From positions 1 through 45,978 of the forward strand of contig JAPPHZ010000028.1 in NCBI GenBank assembly GCA_028820935.1: DNA of 45,978 nucleotides, written 5' to 3'. The notes beneath the pieces are model-generated. The model was not told where the DNA came from. It did no database searches and saw only the letters and a list, made by a program, of their open reading frames with translations. Both the position numbers and the translations under genes were made by a program. Origin of the DNA: a bacterium. GTDB lineage: Bacteria > Actinomycetota > Acidimicrobiia > Spongiisociales > Spongiisociaceae. Shown piece by piece: positions 1-45,978 of this stretch (its first letter is position 1; each line of letters opens with the position of its first letter).

Positions 1-56
1 AGCGCGCTTCGTTCGGGACGAAGAGGTCGTGGGTTCAAATCCCGCCTGCCCGACCA
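1..56 (+). tRNA. tRNA-Pro (anticodon CGG), 5' end outside window
   Basis: Only the 3' part is present. The anticodon stem pairs CTTCG with CGAAG around a seven-base loop TTCGGGA, giving anticodon CGG with G at position 37, as usual for tRNA-Pro. A variable loop, a T-arm (GTGGG/CCCGC around TTCAAAT), the 3' acceptor strand CTGCCCG, discriminator A and an encoded CCA follow. The D-arm end and the 5' acceptor strand lie before base 1. It decodes proline CCG. Confidence 0.93.
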
Positions 57-147
57 GCAGTCTGTTGGTGCTCGACTCTCGCGGCCCGGCGGGCCTTGAT
101 CAGAAGGTGTCCGCCCACGAAGACGGTTCCGAACACGCCTCCTCGCC

Positions 148-180
148 GTCCCGCTTAGTAAAGGCGGACGGGGTTTCCTT
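148..180 (+). terminator. Possible terminator after tRNA-Pro
   Basis: CCGTCC and GGACGG form a 6-bp stem with imperfect extension and an A/T-containing loop about 90 bases after the tRNA, followed by a short T-containing stretch. There is no long U-tract, so this is a weak call. The rest of 57-295 shows no gene that I can support. Confidence 0.3.
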
Positions 181-295
181 AACTTACGCCCGTCTCTTGT
201 TAAGAGGTCTTTAGTCCACCCTTCGATTACGGAAGCTTGTACCGGATTGCGCTACTGAGAATGAGTGGGGTAGGCCGCCTGCAAGGAGGGACTTG

Positions 296-1072
296 CTACC
301 CGGCGGCTCCGGACTCCAGCTTGGACGCTGCGGCGTACTCGAATGCGGCGAGGGCGCTCGACACATGGCCGATCTCCCGTGCCGCGATCGCGGCTGCCTC
401 GGCGCTGATCGGCCGGGCATCGGGGGCCTTGACGTGGACTTCGGCCACCCGCTCGAACAGCAGGAACCAGCCGATCGCCTCCTCGACCGAGCCGCCCACG
501 GTGACCGGCCCGTGATTGCGCAGCAGCACCGCCTTGGCGTCACCCAGGGTGGCCGCGATCTTCTTGCCGGTGTCGAAGTCCGAGACCTGGACCTCCTCCC
601 CTTCGTACACCTCGTGGTCGTCCAGGAAGGCGGTGGCCTCCTGGCAGATCATCCGGAAGCCCTCCACGTTGGCCGCCCAGGGCGTGGCGTACGGGGTGTG
701 GGTGTGGGCCACCGCCACTGCGTCGGGACGTGCCTCGTGGATGGGAGCGTGGATGTAGTAGGCGGTCATGTTGATCGAGCCGCCGCCCTCCACTCGCCCA
801 TCCGGACCGACCAGCACCAGGTCGTCAACGGTGGTGCGGTGGAACGGCACCCCGTAGCGGATCAGCCACATGGCGTCGGTACGTTCCGGATCCCGCGCCG
901 TGATGTGCCCGTCTCCCAGCGATCCCCATCCGAAGGCGCCGAACAGGCGGTAGGAGGTGACCAGCATCCGCTTCCGGTGGGCGCGCAGTTCCTCGACCGA
1001 AGCGGGTTCGGCGCGGGCCGCCGCTCCGTCGGATGCGATACCAGATCGCCAAACGGGGTAGGAGCCGACCAT
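296..1072 (-). CDS. Class II aldolase/adducin-family protein
   Basis: 258 residues. Family members are Zn-dependent aldolases, epimerases or decarboxylases acting on phosphorylated or short sugars such as fuculose- or ribulose-phosphate. The metal-site motif HTH is at residues 123-125 and a conserved NHG at 186-188, in a typical single-domain fold of about 220-260 residues. The first ~30 residues are extra and Ala/Arg-rich. The ATG at 1072 is preceded on the minus strand by TAATCT seven bases upstream and has no Shine-Dalgarno sequence, which suggests a leaderless transcript. It stands alone between the tRNA and an insertion-like element, so the substrate cannot be assigned. Confidence 0.85.
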   Translation of the reverse strand: MVGSYPVWRSGIASDGAAARAEPASVEELRAHRKRMLVTSYRLFGAFGWGSLGDGHITARDPERTDAMWLIRYGVPFHRTTVDDLVLVGPDGRVEGGGSINMTAYYIHAPIHEARPDAVAVAHTHTPYATPWAANVEGFRMICQEATAFLDDHEVYEGEEVQVSDFDTGKKIAATLGDAKAVLLRNHGPVTVGGSVEEAIGWFLLFERVAEVHVKAPDARPISAEAAAIAAREIGHVSSALAAFEYAAASKLESGAAG

Positions 1073-1079
1073 CGCGCAC

Positions 1080-1085
1080 AGATTA
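1080..1085 (-). promoter_or_regulatory. -10 box (TAATCT) of class II aldolase, leaderless
   Basis: TAATCT on the minus strand ends seven bases before the ATG at 1072, the spacing expected when transcription starts at or next to the start codon. No purine-rich ribosome site lies between them. Confidence 0.5.
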
Positions 1086-1119
1086 CCCGAGGCTGCGATC
1101 TTGTTACCCGAGATTGCAG

Positions 1120-1293
1120 CTAGTGGCCTGTCTGCGAAGCGACCAGGCCTGTTCTGGCGGTCATCGGCGCCCCATCGCTGCGTTCCGCTTCCTCAACGTA
1201 CCACTGCGGGTACGCCTTCGTCAGCGGGCCTTGCGAGGAACACCGCTGCCGACGCCATACCACACCGCCGCTCCACAGACAGACCACTGCTAG
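1120..1293 (-). mobile_element. MITE-like / deleted IS element, copy 1 (174 bp)
   Basis: The left end reads CTAGTGGCCTGTCTG (1120-1134) and the right end contains CAGACAGACCACT (1276-1288), followed by GCTAG: imperfect terminal inverted repeats bounded by CTAG. Read on the minus strand, the interior matches the element at 31913-32012 at both ends (GGCGGTGTGGTATGGCG near one end, GGGGCGCCGATG near the other) but carries about 70 bp more in the middle. A minus-strand reading frame through the extra segment (for example KAYPQWYVEEAERSDGAP) runs to a stop inside the terminal repeat, as the tail of a transposase would. CTAG ends fit families that target CTAG/YTAR or TA; I cannot name the family. 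Confidence 0.7.
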
Positions 1294-2306
1294 ATCAGCA
1301 GCTCGGCGATCTCCACCGCGTTGAGCGCCGCTCCCTTGCGCAGGTTGTCGCCCACCACCCACAGGCTGATTCCACCGGGCACGCCGATGGTGGGACGGAT
1401 GCGGCACGCCAGCACCGGATCCTGGCCCGCCGAGTCCAGCGGGGTGGCCACGCGGTCATCGCTCCACAGCTCGACGCCCGGCGCGTCCGCGAGCACCCGC
1501 CGGGCGGTTTCGGGGTCGACAGGCGAGTCGAACCACATCGAGGCGGAGATGCCGTGGCCCACCATGACCGGCACCCGCACGCAGGTCGGTTCCACCTCGA
1601 TGCTGTCCCGTTCGAGGATCTTGCGCGTCTCGTTCACCAGCTTCCATTCCTCGTCCGTGTGACCGGCATCGGTGATCGACCCGGCCAAGGGCAGGACGTT
1701 GAAGGCGATGGGTCTCTGGAACGGATCGGTCTCGCCCTCGTCCCATCCTCCCCGCACCAGCGCTTCACGGCGGTCACCGAGTTCGAGCATCTGTTGCCAG
1801 AGCGTGTCCATGCCGGTCATCCCGGCCCCCGAGACCGACTGGTAGGACATGGCCACCATGCGGTCCAGCCCGGCGTAATAGTGCAGCGGTCCGGCGGCCA
1901 TCATCAGCGTCATGGTGGTGCAGTTCGGGTTGGCGATGATCCCGTCGCTGTCGGCCGCCGCGTGATCGTTGACGCCCGCCACCACCAGCGGAACCTCCGG
2001 CGCCATGCGGAAGGCGGAGGAGTTGTCGATCACGACGGCTCCCCGGTCCACGAACGACGGGGCGAAATCCCTGCTCCTCCCCGCACCCGCGGAGAAGAGG
2101 GCGATGTCGATCCCCGAAGGGTCTGCGGACGACAGGTCCTCCACCGTGATGTCACCCCAGCGGGTGGCGACCACCCGGCCGGCTGAGCGGGAGGAGGCCA
2201 TGAGACGCAGCTCCGAGAGCGGGAAGTCCCGTTCCTCGAGGATCTCGAGCATGGTGCGGCCCACCGCTCCGGTGGCACCGACCACGGCTACTCGTGGATC
2301 AGGCAT
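1290..2306 (-). CDS. asd: Aspartate-semialdehyde dehydrogenase
   Basis: 338 residues. Makes L-aspartate 4-semialdehyde from aspartyl phosphate with NADPH in the cytoplasm, feeding lysine/diaminopimelate, threonine and methionine synthesis. The Rossmann motif GATGAVG is at 10-16, the catalytic Cys129 in NPNCTTM, and His251 in HGISASMW; length is normal. The start overlaps the end of the upstream aspartate kinase gene by 8 bases, so the two form an operon. The stop codon TAG is part of the CTAG that bounds the MITE-like element, so the element abuts the exact end of the gene without shortening it visibly. Confidence 0.95.
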   Translation of the reverse strand: MPDPRVAVVGATGAVGRTMLEILEERDFPLSELRLMASSRSAGRVVATRWGDITVEDLSSADPSGIDIALFSAGAGRSRDFAPSFVDRGAVVIDNSSAFRMAPEVPLVVAGVNDHAAADSDGIIANPNCTTMTLMMAAGPLHYYAGLDRMVAMSYQSVSGAGMTGMDTLWQQMLELGDRREALVRGGWDEGETDPFQRPIAFNVLPLAGSITDAGHTDEEWKLVNETRKILERDSIEVEPTCVRVPVMVGHGISASMWFDSPVDPETARRVLADAPGVELWSDDRVATPLDSAGQDPVLACRIRPTIGVPGGISLWVVGDNLRKGAALNAVEIAELLI

Positions 2307-3537
2307 CGGCGCCGACCTCCGCCGTGATCACAGGGGGGTCGAACTCGGCGTGCAAGGCGCGCACTGCGTCCTCCACCGAGTCCCGATTCACCACGCACGA
2401 GATCCGGATCGGGGACGTGGAGATCATCTCGATGTTGATGCCGGCGTTGCCCAGGGCGCGGAACACCCGGGCCGCCACGCCGTGGGTGGATCTCATCCCC
2501 GCTCCCACCAGCGACACCTTGCCCACGTTGGCATCCACGGCGGAGCCCTTGGCGTCCAGCTCCACGACCAGCTCGGCGGTGGCCCGGCGAGCGACGTCGA
2601 CGTGGGCCTCCGGGACCGTGAAGCTGAGGTCCGTGCATCCGTCCTCGCCCACGTTCTGGACGATCATGTCCACGTTCACCCGGGCGCCCGCCAGCTTCTC
2701 GAAGATGGCCGCCGCGACGCCGGGGCGGTCTGGTACTCCGCGCAGGGTCACCTTCGCCTCCGAAGTGTCGTGCGCGATGCCGCTGATAATCGCTTCTTCC
2801 ATCACCTTCTCCTTGACCCAGGTCCCCTCGTCCTCCACGAACGAAGACCGCACGTGGATCGGAATGTTGAACTTTCTCCCCACCTCAACCGAGCGCGCCA
2901 TCAGCACCCCGGCGCCCCCGGCGGCCAGCTCGAGCATCTCGTCGAAGGAGACCTCGCCGAGCTTGCGAGCGTCGGGCACCACCCGGGGATCGGCCGTGTA
3001 CACGCCGTCCACGTCGGTGTAGATCTCGCACACCGCCGCGGAGTAGGCAGAGGCCAGCGCCACCGCCGTGGCGTCGGAGCCGCCCCGTCCCAGCGTGGTT
3101 ATCTCCCTCGAGTCGGGATTCACCCCCTGGAACCCGGCCACGATCACCACCTGCCCGGCCGCGATGCTGTCCCCTACCCGGGTCCCGCGTATCTCGGTGA
3201 TCTTCGCCTCGCCGTGGGCGGAGTCGGTGAGTATCCCGGCTTGAGGACCGGTGAGGCTGAGCGCCGGAATGCCCTTGTCGTGGAGAGCCATGGCGAGCAA
3301 CGCCATGGAGATGCGCTCGCCCGCCGTCAGGAGCATGTCCATCTCCCGGGCCGGTGGGCTGGCGCTCACCTGATGGGCGAGGGCGATCAGGTCGTCGGTC
3401 TGCCTACCCATCGCCGAGACCACCACCACCACGTCGTTGCCGGCGCGCTTGGTGCGAGCCACCCGGTGGGCGACGCGCTCGATGCGCTCCGAGTCGGCCA
3501 CTGACGTGCCGCCGTACTTTTGGACAACCAGAGACAT
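2299..3537 (-). CDS. lysC: Aspartate kinase
   Basis: 412 residues. Phosphorylates L-aspartate with ATP, the first step of the aspartate family pathway. KYGGTSV near the N-terminus (K7) is the kinase signature, followed by the amino-acid kinase fold and two C-terminal ACT domains (about residues 260-410) that normally bind lysine and/or threonine for feedback control. The ATG giving MSLVVQKYGG was chosen because the family begins there; the open frame continues upstream without homology. The gene is followed by asd with an 8-base overlap. No strong ribosome site is visible before the ATG. Confidence 0.95.
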   Translation of the reverse strand: MSLVVQKYGGTSVADSERIERVAHRVARTKRAGNDVVVVVSAMGRQTDDLIALAHQVSASPPAREMDMLLTAGERISMALLAMALHDKGIPALSLTGPQAGILTDSAHGEAKITEIRGTRVGDSIAAGQVVIVAGFQGVNPDSREITTLGRGGSDATAVALASAYSAAVCEIYTDVDGVYTADPRVVPDARKLGEVSFDEMLELAAGGAGVLMARSVEVGRKFNIPIHVRSSFVEDEGTWVKEKVMEEAIISGIAHDTSEAKVTLRGVPDRPGVAAAIFEKLAGARVNVDMIVQNVGEDGCTDLSFTVPEAHVDVARRATAELVVELDAKGSAVDANVGKVSLVGAGMRSTHGVAARVFRALGNAGINIEMISTSPIRISCVVNRDSVEDAVRALHAEFDPPVITAEVGADA

Positions 3538-3624
3538 GGCAAGCAGTTCCAGGGAGAGGCGCGGGCGGGGCCGCTTTCTATTGCTCCGATCCGCGCTGGC
3601 ATGCCGTGGCGCGTCGGAGACTCT

Positions 3625-3630
3625 TACAAT
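3625..3630 (+). promoter_or_regulatory. -10 box (TACAAT), leaderless start
   Basis: TACAAT ends seven bases before the ATG at 3638 with no ribosome site between them. It serves the small membrane-anchor gene that diverges from lysC. Confidence 0.6.
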
Positions 3631-3637
3631 AGCTCCC

Positions 3638-3877
3638 ATGGGGAAAGAGAAGAGAGCCCGCCAGAAGCAGAACCGCCAGGCCCGCATCGAGGAGGAGCGC
3701 CGGGCCGCCCAGCGGGCCAAGTGGCGGCGCCGGATTATCACGGGGCTGGTCCTGTTCGCGCTGCTGGTGGTGGTCTTCGTGGTCGGGAACCTGCTCACCG
3801 GCGGCGGTGACGCCGGAGTAGCGACCACCACCGTCCCGGTCGTCACCGACACCACCGCCGCGCCCGGCGGCCCATAG
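3638..3877 (+). CDS. Small single-pass membrane protein (PPIase-type N-terminal anchor only)
   Basis: 79 residues: a highly basic head (MGKEKRARQKQNRQ..., residues 1-32), one membrane helix (about 33-52), then a short Gly/Thr/Pro-rich external tail. From memory of the family, basic heads of this type (MGxEKRxRQKxNR) begin membrane-anchored peptidyl-prolyl isomerases in high-GC Actinomycetota, where a cyclophilin domain follows the linker. Here a stop follows the linker and no cyclophilin-like sequence is visible downstream; an R1 repeat begins 50 bases later. It may be a small protein in its own right or the remnant of a longer one. Confidence 0.65.
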   Translation: MGKEKRARQKQNRQARIEEERRAAQRAKWRRRIITGLVLFALLVVVFVVGNLLTGGGDAGVATTTVPVVTDTTAAPGGP

Positions 3878-3928
3878 GGACCGGGCACGGATGGCCTCGT
3901 AGCCAAACCTCACACACCCCGAGACGCC

Positions 3929-4140
3929 GAGAACGCGAAAATCGCCGGAACGCAGCCTCCCCGGCGGGCCCATCCCCCAGCCACCACCTCCTTCGGTCCG
4001 AGCGCGTTCCGCCATCCCCGACGGGTCCGCTCCCGAATTGATCCCGGTTCCGGTTCCCTCGACGTCGATTAGCTGAGAACCGGCGGTGCTTGTGACTGCC
4101 GTTCAGTATGCAAGGGGTGCGTGACAGTTTCAACCCCCTT
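3929..4140 (+). repeat. R1 dispersed repeat, copy A
   Basis: Starts with GAGAACGCGAAAATCGCC and ends with GTGACAGTTTCAACCCCC. Between them are a C-rich GCCACCACC block and GGTGCTTG. It is the most diverged of the five long copies. With its edges it fills the gap between the small membrane protein and the PHP gene; no gene is seen in 3878-4309. Confidence 0.65.
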
Positions 4141-4294
4141 GTCCGGGCGCCGGAATCCCGTCACCACCACAGTCGGGTAGCGGACGCAGCCAACAGAGGC
4201 CCGGGACCGGGATCTCGGCGGTGGGCATCACCGGTACGTGCCTGCCGTCGATCCGCCCGACTCCTTACCGGCGCCCGATCCGAGGAATCGGGGT

Positions 4295-4300
4295 TAGCCT
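4295..4300 (+). promoter_or_regulatory. Possible -10 box (TAGCCT) of the PHP gene
   Basis: TAGCCT ends nine bases before the ATG at 4310, and there is no Shine-Dalgarno sequence. A leaderless or near-leaderless start is likely. Confidence 0.4.
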
Positions 4301-4309
4301 CATCTCCGG

Positions 4310-5158
4310 ATGGCCGTCGATCTTCACACCCACTCCACCGCCTCCGACGGCAGCGAGAGCCCGGCCGCGGTCGTGGGGCTGGCCGCCCGGGCCGGTCTTT
4401 CCGCGGTGGCCCTGACCGACCACGACACGCTTGAAGGGATCGAGGAGGCCCGCGCGGAGGCGGGTCCGGCCGGTATCGAGCTCATCCCCGGTGCGGAGGT
4501 GGCCTGCGAATGGAAGGGCGGCGGGCTCCATCTGGTGGTGCTGTTCCTGGAACCGGGACCCGGCCCGCTCCAGGATCGCCTGGCGGAGTTCCGTGCGGGC
4601 CGGGACCGCCGCAACCAGGCGATCGCCCGCCGGCTCGACGAGATCGGCGTGGACATCGACTACGAGGAGGTCCTCGCCCAGGCCCGGGGTGGCGGGAGCG
4701 TGGGCCGACCCCACTTCGCGGCCCTCCTGGTCGCCAAGGGATATGTTCCCGACATCCCCACCGCCTTCCGGGAATACCTCGGGTCGCGCGGCGTGGCCTA
4801 CGCAACCCGCCCACTGCTGCCGCCCGAGGAGGCCATCCAACTGGCTCGGCGCTCCGGCGGAGTGCCCGTGGTGGCGCATCCCCATACCTTGGGACTGAAC
4901 ACGGCCGAGGAGTACGCGGACGCCTTCCGGCGCCTGGCCGGACACGGTCTGGTGGGCGTGGAGTGCTACTACGGCGAGTACCCGGCCGAGACCCGCCTCC
5001 AGCTCGAGGCCACGGTCCGGTCGTTCGGCCTCCTTCCGTCAGGCGGGTCGGACTTCCACGGCTCCTACAAGCCCGGCCAGAGGGTGGGCGTCGGACGGGG
5101 CGATCTGGTCGTCCCCGACCGGATCCTGGCGGACCTGCAGGCCGCCCGGGACGGCTGA
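4310..5158 (+). CDS. PHP-domain phosphoesterase
   Basis: 282 residues. The PHP metal-binding set is complete: HTH at 6-8, TDHD around 36-39, AHPH in the second half, and SDFH near the C-terminus. This is the layout of bacterial PHP hydrolases that act on 3',5'-bisphosphonucleotides or trim short RNA 5' ends (RNase AM/TrpH type), with the usual insert between the second and third motifs. No polymerase domain is attached. murJ follows four bases after the stop, so the two are probably co-transcribed, although no functional link is obvious. The exact substrate is inference. Confidence 0.85.
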   Translation: MAVDLHTHSTASDGSESPAAVVGLAARAGLSAVALTDHDTLEGIEEARAEAGPAGIELIPGAEVACEWKGGGLHLVVLFLEPGPGPLQDRLAEFRAGRDRRNQAIARRLDEIGVDIDYEEVLAQARGGGSVGRPHFAALLVAKGYVPDIPTAFREYLGSRGVAYATRPLLPPEEAIQLARRSGGVPVVAHPHTLGLNTAEEYADAFRRLAGHGLVGVECYYGEYPAETRLQLEATVRSFGLLPSGGSDFHGSYKPGQRVGVGRGDLVVPDRILADLQAARDG

Positions 5159-5162
5159 AGCG

Positions 5163-6722
5163 ATGCGCCGGCCGGCAGGAGGGATAGCGCGGGCCGCCTC
5201 GGTGGTCGCGGTCGGCATCCTGGTATCCCGCATCCTGGGGTTCGCCCGCAACGTGGTGCTGGCCAACCGGTTGGGTGACAGCCCGGCCGCCGATGCCTAC
5301 GAGGCCGCCTTCATCATCCCCGACTTCCTGAACTACCTGCTGGCCGGAGGTTTCCTGGCGATCACGTTCATCCCCATCGTCAGCAGGTACCGGGCCAGAG
5401 GCGACGGCGCGGGTGCCCGGACCGCGTTCAACGCGGTGCTGGGGCCGGTGGCGGTGCTCATCATCGCCCTGACCGTGGCGGCGGCGCTGGCCGCCGACCT
5501 GGTGGTCGGGTGGCTGTTCGGTTCGGGTGGCCGGCTCGACGCCGCGCAGCTGGCCGAGGTGGCCCGCCTCACCAGGCTGGTGCTTCCGGCGCAGGTCTTC
5601 TTCGTGGTGGGCGGGCTGTTCACAGCGGTCCAGTACGCCCGCGGGCGGTTCCTGGTCCCGACCCTGGCCCCGATCATCTACAACCTCGGGATCATCGTGG
5701 GCGGCGTGTTGGGAACATCGTCCGGCGAGGCCTCGGCCACGGGCTTCATCGTCGGAGCGGTGGCCGGGGCCTCGATCGGCAACTTCGCCCTCCAGTGGTG
5801 GGGCGCCGCCCGGGCGGGCTTCCGGGTGCGCATGATGGTTCCCGACTTCCGGCATCCGGCCTTCCGGGAATACCTGCTGCTGGCCTTCCCCCTGATGGTG
5901 GGCCAGTCGATCGTGGTGCTCGACGAGTCCATCGGCAAGATCGTGGCGGCGGCGGCCTCGGACGGGTCGATCTTCAGCCTGAACCTGGCCCGGCGGGTCA
6001 ACATGCTGCCGGTGGGCGTGATCGCCCAGGCCGCCGGGGTGGCCGCCTTCCCGTTCCTCGCCCGCCTGGTGGCCGAGGGCCGCGGTGCCGAGATGCGGGA
6101 GTCCATGGGGCGCACCATCCGGACGGTCCTGTTCGCGTCGGGCGGAGCGGTGGCGGCCGCGGTGGCAGTCGGCCTGCCCGCCGTCCGGGTCGCCTTCCAG
6201 CACGGAGCGTTCAGCGAGGACGGCACGGTGCTGGTGGCGGCGGCCCTGGTGGGGTACTCGCTCGGCATTCCGGCGTGGGGCATCCACCAGCTGTTCGCCC
6301 GCAGCTTCTACGCCCACCGCCAGATGTGGGTCCCGGTCATCGCGGGGACCGCCTGGGTCCTGCCCGCCATACCCCTGTACTTCCTCGGGTACCGGGTCGG
6401 AGGCGTCCCCGGCATCGCAGTGGCCGCCTCGATCACCGTCACCGGCCATGCGCTGACCCTCTGGCTGCTCTGGCGGCGCTTCCACAGCGGCGAGGGATTG
6501 GAGGGGATGGTCCGGGCGGTCGGGCAGGTGGCGCTGGGCACACTGGTCGCCGGCGCGGCCGGATGGCTGGTCGCTACGGCGATAACCGGGGGGCAGGTGC
6601 CGGGCATGTCGACCGGCGTGCTGGCGACGCTGGCCGGAGGAGCGGTGGTGGCGGTGGTCTACCTGGCTACGACGTACGCGGTCGGCTCCGCCGAGGCGCG
6701 CTCGGTCGTTCGGCGCCGTTGA
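5163..6722 (+). CDS. murJ: Lipid II flippase MurJ (MviN family)
   Basis: 519 residues and very hydrophobic, with about 13-14 membrane helices, the usual size for MurJ. The N-terminus has the family pattern (ARAASVVAVGILVSRILGF, then NVVLANRLGDS). MurJ moves lipid-linked peptidoglycan precursors across the inner membrane. The C-terminal kinase-like and ligand-binding extension found on mycobacterial MviN is absent. It follows the PHP gene by four bases. Its last 56 bases overlap the 3' end of the convergent acyl-CoA carboxylase epsilon-like gene. Confidence 0.9.
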   Translation: MRRPAGGIARAASVVAVGILVSRILGFARNVVLANRLGDSPAADAYEAAFIIPDFLNYLLAGGFLAITFIPIVSRYRARGDGAGARTAFNAVLGPVAVLIIALTVAAALAADLVVGWLFGSGGRLDAAQLAEVARLTRLVLPAQVFFVVGGLFTAVQYARGRFLVPTLAPIIYNLGIIVGGVLGTSSGEASATGFIVGAVAGASIGNFALQWWGAARAGFRVRMMVPDFRHPAFREYLLLAFPLMVGQSIVVLDESIGKIVAAAASDGSIFSLNLARRVNMLPVGVIAQAAGVAAFPFLARLVAEGRGAEMRESMGRTIRTVLFASGGAVAAAVAVGLPAVRVAFQHGAFSEDGTVLVAAALVGYSLGIPAWGIHQLFARSFYAHRQMWVPVIAGTAWVLPAIPLYFLGYRVGGVPGIAVAASITVTGHALTLWLLWRRFHSGEGLEGMVRAVGQVALGTLVAGAAGWLVATAITGGQVPGMSTGVLATLAGGAVVAVVYLATTYAVGSAEARSVVRRR

Positions 6723-6942
6723 TCCGGGTCCCGGCGGCAGGCCGGGGCCGGTGGTAACGGTGGTTCCATCCGGCCACGGTCCAGTTGGTGAACCGCCGCG
6801 CCGGGCCGGGCTTGCCGTTGCGGCGTTCCTCCGCCAGGGCGTGCTCGAGCACAGCGGCGATCACCGCCGCCTCGTACGGTCCGGCGGCGCCGTCGACGTG
6901 GAACTTCACCCCGGCGTGATCGGACGATCCATTGCTGGTCAT
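6667..6942 (-). CDS. Acyl-CoA carboxylase epsilon-like small protein
   Basis: 91 residues. The first half has an Ala/Leu/Glu helix (about 18-35) and the second a Trp/Arg/Pro-rich stretch (WTVAGWNHRYHRPRP), the layout of AccE/PccE epsilon subunits, which stabilise actinobacterial acetyl/propionyl-CoA carboxylases. The ATG at 6942 overlaps the stop of the methylmalonyl-CoA epimerase gene by four bases (ATGA), which supports translation and fits a propionyl-CoA setting. The carboxylase alpha and beta subunits are not in the window. The 3' end overlaps murJ on the other strand. Family assignment is by pattern only and moderately sure. Confidence 0.55.
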   Translation of the reverse strand: MTSNGSSDHAGVKFHVDGAAGPYEAAVIAAVLEHALAEERRNGKPGPARRFTNWTVAGWNHRYHRPRPAAGTRINGAERPSAPRRSRPRTS

Positions 6943-7346
6943 GTAGGGAGTTCGACTAGCTCGACGAGGGTTTGGTTTCCACCTTTCGGATGCACGAAGG
7001 CGATCCGGGTGCCGCGTCCCCCGGTTCTGGGGGTCTCGTCCACCAGGCGGGCGCCCTCCGCCTTCAGGTGGGCCAGGGCCGCCTCGATGTCCACCACCGC
7101 GAACGCCACGTGGTGCATTCCCTCGCCCCGGCGCTCCAGGAAGCGGCCCACCGGAGTGTCGGCGTCCAAGGGTTCCAGTAGCTGGACGAAGGACCCGCCC
7201 ACCGCCAGCATGGCCTCCTCCACCCCCTGGTCCTCCACCACCTCCCGGTACAGGGGCTCTATCCCGTAGCGGCGCCGGTACTCGTCCAGCGCCTGGTCGA
7301 GGTCGCGAACGGCGATCGCCACGTGGTCGAGGTTGAGGAGCTTCAC
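6939..7346 (-). CDS. mce: Methylmalonyl-CoA epimerase
   Basis: 135 residues of a VOC/glyoxalase-fold protein. Interconverts (R)- and (S)-methylmalonyl-CoA between propionyl-CoA carboxylase and the B12-dependent mutase. Likely metal ligands are His8 (LDHVAI), Gln55, His79 (MHHVAF) and Glu129 near the C-terminus, matching the H-Q-H-E set of the family. Length is typical. It is coupled by ATGA to the epsilon-like gene and diverges from the phosphofructokinase gene. The mutase itself is not in the window. Confidence 0.9.
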   Translation of the reverse strand: MKLLNLDHVAIAVRDLDQALDEYRRRYGIEPLYREVVEDQGVEEAMLAVGGSFVQLLEPLDADTPVGRFLERRGEGMHHVAFAVVDIEAALAHLKAEGARLVDETPRTGGRGTRIAFVHPKGGNQTLVELVELPT

Positions 7347-7475
7347 GGCGGGGAGCGTAACCCGATGGCCGGTCCGATCTGCATTCGGTTACCGTGGCCG
7401 GGATAATGCAGCATACGGATCGGTGCCCCGCCACGGGGATGGGACGCCATCCGGAGCCGCCGACCTGGAGGCAGA

Positions 7476-8621
7476 ATGCGTATCGGAATCCTGACCGGCG
7501 GGGGTGACGTCCCGGGACTCAATCCGGCCATCAAGTCCTTCACCAACCGGATGGACGAGGCCGGCCATTCCGTCCTGGGGCTGCGCCGCGGCTGGGGAGC
7601 GATGATCGGCATCGATCCTGACGATCCCCGATCGATCTCCGCCCACACCATGCCCCTCGACCCCCTGGCGGTGCGCGCCATCGACCGGACCGGCGGGACC
7701 ATCCTGCATTCCAGCCGTACCAACCCGGGCCGGGTGGCCGAGGGGAGCCTGCCCCCGTTCATCACTCCCTCCGAATCCGAGGCTCCCTACGACCTGACCG
7801 CCCATGCGGTGCGGGTGATCGAGCGCCTGGGCCTCGACGCGCTCGTGGCGATCGGCGGTGACGACACCCTCTCCTACGCCCTCCGGATGCACCAAGAGGG
7901 CGTCCCGGTGGTGGCCATCCCCAAGACGATGGACAACGACGTGCCGGGAACCGACTACTGCATCGGGTTCTCCACCGCCGTCACCCGCTCGGTCGGGTTC
8001 ATCAACGACCTGCGGAGCGCGGTGGGAAGCCACGAGCGGGTGGCCGTGGTCGAGCTGTTCGGCCGCTACTCGGGAGAGACCAGCCTGGTGTCGGGCTACC
8101 TGGCCTCCGCCGATCGGACCCTCATCGCCGAAGTGCCCTTCGACATGGATCGGCTGGCCGCCATGGTGGTGGCCGACCGGGCGGCCAACCCGAGCCGCTA
8201 CGCCGTGGTGGTGGTGTCCGAGGGCGCCACCATGTCGGGTGGAGAGCGGGTGGAGAGCGGCGCCGCCGACGCCTACGGCCATCGCAAGCTGGGCGGGATC
8301 GGGGAGACCACCGGGAACCTCATCAAGCGGATGACCGGTATCGGCGTCATGAACCAGCGGGTCGCTTACCTGATGCGCAGCGGTCCTCCGGACGTGCTGG
8401 ACCTGATGGTGGGCACCAACTTCGGTACCATGGCGGCGGAGATGCTGCTGGCCGGGACCAGCGGGGACATGGTGGCGATCCGCCGCGGCGTCTACACCAC
8501 CGCCGGTCTCGAGGTGCTGGCGGAAGGCGCCCGCCGGGTGGACGTGGAGACCTTCTATGACGCCGAGGCCTACCGGCCCAGGGTCCGCGCCCTGGCCGGC
8601 AAGCCGATGTTCCTCTCCTGA
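7476..8621 (+). CDS. 6-phosphofructokinase, probably pyrophosphate-dependent
   Basis: 381 residues of the PfkA family. Phosphorylates fructose 6-phosphate at C1. GILTGGGDVPGLN at the N-terminus and PKTMDNDVPGT at about 149-159 are family signatures. The phosphoryl-donor motif reads GGDDT (127-131) and a Lys (K150) sits in PKTMDND. In established family knowledge, Gly at both positions goes with ATP, and Asp plus Lys with pyrophosphate. The enzyme is therefore probably a reversible PPi-PFK usable in both glycolysis and gluconeogenesis. GGAGG four bases before the ATG fixes the start. It stands divergent from mce and is followed by an oxidoreductase gene. Confidence 0.9.
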   Translation: MRIGILTGGGDVPGLNPAIKSFTNRMDEAGHSVLGLRRGWGAMIGIDPDDPRSISAHTMPLDPLAVRAIDRTGGTILHSSRTNPGRVAEGSLPPFITPSESEAPYDLTAHAVRVIERLGLDALVAIGGDDTLSYALRMHQEGVPVVAIPKTMDNDVPGTDYCIGFSTAVTRSVGFINDLRSAVGSHERVAVVELFGRYSGETSLVSGYLASADRTLIAEVPFDMDRLAAMVVADRAANPSRYAVVVVSEGATMSGGERVESGAADAYGHRKLGGIGETTGNLIKRMTGIGVMNQRVAYLMRSGPPDVLDLMVGTNFGTMAAEMLLAGTSGDMVAIRRGVYTTAGLEVLAEGARRVDVETFYDAEAYRPRVRALAGKPMFLS

Positions 8622-8650
8622 TCCGGCCGGGCGGTCCAGGGAGGTAGGTG

Positions 8651-9631
8651 ATGAAGGCCCAGGTAGTCCACGAGTTCGGTGATTACCGCAACCTCAGCTA
8701 CGAAGAGGTGGACGACCCGGCGCCGGGACCGGGGGAGGTCCTGATCGGAGTCGAGGCGGTGGGGCTCAACTTCCCCGACATCCTGATGATCGCCGGCCTG
8801 TACCAGGATCGGCCCGAGTTGCCGTTCGTGGCCGGAGCGGAAGCGGCCGGGAGGGTGCTGGCCGTAGGGGACGGGGTCACCCAGGTATCTGTCGGTGATC
8901 GGGCCTTCGGATACAAGCTCCTGGTCGGGGCCATGGCGGAGCGGTTCGTGGCGCCCGCCGACCAGGTGCTCCGCCTGCCCGAGGGGGTGACGATGGAGCA
9001 GGGCGCCTGCCTGTCGCTCACCTATGGCACCGGCTACCACGCCCTGGTGGATCGAGCCCGTCTCGAGCCCGGCGAGACGGTGCTGATCACCGGCGCCACC
9101 GGCGGGGTGGGCTCGGCCGGCATCCAGATCGCCAAGGCGCTGGGCGCCCGGGTCATCGCGGCGGTCGGTACGGATGCCAAGGCGGAGACGGCCCGGTCGT
9201 TGGGCGCCGATGATGTGATCATCTACACGACCGAGTCCCTCAAGGACCGCACCAGGGAACTGACCGGCGGCCGGGGCGCCGACGTCATCTACGACCCCGT
9301 CGGCGGCGACACCTTCCTGGAGTGCCTGCGCTGCATCAACTGGGAGGGCCGGATCCTCGTGGCGGGCTTCACGTCCGGCCGGATCCCCAAGGCCCCGATG
9401 AACCTGCCCCTGCTCAAGGGATGCTCGATCGTCGGGGTGTTCTGGGGCGCCTTCGCCGAGCGGGATCCGCAGGCCAACCGAGCCAACTTCGCCCGCCTTC
9501 TCGACTGGACCGCCGAGGGGATCATCGGGCCCCGGATCAGTGCCCGTTTCCCGCTGGAGTCGGCGGTGGATGCGCTGGACACGATCGCCAACCGGCAGGC
9601 AACCGGCAAGGTGGTGCTGAGTCCGGGCTGA
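8651..9631 (+). CDS. NADPH:quinone oxidoreductase (zinc-free MDR family)
   Basis: 326 residues. GroES-like N-terminal domain (about 1-130), then a Rossmann domain with the nucleotide motif GATGGVGSAG (about 147-156). No catalytic or structural zinc Cys cluster is present, as in quinone reductases and crotonyl reductase-like MDR enzymes. It is probably a cytosolic NADPH-dependent reductase of quinones or enones; the substrate is unknown. GGGAGG at about 8639-8644 suits the ATG at 8651 better than the GTG three bases upstream. It lies 29 bases after the phosphofructokinase gene and is probably co-transcribed. Confidence 0.85.
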   Translation: MKAQVVHEFGDYRNLSYEEVDDPAPGPGEVLIGVEAVGLNFPDILMIAGLYQDRPELPFVAGAEAAGRVLAVGDGVTQVSVGDRAFGYKLLVGAMAERFVAPADQVLRLPEGVTMEQGACLSLTYGTGYHALVDRARLEPGETVLITGATGGVGSAGIQIAKALGARVIAAVGTDAKAETARSLGADDVIIYTTESLKDRTRELTGGRGADVIYDPVGGDTFLECLRCINWEGRILVAGFTSGRIPKAPMNLPLLKGCSIVGVFWGAFAERDPQANRANFARLLDWTAEGIIGPRISARFPLESAVDALDTIANRQATGKVVLSPG

Positions 9632-9724
9632 GGCACATTCGCGACAGCCCAAGGAGCCTCCGGTTCTATCGGTGCCATCGATGGGCTCCCGAGCGTCTGA
9701 ACCCGAGATAGGCAGCGGCGGCGA

Positions 9725-9770
9725 ACCTGAGGATCAGGGCGTCATATATGACGCCCTCTGCCTCAAGAAT
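9725..9770 (+). repeat. R2 palindromic repeat ahead of R1 copy B
   Basis: AACCTGAGGATCAG leads into GGGCGTCATATATGACGCCC (9737-9756), a perfect 20-bp palindrome, then CTCTGCCTCAAGAAT. The same string with small changes lies at 21775-21820, again directly ahead of an R1 copy. Confidence 0.75.
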
Positions 9771-9785
9771 CGCCAGGCGCCAAAA

Positions 9786-10010
9786 GTCGCGAAAAACCGA
9801 TGCTCCGCATCGGGCCCCGCCCCCGCCACCACCCATCCTGTTGGAGCGTGGTCGGCCATGCCCGGCTGGATGCCGGGCCTCGGCTGTTCGCTCCATGAAG
9901 CCTTGTGTTCCCTCGGACCGGCCGTCCGATCGGTCTCACCTCATCGGCCGGTGTTGGTGCTTGGCGATAGGCAACATATGGTGGGGATGTGACGGTTTCA
10001 ACCCCTTGTT
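9786..10010 (+). repeat. R1 dispersed repeat, copy B
   Basis: Head GTCGCGAAAAAC, then CCCCGCCCCCGCCACCACC, then GGAGCGTGGTCGGCCATGC with a CCCGGC...GCCGGG hairpin, then TCATCGGCCGGT, GGTGCTTGGCGATAGGCAAC, and the tail GTGACGGTTTCAACCCC. Very close to copy C. A second GAGAACGCGAAAAT head follows at 10013. The 9632-10193 gap holds R2, R1 and nothing else I can support. Confidence 0.8.
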
Positions 10011-10193
10011 ACGAGAACGCGAAAATATTCTCCGCACCAGGTTCACGACAAGGCCATGCCCTCCGCGACGAGCCGGATCGCGCAGCTGCCACGAACAGGG
10101 GAATTCGTGGAGGAGGCAACGGCCTGATCGCCTAGTGGCCAATCCCGGATGACGCGGCTCCGGGACGATCGGTGACGCGCTACGCGGCGTGGA

Positions 10194-11339
10194 CTAGGAG
10201 GCCCGCTCCGCCCGGTTCTCCAGTGAGTCCTGGACCAGCGCGCTCGTCCGGTAGGTGGCGTGGACGAACTTGCCGTACGGCAGGCTCACGAAGAAGGCCG
10301 CCACCAGCGCCAGATGCAACAGCAGCAGCAACCCCATGGCCGTGGTCGACCGCAATGCGAGCAGCGCCAGTCCTGACCCGTTGACCAGGACGAGGAGGAT
10401 GATGAAGTCCAGATCCAGGCGCCGGGCCCCGCCCGCTTCGAGTTCCTGCCGGCTCCCGGCCCGCAACACGAGCAGCCCGGCGCAACCTCCGATGGTCGCG
10501 ATTCCGCCGACGGTCCCGATTATCACCGGTGCGCTCAGCAGCGGATAGGGAGGCATCCTTCCCAGCAGTTCCTGCCAGATGGCGGCGAGGACGGTGGCGA
10601 GGAAGGTGAGGAGGAACCCGTTGAACACCAGTGAGTGCATGACCAGCCGGCTCTTGGCAGGCGTCTCGTCGGGATACGTGCATCCCGGTCCTCCGCCGTG
10701 CATGTTCTTGAGGCTGAAGGCGGCGTAGACAGCCTCTCTCATCGAGCCCAGGTCGGGCCTGCCGCGGGTGGTGTCCCGCCAGAAGGCGGCCAGGCCGGCG
10801 CCGAGGAAGAGCAGGGCGAGGCCCGCGATCACCGACGCCGGGATCGTCATCACCAGGAAGGGGACCACCTCGTAGAACGCCTCTTCTGCGGCGGGCGGGG
10901 CCACGAGCCGGTCCCATCCGAGGATGAGCAGCCCGATCACCACGGTTACCGCCACTACGACCGTCGCCAGCCAGGCCCTTCCTCGGGTCGGCCCCAGCAG
11001 GGCGGGCCCGAGAGGCTTGGGACGTGCGTAGCTCTTGTAGGTCTCCTCCCGGATGCGGCTCATCAACGGGGGGATGTCCACCGCGAACTCGTGGGGCGTG
11101 GCGTAGGGGCAGACGTCGTAGCAGCTGCGGCAGTCGTGGCACAGGTTGGCGAGGAAGAGGATGTCGCCTTCGCTGAACGTAGGGCGTCGCTCGAGGGCCG
11201 GGAAGACCGCGCACAGGCCCTCGCAGTACCGGCAGGCGTTGCAGATGTCGAATTGCCGTTGGGCCTCGGTGAGAAGGCCGGGCTCGAGGATTCGCGGAGG
11301 GTCGGTCGCGATTGCGACGCTCGCCGTCGGAGCGCGCAT
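10194..11339 (-). CDS. tcuB: TcuB-like 4Fe-4S membrane electron-transfer protein (tricarballylate utilisation)
   Basis: 381 residues from the chosen ATG. Two ferredoxin-type clusters (C33, C36, C39, C43 and C67, C70, C73, C77), then a loop, then five or six membrane helices. This is the CitB/TcuB family, which takes electrons from the FAD enzyme TcuA to the membrane during tricarballylate oxidation to cis-aconitate. The neighbouring divergent gene is TcuA-like, which supports the call. The frame stays open for 17 more codons to an ATG at 11390, but that would overlap the divergent promoter, so 11339 is preferred; no clear ribosome site decides it. Confidence 0.85.
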   Translation of the reverse strand: MRAPTASVAIATDPPRILEPGLLTEAQRQFDICNACRYCEGLCAVFPALERRPTFSEGDILFLANLCHDCRSCYDVCPYATPHEFAVDIPPLMSRIREETYKSYARPKPLGPALLGPTRGRAWLATVVVAVTVVIGLLILGWDRLVAPPAAEEAFYEVVPFLVMTIPASVIAGLALLFLGAGLAAFWRDTTRGRPDLGSMREAVYAAFSLKNMHGGGPGCTYPDETPAKSRLVMHSLVFNGFLLTFLATVLAAIWQELLGRMPPYPLLSAPVIIGTVGGIATIGGCAGLLVLRAGSRQELEAGGARRLDLDFIILLVLVNGSGLALLALRSTTAMGLLLLLHLALVAAFFVSLPYGKFVHATYRTSALVQDSLENRAERAS

Positions 11340-11366
11340 GCTCGTGCTCGGTTGGTTCACGAGACG

Positions 11367-11372
11367 TACAAT
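11367..11372 (+). promoter_or_regulatory. -10 box (TACAAT) for the leader ORF / tcuA transcript
   Basis: TACAAT ends six bases before an ATG at 11379. It lies in the divergent tcuB/tcuA intergenic region and would produce a leaderless message starting with a short ORF. Confidence 0.55.
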
Positions 11373-11378
11373 ACAGCC

Positions 11379-11474
11379 ATGTCCAGTCACTCCGTCGCCC
11401 GGCGTAGGGAACCGGTGCGGCCGGATCCGGCGAGGCGTGGAGGCGCCATGACGGTAGATGAGGGTTCGCCATGA
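11379..11474 (+). CDS. Short leader ORF (31 aa) overlapping tcuA
   Basis: 31 codons beginning MSSHSVARRR, Arg- and Pro-rich, with no recognisable domain. It begins six bases after a TACAAT box and its stop overlaps the tcuA start as ATGA. That is the arrangement of a leaderless leader peptide translationally coupled to the downstream gene. It could equally be a non-functional upstream frame. Confidence 0.4.
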   Translation: MSSHSVARRREPVRPDPARRGGAMTVDEGSP

Positions 11475-12865
11475 CAGCAGCGGCCGATGTGATCGTCGTG
11501 GGTGGCGGCAACGCCGGGCTGTGCGCCGCCCTGACCGCCCGCCGGTTCGCCGACAGGGTCCTCGTCCTGGAGTCGGCGCCCATGGACATGCGCGGAGGAA
11601 ACACGCGCCACACCCGCAACATCCGCCACATCCACGCCGGCGGCGACAGGGTCCTGACCGGCGCCTATAGCGAGGAGGAGCTCTGGGAGGATCTCGTCAA
11701 GGTGAGCGACGAGGACATCGACGAGGACATCGCCCGGATGGTGATCAGGGAGTCCGAGTCGGTTCCGGGCTTCATGGAACAGCACGGCGTCCACTGGCAG
11801 GCGTCCCTCAAGGGCACGCTCCACCTGTCACGGACCAACCGGTTCTTCCTCGGCGGAGGCAAGGCGATGCTCAACGCCCTGTACGCGTCCGCCGGGAGGC
11901 AGAAGATCGAGGTGCGTTACGAGACGCCGGTGACGGACATCCTGGTCGAAGGGCGCAGAGCGTCCGGAGTGGTCGCCGTCATCGACGGCGAGCCGACCGG
12001 GTTGGCGGCGCGGTCGGTCGTGGTGGCGTCGGGTGGCTACGAGGCCAACAAGGATTGGCTCCGCGACCACTGGGGTGATGCGGCGGATCGGTTCGTGATC
12101 CGCGGGTCGCCCTTCAACATGGGCGGCCCCCTCAAGGCCCTGCTCGACCGGGGCGCGCGGTCGGTCGGCAATCCGAAGGGGGCGCACGCCATCAGCGTCG
12201 ATGCCCGCGCCCCGGACTTCGACGGAGGGATCGTCACCCGGATCGACTCGGTGCCGCTGTCGATCATGGTCAACAGGGCGGGCCGGCGCTTCGCGGACGA
12301 AGGAGAGGATCTCTGGCCGAGGAGATACGCCAGCTGGGGTCACCTGATCGCGGCCCAACCGGATCAGATCGCCTACTCGATCTTCGACTCGCAGGTCAAC
12401 GACCTCTTCATACCGGGCCTGTACCCGCCGTACCGGGCGGAGACGCTCGACGGTCTGGCAGAGTTGGCCGGGCTTCCTCCGGATGCGCTCGGGCGGACGG
12501 TCCGGCAGTTCAACGCGTCGGTTCCGGACGACCCTCCCTTCGACCACAGCGGCCTCGACGGGCGGAGCACGGCCGGCCTCGACATACCGAAGTCGAACTG
12601 GGCGCTGCGCATCGACACCCCGCCCTTCTACGCCTACCCGCTGCGATGCGGGATCACCTTCACATACCTGGGCCTCAAGGTCGACGCCGAGGCCCACCTG
12701 CAGACGGACGCCGGCCGGGTCGACAACCTCTTCGCTGCCGGAGAGATCATGTCGGGCAACGTGCTCACCGCCGGCTACCTGGCGGGGTTCGGCCTCACCA
12801 TCGGCGCGGTCTTCGGCCGGCGAGCCGGGTCCGGGGCAGGCCGGTTCGCCTCGTCCGGGAGCTAG
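11471..12865 (+). CDS. tcuA: TcuA-like FAD-dependent tricarballylate dehydrogenase
   Basis: 464 residues of the FAD-binding succinate dehydrogenase/fumarate reductase superfamily. Dinucleotide motif GGGNAGLCAALTA near the N-terminus, RGGNTRHTRN near residue 40, and a C-terminal FAD region (NLFAAGEIMSGNVLTAGY). TcuA oxidises tricarballylate to cis-aconitate. Pairing with divergent tcuB supports the role, but related precorrin-3B-synthase-like and fumarate-reductase-like flavoproteins are hard to exclude by eye. The start overlaps the leader ORF by ATGA. Confidence 0.85.
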   Translation: MTAAADVIVVGGGNAGLCAALTARRFADRVLVLESAPMDMRGGNTRHTRNIRHIHAGGDRVLTGAYSEEELWEDLVKVSDEDIDEDIARMVIRESESVPGFMEQHGVHWQASLKGTLHLSRTNRFFLGGGKAMLNALYASAGRQKIEVRYETPVTDILVEGRRASGVVAVIDGEPTGLAARSVVVASGGYEANKDWLRDHWGDAADRFVIRGSPFNMGGPLKALLDRGARSVGNPKGAHAISVDARAPDFDGGIVTRIDSVPLSIMVNRAGRRFADEGEDLWPRRYASWGHLIAAQPDQIAYSIFDSQVNDLFIPGLYPPYRAETLDGLAELAGLPPDALGRTVRQFNASVPDDPPFDHSGLDGRSTAGLDIPKSNWALRIDTPPFYAYPLRCGITFTYLGLKVDAEAHLQTDAGRVDNLFAAGEIMSGNVLTAGYLAGFGLTIGAVFGRRAGSGAGRFASSGS

Positions 12866-12884
12866 CCGACGCCTCTCACGTCAT

Positions 12885-12922
12885 CCCATGTGGACAATCC
12901 GTCAGCCTGATGTCCATGTGGG
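12885..12922. terminator. Inverted repeat between convergent tcuA and korB
   Basis: CCCATGTGGACA and TGTCCATGTGGG form a 12-bp stem with two mismatches and a 14-base loop, 20 bases after the tcuA stop and 60 bases from the korB stop. Likely a bidirectional terminator, although it lacks a T-tract. Confidence 0.5.
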
Positions 12923-12981
12923 TGCGGCTTGCGGGAATTTCCCTGCCGGAGAACGCCGCCAGCGCGAGGATCGTCCGGTTG

Positions 12982-13983
12982 CTACTCGGCCGTCCAGGTG
13001 CCGAGGCTGGTGATCAGCTTGCCCAGGTCGCCACTGCCGCGGGCTGCCGTGGAGCGATTGACGGCATCCTGGAGGGCGTCGTCGTAGACCGGGCGGTGGA
13101 CTTCGCGGAAGATGCCCAGGGGGGTCGGGCCGTAGGGTCCGTGGGCCAGGCGGGAAAGGGCGAATGCCGCCGATGCGTCCTCGGCATGCGCGTCGTGGAC
13201 GATGATCTGTGACGGGTTGACCGAGGCGCGGTCGGCGATCGCCGCCCGGCCGCCGTCCCAGACCACGGCCTTATCCTTGTTGGCGCCGAACACGATCGGC
13301 TGGCCGTGGACCAGGTCGATCCGGTTGGCGTAGCGATCGGGCTTGCCGGTCAGCTGGATGAACGCCTTGTCATTGAAGACGTTGCAGTTCTGGTAGATCT
13401 CGATGAGGGCCGAGCCGCGGTGGGCGTGGGCGGCCTTCAGCATGGCGGTGGTGTGGTTGCGGTCCATGTCCAGGGTCCGGGCCACGAAGGTGGCTTCGGC
13501 GCCCAGCGCCAGGCTGACCGGGTTGAACGGGTAGTCGATCGAGCCGGCCGGCGAGGACTTGGTGGTCTTGCCGGGTTCGGACGTGGGCGAGTACTGACCC
13601 TTCGTCAGCCCGTAGATCTGGTTGTTGAACAGCAGGATGGTCATGTCGATGTTGCGGCGCAGGGCGTGGATCAGGTGGTTGCCGCCGATCGACAGCAGGT
13701 CCCCGTCCCCTCCGACCACCCACACCGACAGCTCCGGGTTGGCGACGGCCACGCCGCTGGCGATGGCGGGTGCCCGGCCGTGGATGGCGTGCATGCCGTA
13801 GGTGTTCATGTAGTAGGGGAAGCGGGCCGCGCAGCCGATGCCCGACACGAACACCACGTTCTCGCGCTTGATGTCGAGCCCGGCGAAGAAGTTCTGGACC
13901 GCGGCGAGGATCGTGTAGTCGCCGCAGCCCGGGCACCAGCGGACCTCCTGGTCGGTCTGGAAGTCGACCCGTGTGTAGCTCAT
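12982..13983 (-). CDS. korB: 2-oxoacid:ferredoxin oxidoreductase, beta subunit
   Basis: 333 residues. The TPP- and 4Fe-4S-binding subunit of 2-oxoglutarate (or related 2-oxoacid):ferredoxin oxidoreductase, linking decarboxylation to low-potential ferredoxin. CPGCGDY (C17, C20), GIGCAARFPYY (C51) and YQNCNVFND supply the four cluster cysteines; GDGDLLSIGGNH is the TPP motif. The ATG overlaps the stop of korA by four bases (ATGA). 2-oxoglutarate specificity is inferred from KorAB layout, not proven. Confidence 0.92.
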   Translation of the reverse strand: MSYTRVDFQTDQEVRWCPGCGDYTILAAVQNFFAGLDIKRENVVFVSGIGCAARFPYYMNTYGMHAIHGRAPAIASGVAVANPELSVWVVGGDGDLLSIGGNHLIHALRRNIDMTILLFNNQIYGLTKGQYSPTSEPGKTTKSSPAGSIDYPFNPVSLALGAEATFVARTLDMDRNHTTAMLKAAHAHRGSALIEIYQNCNVFNDKAFIQLTGKPDRYANRIDLVHGQPIVFGANKDKAVVWDGGRAAIADRASVNPSQIIVHDAHAEDASAAFALSRLAHGPYGPTPLGIFREVHRPVYDDALQDAVNRSTAARGSGDLGKLITSLGTWTAE

Positions 13984-15884
13984 CGGCCTGCTATCTCCAT
14001 GATCTTGGCGCTTATCTCGCCGAACTGGAACGGCACCCCCTCCACCTTGCTGTAGGAGATGACCGGCCGGGCGAACTCGGCCTTCACCATCCGGGACAGC
14101 TGGCCGTTGTTCATCTCGGGTATCAGCACGTGCTCGTAGCTGCTCAGCACGGTGGTCATGTTGGGGGGGAAGGGACTCAGGTACCGGATCCGTGCGTAGG
14201 CGACCTTGGCGCCCTTGCGCCGGGCGTTGCCCACCCCGGCCTTCACCGCCGAGTACGTCGACCCCCAGCTCAGCACCAGCAGGTCCGCCCCGTCGGGGTC
14301 GTCGACCTCCACCTCCGGGATGTCGTTGGCGACGTTCGCCACCTTCCAGGCCCTGATGTCGGTCATGAGTTGGTGGTTGGCGGGGTCGTAGGAGACGTTC
14401 CCCGTCACCTCCTCCTTCTCGAGGCCGCCGATGCGGTGCTCGAGGCCGGGCATCCCGGGGATCGCCCACCGGCGGGCCATGGTCTGGAGGTCGCGCAGGT
14501 AGGGCAGGAACTTGTCGCCGGCGTTCGGCCCGGTCGCGAACGGAACCTCGAGGATCGGCAGGGATGCGATGTCGGGCAGCCTCCAAGGCTCGGAACCGGT
14601 GGCGATGTAGCCGTCGGAGAGCAGGATGACCGGCGTCATGTACTTGATGGCGATCCGGGCGGCCTCGATCGCCACCTCGAAGGCGTCAGATGGGGAGGAC
14701 GCCGCCACCACGGGCAGCGGAGACTCGCCGTGGCGGCCCCACACCGCCAGGAACAGGTCGGACTGCTCCGGCTTGGTCGGGAGGCCGGTCGACGGGCCTC
14801 CCCGCTGCACGTCGACGATGATCATCGGCATCTCGGTGATCATCGCCAGGCTGATCGTCTCGCCCTTGAGGGACAGACCGGGCCCGCTCGTGCCGGTGAC
14901 GGCCAGCGACCCGGCGAAGGCCGCGCCGAGGGCGGCGCCCGCCGCGGCGATCTCGTCCTCGGCCTGGAAGGTCTTCACCCCGAAGTTCCGGTGGCGCACC
15001 AACTCGTGAAGGATCTCCGATGCCGGGGTGATCGGGTAGGAGGCGTAGAACAGCGGCAGGCCCGACAACACCGAGGCGGCCACCAGCCCCCACGACAGGG
15101 CGGCGTTGCCGTTCACGTTGGTGTAGGTGCCGGGCGGCAGGTCGGCCGGACGCACCTCGATCTGGCGCGCGAAGCTCTCGGTGGTTATCCCGTAGTTGTA
15201 GCCCGCCTTGAGAGCGGCCAGGTTGGCGTTCATCACCGGCTCGATGCGGCCGAACTTCTTCTTCACCCACTCGGCGGTCACGTCGGTCTCGCGTCCGAAC
15301 ATCCAAAGGAGCAGCCCCAGGGCGAGGAAGTTCTTGGAGCGGAGCACCGCCCGGCCGCTCACCCCCGAGCCCTTGACGGCTTCCTTGGTGAGGGTCTCCA
15401 TCGGCACCCGGTGGACGTCGAAACCGGCGAGCGTGCCGTCGTCCAGGGGGTTGGCCTCGAATCCGGCCTTGTGCAGGTTGCGCTCGTCGAAGGCTTCCTC
15501 GTTGACGATCAGGATCCCGTCGTCGCGCAGGTCTTGGAGATGGACCTTGAGGGCGGCCGGGTTCATGGCCACCAGCACGCCGGGCCGGTCACCGGGGGTA
15601 AGGATGTCCCAGTCGGCTATCTGGAGCTGGAAGGACGAGACGCCGGGGAGGGTGCCGGCGGGAGCGCGGATCTCGGCCGGGAAGGTGGGCAGGGTGGCCA
15701 GGTCGTTCCCGAAAATGGCCGCGGCGTCGGTGAACCGGTTGCCCGCCAGCTGCATGCCGTCGCCCGAGTCGCCCGCGAAGCGGATGACCATCCGGTCCGT
15801 TCGGTCGACGCCTACCCCGCCGTTGGTGCCTGTGACGCCGGGTGCCTCCGGCAGGGGGGTGACCGGGTTGTGGTCGCTGTCCAC
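13980..15884 (-). CDS. korA: 2-oxoacid:ferredoxin oxidoreductase, fused gamma-alpha subunit
   Basis: 634 residues. The N-terminal gamma domain (about 20-200, with RFAGDSGDGMQ) is fused to the alpha/pyrimidine-binding domain (YPITPASEILHEL, then GTSGPGLSLK) and a C-terminal transketolase-like domain. This is the KorA arrangement of actinobacteria. The GTG at 15884 has GGAGAG about nine bases upstream and gives a normal N-terminus. An ATG 24 codons upstream would add an Arg-rich, non-homologous segment. Operon with korB. Confidence 0.92.
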   Translation of the reverse strand: MDSDHNPVTPLPEAPGVTGTNGGVGVDRTDRMVIRFAGDSGDGMQLAGNRFTDAAAIFGNDLATLPTFPAEIRAPAGTLPGVSSFQLQIADWDILTPGDRPGVLVAMNPAALKVHLQDLRDDGILIVNEEAFDERNLHKAGFEANPLDDGTLAGFDVHRVPMETLTKEAVKGSGVSGRAVLRSKNFLALGLLLWMFGRETDVTAEWVKKKFGRIEPVMNANLAALKAGYNYGITTESFARQIEVRPADLPPGTYTNVNGNAALSWGLVAASVLSGLPLFYASYPITPASEILHELVRHRNFGVKTFQAEDEIAAAGAALGAAFAGSLAVTGTSGPGLSLKGETISLAMITEMPMIIVDVQRGGPSTGLPTKPEQSDLFLAVWGRHGESPLPVVAASSPSDAFEVAIEAARIAIKYMTPVILLSDGYIATGSEPWRLPDIASLPILEVPFATGPNAGDKFLPYLRDLQTMARRWAIPGMPGLEHRIGGLEKEEVTGNVSYDPANHQLMTDIRAWKVANVANDIPEVEVDDPDGADLLVLSWGSTYSAVKAGVGNARRKGAKVAYARIRYLSPFPPNMTTVLSSYEHVLIPEMNNGQLSRMVKAEFARPVISYSKVEGVPFQFGEISAKIMEIAGR

Positions 15885-16212
15885 CGTCTTTCTCTCTCCA
15901 GCCGTTCCTGAGGCGCGAATCCGGGCGCGCCCCTGGCTTCTGCCGCACGCGCGCACTCCGCAGTGACCGGACGGTCCATCCGGATGCGGATGCTCCGGAG
16001 TCTACCCCCTCCGTACGGGTGTGCGGGGCGGACCGGCTGTGGGGAATCGGTGCCGGTATCACTCAACAAGGGTATTGTCACTACGCCCGACTATACGTAC
16101 TGTTACTTCTGTCTGATATTTGCGATATATGGCCACGTATTCAAACAGTGTGGCGCTGGCGGAGCATCGGCTCCGGTCCGGCGTTACACTGGCGGCAGAA
16201 AGGACGCCCAAC
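15885..16212. other. Intergenic segment with AT-rich core and promoter
   Basis: Divergent gap between korA and the coiled-coil gene. The part at about 16070-16140 is clearly AT-rich (ACTATACGTACTG, GATATTTGCGATATATGG) against a GC-rich background. TTACACT at 16183-16189 is a good -10 candidate for the gene at 16213. No coding sequence or structured RNA was recognised. Confidence 0.5.
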
Positions 16213-16533
16213 ATGCCCCCTCTCGACTGGATCGGAGTCGTCACCCTCTTCGGCATCGCCGTGAGCATCAACTGGTGGGTGGTCAAGAGCTACTCCGACC
16301 GGATGGAACGGCGCTTCGATCAGCAGGACGCTCGTTTCGACAAGCGCTTCGATGGGCAGGACGCTCGTTTCGGCAAGCGCTTCGATGGGCAGGACGCCCG
16401 TTTGGATCGGCAGGAGAGGCGTTTGGAGAGGCTGGAGACCTTGATGCTCAGTCTCGTGCGCGACGTAGGCCTGCTCATGGGCGCGATGGGTATCTACCCT
16501 GCCGCCAAGGCGAAGGCCGGCTCCGGGGAGTAG
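16213..16533 (+). CDS. Small membrane-anchored coiled-coil protein (family member 1)
   Basis: 106 residues: one membrane helix (about 5-25), then a charged helical region made of near-identical 11-residue units (RFDKRFDGQDA type, residues 36-64), then a leucine-containing helix. The repeat is also visible in DNA as 33-bp direct repeats (about 16327-16393). AGAAAGGA eight bases before the ATG at 16213 decides the start; TACACT lies about 24 bases upstream. It resembles the genes at 31429 and 32311 in size, layout and the RFD-x-QD heptads. Function is unknown; oligomerisation at the membrane is inference. Confidence 0.7.
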   Translation: MPPLDWIGVVTLFGIAVSINWWVVKSYSDRMERRFDQQDARFDKRFDGQDARFGKRFDGQDARLDRQERRLERLETLMLSLVRDVGLLMGAMGIYPAAKAKAGSGE

Positions 16534-16552
16534 GCCCGCACCGGTGACATCC

Positions 16553-17941
16553 TCACCCGCTTGACGGAAGGGCCAGGCCGGTCCGGATCAGGCCGGCCTG
16601 TTCCAGCGCCTCACCCACACCCAGCAGCACGTTCTCTCCCCACCAGGGCGCCAGGAACTGGACCGACGGGGGTGGCGCGCCCTGGTCGGTCGTCGGCAGG
16701 GCGATGGCCGGGCATCCGGTCAGGTTCACGAGCGAGCTGTAACCGTTCAGTACGTCCCGGTAGAAGTGGGCCTCACCGTCGATCGTCATGGTGTCGTTCC
16801 CGATGGTCTTGCGGGAATGGCCGACCGCCGGGGTAAGCAGCAGGTCATGGTGGCGGAAGGCCTCGCGGGCAGCCTGCTGGAGGGCCGCTCTCCGGCTCAT
16901 CGCCTCCGTGTATTGGTCTATCGTCACGTCCATCGCCGCCCCCAGGCGCACCTCGAGGTCGGGACCGTACGGCTTGTCGGGGTCGTTGAGCCACTTCCGA
17001 TGCACAGCCGCCACCTCGCCGGCCACCACCGCCATGTATGTCGGATCGGGCACCAGGCCGGGGGCCTCCACCAGCTCGACATGGGCGCCCACGCTGCGGA
17101 GCCGGTCGGAGAAACGATCGAACGAGCGGTGCATTGCGGCGGAGGTGGGCGCCGCGGACAGCCAGCCGGTCGGCACTCCGACACGTAGGTTCTCGAGGCG
17201 TGGAGCCCGATCCGGGGAATCGGGCGCCCGCGTCGACCTGGGATCCTCCGGGTCGAACCCCTTCATCGCGTCATACAGCAGGCGGGCGTCGCCCACCGTG
17301 GCGGTTATCGGTCCGACCGTATCGAGGGAACCCGCCACGGGGAGCACGCCGGTCAAGGGGACGGCCCCGTGGGTGACCTTCAGACCCACTACCCCGCAGA
17401 GGGCGGCGGGCACCCGCACGGATCCTCCCGTGTCGGTGCCGATCGCTCCCGCCGACATGCCGGCCGCCACGGCCGCCGCCGATCCGCCCGAAGACCCTCC
17501 CGGCGACAGGTCGCGATCCCACGGGTTGCGAACCGGCCCGAACCAGGGGTTCTCCGACGAGAACCCGAACGCGAACTCGTGTAGCCCGGTCCGGCCGATG
17601 ATGATGGCGTCGGCCGCCTCCAGGCGCCGCACCACGGTGGCGGATGCCGTCGCCCTGTGCCGGTAGAAGGCCGACCCGGCCGTGGTCACGTGCCCGGCGT
17701 GGTCGACCAGGTCCTTGAGGGCGATCGGTACCCCGCACAGCGGTCCGGCCGGTGATCCCGCACGGAGCCCGGCATCGACCGCATCGGCCCGCTCCAAGGC
17801 CCCGGCCCGGTCGATCTCCACGAACGCGTTGAGCTCCGGGTTGAGCCGCTCCGCCACGTCCAGGTATCGCTCCACCACCTGGCGGGCGGACCGGGTGCCG
17901 CTCCGGACGGCCTCGGCGATGCTGGCGCCGGTCCCGGGCAT
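16553..17941 (-). CDS. Amidase (amidase-signature family)
   Basis: 462 residues. The Ser-cisSer-Lys triad is intact: K76 (GVPIALKDLVD), cis-Ser150 (PGGSSGGS) and nucleophile S174 (GTDTGGSVRVP), with the family's usual spacing. It hydrolyses an amide bond of unknown substrate. No gatB or gatC is nearby, and the C-terminal part is unlike GatA, so a stand-alone amidase is more likely than a Glu-tRNA(Gln) amidotransferase subunit. The ATG at 17941 lies five bases after the stop of the DUF3048 gene; the open frame continues upstream only as its shadow. Confidence 0.88.
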   Translation of the reverse strand: MPGTGASIAEAVRSGTRSARQVVERYLDVAERLNPELNAFVEIDRAGALERADAVDAGLRAGSPAGPLCGVPIALKDLVDHAGHVTTAGSAFYRHRATASATVVRRLEAADAIIIGRTGLHEFAFGFSSENPWFGPVRNPWDRDLSPGGSSGGSAAAVAAGMSAGAIGTDTGGSVRVPAALCGVVGLKVTHGAVPLTGVLPVAGSLDTVGPITATVGDARLLYDAMKGFDPEDPRSTRAPDSPDRAPRLENLRVGVPTGWLSAAPTSAAMHRSFDRFSDRLRSVGAHVELVEAPGLVPDPTYMAVVAGEVAAVHRKWLNDPDKPYGPDLEVRLGAAMDVTIDQYTEAMSRRAALQQAAREAFRHHDLLLTPAVGHSRKTIGNDTMTIDGEAHFYRDVLNGYSSLVNLTGCPAIALPTTDQGAPPPSVQFLAPWWGENVLLGVGEALEQAGLIRTGLALPSSG

Positions 17942-17946
17942 CAGCG

Positions 17947-19230
17947 CTACCAGACCAACTCGGCGGTCTCCGGGTAGATCATGATCCACGTCAGGCCCGC
18001 CGGCATGGTCACCGGCTCGCCGCCGGACCCGGTGAGAGTGAACCAGTCGCCGTTGTCGGCGCGGCTCCACCTCCCTTCCTGCGCCAGGCCCTCGGCGAAC
18101 ACGACGGCCCGGTTCTCCCCGGTGGTGTGCCAGGCCGGAACGCACGAACCGTCACCCGAAGGGCAGGCCGTGTAGCGCTCGGCCATCAGCACCACCAACA
18201 CGTCGGCCGCGATCTGGGTGGTGGTGCCGTCCTGGGCGATCAACTGATGGGGCACCCCCTCCACCGAACGCAGGTACTGGGTGCCGTCCCAGTGCCACAC
18301 CACATCGGTTGTGTCCGTCCAGTCGAGGAAGATGTAGGTGGCCACGTCCATCGGCGAGGCGGTGGAGGGACCCCGGTTGAACAGGGTCGGGGGAGGGCTC
18401 TGGTCGAGGCGCCGGTCCGCTGCGATCCGGCGGGCCTCGGCGGTGTCGGCGTAGAGGTTGTGGGGCGCCTTGCGCTCATTCCAGCGGTCGGTCAGGGGCG
18501 GTCCCATGTCTCCGATCAACGGTACGAGTGACTTGCCGACTATCCACGACTGGCCTCCGCTGATGGTCAGCGCCCCGTTGAGCGGCTTGATCAGGGTCGA
18601 GTCCGTGGGACGGAGCGACCGCACCGGGCCCACCCACGCGGAGTCGCTGTTATGGAACAGAGCGATGAACCTGGTGATCCCTGCCTCCACGACCAGCTCG
18701 AACACCGCGTCGGCCTCCTGGATTCCGGACTGGGGCCGTGAGTTCCAGTGGTTGTCGACCTTGACGGCGATCAGCTTGCGATCCACCAGGGAGGAAGACG
18801 CGACGGGCAGACCGCTGACCGGCGACACCGGGCCGGAATAGACGGTGGTCGAGGGGGAGGTGTCTTCGGTCTCCGGGGTATCGGTGGGCTCCGAGGTCCC
18901 CGCGGTGGTCGTGGCGCCCGTTCCGTCCGGCTCGGTACCCCCATCGGTGGTGGCTCCCGTGGTGGCTCCCGTGGTGGCGCCGGTGGTGGCGCCGGCGTCC
19001 TGGGCGTCCTCCCCGGTCGTGGTGGCGGCGGTCCCCGCCTCCGGCCCCGTCCCCGCCTCCCCGGCCGGCTCGCTACCGGATCCCGGGTCGGATGTGGAGG
19101 TGCCGGCGTCCCCGCTGACCTGGGTGGTCGTGTCGGAGGGGGCGGTCGAGGGAACGGCGTCCTCGCCACCGCCACAGGCGACGGAGAGCACCAGCCAGAC
19201 AGCCACGACCAGGAGGTTCTTTCGGGGCAT
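17947..19230 (-). CDS. DUF3048 (YerB-like) lipoprotein
   Basis: 427 residues. Lipoprotein signal with lipobox LSVAC (C19), then about 110 residues of low-complexity Thr/Gly/Ser/Pro linker including a short tandem ATTG repeat, then the DUF3048 domain (about 140-427; PLTDRWNERKAPHNLY and GPVRSLRPTDSTLIKPL are characteristic). Exposed on the outer face of the membrane; the role of the family is not known. The repeat tract is encoded by GTGGTGGCGCCG/GTGGTGGCTCCC units around 18950-18995 and could vary in length. The amidase gene follows closely. Confidence 0.88.
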   Translation of the reverse strand: MPRKNLLVVAVWLVLSVACGGGEDAVPSTAPSDTTTQVSGDAGTSTSDPGSGSEPAGEAGTGPEAGTAATTTGEDAQDAGATTGATTGATTGATTDGGTEPDGTGATTTAGTSEPTDTPETEDTSPSTTVYSGPVSPVSGLPVASSSLVDRKLIAVKVDNHWNSRPQSGIQEADAVFELVVEAGITRFIALFHNSDSAWVGPVRSLRPTDSTLIKPLNGALTISGGQSWIVGKSLVPLIGDMGPPLTDRWNERKAPHNLYADTAEARRIAADRRLDQSPPPTLFNRGPSTASPMDVATYIFLDWTDTTDVVWHWDGTQYLRSVEGVPHQLIAQDGTTTQIAADVLVVLMAERYTACPSGDGSCVPAWHTTGENRAVVFAEGLAQEGRWSRADNGDWFTLTGSGGEPVTMPAGLTWIMIYPETAELVW

Positions 19231-19301
19231 AGGTCGTCTCAGTTTCTCAGACTCGGAGGCCTATTCCAAGCATCGAGCCGGCCCGCACCGGCGCGTCACC
19301 A

Positions 19302-19805
19302 CTAGACGCGCCCGGCTCGGCGCCAGGGCCAGTACCGGGCCACCACTCTCGAGTGGACGCTCGGGCGCCGGATCGGTCCGAGCGTCCGGCTGTCGGCCGA
19401 AGAGTCGGCCCGGTTGTCGCCCAGGACGAACCAGGAGTCGGATGGCACGACCCACTCACCTTCGGGACGGGTGGCGGCGTGCCACCACGGATCCACGGCC
19501 GGCCGGCCCCCGATCATCAGCACACCACCCTCGATGCCGACCGTCTCGCCGGGCATGCCGACCACCCGCTTGATCATGTAGCGTCCACCAGCCCGGAAGA
19601 TCATGACGTCCCCCCGGGCGAGCCCCGTCCGTTCCCACGCCCGATCCGTCATCAGATGGTCCCCCGGCTCGATCGCGGGCATCATGGAATGGTCCGCCAC
19701 CCGGAAGCGGCGGTAGCGGGACATCAGCACCCTCGAGAGCACGGTCGAGGCAAGTCCGGTCAGGGCAATGATGCTCCGGCGGGCACGGCGCCTCCAGGGA
19801 CTCAA
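19302..19805 (-). CDS. sodX: Nickel-SOD maturation protease (signal peptidase S26 family)
   Basis: 167 residues. N-terminal membrane segment (about 11-28), then the S26 catalytic pair: Ser40 (DHSMMPAIEPGD) and Lys79 (MIKRVVGMPGE), with the conserved GDNRADSSADSR near the end. It lies divergently next to the NiSOD gene, and in actinobacteria this short S26 peptidase (SodX) cleaves the SodN propeptide so that His1 can bind nickel. A general signal peptidase I would be larger. The start is a TTG at 19805 without a strong ribosome site; a slightly different start is possible. Confidence 0.85.
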   Translation of the reverse strand: MSPWRRRARRSIIALTGLASTVLSRVLMSRYRRFRVADHSMMPAIEPGDHLMTDRAWERTGLARGDVMIFRAGGRYMIKRVVGMPGETVGIEGGVLMIGGRPAVDPWWHAATRPEGEWVVPSDSWFVLGDNRADSSADSRTLGPIRRPSVHSRVVARYWPWRRAGRV

Positions 19806-19896
19806 GGCGCGAGAGCGGGTAGGGGCTGCATTAACGGGACACCGATGAGTGTATTGTCTCCCTCATCCGGTAACCACCAGACCCGAGGAGATGTTC

Positions 19897-20313
19897 ATGG
19901 GGATTCTCGCACCATCCAGGCAGGCCCACGCCCACTGCGACCTGTTCTGCGGCGTCTACGACCCGGCCCAGGCCAGGATCGAAGCCGAGTCGGTGCTCCA
20001 GGCCGCCAACAAGTACCACGGGAGCGATGACGAGGTGTTCCGCAGCCGTTGCATCGCGGTCAAGGAGGCGCAGGCCGAGCTGGTGAAGCACCACCTGTCG
20101 GTGCTGTGGACCGACTTCTTCAAGCCGCACCATCTGGAGCAGTTCCCGGAGCTGCACAATCTGTTCTGGAACGCCATCAAGGCGGCCGGCGACGCCAAGA
20201 AGTCGACCGATACGGCCGTGGCAGAGGATCTCGTGGCCCAGATCGAGGGCATCGCTGAGGTCTTCTGGCAGACCGCGGAGTCGGCCAACGTGGGGCTGTA
20301 CCCGCCCTCCTGA
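19897..20313 (+). CDS. sodN: Nickel superoxide dismutase precursor
   Basis: 138 residues. A 12-residue propeptide (MGILAPSRQAHA) precedes the Ni-hook, so the mature protein would begin HCDLFCGVYDPAQARIEAESV minus its last residue or so. It dismutates superoxide in the cytoplasm using nickel bound by His1, Cys2 and Cys6. The hook consensus is HCxxPCxxY; here position 5 is Phe (TTC) instead of Pro, while all metal ligands are kept. GAGGAG at 19885-19890 favours the ATG at 19897 over the one at 19891. sodX lies divergently 91 bases away. Confidence 0.95.
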   Translation: MGILAPSRQAHAHCDLFCGVYDPAQARIEAESVLQAANKYHGSDDEVFRSRCIAVKEAQAELVKHHLSVLWTDFFKPHHLEQFPELHNLFWNAIKAAGDAKKSTDTAVAEDLVAQIEGIAEVFWQTAESANVGLYPPS

Positions 20314-20339
20314 ACCCCCTCGGTGCCCACCCCTCCCAC

Positions 20340-20387
20340 GAACCTAAGGCTCAGGGCGTGGTCTGCCGTGTTTTGAACCTAAGGTTC
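20340..20387. repeat. R2-type palindromes (GAACCTAAGGTTC) after sodN
   Basis: GAACCTAAGGCTC (20340-20352) and GAACCTAAGGTTC (20375-20387; palindromic apart from its central base) lie between sodN and the convergent ATPase gene, with CAGGGCGTGG between them. The same motif occurs at 44615 and, diverged, at 9725 and 21715. The rest of 20314-20483 holds no gene. Confidence 0.65.
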
Positions 20388-20483
20388 AGCGATCGCTGGT
20401 CTCGGAAGCTGGAAACACGCGACCCCTTCGGCAGGTAGTCCGACGGCGGGGCACAGAGCAAGCGGAACCCGTGGTCTGAGGGC

Positions 20484-21647
20484 TCACGGTTGGCTCACCT
20501 CTCGCGCAAGATCGAGCAGCGGGACGGCCTCGGTGTCCGGAGTGATCCTGTAGCGCTCCGCTCCGGGATAGACGACGAATTTGGCATCCGGACGCACGTC
20601 GCTGCAACCGCTATGGAAGCCCCTGCGAGGCCGGGGGTTGAGGCTCCGTTTGACCTCGATCGCCCACGGACGACGCCCGGGCAATGTCACGATCAGATCG
20701 ATCTCCGCTCCCCCCGACGAGCGGTAGTAGCTCGCCTCACTTCCTTCCGGTAGCCGTGACACGAGAGTTTCGATGGCAAACCCCTCCCAGCTTGCCCCGA
20801 CCACGGGATGGCCGAGAAGGTCCTCCTTGAAGGTCAGACCCAGCAGGGCATGCACGATCCCGCTGTCGCGCACATAGACCTTCGGGGACTTGACAAGACG
20901 CTTCCCCGTGTTCTTGCGCCAAGGCGGCAGGCGCCGTACCAGCAGCAGGTCGGACATGAGGTCCAAGTAGCGGGAGACAGTCTTGCCGTCCACTCCGAGG
21001 CCGCGGGCGAGGGCCGCAGCGTTGAGCAGTCCCCCTTGGGCGTGGGCCAACATCATCCAGAAACGTCTGAGCGTCTCGGCAGGAATACGCGGGCCGAACT
21101 GGGGAATGTCGCGCTCGAGATACGTCCGGATGAAGTTCTGTCTCCACAGGAAGCTCCGGCGGTCATCGGCCGCCAGGAAGCTGTCGGGGAACCCGCCTCG
21201 CACCCAAAGGGGCGCCCAGTCGCCTGACCCCACCTCCGTCACGTCCAGCGGACCGAGTTCAAGGTAGGCGATGCGCCCGGCCAGGCTCTCGCCCGACTGC
21301 CGTAGTAGCTCCATTGACGCCGACCCCAGCAGAAGAAACCGCCCCGCTCCTCGTCCTCCGCGCCTTCCCCGATCTATGAGGCCGCGAAGGACTTGGAAGA
21401 GGCCCGGTGTCCTATGCACCTCATCGAGGATCACCAACCTGTGCTGATGGTCGGCCAGGTACAGCTCGGGGCCCGAAAGCTTCGCGAGGTCAGATGGCGA
21501 TTCCAGGTCGAGGTAGACCGAGTCCAGCGCGTCGGCGATCTGCCAGGCCAGCGTGGTCTTCCCCACCTGCCGGGGTCCGATCAGAGCAACGGCGGGATAC
21601 TCCGAGAGGAGTTCGTGCAGCCGTGAATGCAGACGGCGCGGAATCAT
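20484..21647 (-). CDS. DUF4143 AAA-family ATPase
   Basis: 387 residues. N-terminal ATPase with Walker A GPRQVGKTT (24-32) and Walker B LVILDEVH (71-78), a middle winged-helix region, and a C-terminal DUF4143 nuclease-like fold with GGAEIDLIV and AIEVKRS. These ATPases are common, mobile and of uncertain role, often proposed as toxin- or defence-like. The ATG at 21647 has ACAAGG just upstream. The frame stays open for 108 more codons, but those translate the R2 and R1 repeats and are not part of the protein family. Confidence 0.88.
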   Translation of the reverse strand: MIPRRLHSRLHELLSEYPAVALIGPRQVGKTTLAWQIADALDSVYLDLESPSDLAKLSGPELYLADHQHRLVILDEVHRTPGLFQVLRGLIDRGRRGGRGAGRFLLLGSASMELLRQSGESLAGRIAYLELGPLDVTEVGSGDWAPLWVRGGFPDSFLAADDRRSFLWRQNFIRTYLERDIPQFGPRIPAETLRRFWMMLAHAQGGLLNAAALARGLGVDGKTVSRYLDLMSDLLLVRRLPPWRKNTGKRLVKSPKVYVRDSGIVHALLGLTFKEDLLGHPVVGASWEGFAIETLVSRLPEGSEASYYRSSGGAEIDLIVTLPGRRPWAIEVKRSLNPRPRRGFHSGCSDVRPDAKFVVYPGAERYRITPDTEAVPLLDLAREVSQP

Positions 21648-21714
21648 CCTTGTAATTATGGCACAGCACTCCAGAAATACAAGGTTGAGGAGGAGGTCAC
21701 ACTTTGGTGTCGCG

Positions 21715-21820
21715 TTCCTGAGGTTCAGGGCGTCATATTTGGTGCGGTGATCCTCAGGTTCGGGGGTCGTGGTGTTCCTCAGGTTCAGGGCGTCATATTT
21801 GACGCTCTCTGCCTCAAGAA
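21715..21820 (+). repeat. R2 repeat array upstream of the DUF4143 gene
   Basis: TTCCTNAGGTTCAGGGCGTCATATTTG occurs (in two segments each) at 21715-21741 and 21775-21801, exactly 60 bases apart, with a partial copy (TCCTCAGGTTCGGGG) between. The second copy ends in the near-palindrome GGGCGTCATATTTGACGCTC and CTCTGCCTCAAGAAT, as at 9725-9770. On the minus strand it reads as a repeated KYDALNLRN. Confidence 0.75.
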
Positions 21821-21840
21821 TGTCCTGAAGTCCCCGAACT

Positions 21841-22080
21841 CGCGAAAAAGCAGGCCGAACTCGCGAAAATCCGGCGCTTCGCACCGGGCCCTCCCCCGCC
21901 ACCACCTGTCCTGGTTTGGAGCGTGGTCGGCCATGCCCGGCTGGATGCCGGGAATCGGCGGTTCGCTCCATTAGCTGTCGTGTTCCCTCGGGCCGGCCGT
22001 TCCGATCGGTCTCACCTCATCGGCCGGTTAGGTGCTTGGCGATAGGCAACATATGTCGGGGGTGTGACATATTTGACCCT
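21841..22080 (+). repeat. R1 dispersed repeat, copy C
   Basis: Doubled head (CTCGCGAAAAAG, then CTCGCGAAAATC), C-rich GCCACCACC block, GGAGCGTGGTCGGCCATGC with a CCCGGC...GCCGGG hairpin, GATCGGTCTCACCTCATCGG, GGTGCTTGGCGATAGGCAAC, and tail GTGACATATTTGACCC. Nearly collinear with copy B. Gap 22081-22208 has nothing further. Confidence 0.8.
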
Positions 22081-22208
22081 TGCGGGGCAGACCGCGAAAA
22101 AACTGGTCACGGTTGGAGAAAGGTCGAGTAGCCGGGTCGCGTAGCCGCGGCGCGGATGCGCAGGAGGTTAGGCGCATGGGAGCCCGAGCTACCTGCTCGG
22201 GGCGGCTG

Positions 22209-22970
22209 TCACTCGCCGACCAGGTCCCGCCGTTTCAGGATCGACCCCGTGAGCAGCACCGAGACCAGCGCCATCACCGCAACCTTGGCGGCGGCACCCC
22301 CCGCTCCGATCGCCACGCGGCCGAGTATCACGTCCACGGTGTCGTAAGTGTCGATGGTCATCGTGGCGAAGTCGGCCGAGGCCGAGACGACGATGCGGTA
22401 GATCGAGGATGCCTGTATCCCCCCGATGATGCTGGAGAGGATCCCCTCCCACAGGAACAGGTAGCCGAGGCCGAACAGGGTGGCCCGGTTGAGCACCAGC
22501 CCCAGGGGCACGAACAGCGCGGCCGAGGCCACGCTCTGGATGGCCACTCCCACCGTGGTGGCCATCCCGATGGTCCAGTCGCCGCTCATCACGCCGGCCA
22601 CCAGCCACGTGACCAGCACCCCGGCCTCCAGGATCACGAAGGAGGAGACTGCCGCGGCTATCAGGGCGCCGAGGGCGATCACAGCCCGAGGCACGGGCTT
22701 CAGGAGGAGGAAGGGAAGGGTGTGCGCCTTGCGCTCCTCGCCGAGGGCGGCGGTCGACACGACGAGGGCGGCGACCGGGTAGAGGGTGGCCATCCCCAGG
22801 CTGAACGTGAGGTCGTTGTACATCTCGGCAGCGAACGATCCGGAGCGCCCCAGGGACAGGAAGAACAGCAGCGGCGCCAGCGCCCCGGTCAGGAAGAGCA
22901 TCGCGATCGACCGGCGGCGCCTCATCAACCGGCCGGTTAACGAACCGACCACCAGGAACAGGGCTCTCAT
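22209..22970 (-). CDS. ABC-2 type transporter permease
   Basis: 253 residues with about six membrane helices. Membrane subunit of the last ATPase/permease pair in the operon; its ATG overlaps the upstream ATPase stop by four bases (ATGA). An early motif GEERKAHTLPFLLLKPVPR is the usual ABC-2 loop around an amphipathic coupling helix. It probably works with the ATPase at 22967-23923. Substrate unknown. Confidence 0.8.
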   Translation of the reverse strand: MRALFLVVGSLTGRLMRRRRSIAMLFLTGALAPLLFFLSLGRSGSFAAEMYNDLTFSLGMATLYPVAALVVSTAALGEERKAHTLPFLLLKPVPRAVIALGALIAAAVSSFVILEAGVLVTWLVAGVMSGDWTIGMATTVGVAIQSVASAALFVPLGLVLNRATLFGLGYLFLWEGILSSIIGGIQASSIYRIVVSASADFATMTIDTYDTVDVILGRVAIGAGGAAAKVAVMALVSVLLTGSILKRRDLVGE

Positions 22971-23923
22971 CGGGGGTTCACCAGGTAGCGGAAGACGCTG
23001 TCCAGGGACTCGTCCTCGGGGGAGACCGCGGTGATCCGGGCTCCGGTCTCCCGGGCGCCGGCGGCGATGTCGAGGCCGAGGGCCCGGGCGTCGCCGGTCC
23101 TGATCTCGATCCCGTCCCGGCCGACCCGAACCGACTCCACCCACTCTCCTCCCAGCAGCCTCCGCGCCAGCGGGCGCGGCCGGTCGGTGTCGATCCGTAT
23201 GACGCGGGGCTTGTCGGACATGGCGTCCCGCAGCGCGGCCAGGGTTCCCGCCGCGGCCACCCGTCCGTCGACCATGGCCACCACCCTTCCGGCCATGCGT
23301 TCCACCTCCGCGAGGACGTGTGAAGAGACGATGATCGTCCGGCCCTGCTGCCCGAGATCCAGGAACAACTCGATCAGGCGGGCGCGCTGGAGTGGGTCGG
23401 TGCCGTTGAGCGGTTCGTCCAGGAGCAGCACCTCCGGATCGTGGACCAGGGCCGCAGCCACCTTGGCCCTCTGGCGCATGCCCTTGGAGTAGGTCGACAG
23501 GGCCCGGTCGGCGTCCTTGGTGAGGTGGACGGTCTCGAGCGCCCGGACGGCGGCCGCTCCGGGGTCCGCCACCTTCGACATGGCCGCGCTCCACCGGATG
23601 AAGCGCCGGGCGGTCATGTGCCCGTACACGGCTTCGTCCTCCGGGACGAACCCGAGATGCCGGTACGCCGCGGGCTTGCGGCCCGGATCTCTACCGAGGA
23701 TGGTCGCGCTGCCCGCCGACGGCGTCAGCAAGCCGGCCAGGACCCGGAGCAGGGTGGTCTTGCCGGCCCCGTTCGGACCGAGCAGGCCGGTCACCCCCGG
23801 CCCGAACGAGCAGTCCACCTCGGAGACCGCCACCTTCGCCCCGAACCACTTCGACAGCCGGTTGGCCACCACCGTGGGCTCGTCGACATGGAGGGCGTCG
23901 GTCGAGCGGTCGGGCGCCGTCAC
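22967..23923 (-). CDS. ABC transporter ATP-binding protein
   Basis: 318 residues. Walker A GPNGAGKTT, signature-like YSKGMRQR, Walker B EVLLLDEP and a switch His in SSHVLAEVE, followed by a C-terminal regulatory tail of about 90 residues as in CcmA/NosF-type exporters. The GTG at 23923 has GGAGG six bases upstream and overlaps the previous gene's stop (GTGA). The open frame upstream is a shadow of that permease. Powers the permease at 22209. Confidence 0.88.
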   Translation of the reverse strand: MTAPDRSTDALHVDEPTVVANRLSKWFGAKVAVSEVDCSFGPGVTGLLGPNGAGKTTLLRVLAGLLTPSAGSATILGRDPGRKPAAYRHLGFVPEDEAVYGHMTARRFIRWSAAMSKVADPGAAAVRALETVHLTKDADRALSTYSKGMRQRAKVAAALVHDPEVLLLDEPLNGTDPLQRARLIELFLDLGQQGRTIIVSSHVLAEVERMAGRVVAMVDGRVAAAGTLAALRDAMSDKPRVIRIDTDRPRPLARRLLGGEWVESVRVGRDGIEIRTGDARALGLDIAAGARETGARITAVSPEDESLDSVFRYLVNPR

Positions 23924-24840
23924 GTCAGCCTCCGGTAGCGCCAGCCGACCAGCGCCGCGCTCAGAACGGCCAGCCCGACTATGACGGCCAGCGAGATGCC
24001 CGGTCCGAATCCGGCCTGCGCCGGTATCCATTCGGCCGATTCGTGGACCCCGAAGATCCAGTCACGCACGTACCGGGGATGCTGCTCGGTGGCGAGCAGG
24101 GCCGCCCAGCGGGATCCGGGCGTGTCGTCCGTGGCCTCTTGGAAGAAGAGCGCCACCAGGTTGAGGCCCAGCGAGCCGATCAGGAAGGCGGCCGCGGCGG
24201 CGCCGACCCGGTTGATGAAGGACGCGGTGAGGAAGCTGAGCGATGCGTGCAGGACGAAGTAGGCGAGGGCTGCCAGCGGGACCTGCCAGAGGATGTCGGT
24301 TGTCCGGCCCAGGTAGGACAGGAAGCCCTCCCGGGAGAGCGCGGCCAGCCCCAGGTGGAGCAGCAGTTGGGGCGCCAGCCAGAAGCTGAGGATCACGGTG
24401 GCATACGCCAAGACCTTGCCGATCAGGTAGTCCCGGACGGCCAGCGGGCGCGAGAAGTACACGTTGAGGACCCCGTCGGTCCGGTCGGGGATCAGGAGCT
24501 GCGCCCCGGCGTAGGCCGCGAACAGCAGAGCCACCACCGAGATGAAGTCGAAGTAGCCCCGGTAGCGGGGGACCAGGTCCGTCAGCTCCTCGGCCGGGGT
24601 CTGGGAGGTGGCCCAGGTGATGGCGACCAGTATCAGCACCGACGCCAGCGCCACAGTGATGAGCGTCCACGGCAGCAGCTTCCGTTTCGCCTTGCGGCGG
24701 AAGCCCATCACCCTGCGGAACCCCTCTCTCACGATGGCCCGCACCGCGCCCCTTCTCCCGGTGCGGGTCCCGTCGTAGTGCCGGTAGCCGCGGTCGACGA
24801 TGATCGCCTGGTCGCGGCCGGTCTCCCGCGAGTCAGCCAT
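23920..24840 (-). CDS. ABC-2 type transporter permease
   Basis: 306 residues. A cytoplasmic N-terminus with RGYRHYDGTRTGR, then about six membrane helices. The N-terminal pattern and the DGVLNVYFSRPLAVRDYLIGK loop (given in full length 21 in the protein; key residues DGVLN and RPL) are typical of the permease in NosY-like exporters. It overlaps the upstream ATPase gene by eight bases and the downstream ATPase by four. Second gene of a four-gene operon; likely partner of the ATPase at 24833. Confidence 0.82.
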   Translation of the reverse strand: MADSRETGRDQAIIVDRGYRHYDGTRTGRRGAVRAIVREGFRRVMGFRRKAKRKLLPWTLITVALASVLILVAITWATSQTPAEELTDLVPRYRGYFDFISVVALLFAAYAGAQLLIPDRTDGVLNVYFSRPLAVRDYLIGKVLAYATVILSFWLAPQLLLHLGLAALSREGFLSYLGRTTDILWQVPLAALAYFVLHASLSFLTASFINRVGAAAAAFLIGSLGLNLVALFFQEATDDTPGSRWAALLATEQHPRYVRDWIFGVHESAEWIPAQAGFGPGISLAVIVGLAVLSAALVGWRYRRLT

Positions 24841-25798
24841 TTGCTTCCCTGGCGGCGGCCACGAGCACGTCCTCGAGGCGCCTGAGGCTGGTTCCCAGCC
24901 TGCGGACAGACGAGCCCGACGACTCGAGGGCGTCGCGCATCACGGTGAAGGCGTCCTCGGATCGTGTCACGACCGTCACCACCGCCCCGTCCAGGGTGGC
25001 GGACACGCCCCGGCGGGTCAGCGCCTCGACCAGGGGCCGGGGGTCGCCGTAGACCTCCACGGACAGGCGGTCCCCCTCCCCCGGAGGGTCGAGGGGCGCC
25101 GAGTGGATCAGCCGCCCGGCGTCGAGCATCACCACCCAGTCGCAGGTCCGCTCGATGTCGTCGAGGATGTGGGACGAGAACAGCACGTTCATGCCGAACT
25201 CGCGGAACCGGGCTATCAACTCCAGCATCTGGTCGCGCCCGGCGGGGTCGAGACCCGAGGCGGGTTCGTCCAGGAGCACCAGTTCGGGGTCGTGCACGAT
25301 GCTCTGGGCAAGCTTGACACGCTGCTGCATCCCGGTGGAGAAGTCCCCCAGGTAGCGGAACCGCTCCTCGTGCAACCCCACCAGGAAGAGGGTCTCCGAA
25401 GCCCTCCTCCGCGCCTCGACCGGAGGGATCCCGCCGAGTTCCGCGGCGTACGCTACGAAGTCGGCCGCGGTCTGGTCCAGGGGAAGGCACTTGTTCTCGG
25501 GCATGTAGCCGATCCGCTCCCGGAGCCCGGCCGGGTCCTCGGCCACCGGCGTTCCGAATACCGAGATCTTCCCGTAGGTCGGCCGGATGAGGCCGAGCAC
25601 GAGCCTGATGAGGGTGGTCTTGCCGGCGCCGTTGGCCCCGATGAGGCCGGTCACTCCGGGCTGGACGTCCAGGTCGACGTCCTCGAGCGCCCTGATGTTC
25701 CCGTAGCGCTTGTGGAGACCGCCGGCCTCGATGATCGGCGCGCCGGCCTCCGGCGTGGTCCGGCGTTCGGTCACGAGCCCGCTCTCACGCGAGCGCAC
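24833..25798 (-). CDS. ABC transporter ATP-binding protein, first gene of operon
   Basis: 321 residues. Walker A GANGAGKTT, signature FSTGMQQRVKLAQ, Walker B LVLLDEPASGLDP and switch SSHIL, with a C-terminal extension as in drug and lantibiotic exporters. The operon ATPase-permease-ATPase-permease with every junction overlapping suggests one complex or two closely co-made exporters. The start is a GTG at 25798; another in-frame GTG eight codons later is possible. Upstream lies a 25-bp tandem duplication. Confidence 0.87.
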   Translation of the reverse strand: MRSRESGLVTERRTTPEAGAPIIEAGGLHKRYGNIRALEDVDLDVQPGVTGLIGANGAGKTTLIRLVLGLIRPTYGKISVFGTPVAEDPAGLRERIGYMPENKCLPLDQTAADFVAYAAELGGIPPVEARRRASETLFLVGLHEERFRYLGDFSTGMQQRVKLAQSIVHDPELVLLDEPASGLDPAGRDQMLELIARFREFGMNVLFSSHILDDIERTCDWVVMLDAGRLIHSAPLDPPGEGDRLSVEVYGDPRPLVEALTRRGVSATLDGAVVTVVTRSEDAFTVMRDALESSGSSVRRLGTSLRRLEDVLVAAAREANG

Positions 25799-25852
25799 CG
25801 TGTCTCATCCGGAAGTCCTTTCGGGAGCATCTCACCTGGCTCGCCCTTGACC

Positions 25853-25902
25853 GCCGGGCGGGCGGTGCGAGCATGAAGCCGGGCGGGCGGTGCGAGCATG
25901 AA
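25853..25902. repeat. 25-bp perfect tandem duplication upstream of the ABC operon
   Basis: Two contiguous identical 25-base units, beginning GCCGGGCGGGCGGTGCG and ending AGCATGAA, lie at 25853-25877 and 25878-25902. They lie 55 bases upstream of the ABC operon start, in its probable promoter or leader region. The gap 25799-26057 has no other supported gene. Confidence 0.85.
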
Positions 25903-26057
25903 CTCTACTGTTCTAAAGGTCGCGCCAGATGTCAATGGGGGATGGCCCTCGCGATACCCGGATCGCCGGGCGGAACATCGGGATAGTTCCCTCCGTCGGC
26001 CGCACAGCCGGTCGGGATTCGGGAGTTCGACCTCGACTGACGCGCTCTCGGAGCCGT

Positions 26058-26330
26058 TCAGCCCGACGTAGGATCCGGGCCTTCCCGGCGGCGCCGGGAG
26101 CGGGACGACCGCTTGTCCTTCATCTTGGCGGACCGGTCCGCCATCCAGGAGCGCACCCGCGCCAGGAGTTCCCGGGCCCACCTGAACTCGGAGGACCACA
26201 CGAGCAGGCCCGCCACCAGGAGCACGGTCCCGGGGATGATGGGGAGCACGAGCCCGGCCAGTGCCAGCAGGATGAGGAGCCCGCCGCCGATGGCCACCAA
26301 TACCCTCCGGAAGTTCTTCTGGAGCCTCAT
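26058..26330 (-). CDS. Small membrane protein, PGPGW-like family
   Basis: 90 residues. A hydrophobic hairpin (about 10-47) with LVLPIIPGTVLLVAGLLVW, then a basic cytoplasmic tail. The PGT/PGP turn between two helices and the WA-x-x-L-L-x-x-V-R-x-W-M tail resemble the PGPGW small transmembrane family, whose role is unknown. It lies 33 bases after metG on the same strand and is probably its operon partner. Confidence 0.65.
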   Translation of the reverse strand: MRLQKNFRRVLVAIGGGLLILLALAGLVLPIIPGTVLLVAGLLVWSSEFRWARELLARVRSWMADRSAKMKDKRSSRSRRRREGPDPTSG

Positions 26331-26363
26331 CTCTTCGTGCCTGCCACGCCGGATCGGGCCTGC

Positions 26364-28007
26364 TCAGCCGCGGCTCTCCGCCTCGACCTTCCGGTAGAGC
26401 GGAGAGACTTCACCGAGCGGGGTTCCGGCCGGGACCGGAGCGCCGACCCATCCCTGCTCGGCGACGGTGCCGGGAAGGCCCAGCATCGAGTGGAGCCGTT
26501 CCGTGGTCACGGGGAGGTAGGGGGCGAGTGCGAGCTTGAGGTGGTTGATGGCGTCGAGGGAGTTCTTCAGGACGGTGGCCGCCGCCTCCCGGTCGGTCTT
26601 CACCAGCTTCCAGGGCTCGGTGGCGTTGAGGTAGGCGTTGATCCTCGCCGCCCCCTCCATCGCCGTCCTGAGCCCGGCCCTGAGCTCCACCCGCTCTATG
26701 TGGGCCGCCACCTGGTCGAGGGTCCGCCCGGCCGAGTCCAGGATCTCCTGGCCCATGGCGGTCTGCTCGCCCCGTTGGGGTACCCGGGCCGAGAACCCCG
26801 ACCGGGTCATGGAGAGCACCCGGTGGACCAGGTTGCCCCAGGTGGCGACCAGCTCGTCGTTGATGCGGCGGTCCAGCTCCTCCTCGGACACCTCGGTGTC
26901 GTTGTTCTCGGGCAGGTTGGCGGCCAGCGCGTAGCGGAGCGCGTCCGGCTCGTAGACCTCGAGGGCGGCGCCGATGGTCAGGCCGATGCCCCGGCTCGCC
27001 GAGGCCTTCCCGCCGCGGAAGGTCACGTACTGGTTGGCGGGGACGTTGGTCGGTAGCTCCAGGCCGCCGTATCCCATCAGCATGGCCGGCCAGATGATGG
27101 TGTGGAAGGGGATGTTGTCCTTGCCGATGAAGTAGTAGTGCTCCGCCTCGGGGTTCTCCCACCAGTCCTTCCAGGCGTCGGGGGTGTGCTGGATCTGCGC
27201 CCATTCCTTGGCGGCGGACAGGTAGCCGATCACCGCGTCGAACCAGACGTAGATCTTCTTGCCCTCGCCGAGGCCCTCCACCGGGATGTCGACTCCCCAG
27301 TCGATGTCCCGCGTGATCGCCCGGTCCTGGAGGCCCTCCTCGATCCAGCCCAGGGAGAAGTTCAGCACATGGCGGCGCCAGCCCTCGCGGGACCGCAACC
27401 ACTTCTCGAGGCGGTCGGAGAAGTCGGGCAGGCGCAGGTAGAAGTGGTCGGTCTCCCGCCGGACCGGGGTCGCTCCGGACAGCTTGGAACGGGCGTCGAT
27501 CAGGTCGACCGGATCGAGGGTGCGGCCGCAGCCGTCGCACTGGTCCCCGCGGGCCTCGGGGTAGTCGCAGTGGGGGCAGACGCCCTCGACGTAGCGGTCG
27601 GGGAGGAACCGGCCCGCGTCCGGGTCGTAGAACTGCTCGGAGGTCCGGCGGTCGATGTGGCCGTTCTCGTGCAGGCGGCTGAAGATGTCCTGGGTGACAT
27701 CGTGGTGGTTCCGGGTCCCGGTGGACGTGTAGAGCTCCCACTGGATGGCCAGCGCCTTCCATCCGGCCACGAACTCGGCGTGGTAGCGGTCCACGATCTC
27801 CTGCGGGGTGACGCCTTCCTGGTCGGCGCGGACCGTGATCGGGGTGCCGTGGACGTCGCTCCCCGACACCATCAGGGTGCGGTTGCCGACCAGACGGTTG
27901 TAGCGGGCGAAGATGTCGGCGGGCAGGTAGGCGCCGGCCAGGTGTCCCAGGTGCCTGGATCCGGATGCGTAGGGCCAGGCCACGGCCACGAGAATGTTTC
28001 GAACCAT
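26364..28007 (-). CDS. metG: Methionyl-tRNA synthetase
   Basis: 547 residues. Charges tRNA-Met. HLGH (19-22) is the HIGH motif; a zinc knuckle uses C144, C147, C157 and C160; WFDAVIGYL is conserved. The KMSKS loop reads KASAS (334-338), so the second Lys is absent. There is no C-terminal tRNA-binding (EMAP) domain. The ATG at 28007 gives MVRNILVA and is preceded by TACCCT six bases upstream, indicating a leaderless start. Confidence 0.93.
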   Translation of the reverse strand: MVRNILVAVAWPYASGSRHLGHLAGAYLPADIFARYNRLVGNRTLMVSGSDVHGTPITVRADQEGVTPQEIVDRYHAEFVAGWKALAIQWELYTSTGTRNHHDVTQDIFSRLHENGHIDRRTSEQFYDPDAGRFLPDRYVEGVCPHCDYPEARGDQCDGCGRTLDPVDLIDARSKLSGATPVRRETDHFYLRLPDFSDRLEKWLRSREGWRRHVLNFSLGWIEEGLQDRAITRDIDWGVDIPVEGLGEGKKIYVWFDAVIGYLSAAKEWAQIQHTPDAWKDWWENPEAEHYYFIGKDNIPFHTIIWPAMLMGYGGLELPTNVPANQYVTFRGGKASASRGIGLTIGAALEVYEPDALRYALAANLPENNDTEVSEEELDRRINDELVATWGNLVHRVLSMTRSGFSARVPQRGEQTAMGQEILDSAGRTLDQVAAHIERVELRAGLRTAMEGAARINAYLNATEPWKLVKTDREAAATVLKNSLDAINHLKLALAPYLPVTTERLHSMLGLPGTVAEQGWVGAPVPAGTPLGEVSPLYRKVEAESRG

Positions 28008-28013
28008 GCTCCT

Positions 28014-28019
28014 AGGGTA
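28014..28019 (-). promoter_or_regulatory. -10 box (TACCCT) of metG
   Basis: TACCCT on the minus strand ends six bases before the metG ATG. AGGAGC in between is too close to the ATG to work as a normal ribosome site. Confidence 0.5.
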
Positions 28020-28087
28020 CCGGAGTCGTTCCACCCGGCCCGCGCGGCGGCGCCGTACCGGGCGATTTCGCGGCCGCGGCCGGGGCC

Positions 28088-28093
28088 TACGAT
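28088..28093 (+). promoter_or_regulatory. -10 box (TACGAT) of membrane protein gene
   Basis: TACGAT ends nine bases before the ATG at 28103; no Shine-Dalgarno sequence is present. Confidence 0.45.
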
Positions 28094-28102
28094 TGGGACG
28101 GT

Positions 28103-28819
28103 ATGAGTGCTGCGGCCTCCCTGGCGGCCGGCTTGGTCGCCACCCTGTTCTGCGTCGACCTGGTGCGACGCTACCGGGCCTCGCCGAGCCCTCATACCGC
28201 CGCCTACGCGGCCGGCATCGGGTTCTTCGCCCTGGCCACCTGGGCCCTGTTCGTGGGGACCGCCACCGGGTGGACCTCGGCCAGCTACCGGACCTTCTTC
28301 CTGTTCGGGGCGATCGTGAACATCCCGGTCTTGGCGCTGGGCTCGATGTTCCTGGTGGTGGGGCGGAGGGCCGGCCACGTGATGCTGCTGCTCATGTTCC
28401 CGTTCTTCGCCATCGCCCTACCCACCACCCTGGCACAGCCGTTCGATGCCGGTTCCCTGCCGGCGGGCGGGGTGCCGAGCGCCCGCGACCTGTGGGCGGA
28501 CATGTTCGGACCCCGTCTGTGGTCGGTCATCGGCGGGCGCCTGGGCGGAACCATCATCATCCTGCTGGCCCTGGTGTCGCTGGTCCGCTTCCTCCGCAAG
28601 AACCCGCGGCTGGCATGGGGCAACCTGGCCATCGTCGCGGGGACGCTGGCGGCCGCCACCGGGGGGACCATCCTGGCCCAGGGTGCGGACTGGGGGTTCG
28701 CCGCCTCGCTGCTGGTGGCGGTCACCTTCATCTGGGCCGGCTACCGCATCGCCTCGGGAGCCCGCCGCGCCCGCCCCGCCGCAGCCGAGGGCGGGGCACA
28801 GCCCGTCCGGCGAGAGTGA
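28103..28819 (+). CDS. Polytopic membrane protein of unknown function
   Basis: 238 residues with about seven hydrophobic helices (from 5-20 to 205-225), short charged loops and an Ala/Arg-rich cytoplasmic tail. I do not recognise the family. Divergent from metG with a 95-base gap and a leaderless-type start. GC3 is very high and even along the gene, so it is very likely coding. Confidence 0.75.
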   Translation: MSAAASLAAGLVATLFCVDLVRRYRASPSPHTAAYAAGIGFFALATWALFVGTATGWTSASYRTFFLFGAIVNIPVLALGSMFLVVGRRAGHVMLLLMFPFFAIALPTTLAQPFDAGSLPAGGVPSARDLWADMFGPRLWSVIGGRLGGTIIILLALVSLVRFLRKNPRLAWGNLAIVAGTLAAATGGTILAQGADWGFAASLLVAVTFIWAGYRIASGARRARPAAAEGGAQPVRRE

Positions 28820-28884
28820 TCCGGTCGGGTCTCGGCCCTCCCGCTGCAGTAGAGCGATCGCGCGGTCTGGCCGTCCCGAGTCCC

Positions 28885-29144
28885 GAAGAACGCGAAAATC
28901 GCCACGGACCGGCGTCCCCGCAGGGCCCGGCCCCCGCCGCCACCACCGTTGGGTTCGGAGCGCGGCCGGCCATGCCGGGCTTGCCGCCGTCGTGACCGGC
29001 GACCGGCGCTCCGCAAACCTCAGATATGTTGCCTCCGGACCGGCCGGACCGATCGGATCTCGCAGCGTCGGCCGGTTCAGGTGCTTGGCAATGGGCAACG
29101 TATCGCGGGGATGTGACAGGTTCAACCCCTTTGTTCCACCCCTT
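28885..29144 (+). repeat. R1 dispersed repeat, copy D
   Basis: Head GAAGAACGCGAAAATCGCC, C-rich CCGCCGCCACCACC, GGAGCGCGGCCGGCCATGC, CGTCGGCCGGTTCAGGTGC, GGCAACGTATCGCGGGGATG and tail GTGACAGGTTCAACCCC followed by TTGTTCCACCCCTTC. Downstream sequence is also shared with the partial copies F and G. The 28820-29224 gap holds only this. Confidence 0.8.
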
Positions 29145-29224
29145 CTATCCGTGCCCTTTCCAGCCGGAGTGACGGCCCTGCCGCCTCGGCTTCCGGGCCC
29201 GCCTCATGCCCACGAGATCTCCCG

Positions 29225-29410
29225 TCATGCCAGCACGGCGAGGATAAGTCCGGTGGCCGACGCAACCATCGCGAACACCAATCCGGCGAACCACATCGTC
29301 TCCCGGAACCTCGCACGGTCGGACTCCCGCATTGCCTCAACCAGAGCGGCCATCGCCTCGGCCTTGATGCGTTCGGCCTGAGCCTCCACGAATCCCTCTG
29401 TGACCGTCAT
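29225..29410 (-). CDS. Small tail-anchored membrane protein
   Basis: 61 residues: a charged amphipathic helix (residues 1-37, AQAERIKAEAMAALVEAM and RESDRARFRE) and one C-terminal membrane helix (about 38-60) ending right at the stop. GAGGGGG about seven bases upstream supports the ATG at 29410. It lies between R1 copies D and F. It has the reverse topology of the other coiled-coil genes here; holin-accessory XhlA-like proteins share the layout, but no sequence match is claimed. Function unknown. Confidence 0.6.
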   Translation of the reverse strand: MTVTEGFVEAQAERIKAEAMAALVEAMRESDRARFRETMWFAGLVFAMVASATGLILAVLA

Positions 29411-29520
29411 CGCTTGACCCCCTCGAAGACTTCTCGCTTTTTGCGGGGAGGTGCTGGTCTGACCTCCATCCTATATGCCAACCGCTGTAACGGCTGTTCC
29501 CTTCGACTCTGCTACCCAGC

Positions 29521-29605
29521 ACGATCGGAACAACGCCCCGGTGCTTGGCGGTCGGTAACGTATCGCGGGGGTGTGACGTGTTCAACCCTGTTCCACCCCT
29601 GCTGG
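29521..29605 (+). repeat. R1 partial copy F
   Basis: Carries only the 3' half of R1: GGTGCTTGGCGGTCGGTAAC, GTATCGCGGGGG and GTGACGTGTTCAACCC, then TGTTCCACCCC. A hairpin-forming CCCGTCTCC...GGGGACGGG follows at about 29610-29650. Gap 29411-29799 has no other supported feature. Confidence 0.7.
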
Positions 29606-29799
29606 TCGTGCCCGTCTCCTACGGGTGCTTCGCCTCCCTATAGGGGACGGGAAGCGCTTGCCGGACCCGGCCGGTTCCTCCGGGCATCCGTCCGCAACGA
29701 GGCCCATGCCTGGCGATGGGATCGCCGTCACTGCTGCCGTGGTAACAGCCGGGGCCCGCGTGTCATGGTTGTCAACGTCCGGTGAATACCGAGCACGTT

Positions 29800-29890
29800 C
29801 TCGCAGCATCGGCCGGTTCAGGTGCTTGGCAACGGGCAACGTATCGCGGGGATGTGACATGTTCAACCCCCCTGTTCCCACCCCTCCATT
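29800..29890 (+). repeat. R1 partial copy G, next to rmuC
   Basis: Carries CATCGGCCGGTTCAGGTGC, GGCAACGGGCAACGTATCGC and GTGACATGTTCAACCCC, then TGTTCCCACCCC, 52 bases beyond the rmuC stop. Closest to copy D. Confidence 0.75.
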
Positions 29891-29941
29891 CCGTGCCGGT
29901 CTCCCAGGGTGGCACTATCCCCGTCTCTGGGGAAAGGGGCG

Positions 29942-31126
29942 CTAGCCCGACTCGGCCAGTTCCTCCGGGGCCGCGGCAGGGTGCGCCAGGCCGTCGCTGT
30001 CGGGTGCGCCGGTCAGGGCCGGTTTGGGGGTGCGGGTCTTGAGATCCTCGATGCGGTCCAGCGTCCGCTCCAGCTTCCGTTGCCGGGTGGTCGTCAGCTC
30101 CCCGAACGCGGAGTTGAGACGGCCCAGGTGGCGCTCCGCCAGTTCGACCTTCGCCACGTAGCGGCCCCATTCCTCGGCGAAGACGGTCAGGTGGTCGAGT
30201 ATCTCCTGGGAGGACCGCTCCAGGGCGATGGTGTCCATCGCCTGGCGCACCAGCGAGACCATCCCGAACAGCGTGAAGGGGGAGCACACCACCACCCGCA
30301 CCGACAGCGCTTGGTCCAGCAGTTGCGCGTGGTGCTCGTGGATGAAGGCGTAGACCCGCTCGTTGGGAACGAACATCAGGACGAACCCGACCGTGCTGAT
30401 CGACTCGCGGTAGGCATCGCGCCGGGATGTCTCCAGGATGTGGCGCCACACCGCCCTCCCGAAGTCCTTGACCGCGGCCTCCTCCTCGTCGGGCGTTCCG
30501 GCCTCCAGGTAGCGGACGTAGGCCTCCAGGGGGAACTTCACGTCCATGTGGAGGAGCCGCCCGTCCGGTAGGTCGAAGCTGAAGTCGGGCCGGGTGCCGG
30601 CGCTGGTGGTCAACTGCTTGCGGTAGTTCACCCCCTCGATCAGCCCGGCCGAACGCAGGATGTCGTCGGCCATCCGCTCTCCCCACTGACCCCTGGCCTG
30701 AGAGTTCCCGAGGATGTCGTTGAGCCGCTGGGTGGAGTCGAGCAGCCGGCTCTGCTGGTCGGCGGCGTTGCGCAGGCTCTCGGTGAGGCCCTCGTGCTGG
30801 GCGGCCCGGTCCTTCTGGAGCTCGGCCACCAGCCCCCGGATGCCGGACAGCTCCTCGTTGACCCTGGCGACCAGCGGCTCCCACTTGGTGTCGAAGACGT
30901 CACGCTCGCGGGCGATCTCGGCGTGGCCGGTCCGGATCTCGGCCCGGCCGGTCTCGAGATGGGTCTGGAACGCCTGCCCGGTCACCCGCACCACCTGCTC
31001 CACCAGCGCGTTGGGATCCACTGCCAGCTCCGGGCCACGACCCCGCCGCCGGGCCAGGGCCAATCCCACCCCCGCCCCGAGGGCGCCGGCGAGAACAAGA
31101 CCGAGAATGACGGTGATGATGTCCAT
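29942..31126 (-). CDS. rmuC: DNA recombination protein RmuC family
   Basis: 394 residues. An N-terminal membrane helix (about 3-22), a coiled-coil region (about 40-130), then the RmuC nuclease-like domain (about 150-340, with GQWGE, FSFDLPDGRLLHMDVKFP and FVPNERVYAFIH). RmuC limits recombination at inverted repeats, which is notable next to so many palindromic repeats, though that link is only inference. Starts at 31126 (MDIITVILG) or 31135 (MPGMDI); no ribosome site decides between them. Confidence 0.88.
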   Translation of the reverse strand: MDIITVILGLVLAGALGAGVGLALARRRGRGPELAVDPNALVEQVVRVTGQAFQTHLETGRAEIRTGHAEIARERDVFDTKWEPLVARVNEELSGIRGLVAELQKDRAAQHEGLTESLRNAADQQSRLLDSTQRLNDILGNSQARGQWGERMADDILRSAGLIEGVNYRKQLTTSAGTRPDFSFDLPDGRLLHMDVKFPLEAYVRYLEAGTPDEEEAAVKDFGRAVWRHILETSRRDAYRESISTVGFVLMFVPNERVYAFIHEHHAQLLDQALSVRVVVCSPFTLFGMVSLVRQAMDTIALERSSQEILDHLTVFAEEWGRYVAKVELAERHLGRLNSAFGELTTTRQRKLERTLDRIEDLKTRTPKPALTGAPDSDGLAHPAAAPEELAESG

Positions 31127-31135
31127 GCCCGGCAT

Positions 31136-31428
31136 GGTAAGGGCGGGGTGTGACACATTCCGGGATTGCCCCCGCTTCGACGCCGCGACCCCACCGGTTC
31201 CCTCCGTGCTGTGATGCCACCCGGCCACGGTCAGCAGCCCGTCATGGCTGCTTGTTATATTCTGAGAATGATGACAGAATGACAAAATCTTCTGCCATAG
31301 ACCAACCAATAGAATAAGAGGATTGATATATAGTACGTATGTTGGACGGTCACAGCTCAGGACAGGATGTCGACAACGGTGTGCTGGCGAGACGAATCTG
31401 TAGAATCGAGAAGTGAAGGAGAGAGCAC
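31136..31428. other. AT-rich divergent promoter region
   Basis: Between rmuC and the coiled-coil gene. About 31245-31345 is strongly AT-rich (GCTTGTTATATTCTG, GACAAAATCTTC, GATTGATATATAGTACG). GGGGTGTGACACATTCCG near 31149 resembles the tail of R1. TAGAAT at 31401-31406 is the likely -10 box for the gene at 31429. Confidence 0.5.
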
Positions 31429-31836
31429 GTGACCGCGCAGTTCGTTGATTGGGGAACACTCCTCACGCTGCTGGGTCTGCTGGGCAGTGTCGTGGGTCTG
31501 GCGGTGGGGCTCCTCTGGCGTGCGATAGCCGCGCAGATGAAGATGCTGCACGAGCGCTTCGACAAGCAGGACGGGCGTTTCGACAAACAGGACAACGACA
31601 TGGCTGAGTTGAGGTCGGACGTGGGGGAGTTGAAGACGGACATGGCAGTGGTGAAGAACGATCTCGGGCATGTGAAGAACGATCTCGGCCAGCTGAGAGA
31701 CGATTTTGGCCATCTCCGGTCTCGCTACGATCGGATGGACGACAACATCGTCCAGATCATGCGCGACCTCGGTCGGTTGGAGGGCGGGCAGCGGAGTGCC
31801 TCCCCGAAGGAGAAGATCGGCGCCGGCGGCTCGTAG
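31429..31836 (+). CDS. Small membrane-anchored coiled-coil protein (family member 2)
   Basis: 135 residues: membrane helix (about 9-33), then a long heptad-rich coiled coil (about 36-115) with RFDKQDGRFDKQD and repeated VKNDLG units, ending PKEKIGAGGS. GAAGGAGAG six bases before the GTG at 31429 and TAGAAT at 31401 support the start. The C-terminal KIGAGGS matches KVAAGGS of the broken copy at 36981-37294, and both begin M-x-x-Q-x-V-D, so they are paralogues. Function unknown. Confidence 0.72.
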   Translation: MTAQFVDWGTLLTLLGLLGSVVGLAVGLLWRAIAAQMKMLHERFDKQDGRFDKQDNDMAELRSDVGELKTDMAVVKNDLGHVKNDLGQLRDDFGHLRSRYDRMDDNIVQIMRDLGRLEGGQRSASPKEKIGAGGS

Positions 31837-31912
31837 GGCCCAAGGACAGGGTCCGGTCCGCAGCAGTTAACCAGCGCTCAGGCTTGTCCGGTCATAGCTC
31901 CGATCGCCTCCC
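31837..31912. other. Short spacer before MITE-like element
   Basis: No gene, repeat or terminator hairpin recognised here. Confidence 0.4.
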
Positions 31913-32012
31913 CTAGTGGTCTGTCTGTGTAATGGCGGTGTGGTATGGCGAGGCAGCGACGGGGCGCCGATGGCCGCCAGAGCACCCGGTTGTTTCGCAG
32001 ACAGACCACTAG
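31913..32012 (+). mobile_element. MITE-like element, copy 2 (100 bp)
   Basis: Perfect 15-bp terminal inverted repeats: CTAGTGGTCTGTCTG (31913-31927) and CAGACAGACCACTAG (31998-32012). The interior has GGCGGTGTGGTATGGCG and GGGGCGCCGATGGCCGCC, shared with the minus strand of 1120-1293, but lacks about 70 central bases present there. It is too short to code for a transposase, so it would depend on one supplied in trans. It sits between two coiled-coil genes. Confidence 0.85.
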
Positions 32013-32042
32013 CTTCCCATGTGTTCGGGGACCATCCGCCGG

Positions 32043-32078
32043 AGCTGGAGGCATCCTCCAGGATTCCTAGCTCCAGCT
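32043..32078. repeat. Nested inverted repeat
   Basis: AGCTGGAG (32043-32050) pairs with CTCCAGCT (32071-32078), and CTGGAGG (32045) pairs alternatively with CCTCCAG (32055-32061). Two exclusive hairpins are possible. No T-tract follows. The following 32080-32290 is moderately AT-rich and otherwise empty, serving as upstream region of the next gene. Confidence 0.55.
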
Positions 32079-32310
32079 AGGCCGACGGCGGTCTGGGACC
32101 AGAGTCGTCGCATTCCGGATACAACGGCCTATCTGGTCGAGATGTAATGGCGAACATGTGACAATGTAATTTTTCCCATCAATTTCAGACGTATCGTTAA
32201 CAAGATAACACTATCGTCATGGCAATAGGCAGAGGGACCGGTCGGTTGGGGGCCACACTGACCGCGTCTCTCGACGCCCTTCTTGAACGCCCGTAGTAAG
32301 GAGTGAGCTA

Positions 32311-32607
32311 ATGGATGTAGGGCTGGCATGGCTATTTCTCCTGAGCCTGATCGGGGTGATCTTCGTGATCGTGCTGCCCGACAGGATGACGTTGAAGTCC
32401 TCGGAGCACCGCATCGAAAGGCTGGAGGAGAAACTGTCGGACTTGCAGCGCGACCTGTGGGACTTGCAGTCGGACGTGCGGTCTATGCGGGTGGATGTGT
32501 CGACACTTGAGAGGGGCCAGGCGAGGTTGGACGACAGGGTTCCCGAGATGAGTTCGGCCCTCCGGAACCTGAAGGTCGACTTGGCGTCTGTCAAGAGGTG
32601 GTCTTAG
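32311..32607 (+). CDS. Small membrane-anchored coiled-coil protein (family member 3)
   Basis: 98 residues: membrane helix (about 4-24), then coiled coil (about 30-95; RIERLEEKLSDLQRDLWDLQ). AAGGAG eight bases before the ATG fixes the start. Same layout as the genes at 16213 and 31429, though sequence similarity is mainly in heptad pattern. An AT-rich segment (about 32140-32215) lies upstream. Function unknown. Confidence 0.7.
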   Translation: MDVGLAWLFLLSLIGVIFVIVLPDRMTLKSSEHRIERLEEKLSDLQRDLWDLQSDVRSMRVDVSTLERGQARLDDRVPEMSSALRNLKVDLASVKRWS

Positions 32608-32815
32608 CCACACGAACCGCGCCCGGAGAGCTTCGACCACGAGAGGCCGTCAAAGCCGTCTCGATCCTTGGCTAGGCGGAGGTCGGGTTGACCTAGTCCG
32701 TTTCCGATTGTGAGGGCCGCTCCAGCTGGTTGGTGCGGGCCGTTCCTGCCGGGCGGCTGTAAGCACTGCCTGAGGTTGGTCCGCCCCGCAGGCCTCCCGC
32801 AGCGGCCCCCGACCA

Positions 32816-32831
32816 CACGTATATATATGTG
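32816..32831. repeat. TATATATA palindrome, copy 1
   Basis: CACGTATATATATGTG is a near-perfect palindrome in GC-rich surroundings. With its flanks (CTCCCGC before; GAACCG, ACACG and ACCGCC after) it matches a second site at 37464-37483. Both lie 170-210 bases after a coiled-coil gene. No gene is supported in 32608-32974. Confidence 0.6.
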
Positions 32832-32958
32832 CAGGAGGAACCGGCCACACGCCTGACCGCCCCGATCCACAAGCAACTCCGCAGCGCGCAGCCCCGGATC
32901 GCAACCCCGCCGACCCCATTACCTCACGCGCCACGAACCGGCCAACCGACACTCGGGG

Positions 32959-32964
32959 TACCCT
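32959..32964 (+). promoter_or_regulatory. -10 box (TACCCT) of deoC
   Basis: TACCCT ends ten bases before the deoC ATG at 32975, with no Shine-Dalgarno sequence in between. Confidence 0.45.
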
Positions 32965-32974
32965 TCCAAACACG

Positions 32975-33943
32975 ATGTCAGCTCCGGCCACCACCGCCCC
33001 CGCATCCCCGCTCCTCGGGCCCTCCGTTTCCCCGCGGACGATCGACTCCTTCCTGCGGGCGGTCCCCTCCGTGGACGAGGTGGGCGTGGCGGAGCGGGCC
33101 GGCGCCCTGTCCACCCGTTCGGTGAAGCGGGAGTCCAAGCTGGCGGCGCTCGACCTGGCCATCCGGATGTGCGACCTGACCACCCTGGAGGGCCGGGACA
33201 CCCCCGGCAAGGTCATCCAGCTGGCCTCCAAGGCGATCCGCCCGGATCCCACCGATCCCTCCATCCCCCCGGTGGCCGCCCTCTGCGTCTATCCCAACAT
33301 GGTGCCCCACGCCGTCAAGGCCCTCGCCGGAAGCGGCAGCGGCGTGGCCGTGGCGTCGGTGGCCACCTACTTCCCGTCCGGCCAGGCCCCCCTGGAGGTC
33401 AAGACCGGCGAAACCGCCTGGGCGGTAGCCGCCGGCGCCACCGAGATCGACATGGTGATCAACCGGGGCGCCTTCCTCTCCGGCGACTATCTCAGGGTCC
33501 ATGACGAGATCGTTGCGGTCAAGGAGGCCTGCGGGCCCGCCCACCTCAAGGTCATCCTCGAGACCGGCGAGCTCAGCACCTATGACAACGTGCGGAGGGC
33601 CTCGATGCTGGCGATGGCGGCCGGCGCCGACTTCATCAAGACGTCCACCGGCAAGGTTTCCCCCGCCGCCACCCTGCCCGTGACCCTGGTGATGCTCGAG
33701 GCCATCCGCGACTTCCACGCCGCCACCGGAACGCCCGTAGGGATGAAGCCGGCGGGCGGGATCAGCACCGCAAAGGTGGCCATCCGCTACCTCGTCCTGC
33801 TGTCGGAGACCCTGGGGTCCCACTGGCTGACCCCCGACCGGTTCCGCTTCGGGGCCTCCAGCCTGGTCAACGACCTGCTCATGCAGATCCGCTGGCTCCG
33901 TGACGGCCACTACCAGTCGTCCGACTACTTCACCAAGGACTGA
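32975..33943 (+). CDS. deoC: Deoxyribose-phosphate aldolase
   Basis: 322 residues, with about 55 extra N-terminal residues as in the longer actinobacterial DeoC type. Splits 2-deoxyribose 5-phosphate into acetaldehyde and glyceraldehyde 3-phosphate. D159 (TEIDMVIN), Schiff-base Lys222 (DFIKTSTGK) and the KPAGGI Lys near 260 are in place. Two aldehyde dehydrogenase genes follow on the same strand and could oxidise the acetaldehyde; this deoC-aldh-aldh layout suggests deoxynucleoside catabolism. Confidence 0.93.
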   Translation: MSAPATTAPASPLLGPSVSPRTIDSFLRAVPSVDEVGVAERAGALSTRSVKRESKLAALDLAIRMCDLTTLEGRDTPGKVIQLASKAIRPDPTDPSIPPVAALCVYPNMVPHAVKALAGSGSGVAVASVATYFPSGQAPLEVKTGETAWAVAAGATEIDMVINRGAFLSGDYLRVHDEIVAVKEACGPAHLKVILETGELSTYDNVRRASMLAMAAGADFIKTSTGKVSPAATLPVTLVMLEAIRDFHAATGTPVGMKPAGGISTAKVAIRYLVLLSETLGSHWLTPDRFRFGASSLVNDLLMQIRWLRDGHYQSSDYFTKD

Positions 33944-33968
33944 TCCGCCAGATGGACCCTTCCGAGCC

Positions 33969-35474
33969 ATGACCCCGTCCGAGCCAATGAGCCCCCCCGA
34001 AGCGCCGAGCCCCGCCCGGAGCCCCGAGATCGTCCCGGCCGGCCTCGACTACGTGGCTTCCATCGAGTCCACCGATGTGGTGTCAGTCGACCCGAGCTAC
34101 GATCTCTGGATCGCCGGAAACCCCGCCGAGCCCAAGACCAACCGCTACTTCCCCACCATCAACCCGGCCACCGAGGAGACCCTCAGCCGGGTCGCCGAGG
34201 GAGGCGCCGAGGACGTCGACCGAGCCGTCAGATCGGCCCGCAAGGCCTACGAGGGCGCCTGGGGCCGCATGCCTGGCGCTGAACGGGCCAAGTACCTCTA
34301 CCGGATCGCCCGCATGCTCCAGGAACGGTCCCGGGAGTTCGCCGTGCTCGAGACGCTCGACGGGGGGAAGCCGATCCGCGAGTCCCGCGACATCGACCTG
34401 CCCCTCGCCGCCGCCCACTTCTTCTACTACGCGGGCTGGGCGGACAAGCTGGAGTACGCCTTCCCGGGCCTCGACACCGCCCCGGTGGGCGTGGTCGGCC
34501 AGGTCATCCCCTGGAACTTCCCGATGCTGATGATCGCCTGGAAGGTGGCGCCGGCCCTGGCCACCGGCAACACGGTGGTGCTCAAGCCGGCCGAGACCAC
34601 CCCGCTGAGCGCCCTGGCCTTCGCCCGGCTCACCGCCGAGGCCGGCCTCCCCCCCGGCACCCTGAACATCGTCACCGGCGATGGAAGCACCGGCGCCGAG
34701 GTGGTGGGCCATCCCGATATCGACAAGGTGGCCTTCACCGGCTCCACCACCGTCGGCAAGCTGATCCAGCGCCGCCTGGCCGGCACCGGCAAGCGCCTGA
34801 CGCTCGAGCTGGGGGGCAAGGCGCCCCACATCATCTTCGACGATGCGCCCGTCGACCAGGCCATCGAGGGGATCATCAACGGCATCTTCTTCAACCAGGG
34901 CCACGTGTGCTGCGCCGGCAGCCGCCTCCTGGTCCAGGAGTCCATCTTCGACGACCTCATGGACAAGCTGCGCCTCCGCCTCACCCACCTGCGGGTGGGC
35001 GACCCGCTCGACAAGAACACCGACGTGGGCGCGATCAACAGCCGGGCCCAACTCCAAAGGATCACCGACCTGGTGGACGTGGGCGTGGCCGAGGGCGCCG
35101 AGATGTACCAGCCGCCGTGTGTGCTGCCCGAACGGGGCTTCTGGTTCGCCCCCACCCTCTTCACCGGCGTCTCCCAGAGCCATCGCATCGCCCAGGAGGA
35201 GATCTTCGGCCCGGTGCTGTCGATCATGACCTTCCGCACCCCGGCCGAGGCGGTGGAGAAGGCCAACAACACGCCCTACGGCCTGTCCGCGGGTGTCTGG
35301 ACCACCAAGGGCGCCCGCATCCTGTGGATGGCCGACCGGCTCGCCGCCGGGGTGGTGTGGGCCAACACCTACAACAAGTTCGACCCGGCCTCGCCCTTCG
35401 GCGGCTACCAGGAGTCCGGGTTCGGCCGGGAGGGCGGCCGCCACGGCCTGCTCCCGTACCTGGAGGGGCACTGA
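33969..35474 (+). CDS. Aldehyde dehydrogenase
   Basis: 501 residues. NAD(P)-dependent oxidation of an aldehyde; full catalytic set: PWNFPMLM, GSTTVGKL, general base E280 (LELGGKAPH) and nucleophile C314 (GHVCCAGSRL), the usual 34 residues apart. ATG at 33969 or 33987; upstream in-frame codons overlap deoC. The gap to deoC is 25 bases, so co-transcription is likely. Acetaldehyde from DeoC is a plausible substrate by context. Confidence 0.93.
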   Translation: MTPSEPMSPPEAPSPARSPEIVPAGLDYVASIESTDVVSVDPSYDLWIAGNPAEPKTNRYFPTINPATEETLSRVAEGGAEDVDRAVRSARKAYEGAWGRMPGAERAKYLYRIARMLQERSREFAVLETLDGGKPIRESRDIDLPLAAAHFFYYAGWADKLEYAFPGLDTAPVGVVGQVIPWNFPMLMIAWKVAPALATGNTVVLKPAETTPLSALAFARLTAEAGLPPGTLNIVTGDGSTGAEVVGHPDIDKVAFTGSTTVGKLIQRRLAGTGKRLTLELGGKAPHIIFDDAPVDQAIEGIINGIFFNQGHVCCAGSRLLVQESIFDDLMDKLRLRLTHLRVGDPLDKNTDVGAINSRAQLQRITDLVDVGVAEGAEMYQPPCVLPERGFWFAPTLFTGVSQSHRIAQEEIFGPVLSIMTFRTPAEAVEKANNTPYGLSAGVWTTKGARILWMADRLAAGVVWANTYNKFDPASPFGGYQESGFGREGGRHGLLPYLEGH

Positions 35475-35629
35475 AGAATGTCCGGTCAGCCCGCTATCCG
35501 ACCGAGAAACCCACGCCCGAAGACCATCGCACGCCGACCCGCCGCCGTCCCCGCCGGCACCCTCTCAGCGTCCCGTGCCGGAGTTTCACGGCCGATTGAC
35601 GCCTCCCTTGCCTATTCCCGTCACCCGGA

Positions 35630-35880
35630 CGCGAACGTGTCACACCCTCCCTATAGGTTGGTTCATGCCAAGCACCGCCACCGGCCGACAGCTGCGCAAG
35701 CTCCGATCGGCCCGGCCGGGACGGAGGGAACATACAGAAGGGGTTTCGTGGAGCGATCCGCCGCTTCACCCGGCATCAAGCCGGGCGTGGCCGCTCACGC
35801 CCCGGACCATGGTGGCGGCGGCGGGGGAGGGACCCGTTGGGGGACGCCCGCCCGGCCAGCGGCGTTTTTCGCGCTCTTCC
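35630..35880 (-). repeat. R1 dispersed repeat, copy E (reverse)
   Basis: On the minus strand it starts GAGCGCGAAAAACGCC, has CCGCCGCCGCCACCATGG, CCACGCCCGGCTTGATGCCG, CTGTCGGCCGGTGGCGGTGC and ends GTGACACGTTCGCG. It lies between two aldehyde dehydrogenase genes transcribed in the opposite sense. Next to it (35878-35945) are direct repeats of ACGACTCCGCACCCA type. Nothing else is supported in 35475-35956. Confidence 0.78.
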
Positions 35881-35956
35881 AACGACTCCGCACCCAACGA
35901 CTCCGCACCCAACCACTCAGCACCCTCCGACTCGGCACTCTCCCGGGAGGTGGGCC

Positions 35957-36817
35957 GTGAGCAGGCTGGCGGTCCGCAAGACCTACAAGCTGTACATCGA
36001 CGGGGACTTCCCGCGCTCCGAGTCGGGACGGTCGTTCCCCGCTCTCGACCACAAGGGCGAGGTGGTCGCCCGGGTGGCCGCCGGCACCCGCAAGGACCTG
36101 CGGATGGCGGTCCGGGCCGCCCGGCGGGCCCAACCCGGCTGGGCCGCCCGCACCGGCTACAACCGGGGCCAGATCCTCTACCGGATCGCCGAGATGGTCG
36201 AAGACCGGGCCGAGGCGTTCGGAGCGGCCGTAAAACTCACCGGCGTCAGCGCCGCCAAAGCCCGCAAGGAGGTCACCCAGGCCGTAGACCGGCTGGTGTG
36301 GTACGCCGGATGGGCCGACAAGTTCGCCCAGGTGATGGGGAACCTCAATCCGGTGTCCGGACCGTTCTTCAACATCTCCACACCCGAGCCCACCGGCGTG
36401 GTGGGGATCATCGCCGTCGAGCCCTCCCCGCTGCTCGGCCTGGTGTCGCGGGTGGCGCCGGTCATCGTGTCCGGCAACACCTCGGTGGTGCTGGCCTCCG
36501 AGCGTTGGCCCACCCCCTCCATCACGCTGGCCGAGGCGCTGGCCACCGCCGATGTCCCCGGAGGGGTGGTCAACATCCTCACCGGCCCCAAGAAGGCCAT
36601 GGTCCCGTACCTGGCCTCGCACCTGAACGTCAACGCCATCGACGCGTTCGGCGCCGAACCCGCCATGATGCACGACATCGAGCAGGAGGCGGCCGCCGGA
36701 GTGAAGCGGGTGGTGCGCCCGCCCGGCGGCGAGATCGACTGGGCCGGGGCGCAGAGCCCCTACGCCATTGCCGCCTTCACCGAGATCAAGACCGTCTGGC
36801 ACCCCAAGGGCCTATAG
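35957..36817 (+). CDS. Aldehyde dehydrogenase-like protein without catalytic Cys (half-length)
   Basis: 286 residues, colinear with the first ~270 residues of normal aldehyde dehydrogenases (NAD-binding domain; EPSPLLGLVSRVAPVIVSGN in place of PWNFP...). It ends before the catalytic domain: neither the base Glu nor the nucleophile Cys is present. GGGAGG six bases before the GTG at 35957 fixes the start. The reading frame is clean with normal GC3, so it looks like a maintained partner or regulator of the full enzyme and not a decayed copy. Confidence 0.82.
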   Translation: MSRLAVRKTYKLYIDGDFPRSESGRSFPALDHKGEVVARVAAGTRKDLRMAVRAARRAQPGWAARTGYNRGQILYRIAEMVEDRAEAFGAAVKLTGVSAAKARKEVTQAVDRLVWYAGWADKFAQVMGNLNPVSGPFFNISTPEPTGVVGIIAVEPSPLLGLVSRVAPVIVSGNTSVVLASERWPTPSITLAEALATADVPGGVVNILTGPKKAMVPYLASHLNVNAIDAFGAEPAMMHDIEQEAAAGVKRVVRPPGGEIDWAGAQSPYAIAAFTEIKTVWHPKGL

Positions 36818-36839
36818 CTGGTTGCTGGTTACTACAAGA

Positions 36840-36859
36840 GTGATAAAAATACTTATCAC
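36840..36859. promoter_or_regulatory. Inverted repeat GTGATAA-N6-TTATCAC
   Basis: A perfect 7-bp inverted repeat with 6-base spacer, 22 bases after an aldehyde dehydrogenase stop and 122 bases before the broken coiled-coil gene, in an AT-rich segment (36835-36950). GATAAG occurs again near 36906. The form fits a repressor operator; a role as terminator is less likely without a GC stem. Confidence 0.45.
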
Positions 36860-36980
36860 CCTGATCGGATAGCAGCCATGTGCTTCTCTAGATTAACCAT
36901 TTGTTGATAAGTAGATATCTGCTATGCGCTCTTACTCGGTGGGACAATGCTTCTAGCATGGATAGGGAATGGAGTGGTAG

Positions 36981-37294
36981 ATGGATCCGCAGCTAGTTGA
37001 CTCTAGAGCCTCTCTTGGCGGCTCTGTCGTTCATACTGGGCTTCCTCTGGCGCGCGATGGCGAGGCTCACGCGGCGTCTTGACCAACAGGGGGAAGGCCT
37101 TGGCGGTGGTGAAGGCGGATGTGGCCGGGTTGAAGGAGGGTCAGGCTGGCTTGCAGAAGGATGTGGCCGACCTGAAAGCGAGTCAGGCTCGGATGGGCGA
37201 CACCCTCCTCCGGACAGTCGGCGATCTCGGTGAGGTCAAGGGTGAGTTGAAGAGGATTCGCCCCAGGGAGAAGGTCGCGGCCGGCGGTTCGTAG
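36981..37294 (+). pseudogene. Frameshifted coiled-coil gene (paralogue of 31429)
   Basis: The ATG at 36981 (GGAGTGG just upstream) gives MDPQLVD, like MTAQFVD of the intact paralogue. The membrane helix then continues in the next frame (LLAALSFILGFLWRAMARL), and after a GGGGG run near 37090 the coiled coil continues in a third frame (VVKADVAGLKEGQAGLQKD), ending PREKVAAGGS. So at least two frameshifts separate conserved segments. A sequencing error at two sites cannot be excluded, but decay is simpler. Confidence 0.75.
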
Positions 37295-37463
37295 CCCCGT
37301 GCCGCTCAGGGGGTACCCAGCTCGTCCTCTCCTCGTAGCTCCCGAGTCTTTCCAACCAGCAACTACCAACTAGCTAAGCGGCAGGGGGCTCGTAGGCACC
37401 CGTGCCGGTCGCCGGATTCTCAGCTCGTCCCTTCCTGTAATTCCCAGGGCTCTCCCGCCCGCC

Positions 37464-37483
37464 TATACATATATATATACACA
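37464..37483. repeat. TATATATA palindrome, copy 2
   Basis: TATACATATATATATACACA, preceded by CTCCCGCCCGCC and followed by CAGAACCG, ACACG and ACCGCC, as at 32816-32831. Upstream (37300-37450) two imperfect direct repeats start CCGTGCCG and contain CAGCTCGTCC. No gene is supported in 37295-37686. Confidence 0.6.
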
Positions 37484-37577
37484 TCAGAACCGCTTCGCTA
37501 CACGACCGCCGGCCACCGGTCCGCAACCGAACGGGTCTTGGCCGCCCGGCGACCCTCCGATCCGGCGGAATTCTTCC

Positions 37578-37640
37578 GAGAACGCGAAAAAAAGACTCTC
37601 GACTCGATAGGGCCGGAACCGGTCCGGCTTGGCCGGATGG
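37578..37640 (+). repeat. R1 head fragment H
   Basis: CCGAGAACGCGAAAA at 37576-37590 matches the R1 head. The remaining R1 blocks are absent or unrecognisable, so this is a fragment or a chance match of a shorter motif. Confidence 0.4.
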
Positions 37641-37648
37641 TGGCGTTC

Positions 37649-37698
37649 CGCTGGCCCATGCGTGATCCTCGACCGCTGGCCCATGCGTGATCCTCGAC
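37649..37698. repeat. 25-bp perfect tandem duplication in a pseudogene
   Basis: Two contiguous identical 25-base units (CGCTGGCCCATGCGTG... ending TCCTCGAC) at 37649-37673 and 37674-37698. They lie at the truncated 5' end of the amidohydrolase remnant. Confidence 0.85.
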
Positions 37699-38120
37699 GA
37701 CGCCGAGATCGACCTGCTGGCCGAGCGCAACGCCAATGTGGCCCACTGCCTGTCCAACAACATGAAGCTGGCCAAATGCGTTACCCGGGTGCCGGACCTG
37801 TTGGCCGCCGGGGTCAACGTGTACCTGGAGGTGGACATGATGAGCGACATGCACACCGAGATGCGGCCCCGAGCTGCCCTTGTAGTCGCTGCATTTGGCA
37901 ACCCAAGCGTGTTCACATCCCGGGATCTGCTCCCGAATGGCGACCTGGAGCCTCCGCTGGCCCCGAGCCCGCCTACAGCCCCGCCGACTTGGCCCTGATG
38001 GAGGCCCGCTCGGTGCTCCGGGCCCCGCTGGTCGATGCCCGGCACGCGGTAGTCCAGCACACCCAGGTGCCCATGGTACGCCATGTTCTGGTGGACGCCG
38101 CCTGGCTCGACCGCCTGGGC
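37687..38120 (+). pseudogene. Amidohydrolase remnant (MtaD/TrzA-type)
   Basis: LDDAEIDLLAERNANVAHC, SNNMKLA and PDLLAAGVNV are the middle of deaminases such as 5-methylthioadenosine/S-adenosylhomocysteine deaminase. The essential GTDG Asp motif that should follow is replaced by YLEVDMMSDMHTEMR. After a shift of frame, PADLALMEARSVLRAP and VRHVLVDA correspond to the C-terminal part. The N-terminal barrel with its HxH metal site is missing. This is a decayed gene. Confidence 0.7.
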
Positions 38121-38599
38121 CTGCCCGGAGGCCCTGCTGACGGACTCGGACAGACCGGGCGATTCCACGCGCGGCGTCTCCCGCGCGCTACGTCGTCGGC
38201 CATGGCGAACGGTTGCCGTGCGCCGCTGGTGCTGTTACGGTGACATGATGTGAACGACGGGTGTCGGAGGGTTCCGCTCCTGTTGGTCAACACAGCGTTA
38301 CACATCTGGAATGGATGGCCATGAATGAACGTGCTGCTCAGTGTGCCGTGCTACACTCTGTGTTCGGCATGGGCCCTGTCACCGTGGTAAGGTTCTCCAT
38401 ACGTTCCGGGTCAGCGATCCAGAGGGGAGTGGCCGGTGGTTGACGCAGGTAGCGTTATCCGGGAGCATCCGCGAGGGTTTTGCATGTGCGAGTTGTGCGG
38501 TCCCGGAAGGGCAGAACTTCGCCAAGGTGGAAACGAAAGGAGGGGCCAATGCCCCGTTTGAGAGGGCATGCGCCCCCGTTACAAGCAAAGGAGGGGCCG
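38121..38599. other. Long upstream region of the first SLH gene
   Basis: No gene is supported. TACACT at about 38351 is a -10 candidate, which would give a 5' leader of some 240 bases. The leader contains AAAGGAGGGGCCAATGCCCC at 38536-38555 and nearly the same 20 bases again at 38587-38606. I compared it with known riboswitch patterns from memory and found no convincing match. Confidence 0.4.
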
Positions 38600-41050
38600 A
38601 TGCCCCAGCTAGTGAACAAGCGGCGCTCGCGTTTGGCAGTGCTTGTCGTGAGTGCCTTGGTCGCTTCGATGCTCGCTGTCACCGGGGTTTCCCCGGCGGC
38701 CGCGGCTGAGCAGAACGCCGATGCTCAGGCTACGTGGACGGCGTGCCTTGGCCCGGCGAAGGCGGGTCACGGTTTCGATGACGTGGACATGGGCGGCGTC
38801 CATTACGACAACATCAACTGCCTCGCCTACTACGGGATCAGCACCGGCAAGACCGGCAACACTTACGATCCCCGGAGCAGTGTGACCCGTTCGCAGATGG
38901 CGCTGTTCTTGACCCGCATGGCGACGGTGGCTGGTGTCGATCTAGGCGACGCCATGGACGCCGGTTTCAGCGACTTGGGCGTCACCGGCGCGGACCGGGT
39001 GGATGCCATCAACCGCTTGGCGGCCGCGGGCATCATGGAGGGGCGTACAGCCACGACCTTTGATCCTGGGGGCATCGTCACCAGAGCCGACATGGCCCAG
39101 CACCTGTTCGCGTTCACCGATCTGGCGCTGGCCTCGGTCCACATCGACAATCTGCCCGTAACGGTTGACGGTGACGGGACCGGCATCGAGTTGAACGTCG
39201 TCGACGGCGACGGCACCCCAGTCGACGACTGGTTCGGTGACGCGCGTAGGACGATGCCCGCCCATGTCGACGAGATCATCGGTGCGGTCTATGAGCTCGG
39301 CATTACTACCGGCACCAACGACATGGTCGGCGAGAACGGCACCTTCGAGCCCAACAGGCCGGTGACCCGCGCAGAGATGGCGAGCTTCATCATGCGCACC
39401 CTGGGTCACACCAACCTGCGGCCCGCCGGGGTCACCGCGCAGCAGACCCTCACCTCGACCCAGGTATCGGTGCGCGACGCCGACTACAGCCCCATCGCCG
39501 ATGCCGCCGTCGAGCTGTTCACCACGAACTACGCCGACGATGTCTTCGACGCCAGGAGAGAGTGCATCGACCGCTACGTGTCGAACTCGGGCTTCGGCTT
39601 CGAGACGGGCTGGGAGGCCTGCCAGATCGACCAAGGCGAGCAGCGCACCGGCGACGACGGCAACCACGTGTTCACCGAGATCGGCTCTGCCGGCAGGCCG
39701 GCCAAGGTCTGCGAGTACACGCTGACGGCGAGTGGGCTCGACGATCCCGACTCCAAGTACGGCATTTGGGCGTGGACAGGCGATTACGGCGACACCGTCG
39801 GGCGTGACACCACCCTCACCGTGCCCGAGTCCGCCAACGCCCAGTCGGGCCTGCGCACACCGGCGAGCGCCCTCCTCAGCGGCGGGACGAGCTACGACCT
39901 GAAGATGGGCACCGACACGCTGAGCTACACGATCCAGCTCCTGGATAGCGCTGGCAACCCCGTAGGCCCCGAGCCTGACGTGAACCGCACCTTCAGCGTC
40001 ACGACCTACGTGGTTGACGTAGACCGTTCGTCGGCTGTAACCGTGGATCTAGGTACGGGCACGCTGTCGCCAACCTCACGCAAGGCAACGGAGACGATGA
40101 CGCCTGACCGCAACGGGCGGATCTCGGTCCGCATCCCGCATCCCGATACCAGCGGTGCTGCCGATGGCTCTGATGTGCTTGTGGCTATCACCGTGGCGCT
40201 CGGAGGTCGCGCCGAGGAAGGGCTGGAGATCACGGACGCGGCACATCCGCGGGGAACCACCAGCAACGAAGTGGCCGCCAACGTACCGGAGGACGGAGCA
40301 GTGACCGTGAATATCGACGGCGCCGCCCCGACTGTCGCTTTGGTGGCAGCGGTGTTCTCTGACGATGACAGGGAACCGTCCAGCTACACGATCTCGACGC
40401 GGGACTGGGGCCGCTTCAGCAGCACCGGCAACCGCAACGAGGTTACGCTCACCCTGTTTGACCAGTACGGCGATACGTACCGCGGGACGTCTGCGACCAG
40501 CTATCGGTTCGGACTCACGCCTTCCGGTGGTACCGCAGATAGTGATCCCAACGATGCTGACGATGGGGACACGGTGTACGCGAGTGTGGCCAGCAACGGC
40601 CGAGCCCGGATCGTCTACACGAGCCCGGCCAGCGTCAGGTCAGAAGTACAAACCGATACGGCGATTGTTATTCAGTCGACCACCGGTGGCACTCACACTC
40701 TCGTCAATCTCACTGCCGCAGAGTTCTCGGTCTATTGGGCCGAGCCCGGCTCAGCCGCAAATGGCACCACAGCGGCGGTGCGTGTGGCCGATCCGTCGGC
40801 TCGCATCATCGTTGTCGAGGGCGGCACGGACGACCCCGAGTACTACGTCTTCGGCACCGACGACAACTTCATCGTCGGTACCACCTCCGTCAGCTTCGCC
40901 CAGTTCATGGAGGTGCTGGCGGCGGGGAACGACCCGACGATTACGGAGATCACCTTTGGCGGTACGCCTACGCTGACGTGGACCGGCTATGACGCGGCCC
41001 GGCCGAGGGACAGGGCCACATGGACGCTCGCGGGGGTCTGTGGCAGCTAG
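38600..41050 (+). CDS. Secreted SLH-domain surface protein
   Basis: 816 residues. Signal peptide (about 1-36: basic NKRRSR, hydrophobic LAVLVVSALVASMLAVTG, cut near SPAAAA). Three SLH repeats follow, each with the ending VTR-x-(E/Q/D)MA (about 50-110, 118-170, 215-272), which bind cell-wall polymers. The rest is beta-rich (Thr/Asp-rich, Ig-like) to a C-terminal EYYVFGTDDNFIVG segment. The ATG at 38600 has AAAGGAGGGG upstream; an identical site serves an in-frame ATG at 38549, 17 codons earlier. Likely an S-layer or cell-surface component. Confidence 0.82.
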   Translation: MPQLVNKRRSRLAVLVVSALVASMLAVTGVSPAAAAEQNADAQATWTACLGPAKAGHGFDDVDMGGVHYDNINCLAYYGISTGKTGNTYDPRSSVTRSQMALFLTRMATVAGVDLGDAMDAGFSDLGVTGADRVDAINRLAAAGIMEGRTATTFDPGGIVTRADMAQHLFAFTDLALASVHIDNLPVTVDGDGTGIELNVVDGDGTPVDDWFGDARRTMPAHVDEIIGAVYELGITTGTNDMVGENGTFEPNRPVTRAEMASFIMRTLGHTNLRPAGVTAQQTLTSTQVSVRDADYSPIADAAVELFTTNYADDVFDARRECIDRYVSNSGFGFETGWEACQIDQGEQRTGDDGNHVFTEIGSAGRPAKVCEYTLTASGLDDPDSKYGIWAWTGDYGDTVGRDTTLTVPESANAQSGLRTPASALLSGGTSYDLKMGTDTLSYTIQLLDSAGNPVGPEPDVNRTFSVTTYVVDVDRSSAVTVDLGTGTLSPTSRKATETMTPDRNGRISVRIPHPDTSGAADGSDVLVAITVALGGRAEEGLEITDAAHPRGTTSNEVAANVPEDGAVTVNIDGAAPTVALVAAVFSDDDREPSSYTISTRDWGRFSSTGNRNEVTLTLFDQYGDTYRGTSATSYRFGLTPSGGTADSDPNDADDGDTVYASVASNGRARIVYTSPASVRSEVQTDTAIVIQSTTGGTHTLVNLTAAEFSVYWAEPGSAANGTTAAVRVADPSARIIVVEGGTDDPEYYVFGTDDNFIVGTTSVSFAQFMEVLAAGNDPTITEITFGGTPTLTWTGYDAARPRDRATWTLAGVCGS

Positions 41051-41094
41051 TGCATAACAGCGGCGGCTAGGCCGTCGAAGAAACTACTAACCCC

Positions 41095-41129
41095 GAGGAG
41101 GCCCTCGCACATTTGGCGGGGGCCTCCTC
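41095..41129. terminator. Hairpin after the first SLH gene
   Basis: GAGGAGGCCC (41095-41104) and GGGCCTCCTC (41120-41129) form a perfect 10-bp GC-rich stem, 45 bases after the stop. No T-tract follows, as is common for high-GC terminators. Confidence 0.75.
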
Positions 41130-41283
41130 GCGTCTACGCAGCGGCCGTCGGACCGGTGCCGCATGGCGTACAGATGTGGGAGACTACGTACACAACCCAC
41201 GAACGGAAGAGACCATGGACCACTTGCCTGACTCGTTCGTCAACCGCACCTACCGGCTGAATCCTCAGTAGAGGGGTTGTGGC

Positions 41284-43809
41284 TTGGCTGTGGGGCACAC
41301 CCATCGCTGGCGACCGGCCCGCCGGGCCGCGAGGCGGGTTGTGGCCGCCACTGTCGCGGCTGCGGTTGTGGCTGGTGGTTTGGCGGCAACGGCGTCGGCT
41401 CAGGACCGCTACACCGACGTCGGCGGGACTTCCGTGCACGGCAGCAACATCGAGGCGCTCGACATATTGGGCGTGTTCGACGGCACCCAGTGTGGGGCGC
41501 GCAAGTTCTGTCCCGGCGAGCTGGCCAGGCGCTGGGAGGTCGCGGTGTGGATCGTGCGGGTCATCGACGGCCAGGACCCGTCCCCGGTCAAGGAGTCGAG
41601 GTTCGCGGATGTGGACGACGACGAGTGGTGGATGCCCTACGTTGAGCGGCTGTACGACCTGGGGATCACCACAGGCTGTGAGAAGGACCCGCTGCGCTAC
41701 TGCCCCGACGACTCGGTCAGCCGGGCCCAGATGGCGTCGTTCCTGGTGCGGGCCTTCAGGCTCCAGCGGGCATCGTCGGCCAATTTTGCCGACACCCGAG
41801 GCAACCGTCATGAGGAGAACATCGACGCCGTGTTCGCGGCCGGCATCACCGTCGGGTGCAAGCAGCGCCCCGCTCGCTTCTGTCCTGACAAGTCGACGAC
41901 CCGGGCCCACATGGCCACCTTCTTGAACCGCGGACTGACCAATGCGGGCCGAACGATCATCGGAGGCGGCCGACCCACCGACGGAACGAACACCGGTGGA
42001 ACGACAGGTCCGGGCACGATCACCAACAGCCAGGGGCCACGCAGCGGTGACACCCAGATCGCGGCCATCCGGGGCCGCACCTGCGCGATCCGTTCTGACG
42101 AGACGGTAACATGCTGGGGAGGCGACGACGGCTACCGGGAGCACCTGAGCGCCGCAGACCTCGTTGACGTGGTCGCGCTGAGCATCAGCGACCACCCCTC
42201 CGACGAGCTGCACTCCTGCGCAGTGCACGACAACGGCGATGTCTCCTGCTGGGGCGCAGGATCAGAGGGGCAGCTTGGACAGGGGAACACGAACAGCTAC
42301 TACCTGCCACAGCCAGTCTCCGACGTTAGGGACGCGGTGGCAGTGGCTGCGGGGGCGGGCTTTACCTGCGCTGTACACCGCGACGGCGACGTCTCCTGCT
42401 GGGGCGCCAACAACCTGGGTCAACTCGGCGACGGCACCACCTATTCGGGCAGCAACTGGCCTCAGTTGATCATCCGGCGGTTCGACGCAGTGGCCATCTC
42501 GGCGGGCGAGAACCACAGCTGCGCCATTCACCGGAACGGAGCGCTGTCGTGCTGGGGCGGGGTGTACGGCACCAGGCCGTCGACCGTGGCCGTCCCCGGC
42601 GACGTGACTTCGGTGTCGATGGGCGGGGTCGAGACCTGCATAACCACCGCCGACGGTCGGGTCTTCTGCTGGGACCTTGACGCATCCAGATCGCCGGGCA
42701 TGACCCAGGTGGCCAACATCAGTGACGCGGTGAAGGTCTCGGTCGGCAACGAAACCGCCTGCGTGCTGCATCTGCGCGGCGGGGTCTCGTGCTGGGGACG
42801 CAACGACGTCGGCCAGGTCGGAGACGGCACCACCACCCGCCGCCACGCTCCGGTGCGGCTCAACACCATCACCAACGCCATCGACATCAGCGTCAGCCCG
42901 GGATCGGCCACGGTGGGAGCCCACGCCTGCGCCCTGCACTCCAACCGATCAGTCTCCTGCTGGGGAGGCAACAACGTCGGGCAACTCGCGGACGGCACCG
43001 TCACGAACAGACTCACTCCGACGCCTGTCCAGCTGTTGAGCAGGATTCGTTCCTTGGAGCTGCCCAGGACCGAGAACGCTTTGCTGCTGGACTTCATAGA
43101 CCGGGTTGTGGACAATCGGGAACGGCGGTTCCCCTGGCTGCGTGAGGCATGGGACCACATCGATACGTCTACGAGAGCCAGCCCGACAGCCAGCACGGCG
43201 GGTGCTGGCGGCGATATTACCTTCGCTTGCACGACCAATCCGTTGTCAGGATGCGCCGTCACGGCCATGACCATCACCGACATGTCTGTGGGGACTGTGA
43301 TTCGCCAGCTCGCCCGTGTGTACGATCTCGGTATTGCCGCGGGCGAGCAGTGGGGGGCCGTGCAGCTCTACTTCGCCTCCAGGTATCCCAGATGCTCGCC
43401 CGGCGATTACCTGCATGGCGCCCAGGTCCTAGCCGACACGCTGCTGCATGTCACCGCGCCCCACGCTTGGCTGCCCTACTACCAGGGGGGCCGCAGCCGC
43501 GATTGCACCGGGCTACCCAGTACACCAACACGCGAGGCCGAGCAAGTCGTCTCGCAGGGCCTGGAGGACCGACGGGCGCCTGGCCGGGCGCCTGACTGGT
43601 ACTACACCAACATCACCAGCGCCGCCGAACTGTGGACGACCTGGCGCAACAACCCGTCGCTGCCGGCTCTGGATAACCTGCTGCGCGTCGAGTACGGAGG
43701 CCTGTGCATGACCTGGATCCAAGACTGGATCCCCACGCCGGGGACGCCGGCTACGGCGCTTCCGAATCAGATTCCCACGCAGCCCCAATTCATCGACGCC
43801 GGCTGCTGA
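41284..43809 (+). CDS. Secreted SLH + RCC1-propeller protein with degenerate peptidase-like C-terminus
   Basis: 841 residues. Signal peptide (about 15-40, VVAATVAAAVVAGGLAATAS). SLH repeats at about 45-215 (GITTGCEKDPLRYCPDDSVS, MASFLVRAF). Seven RCC1-type repeats at about 260-585, each with C-A-(V/I/L)-H...(V/L)SCWG...GQLGDGT, which would build a seven-bladed propeller with a disulphide per blade. The C-terminal ~240 residues carry VIRQLARVY (672-680), where I would expect VIHELAHVY of a zinc peptidase. GAGGGG seven bases before the TTG at 41284 supports that start; GTG at 41290 is the alternative. Confidence 0.8.
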   Translation: MAVGHTHRWRPARRAARRVVAATVAAAVVAGGLAATASAQDRYTDVGGTSVHGSNIEALDILGVFDGTQCGARKFCPGELARRWEVAVWIVRVIDGQDPSPVKESRFADVDDDEWWMPYVERLYDLGITTGCEKDPLRYCPDDSVSRAQMASFLVRAFRLQRASSANFADTRGNRHEENIDAVFAAGITVGCKQRPARFCPDKSTTRAHMATFLNRGLTNAGRTIIGGGRPTDGTNTGGTTGPGTITNSQGPRSGDTQIAAIRGRTCAIRSDETVTCWGGDDGYREHLSAADLVDVVALSISDHPSDELHSCAVHDNGDVSCWGAGSEGQLGQGNTNSYYLPQPVSDVRDAVAVAAGAGFTCAVHRDGDVSCWGANNLGQLGDGTTYSGSNWPQLIIRRFDAVAISAGENHSCAIHRNGALSCWGGVYGTRPSTVAVPGDVTSVSMGGVETCITTADGRVFCWDLDASRSPGMTQVANISDAVKVSVGNETACVLHLRGGVSCWGRNDVGQVGDGTTTRRHAPVRLNTITNAIDISVSPGSATVGAHACALHSNRSVSCWGGNNVGQLADGTVTNRLTPTPVQLLSRIRSLELPRTENALLLDFIDRVVDNRERRFPWLREAWDHIDTSTRASPTASTAGAGGDITFACTTNPLSGCAVTAMTITDMSVGTVIRQLARVYDLGIAAGEQWGAVQLYFASRYPRCSPGDYLHGAQVLADTLLHVTAPHAWLPYYQGGRSRDCTGLPSTPTREAEQVVSQGLEDRRAPGRAPDWYYTNITSAAELWTTWRNNPSLPALDNLLRVEYGGLCMTWIQDWIPTPGTPATALPNQIPTQPQFIDAGC

Positions 43810-44127
43810 ACCGGCGCGCACAATGGGACTCATCAGGGTGCACCTGCCTCGCACCGGTGCCGGATGTTGACGATCATCGAGTTTGGCTCATGGTGGCGAT
43901 CGACCGCAGGCCGGCGGAGATTGGAGCCAGGCAGAGGCCTTTTCTCCGACCAGCACTATCGTTACAGCAAGCTCGTCCGGCTACTCCACCGAAACGTCGT
44001 GTTCATCGTCATGTGAGGTGGGCCCGCTTTGGTGACACTCTGACGATGACCGCACTCACACGGGGTCTGGTGGATGCCAAGAACCAACCCCACCAGGCCG
44101 CCTGCACGTCGTAGGATTAGTACATTC
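43810..44127. other. Gap without a supported gene
   Basis: Between the RCC1 protein and the frameshifted small gene. Short open frames occur but lack ribosome sites and consistent GC3. TAGGAT at 44112-44117, ten bases before GTG 44128, is a -10 candidate for the next gene. Confidence 0.4.
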
Positions 44128-44396
44128 GTGGGCGGCGTGGCCGCATTCGTCTACCACCGCGACTCCGACACCGGCGCCATCGAGACGATCACCGCCCGCC
44201 ACGACACGCACACGGCCACCGCCCGCCAGATCTGGGCCGGCCCCATCCCCGCGCGCACCACGGGCTCCGGAGTCCTGGTAGATCCCGCCAACAACTGCGC
44301 CGCAAAATACGCTCCGGCATCGATGTCTGGCTAGTCGCCTACAGCCATACCGACCGCCTGCACATCGGCCGTGACCGTGTCCGCGTGTCCGCATGA
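44128..44396 (+). pseudogene. Frameshifted small gene of unknown family
   Basis: From GTG 44128 the frame reads VGGVAAFVYHRDSDTGAIET with almost every third base G or C, through WAGPIPARTTGSGVLVD. Strong GC3 then moves to another frame near 44285, reading RQQLRRKIRSGIDVWLVAYS and ending RVRVSA at 44396. This pattern fits one gene of about 88 codons with a single frameshift. I do not recognise the family. Confidence 0.45.
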
Positions 44397-45015
44397 CCAC
44401 TCCAAGAGACGCCCTAAACCGATGGCGCCACCCTCAGCTACCGGACAACCCCCACCGGCCAACCCAACACCTACACCCTCCCCACCCCCTAACCCCAGGG
44501 AACGCCCGCGCCCAACAGCGCGGACCCGGGAAAGGTCTAGCCAAACGCGCCCACCAGATGCGGGGAGGCTCACAGCTCCCCGCACCCCTTCCCCAGGCTC
44601 ACGCTACCCCGTCCGAACCTTAGGTTCAGGACGCGCTCTAACTCGCTCGAGCCTTAGGTTCGCACGAAGCCGTCCCCGCTGTTGCAGCCGGTGGCCGCCC
44701 GCCATGTCGCGGGGTTTGTGTGACTGTCGCACCCGACCTAACAAGGCGCCGGTCTAGGCGGCTTGGGTGGTTTCGACGATCCTCGAGGCCTACACGACCA
44801 CCCAGGCAGTCCGACAGTCACCTCGCAAGCTCGTTCGCCGCATCGTCTCTATCGAGCGGGCCTAGGGTCTTCACAGTCGTCTCGGCGCCGCTCATGGCTG
44901 ACCGGTACATTGCCCACAGTCGTCGGGGAGCGTCGGTGCGGCGTCGACAACGGGTCCGCTCGGTTTTGTGCTCAAGCACGAAGATTGGGGAGTTAGTTGA
45001 CGTGAGTGCCCAGGG
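44397..45015. other. Gap with R2-type palindromes
   Basis: GAACCTTAGGTTC (44615-44627; palindromic apart from its central base) and GAGCCTTAGGTTC (44649-44661) match the motif at 20340-20387. No gene, RNA or further repeat is supported here. Confidence 0.5.
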
Positions 45016-45510
45016 CTAATAGCCGGCACAATTGCCGGACGTGTGCGTCCCGTCGTGATCCGTGCCGGGGTGGGTGTGTTTCGGGTGTCCCGCATGCCAG
45101 TGGGTGCAGCTGCCCGAAGGTGGGGGCACCGTAGTCGTAGTGGGTGCGGTGGTTGTTGTAGTGTCGGCGGGCGCGGCCATACTGTGGAGAAGAGCCATCA
45201 TGTCCGCACGTGTGAAGTCAGGGTTGGAGAACTGGTCGTCACCGTCGGCGCCGAGGACCTGATCGTAGAAGCGTTCGATGAACACCCTGGCGTGCTTCCG
45301 CTTTAGCGGCTGGTCTGGGCAGAACTTGTCGGTGTCGCAGCCCTGCGTAATCCCGCGGTCGGATGCCCACTCGATAGCGTCAACCGGGTGGTCGTCCGTT
45401 ACGTCCTTGAATCGGCTGTGAGCCGCGAGAGCGCCACCCGCGATAACCAGGACCATCAAGCCACCCAATACCCAGCCGATCCTTTTGCGCTTGCTCGCTG
45501 GCTTTGCCAT
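45016..45510 (-). CDS. Small membrane/secreted SLH-domain protein with His-rich tail
   Basis: 164 residues. Basic start and hydrophobic helix (about 9-29; signal or anchor), one to two SLH units (about 35-110; FKDVTDDHPVDAIEWASDRG, GCDTDKFCPDQPLKR), a Thr/Pro linker, and a C-terminal tail with CTHWHAGHPKHTHPGTDHDG and seven or more His. The tail could bind a metal. GGAAGG five bases before the ATG at 45510 supports the start. It shares the SLH style of the other two surface proteins. Confidence 0.75.
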   Translation of the reverse strand: MAKPASKRKRIGWVLGGLMVLVIAGGALAAHSRFKDVTDDHPVDAIEWASDRGITQGCDTDKFCPDQPLKRKHARVFIERFYDQVLGADGDDQFSNPDFTRADMMALLHSMAAPADTTTTTAPTTTTVPPPSGSCTHWHAGHPKHTHPGTDHDGTHTSGNCAGY

Positions 45511-45620
45511 GGGATCCTTCCGACTGGCCGACACGCCACGCTAACAGGTCTGTCACGGCCGTTGGTCGTCTTAGTCGTTGGTCGGACGCGAACGACGACC
45601 CGGTACCCAGGCCGGGCGTC

Positions 45621-45959
45621 ATGTTCAGCGTCAGTGTGGAGGAGTCGCGGGACGGTCGTAGCCACGGACTCGGCGCTACGGTTAAAGAGACCGCCTCGGA
45701 CGGTTCGTTCGAGATGGAGTTCTACGAGATCGATCAGAACCCCAAGCCCGAGGACCTGGGTGACATAGCCCAACTGGACCTCGATATCCTGGACAGCGGC
45801 ATGCTCGAGGTGATAGACCGCACCACTCTCGGGCTGCTGGCGAACGACGGGACCAGCGAAGACCGGCTGCTCAACTGGTCTGACGAGGTGGGAGTGTTCA
45901 CCACCCTCACGCTGACAGTGCCTAAGGTGATGGCGATCAGTGAGATTCCCCGGAGTTGA
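45621..45959 (+). CDS. Hypothetical acidic protein
   Basis: 112 residues, acidic and soluble, beginning MFSVSVEESRDGRSHGLGA. No membrane segment or known motif was recognised. GC3 is lower than in the housekeeping genes but in line with the neighbouring surface genes. The frame is open upstream to 45504, and DDPVPRPGV before the chosen ATG may be real; no ribosome site decides the start. It diverges from the His-rich SLH gene. Confidence 0.45.
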   Translation: MFSVSVEESRDGRSHGLGATVKETASDGSFEMEFYEIDQNPKPEDLGDIAQLDLDILDSGMLEVIDRTTLGLLANDGTSEDRLLNWSDEVGVFTTLTLTVPKVMAISEIPRS

Positions 45960-45978
45960 TCGTCGAAGTTCCCCACCC

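Follow-up and report, generated by a model that had tools for sequence, protein, structure and literature searches.

In nickel superoxide dismutases (NiSODs), the metal is held by the N-terminal amine, the amide of Cys2, two thiolates and the imidazole of His1 (PMC11273360, PMC12933891). The N-terminal stretch that carries these ligands, the Ni-hook, is still quoted as a conserved signature of the family in the form HCXXPCXXY (PMC12933891), that is with a proline at position 5 of the mature chain, and the cyanobacterial hook, published as HCDGPCVYDPA, likewise has Pro at that position (PMC2234264). The second shell has been described as well: the structure of the S. coelicolor enzyme shows the imidazole of His1 in contact with Glu17 and Arg47 from a neighbouring subunit (PMC12933891). 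The role of the hook proline is debated. Calculations on model peptides have used a trans Leu4-Pro5 bond (PMC5722923), and a cis-prolyl biomimetic has also been made (Tietze et al. 2010, as referenced by PMC8910529). The strings HCDLFC, HCDLMC and HCDLYC gave no match in the literature that was searched, most subscription NiSOD papers being outside its scope, and nothing on the activity, metal content or structure of a NiSOD with Phe, Met or Tyr at position 5 was found there.

The window, by which we mean the whole stretch of 45,978 nucleotides that was analysed (an acidimicrobial contig, JAPPHZ010000028.1, of a marine-type actinobacterium), contains a sodN gene whose product has phenylalanine where the published motif has proline (Table 1). 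The protein is a full-length match to the Pfam family Sod_Ni (138 bits against a cut-off of 25) and scores 149.2 bits with the NCBIfam equivalog profile TIGR02753 (cut-off 90). The start codon and the preceding GAGGAG region are conserved in the alignment of the nearest relatives; the propeptides of the relatives are variable and mostly end in xA/HCD. The mature chain would thus start at His1 (position 19933) with HCDLFCGVYDPAQA, and after the predicted cleavable propeptide the nickel ligands His1, Cys2 and Cys6 as well as Tyr9 are all present. Both these features, the Phe at residue 5 and the intact ligand set, had been pointed out in the preliminary description of the locus and are confirmed by the sequence and the alignments. 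Two further active-site changes relative to the Streptomyces enzyme had escaped it, namely Tyr62 to Phe and Arg47 to Gln. The genome has a single Sod_Ni match, and a search of the same genome with the Sod_Ni profile yielded no second SodN of the Pro type.

Table 1. Features of the sodN locus (positions in the window).
Feature	Position	Strand	Remarks
S26 signal-peptidase-like gene, divergent from sodN	19302..19805	-	Pfam PF10502, 88 bits; TIGR02227, 93 bits
AGTGTATTGTC, conserved element upstream of sodN	19848..19858	+	candidate -10 region
Shine-Dalgarno-like GAGGAG of sodN	19885-19890	+	
sodN, nickel superoxide dismutase precursor	19897..20313	+	138 aa plus stop codon; Pfam PF09055, TIGR02753
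sodN start codon ATG	19897	+	
SodN propeptide MGILAPSRQAHA	19897..19932	+	12 residues, in-frame; A/H junction before His1 (from sequence)
Ni-hook HCDLFCGVY	19933..19959	+	CAC TGC GAC CTG TTC TGC GGC GTC TAC
Phe5 codon TTC	19945..19947	+	proline in the motif; from sequence; fixed in the genus
Gln47 codon CAG	20071..20073	+	Arg47 in S. coelicolor (alignment)
Phe62 codon TTC	20116..20118	+	Tyr62 in S. coelicolor (alignment)
sodN stop codon TGA	20311-20313	+	reading frame intact up to here

The structure predicted for the window protein (AF2, mean pLDDT 91.5) has the four-helix NiSOD fold. The fold search returned NiSOD chains only at E-values below 0.001, the best PDB matches having TM-scores of 0.82-0.86, and identity to the S. 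coelicolor enzyme is about 52%. The closest solved structures are Streptomyces NiSODs, with Pro5 in the two alignments shown, and the structures among the NiSOD matches found comprise only these Pro5 enzymes, without a Phe5, Met5 or Tyr5 form. Since the hook is modelled with a pLDDT below 50 both in the window protein (residues 1-5) and in a Pro5 homologue (residues 1-6), the prediction is silent on hook geometry.

To place residue 5 in a wider perspective, 236 distinct mature SodN sequences, almost all from Actinomycetota and including the S. coelicolor reference, were aligned. Position 5 is occupied by Pro in 108, Phe in 67, Met in 40 and Tyr in 21 of them, and by nothing else, while positions 1, 2, 3, 6, 9, 11 and 14 are invariant; over a set of 307 sequences H1, C2, C6, Y9, P11 and A14 are likewise without exception. 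As Pro5 is missing from 128 of the 236 otherwise standard sequences, it is no defining feature of the family. The window's own genus is uniform in this respect: each of its ten genomes has the Phe5 hook, and a Pro5 hook is absent from all of them. Among 80 related loci, collected with the window protein as query and a pattern that included the hook, and therefore biased, nearly all Acidimicrobiia have Phe5 (codon TTC or TTT), many Nitriliruptoraceae have Met5, and Phe5 is also found in three environmental mycobacteria (species of Mycolicibacterium and Mycobacterium). Because of the bias in the hook-containing pattern, SodN was also sampled by profile. In a phylum-wide sample of 396 genomes a match was present in 108, and the 107 proteins read have Pro in 68 cases, Met in 25, Tyr in 11 and Phe in 3. 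A class sample of 296 genomes gave matches in 170, of which a chosen part was read, so that the class counts do not represent an unbiased census. In a second phylum, centred on a Dehalococcoidia genome, 103 of 400 genomes have SodN, and the 71 distinct proteins that were read all carry Pro5. Within the sequences sampled, the Pro-less hook is thus limited to the Actinomycetota. One genome from the same taxonomic order as the window possesses two SodN genes, both Met5, which lie on two contigs. The preliminary description had regarded Phe5 as an exceptional variant, a view that an alignment rich in Phe would overturn. This view does not survive the comparison within the genus, the order and the class, where Phe is common and belongs to a large Met/Phe/Tyr5 clade; phylum-wide, with three Phe among 107 sampled Actinomycetota proteins, Phe itself is indeed infrequent.

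In a tree of the 307 sequences, from which columns 5, 47, 62 and 64 had been left out, all non-Pro forms fall into one clade of 135 sequences (SH-aLRT 87), which also holds seven Pro forms. By parsimony, the distribution of Pro and non-Pro requires two changes, Pro having been lost once and, as it appears, regained once. The window protein lies in a sub-clade of 97 sequences (support 97) that have Phe62 without exception and of which 66 carry Phe5, 21 Tyr5, 3 Met5 and 7 Pro5. The seven nested Pro forms are probably the P5/F62 sequences from the phylum that contains the Dehalococcoidia, and possibly reflect gene transfer accompanied by a regain of Pro. SodN proteins with both Pro5 and Phe62 were observed at five loci of that phylum. 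An earlier tree of 236 sequences implied more changes; in a careful tree of 70 sequences the deep branches are weak and some Met5 forms are scattered, which makes the order of the changes tentative. A single origin of the Pro loss is therefore, on these trees, likely but not firm. Relatives of the window protein were absent from the phage records and viral contigs searched and were found in two plasmid records only, on which grounds a mobile origin was rejected.

Various explanations can be put forward for a hook that lacks its proline. That Phe5 would represent a sequencing or assembly error in a single codon is so improbable that it can be disregarded: the residue recurs, encoded by TTC or TTT, in ten genomes of the genus and in many others. 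A second, independent assembly record for this species-level sequence and nine further genus genomes have the same TTC amid other synonymous differences, and an error was ruled out since independent genomes carry the same residue. A degenerate or impaired enzyme, in which the loss of Pro5, Tyr62 and Arg47 would represent active-site decay under relaxed selection, could account for the fact that three positions near the active site differ from the Streptomyces enzyme. We nevertheless hold decay to be highly improbable. The reading frame is intact and the neighbouring gene conserved, all ligands and Tyr9 are invariant, the replacements at position 5 are confined to Phe, Tyr and Met, and there is no Fe/Mn superoxide dismutase that could act as a replacement. 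In addition, the 12 nearest relatives, compared in pairs, have a median dN/dS of about 0.09, which indicates that purifying selection on sodN is strong in this group; a pseudogene, or decay of the gene, was rejected on the basis of this ratio and of the conservation.

Two other explanations accept a functional protein and differ in the weight they give to the replacements. There is about an even chance that the variation reflects neutral drift, i.e. that position 5 just requires a hydrophobic residue and that Pro, Met, Phe and Tyr are interchangeable there. The repeated swaps between Phe and Tyr and the changes from Phe to Met inside the clade fit such drift, as do the unaltered ligands, whereas the retention of Pro5 in 71 of 71 SodN of the second phylum and throughout those Actinomycetota that lie outside the clade does not, nor does the absence of Leu, Ile and Val, which are only one base away from Phe or Met codons. 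Alternatively, the changes might be adaptive, an explanation we consider rather unlikely. In that case the loss of the Leu4-Pro5 bond would act jointly with the aromatic side chain at position 5, with Phe62 and, in some members, with Gln47 to alter the access of the substrate, the supply of protons or the redox tuning. What speaks for it is that position 62 shows the strongest association with position 5 of all columns in the 236 sequences: Phe62 accompanies Phe5 in 66 of 67 cases and Tyr5 in 21 of 21, and Tyr62 accompanies Pro5 in 100 of 108 and Met5 in 37 of 40. Moreover, Lys64, kept in 105 of the 108 Pro5 and in all 40 Met5 sequences, is missing from every Tyr5 form and from some of those with Phe5 (the window protein retains it), and Gln47 is found in 26 of the 236 sequences, 24 of which have an aromatic residue 5. 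The link between residues 5 and 62 is not a strict one, however, since the combinations P5/F62, M5/F62 and F5/Y62 all exist, and the association is, as judged from the sequences, mostly due to shared ancestry with very few independent changes; a test on independent pairs contained only two supported pairs and had no power. Tyr62 of S. coelicolor was reportedly mutated together with Tyr9 by Herbst et al. in 2009, the mutants being said to retain considerable activity. Somewhat doubtfully, and as no more than a tentative proposal, we suggest that one actinobacterial NiSOD lineage lost the hook proline and subsequently changed Tyr62 to Phe (and Arg47 to Gln in the genus of the window), and thereby acquired a hook with no prolyl bond and a changed proton or anion gate. 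If this holds, the lineage that combines Pro loss, Phe62 and Gln47 would show, as an experiment of nature, which residues of the second shell NiSOD catalysis requires.

Regardless of how the replacements arose, we are confident that the window gene encodes a working cytosolic NiSOD of an actinobacterial lineage with a Pro-less Ni-hook, as its sequence and those of its relatives suggest. In the proposed mechanism, the propeptide would be removed, probably by the divergently encoded S26 peptidase, after which His1 would coordinate nickel through its imidazole and the freed N-terminal amine, Cys2 through its amide and thiolate, and Cys6 through its thiolate, in the same way as in Streptomyces. 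The side chain at position 5 would space the hook loop and form part of its wall; as it is no ligand, nickel binding should persist in the Phe5 form, as the preliminary description had stated, and we infer that this form is active as well. Residues 5 and 62 may have changed in concert because each of them would face the substrate pocket. No Fe/Mn superoxide dismutase was found in the genome (97% complete), and the only other superoxide dismutase found is of the Cu/Zn type (locus L218, contig C18) with a lipoprotein-type signal sequence at its N-terminus. SodN is consequently, in terms of gene content, probably the sole cytosolic superoxide dismutase of this organism.

In the case of the peptidase, the evidence consists of position and class, on the grounds of which it is probably the SodN maturation protease, in the role of SodX. 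The protein matches the signal peptidase I model TIGR02227, and a second, stronger signal peptidase I is encoded elsewhere in the genome. With the SodX model TIGR02754 it scores 27.5 bits, under the cut-off of 63.25, and the coverage of this peptidase group by the SodX model may be incomplete. The divergent arrangement of peptidase and sodN, a conserved neighbourhood such as is expected of SodX, was found at 101 of 109 Phe5 loci and at 75 of 115 Pro5 loci. Between the two genes, the element AGTGTATTGTC is identical in ten out of ten aligned relatives while its flanks diverge, and it is probably a promoter or operator, possibly the -10 region of the sodN promoter. Elsewhere in the window, a 33-base tandem repeat (positions 16311-16403, 2.8 copies) lies within an open reading frame that has repeated RFDxQDAR motifs, and similar arrays with a 21-base unit are present at positions 31550-31712 and 37110-37176.

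The above implies that Phe5 is, in the light of the alignments, the normal state of a lineage and not a one-off, and that the textbook motif is too strict: for Actinomycetota, HCxxPCxxY is better written as HCxx[PFYM]CxxY, and motif-based searches that demand Pro5 will miss real NiSODs. The preliminary description had also stated that hook geometry depends on the proline, which is hard to maintain given the size of the Met/Phe/Tyr5 clade and the strong purifying selection on the gene. As the Pro-less lineage is large and conserved, its existence shows, as far as comparative evidence goes, that evolution needs no prolyl bond between Leu4 and residue 5; the change of Pro5 might alter catalysis. 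The value of the finding accordingly lies in a correction of the motif and in a testable set of linked active-site substitutions, i.e. natural Pro5-less enzymes that can be used to test the contribution of the prolyl bond, Tyr62 and Arg47 to nickel loading and catalysis.

Compared with the NiSODs of S. coelicolor and S. seoulensis (1T6U, 1Q0D), the window protein has the same fold and shares His1, Cys2, Cys6, Asp3, Tyr9, Glu17, Lys64 and Lys89, but differs in having Phe5 for Pro5, Phe62 for Tyr62 and Gln47 for Arg47. Other Acidimicrobiia have SodN proteins that resemble it in their aromatic residue 5, in Phe62 and, in some of them, in Gln47, as do environmental mycobacteria such as Mycolicibacterium vaccae, although the mycobacterial proteins have Thr64 where the window protein has Lys64. 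The Met5 proteins of Nitriliruptoraceae and other Actinomycetota share the non-Pro hook (HCDLMCGVY) and belong to the same clade of 135 sequences, but have retained Tyr62 in 37 of 40 cases. The cyanobacterial NiSODs, finally, have the Ni-hook ligands in common with the window protein and differ from it in carrying Pro5 and Gly4.
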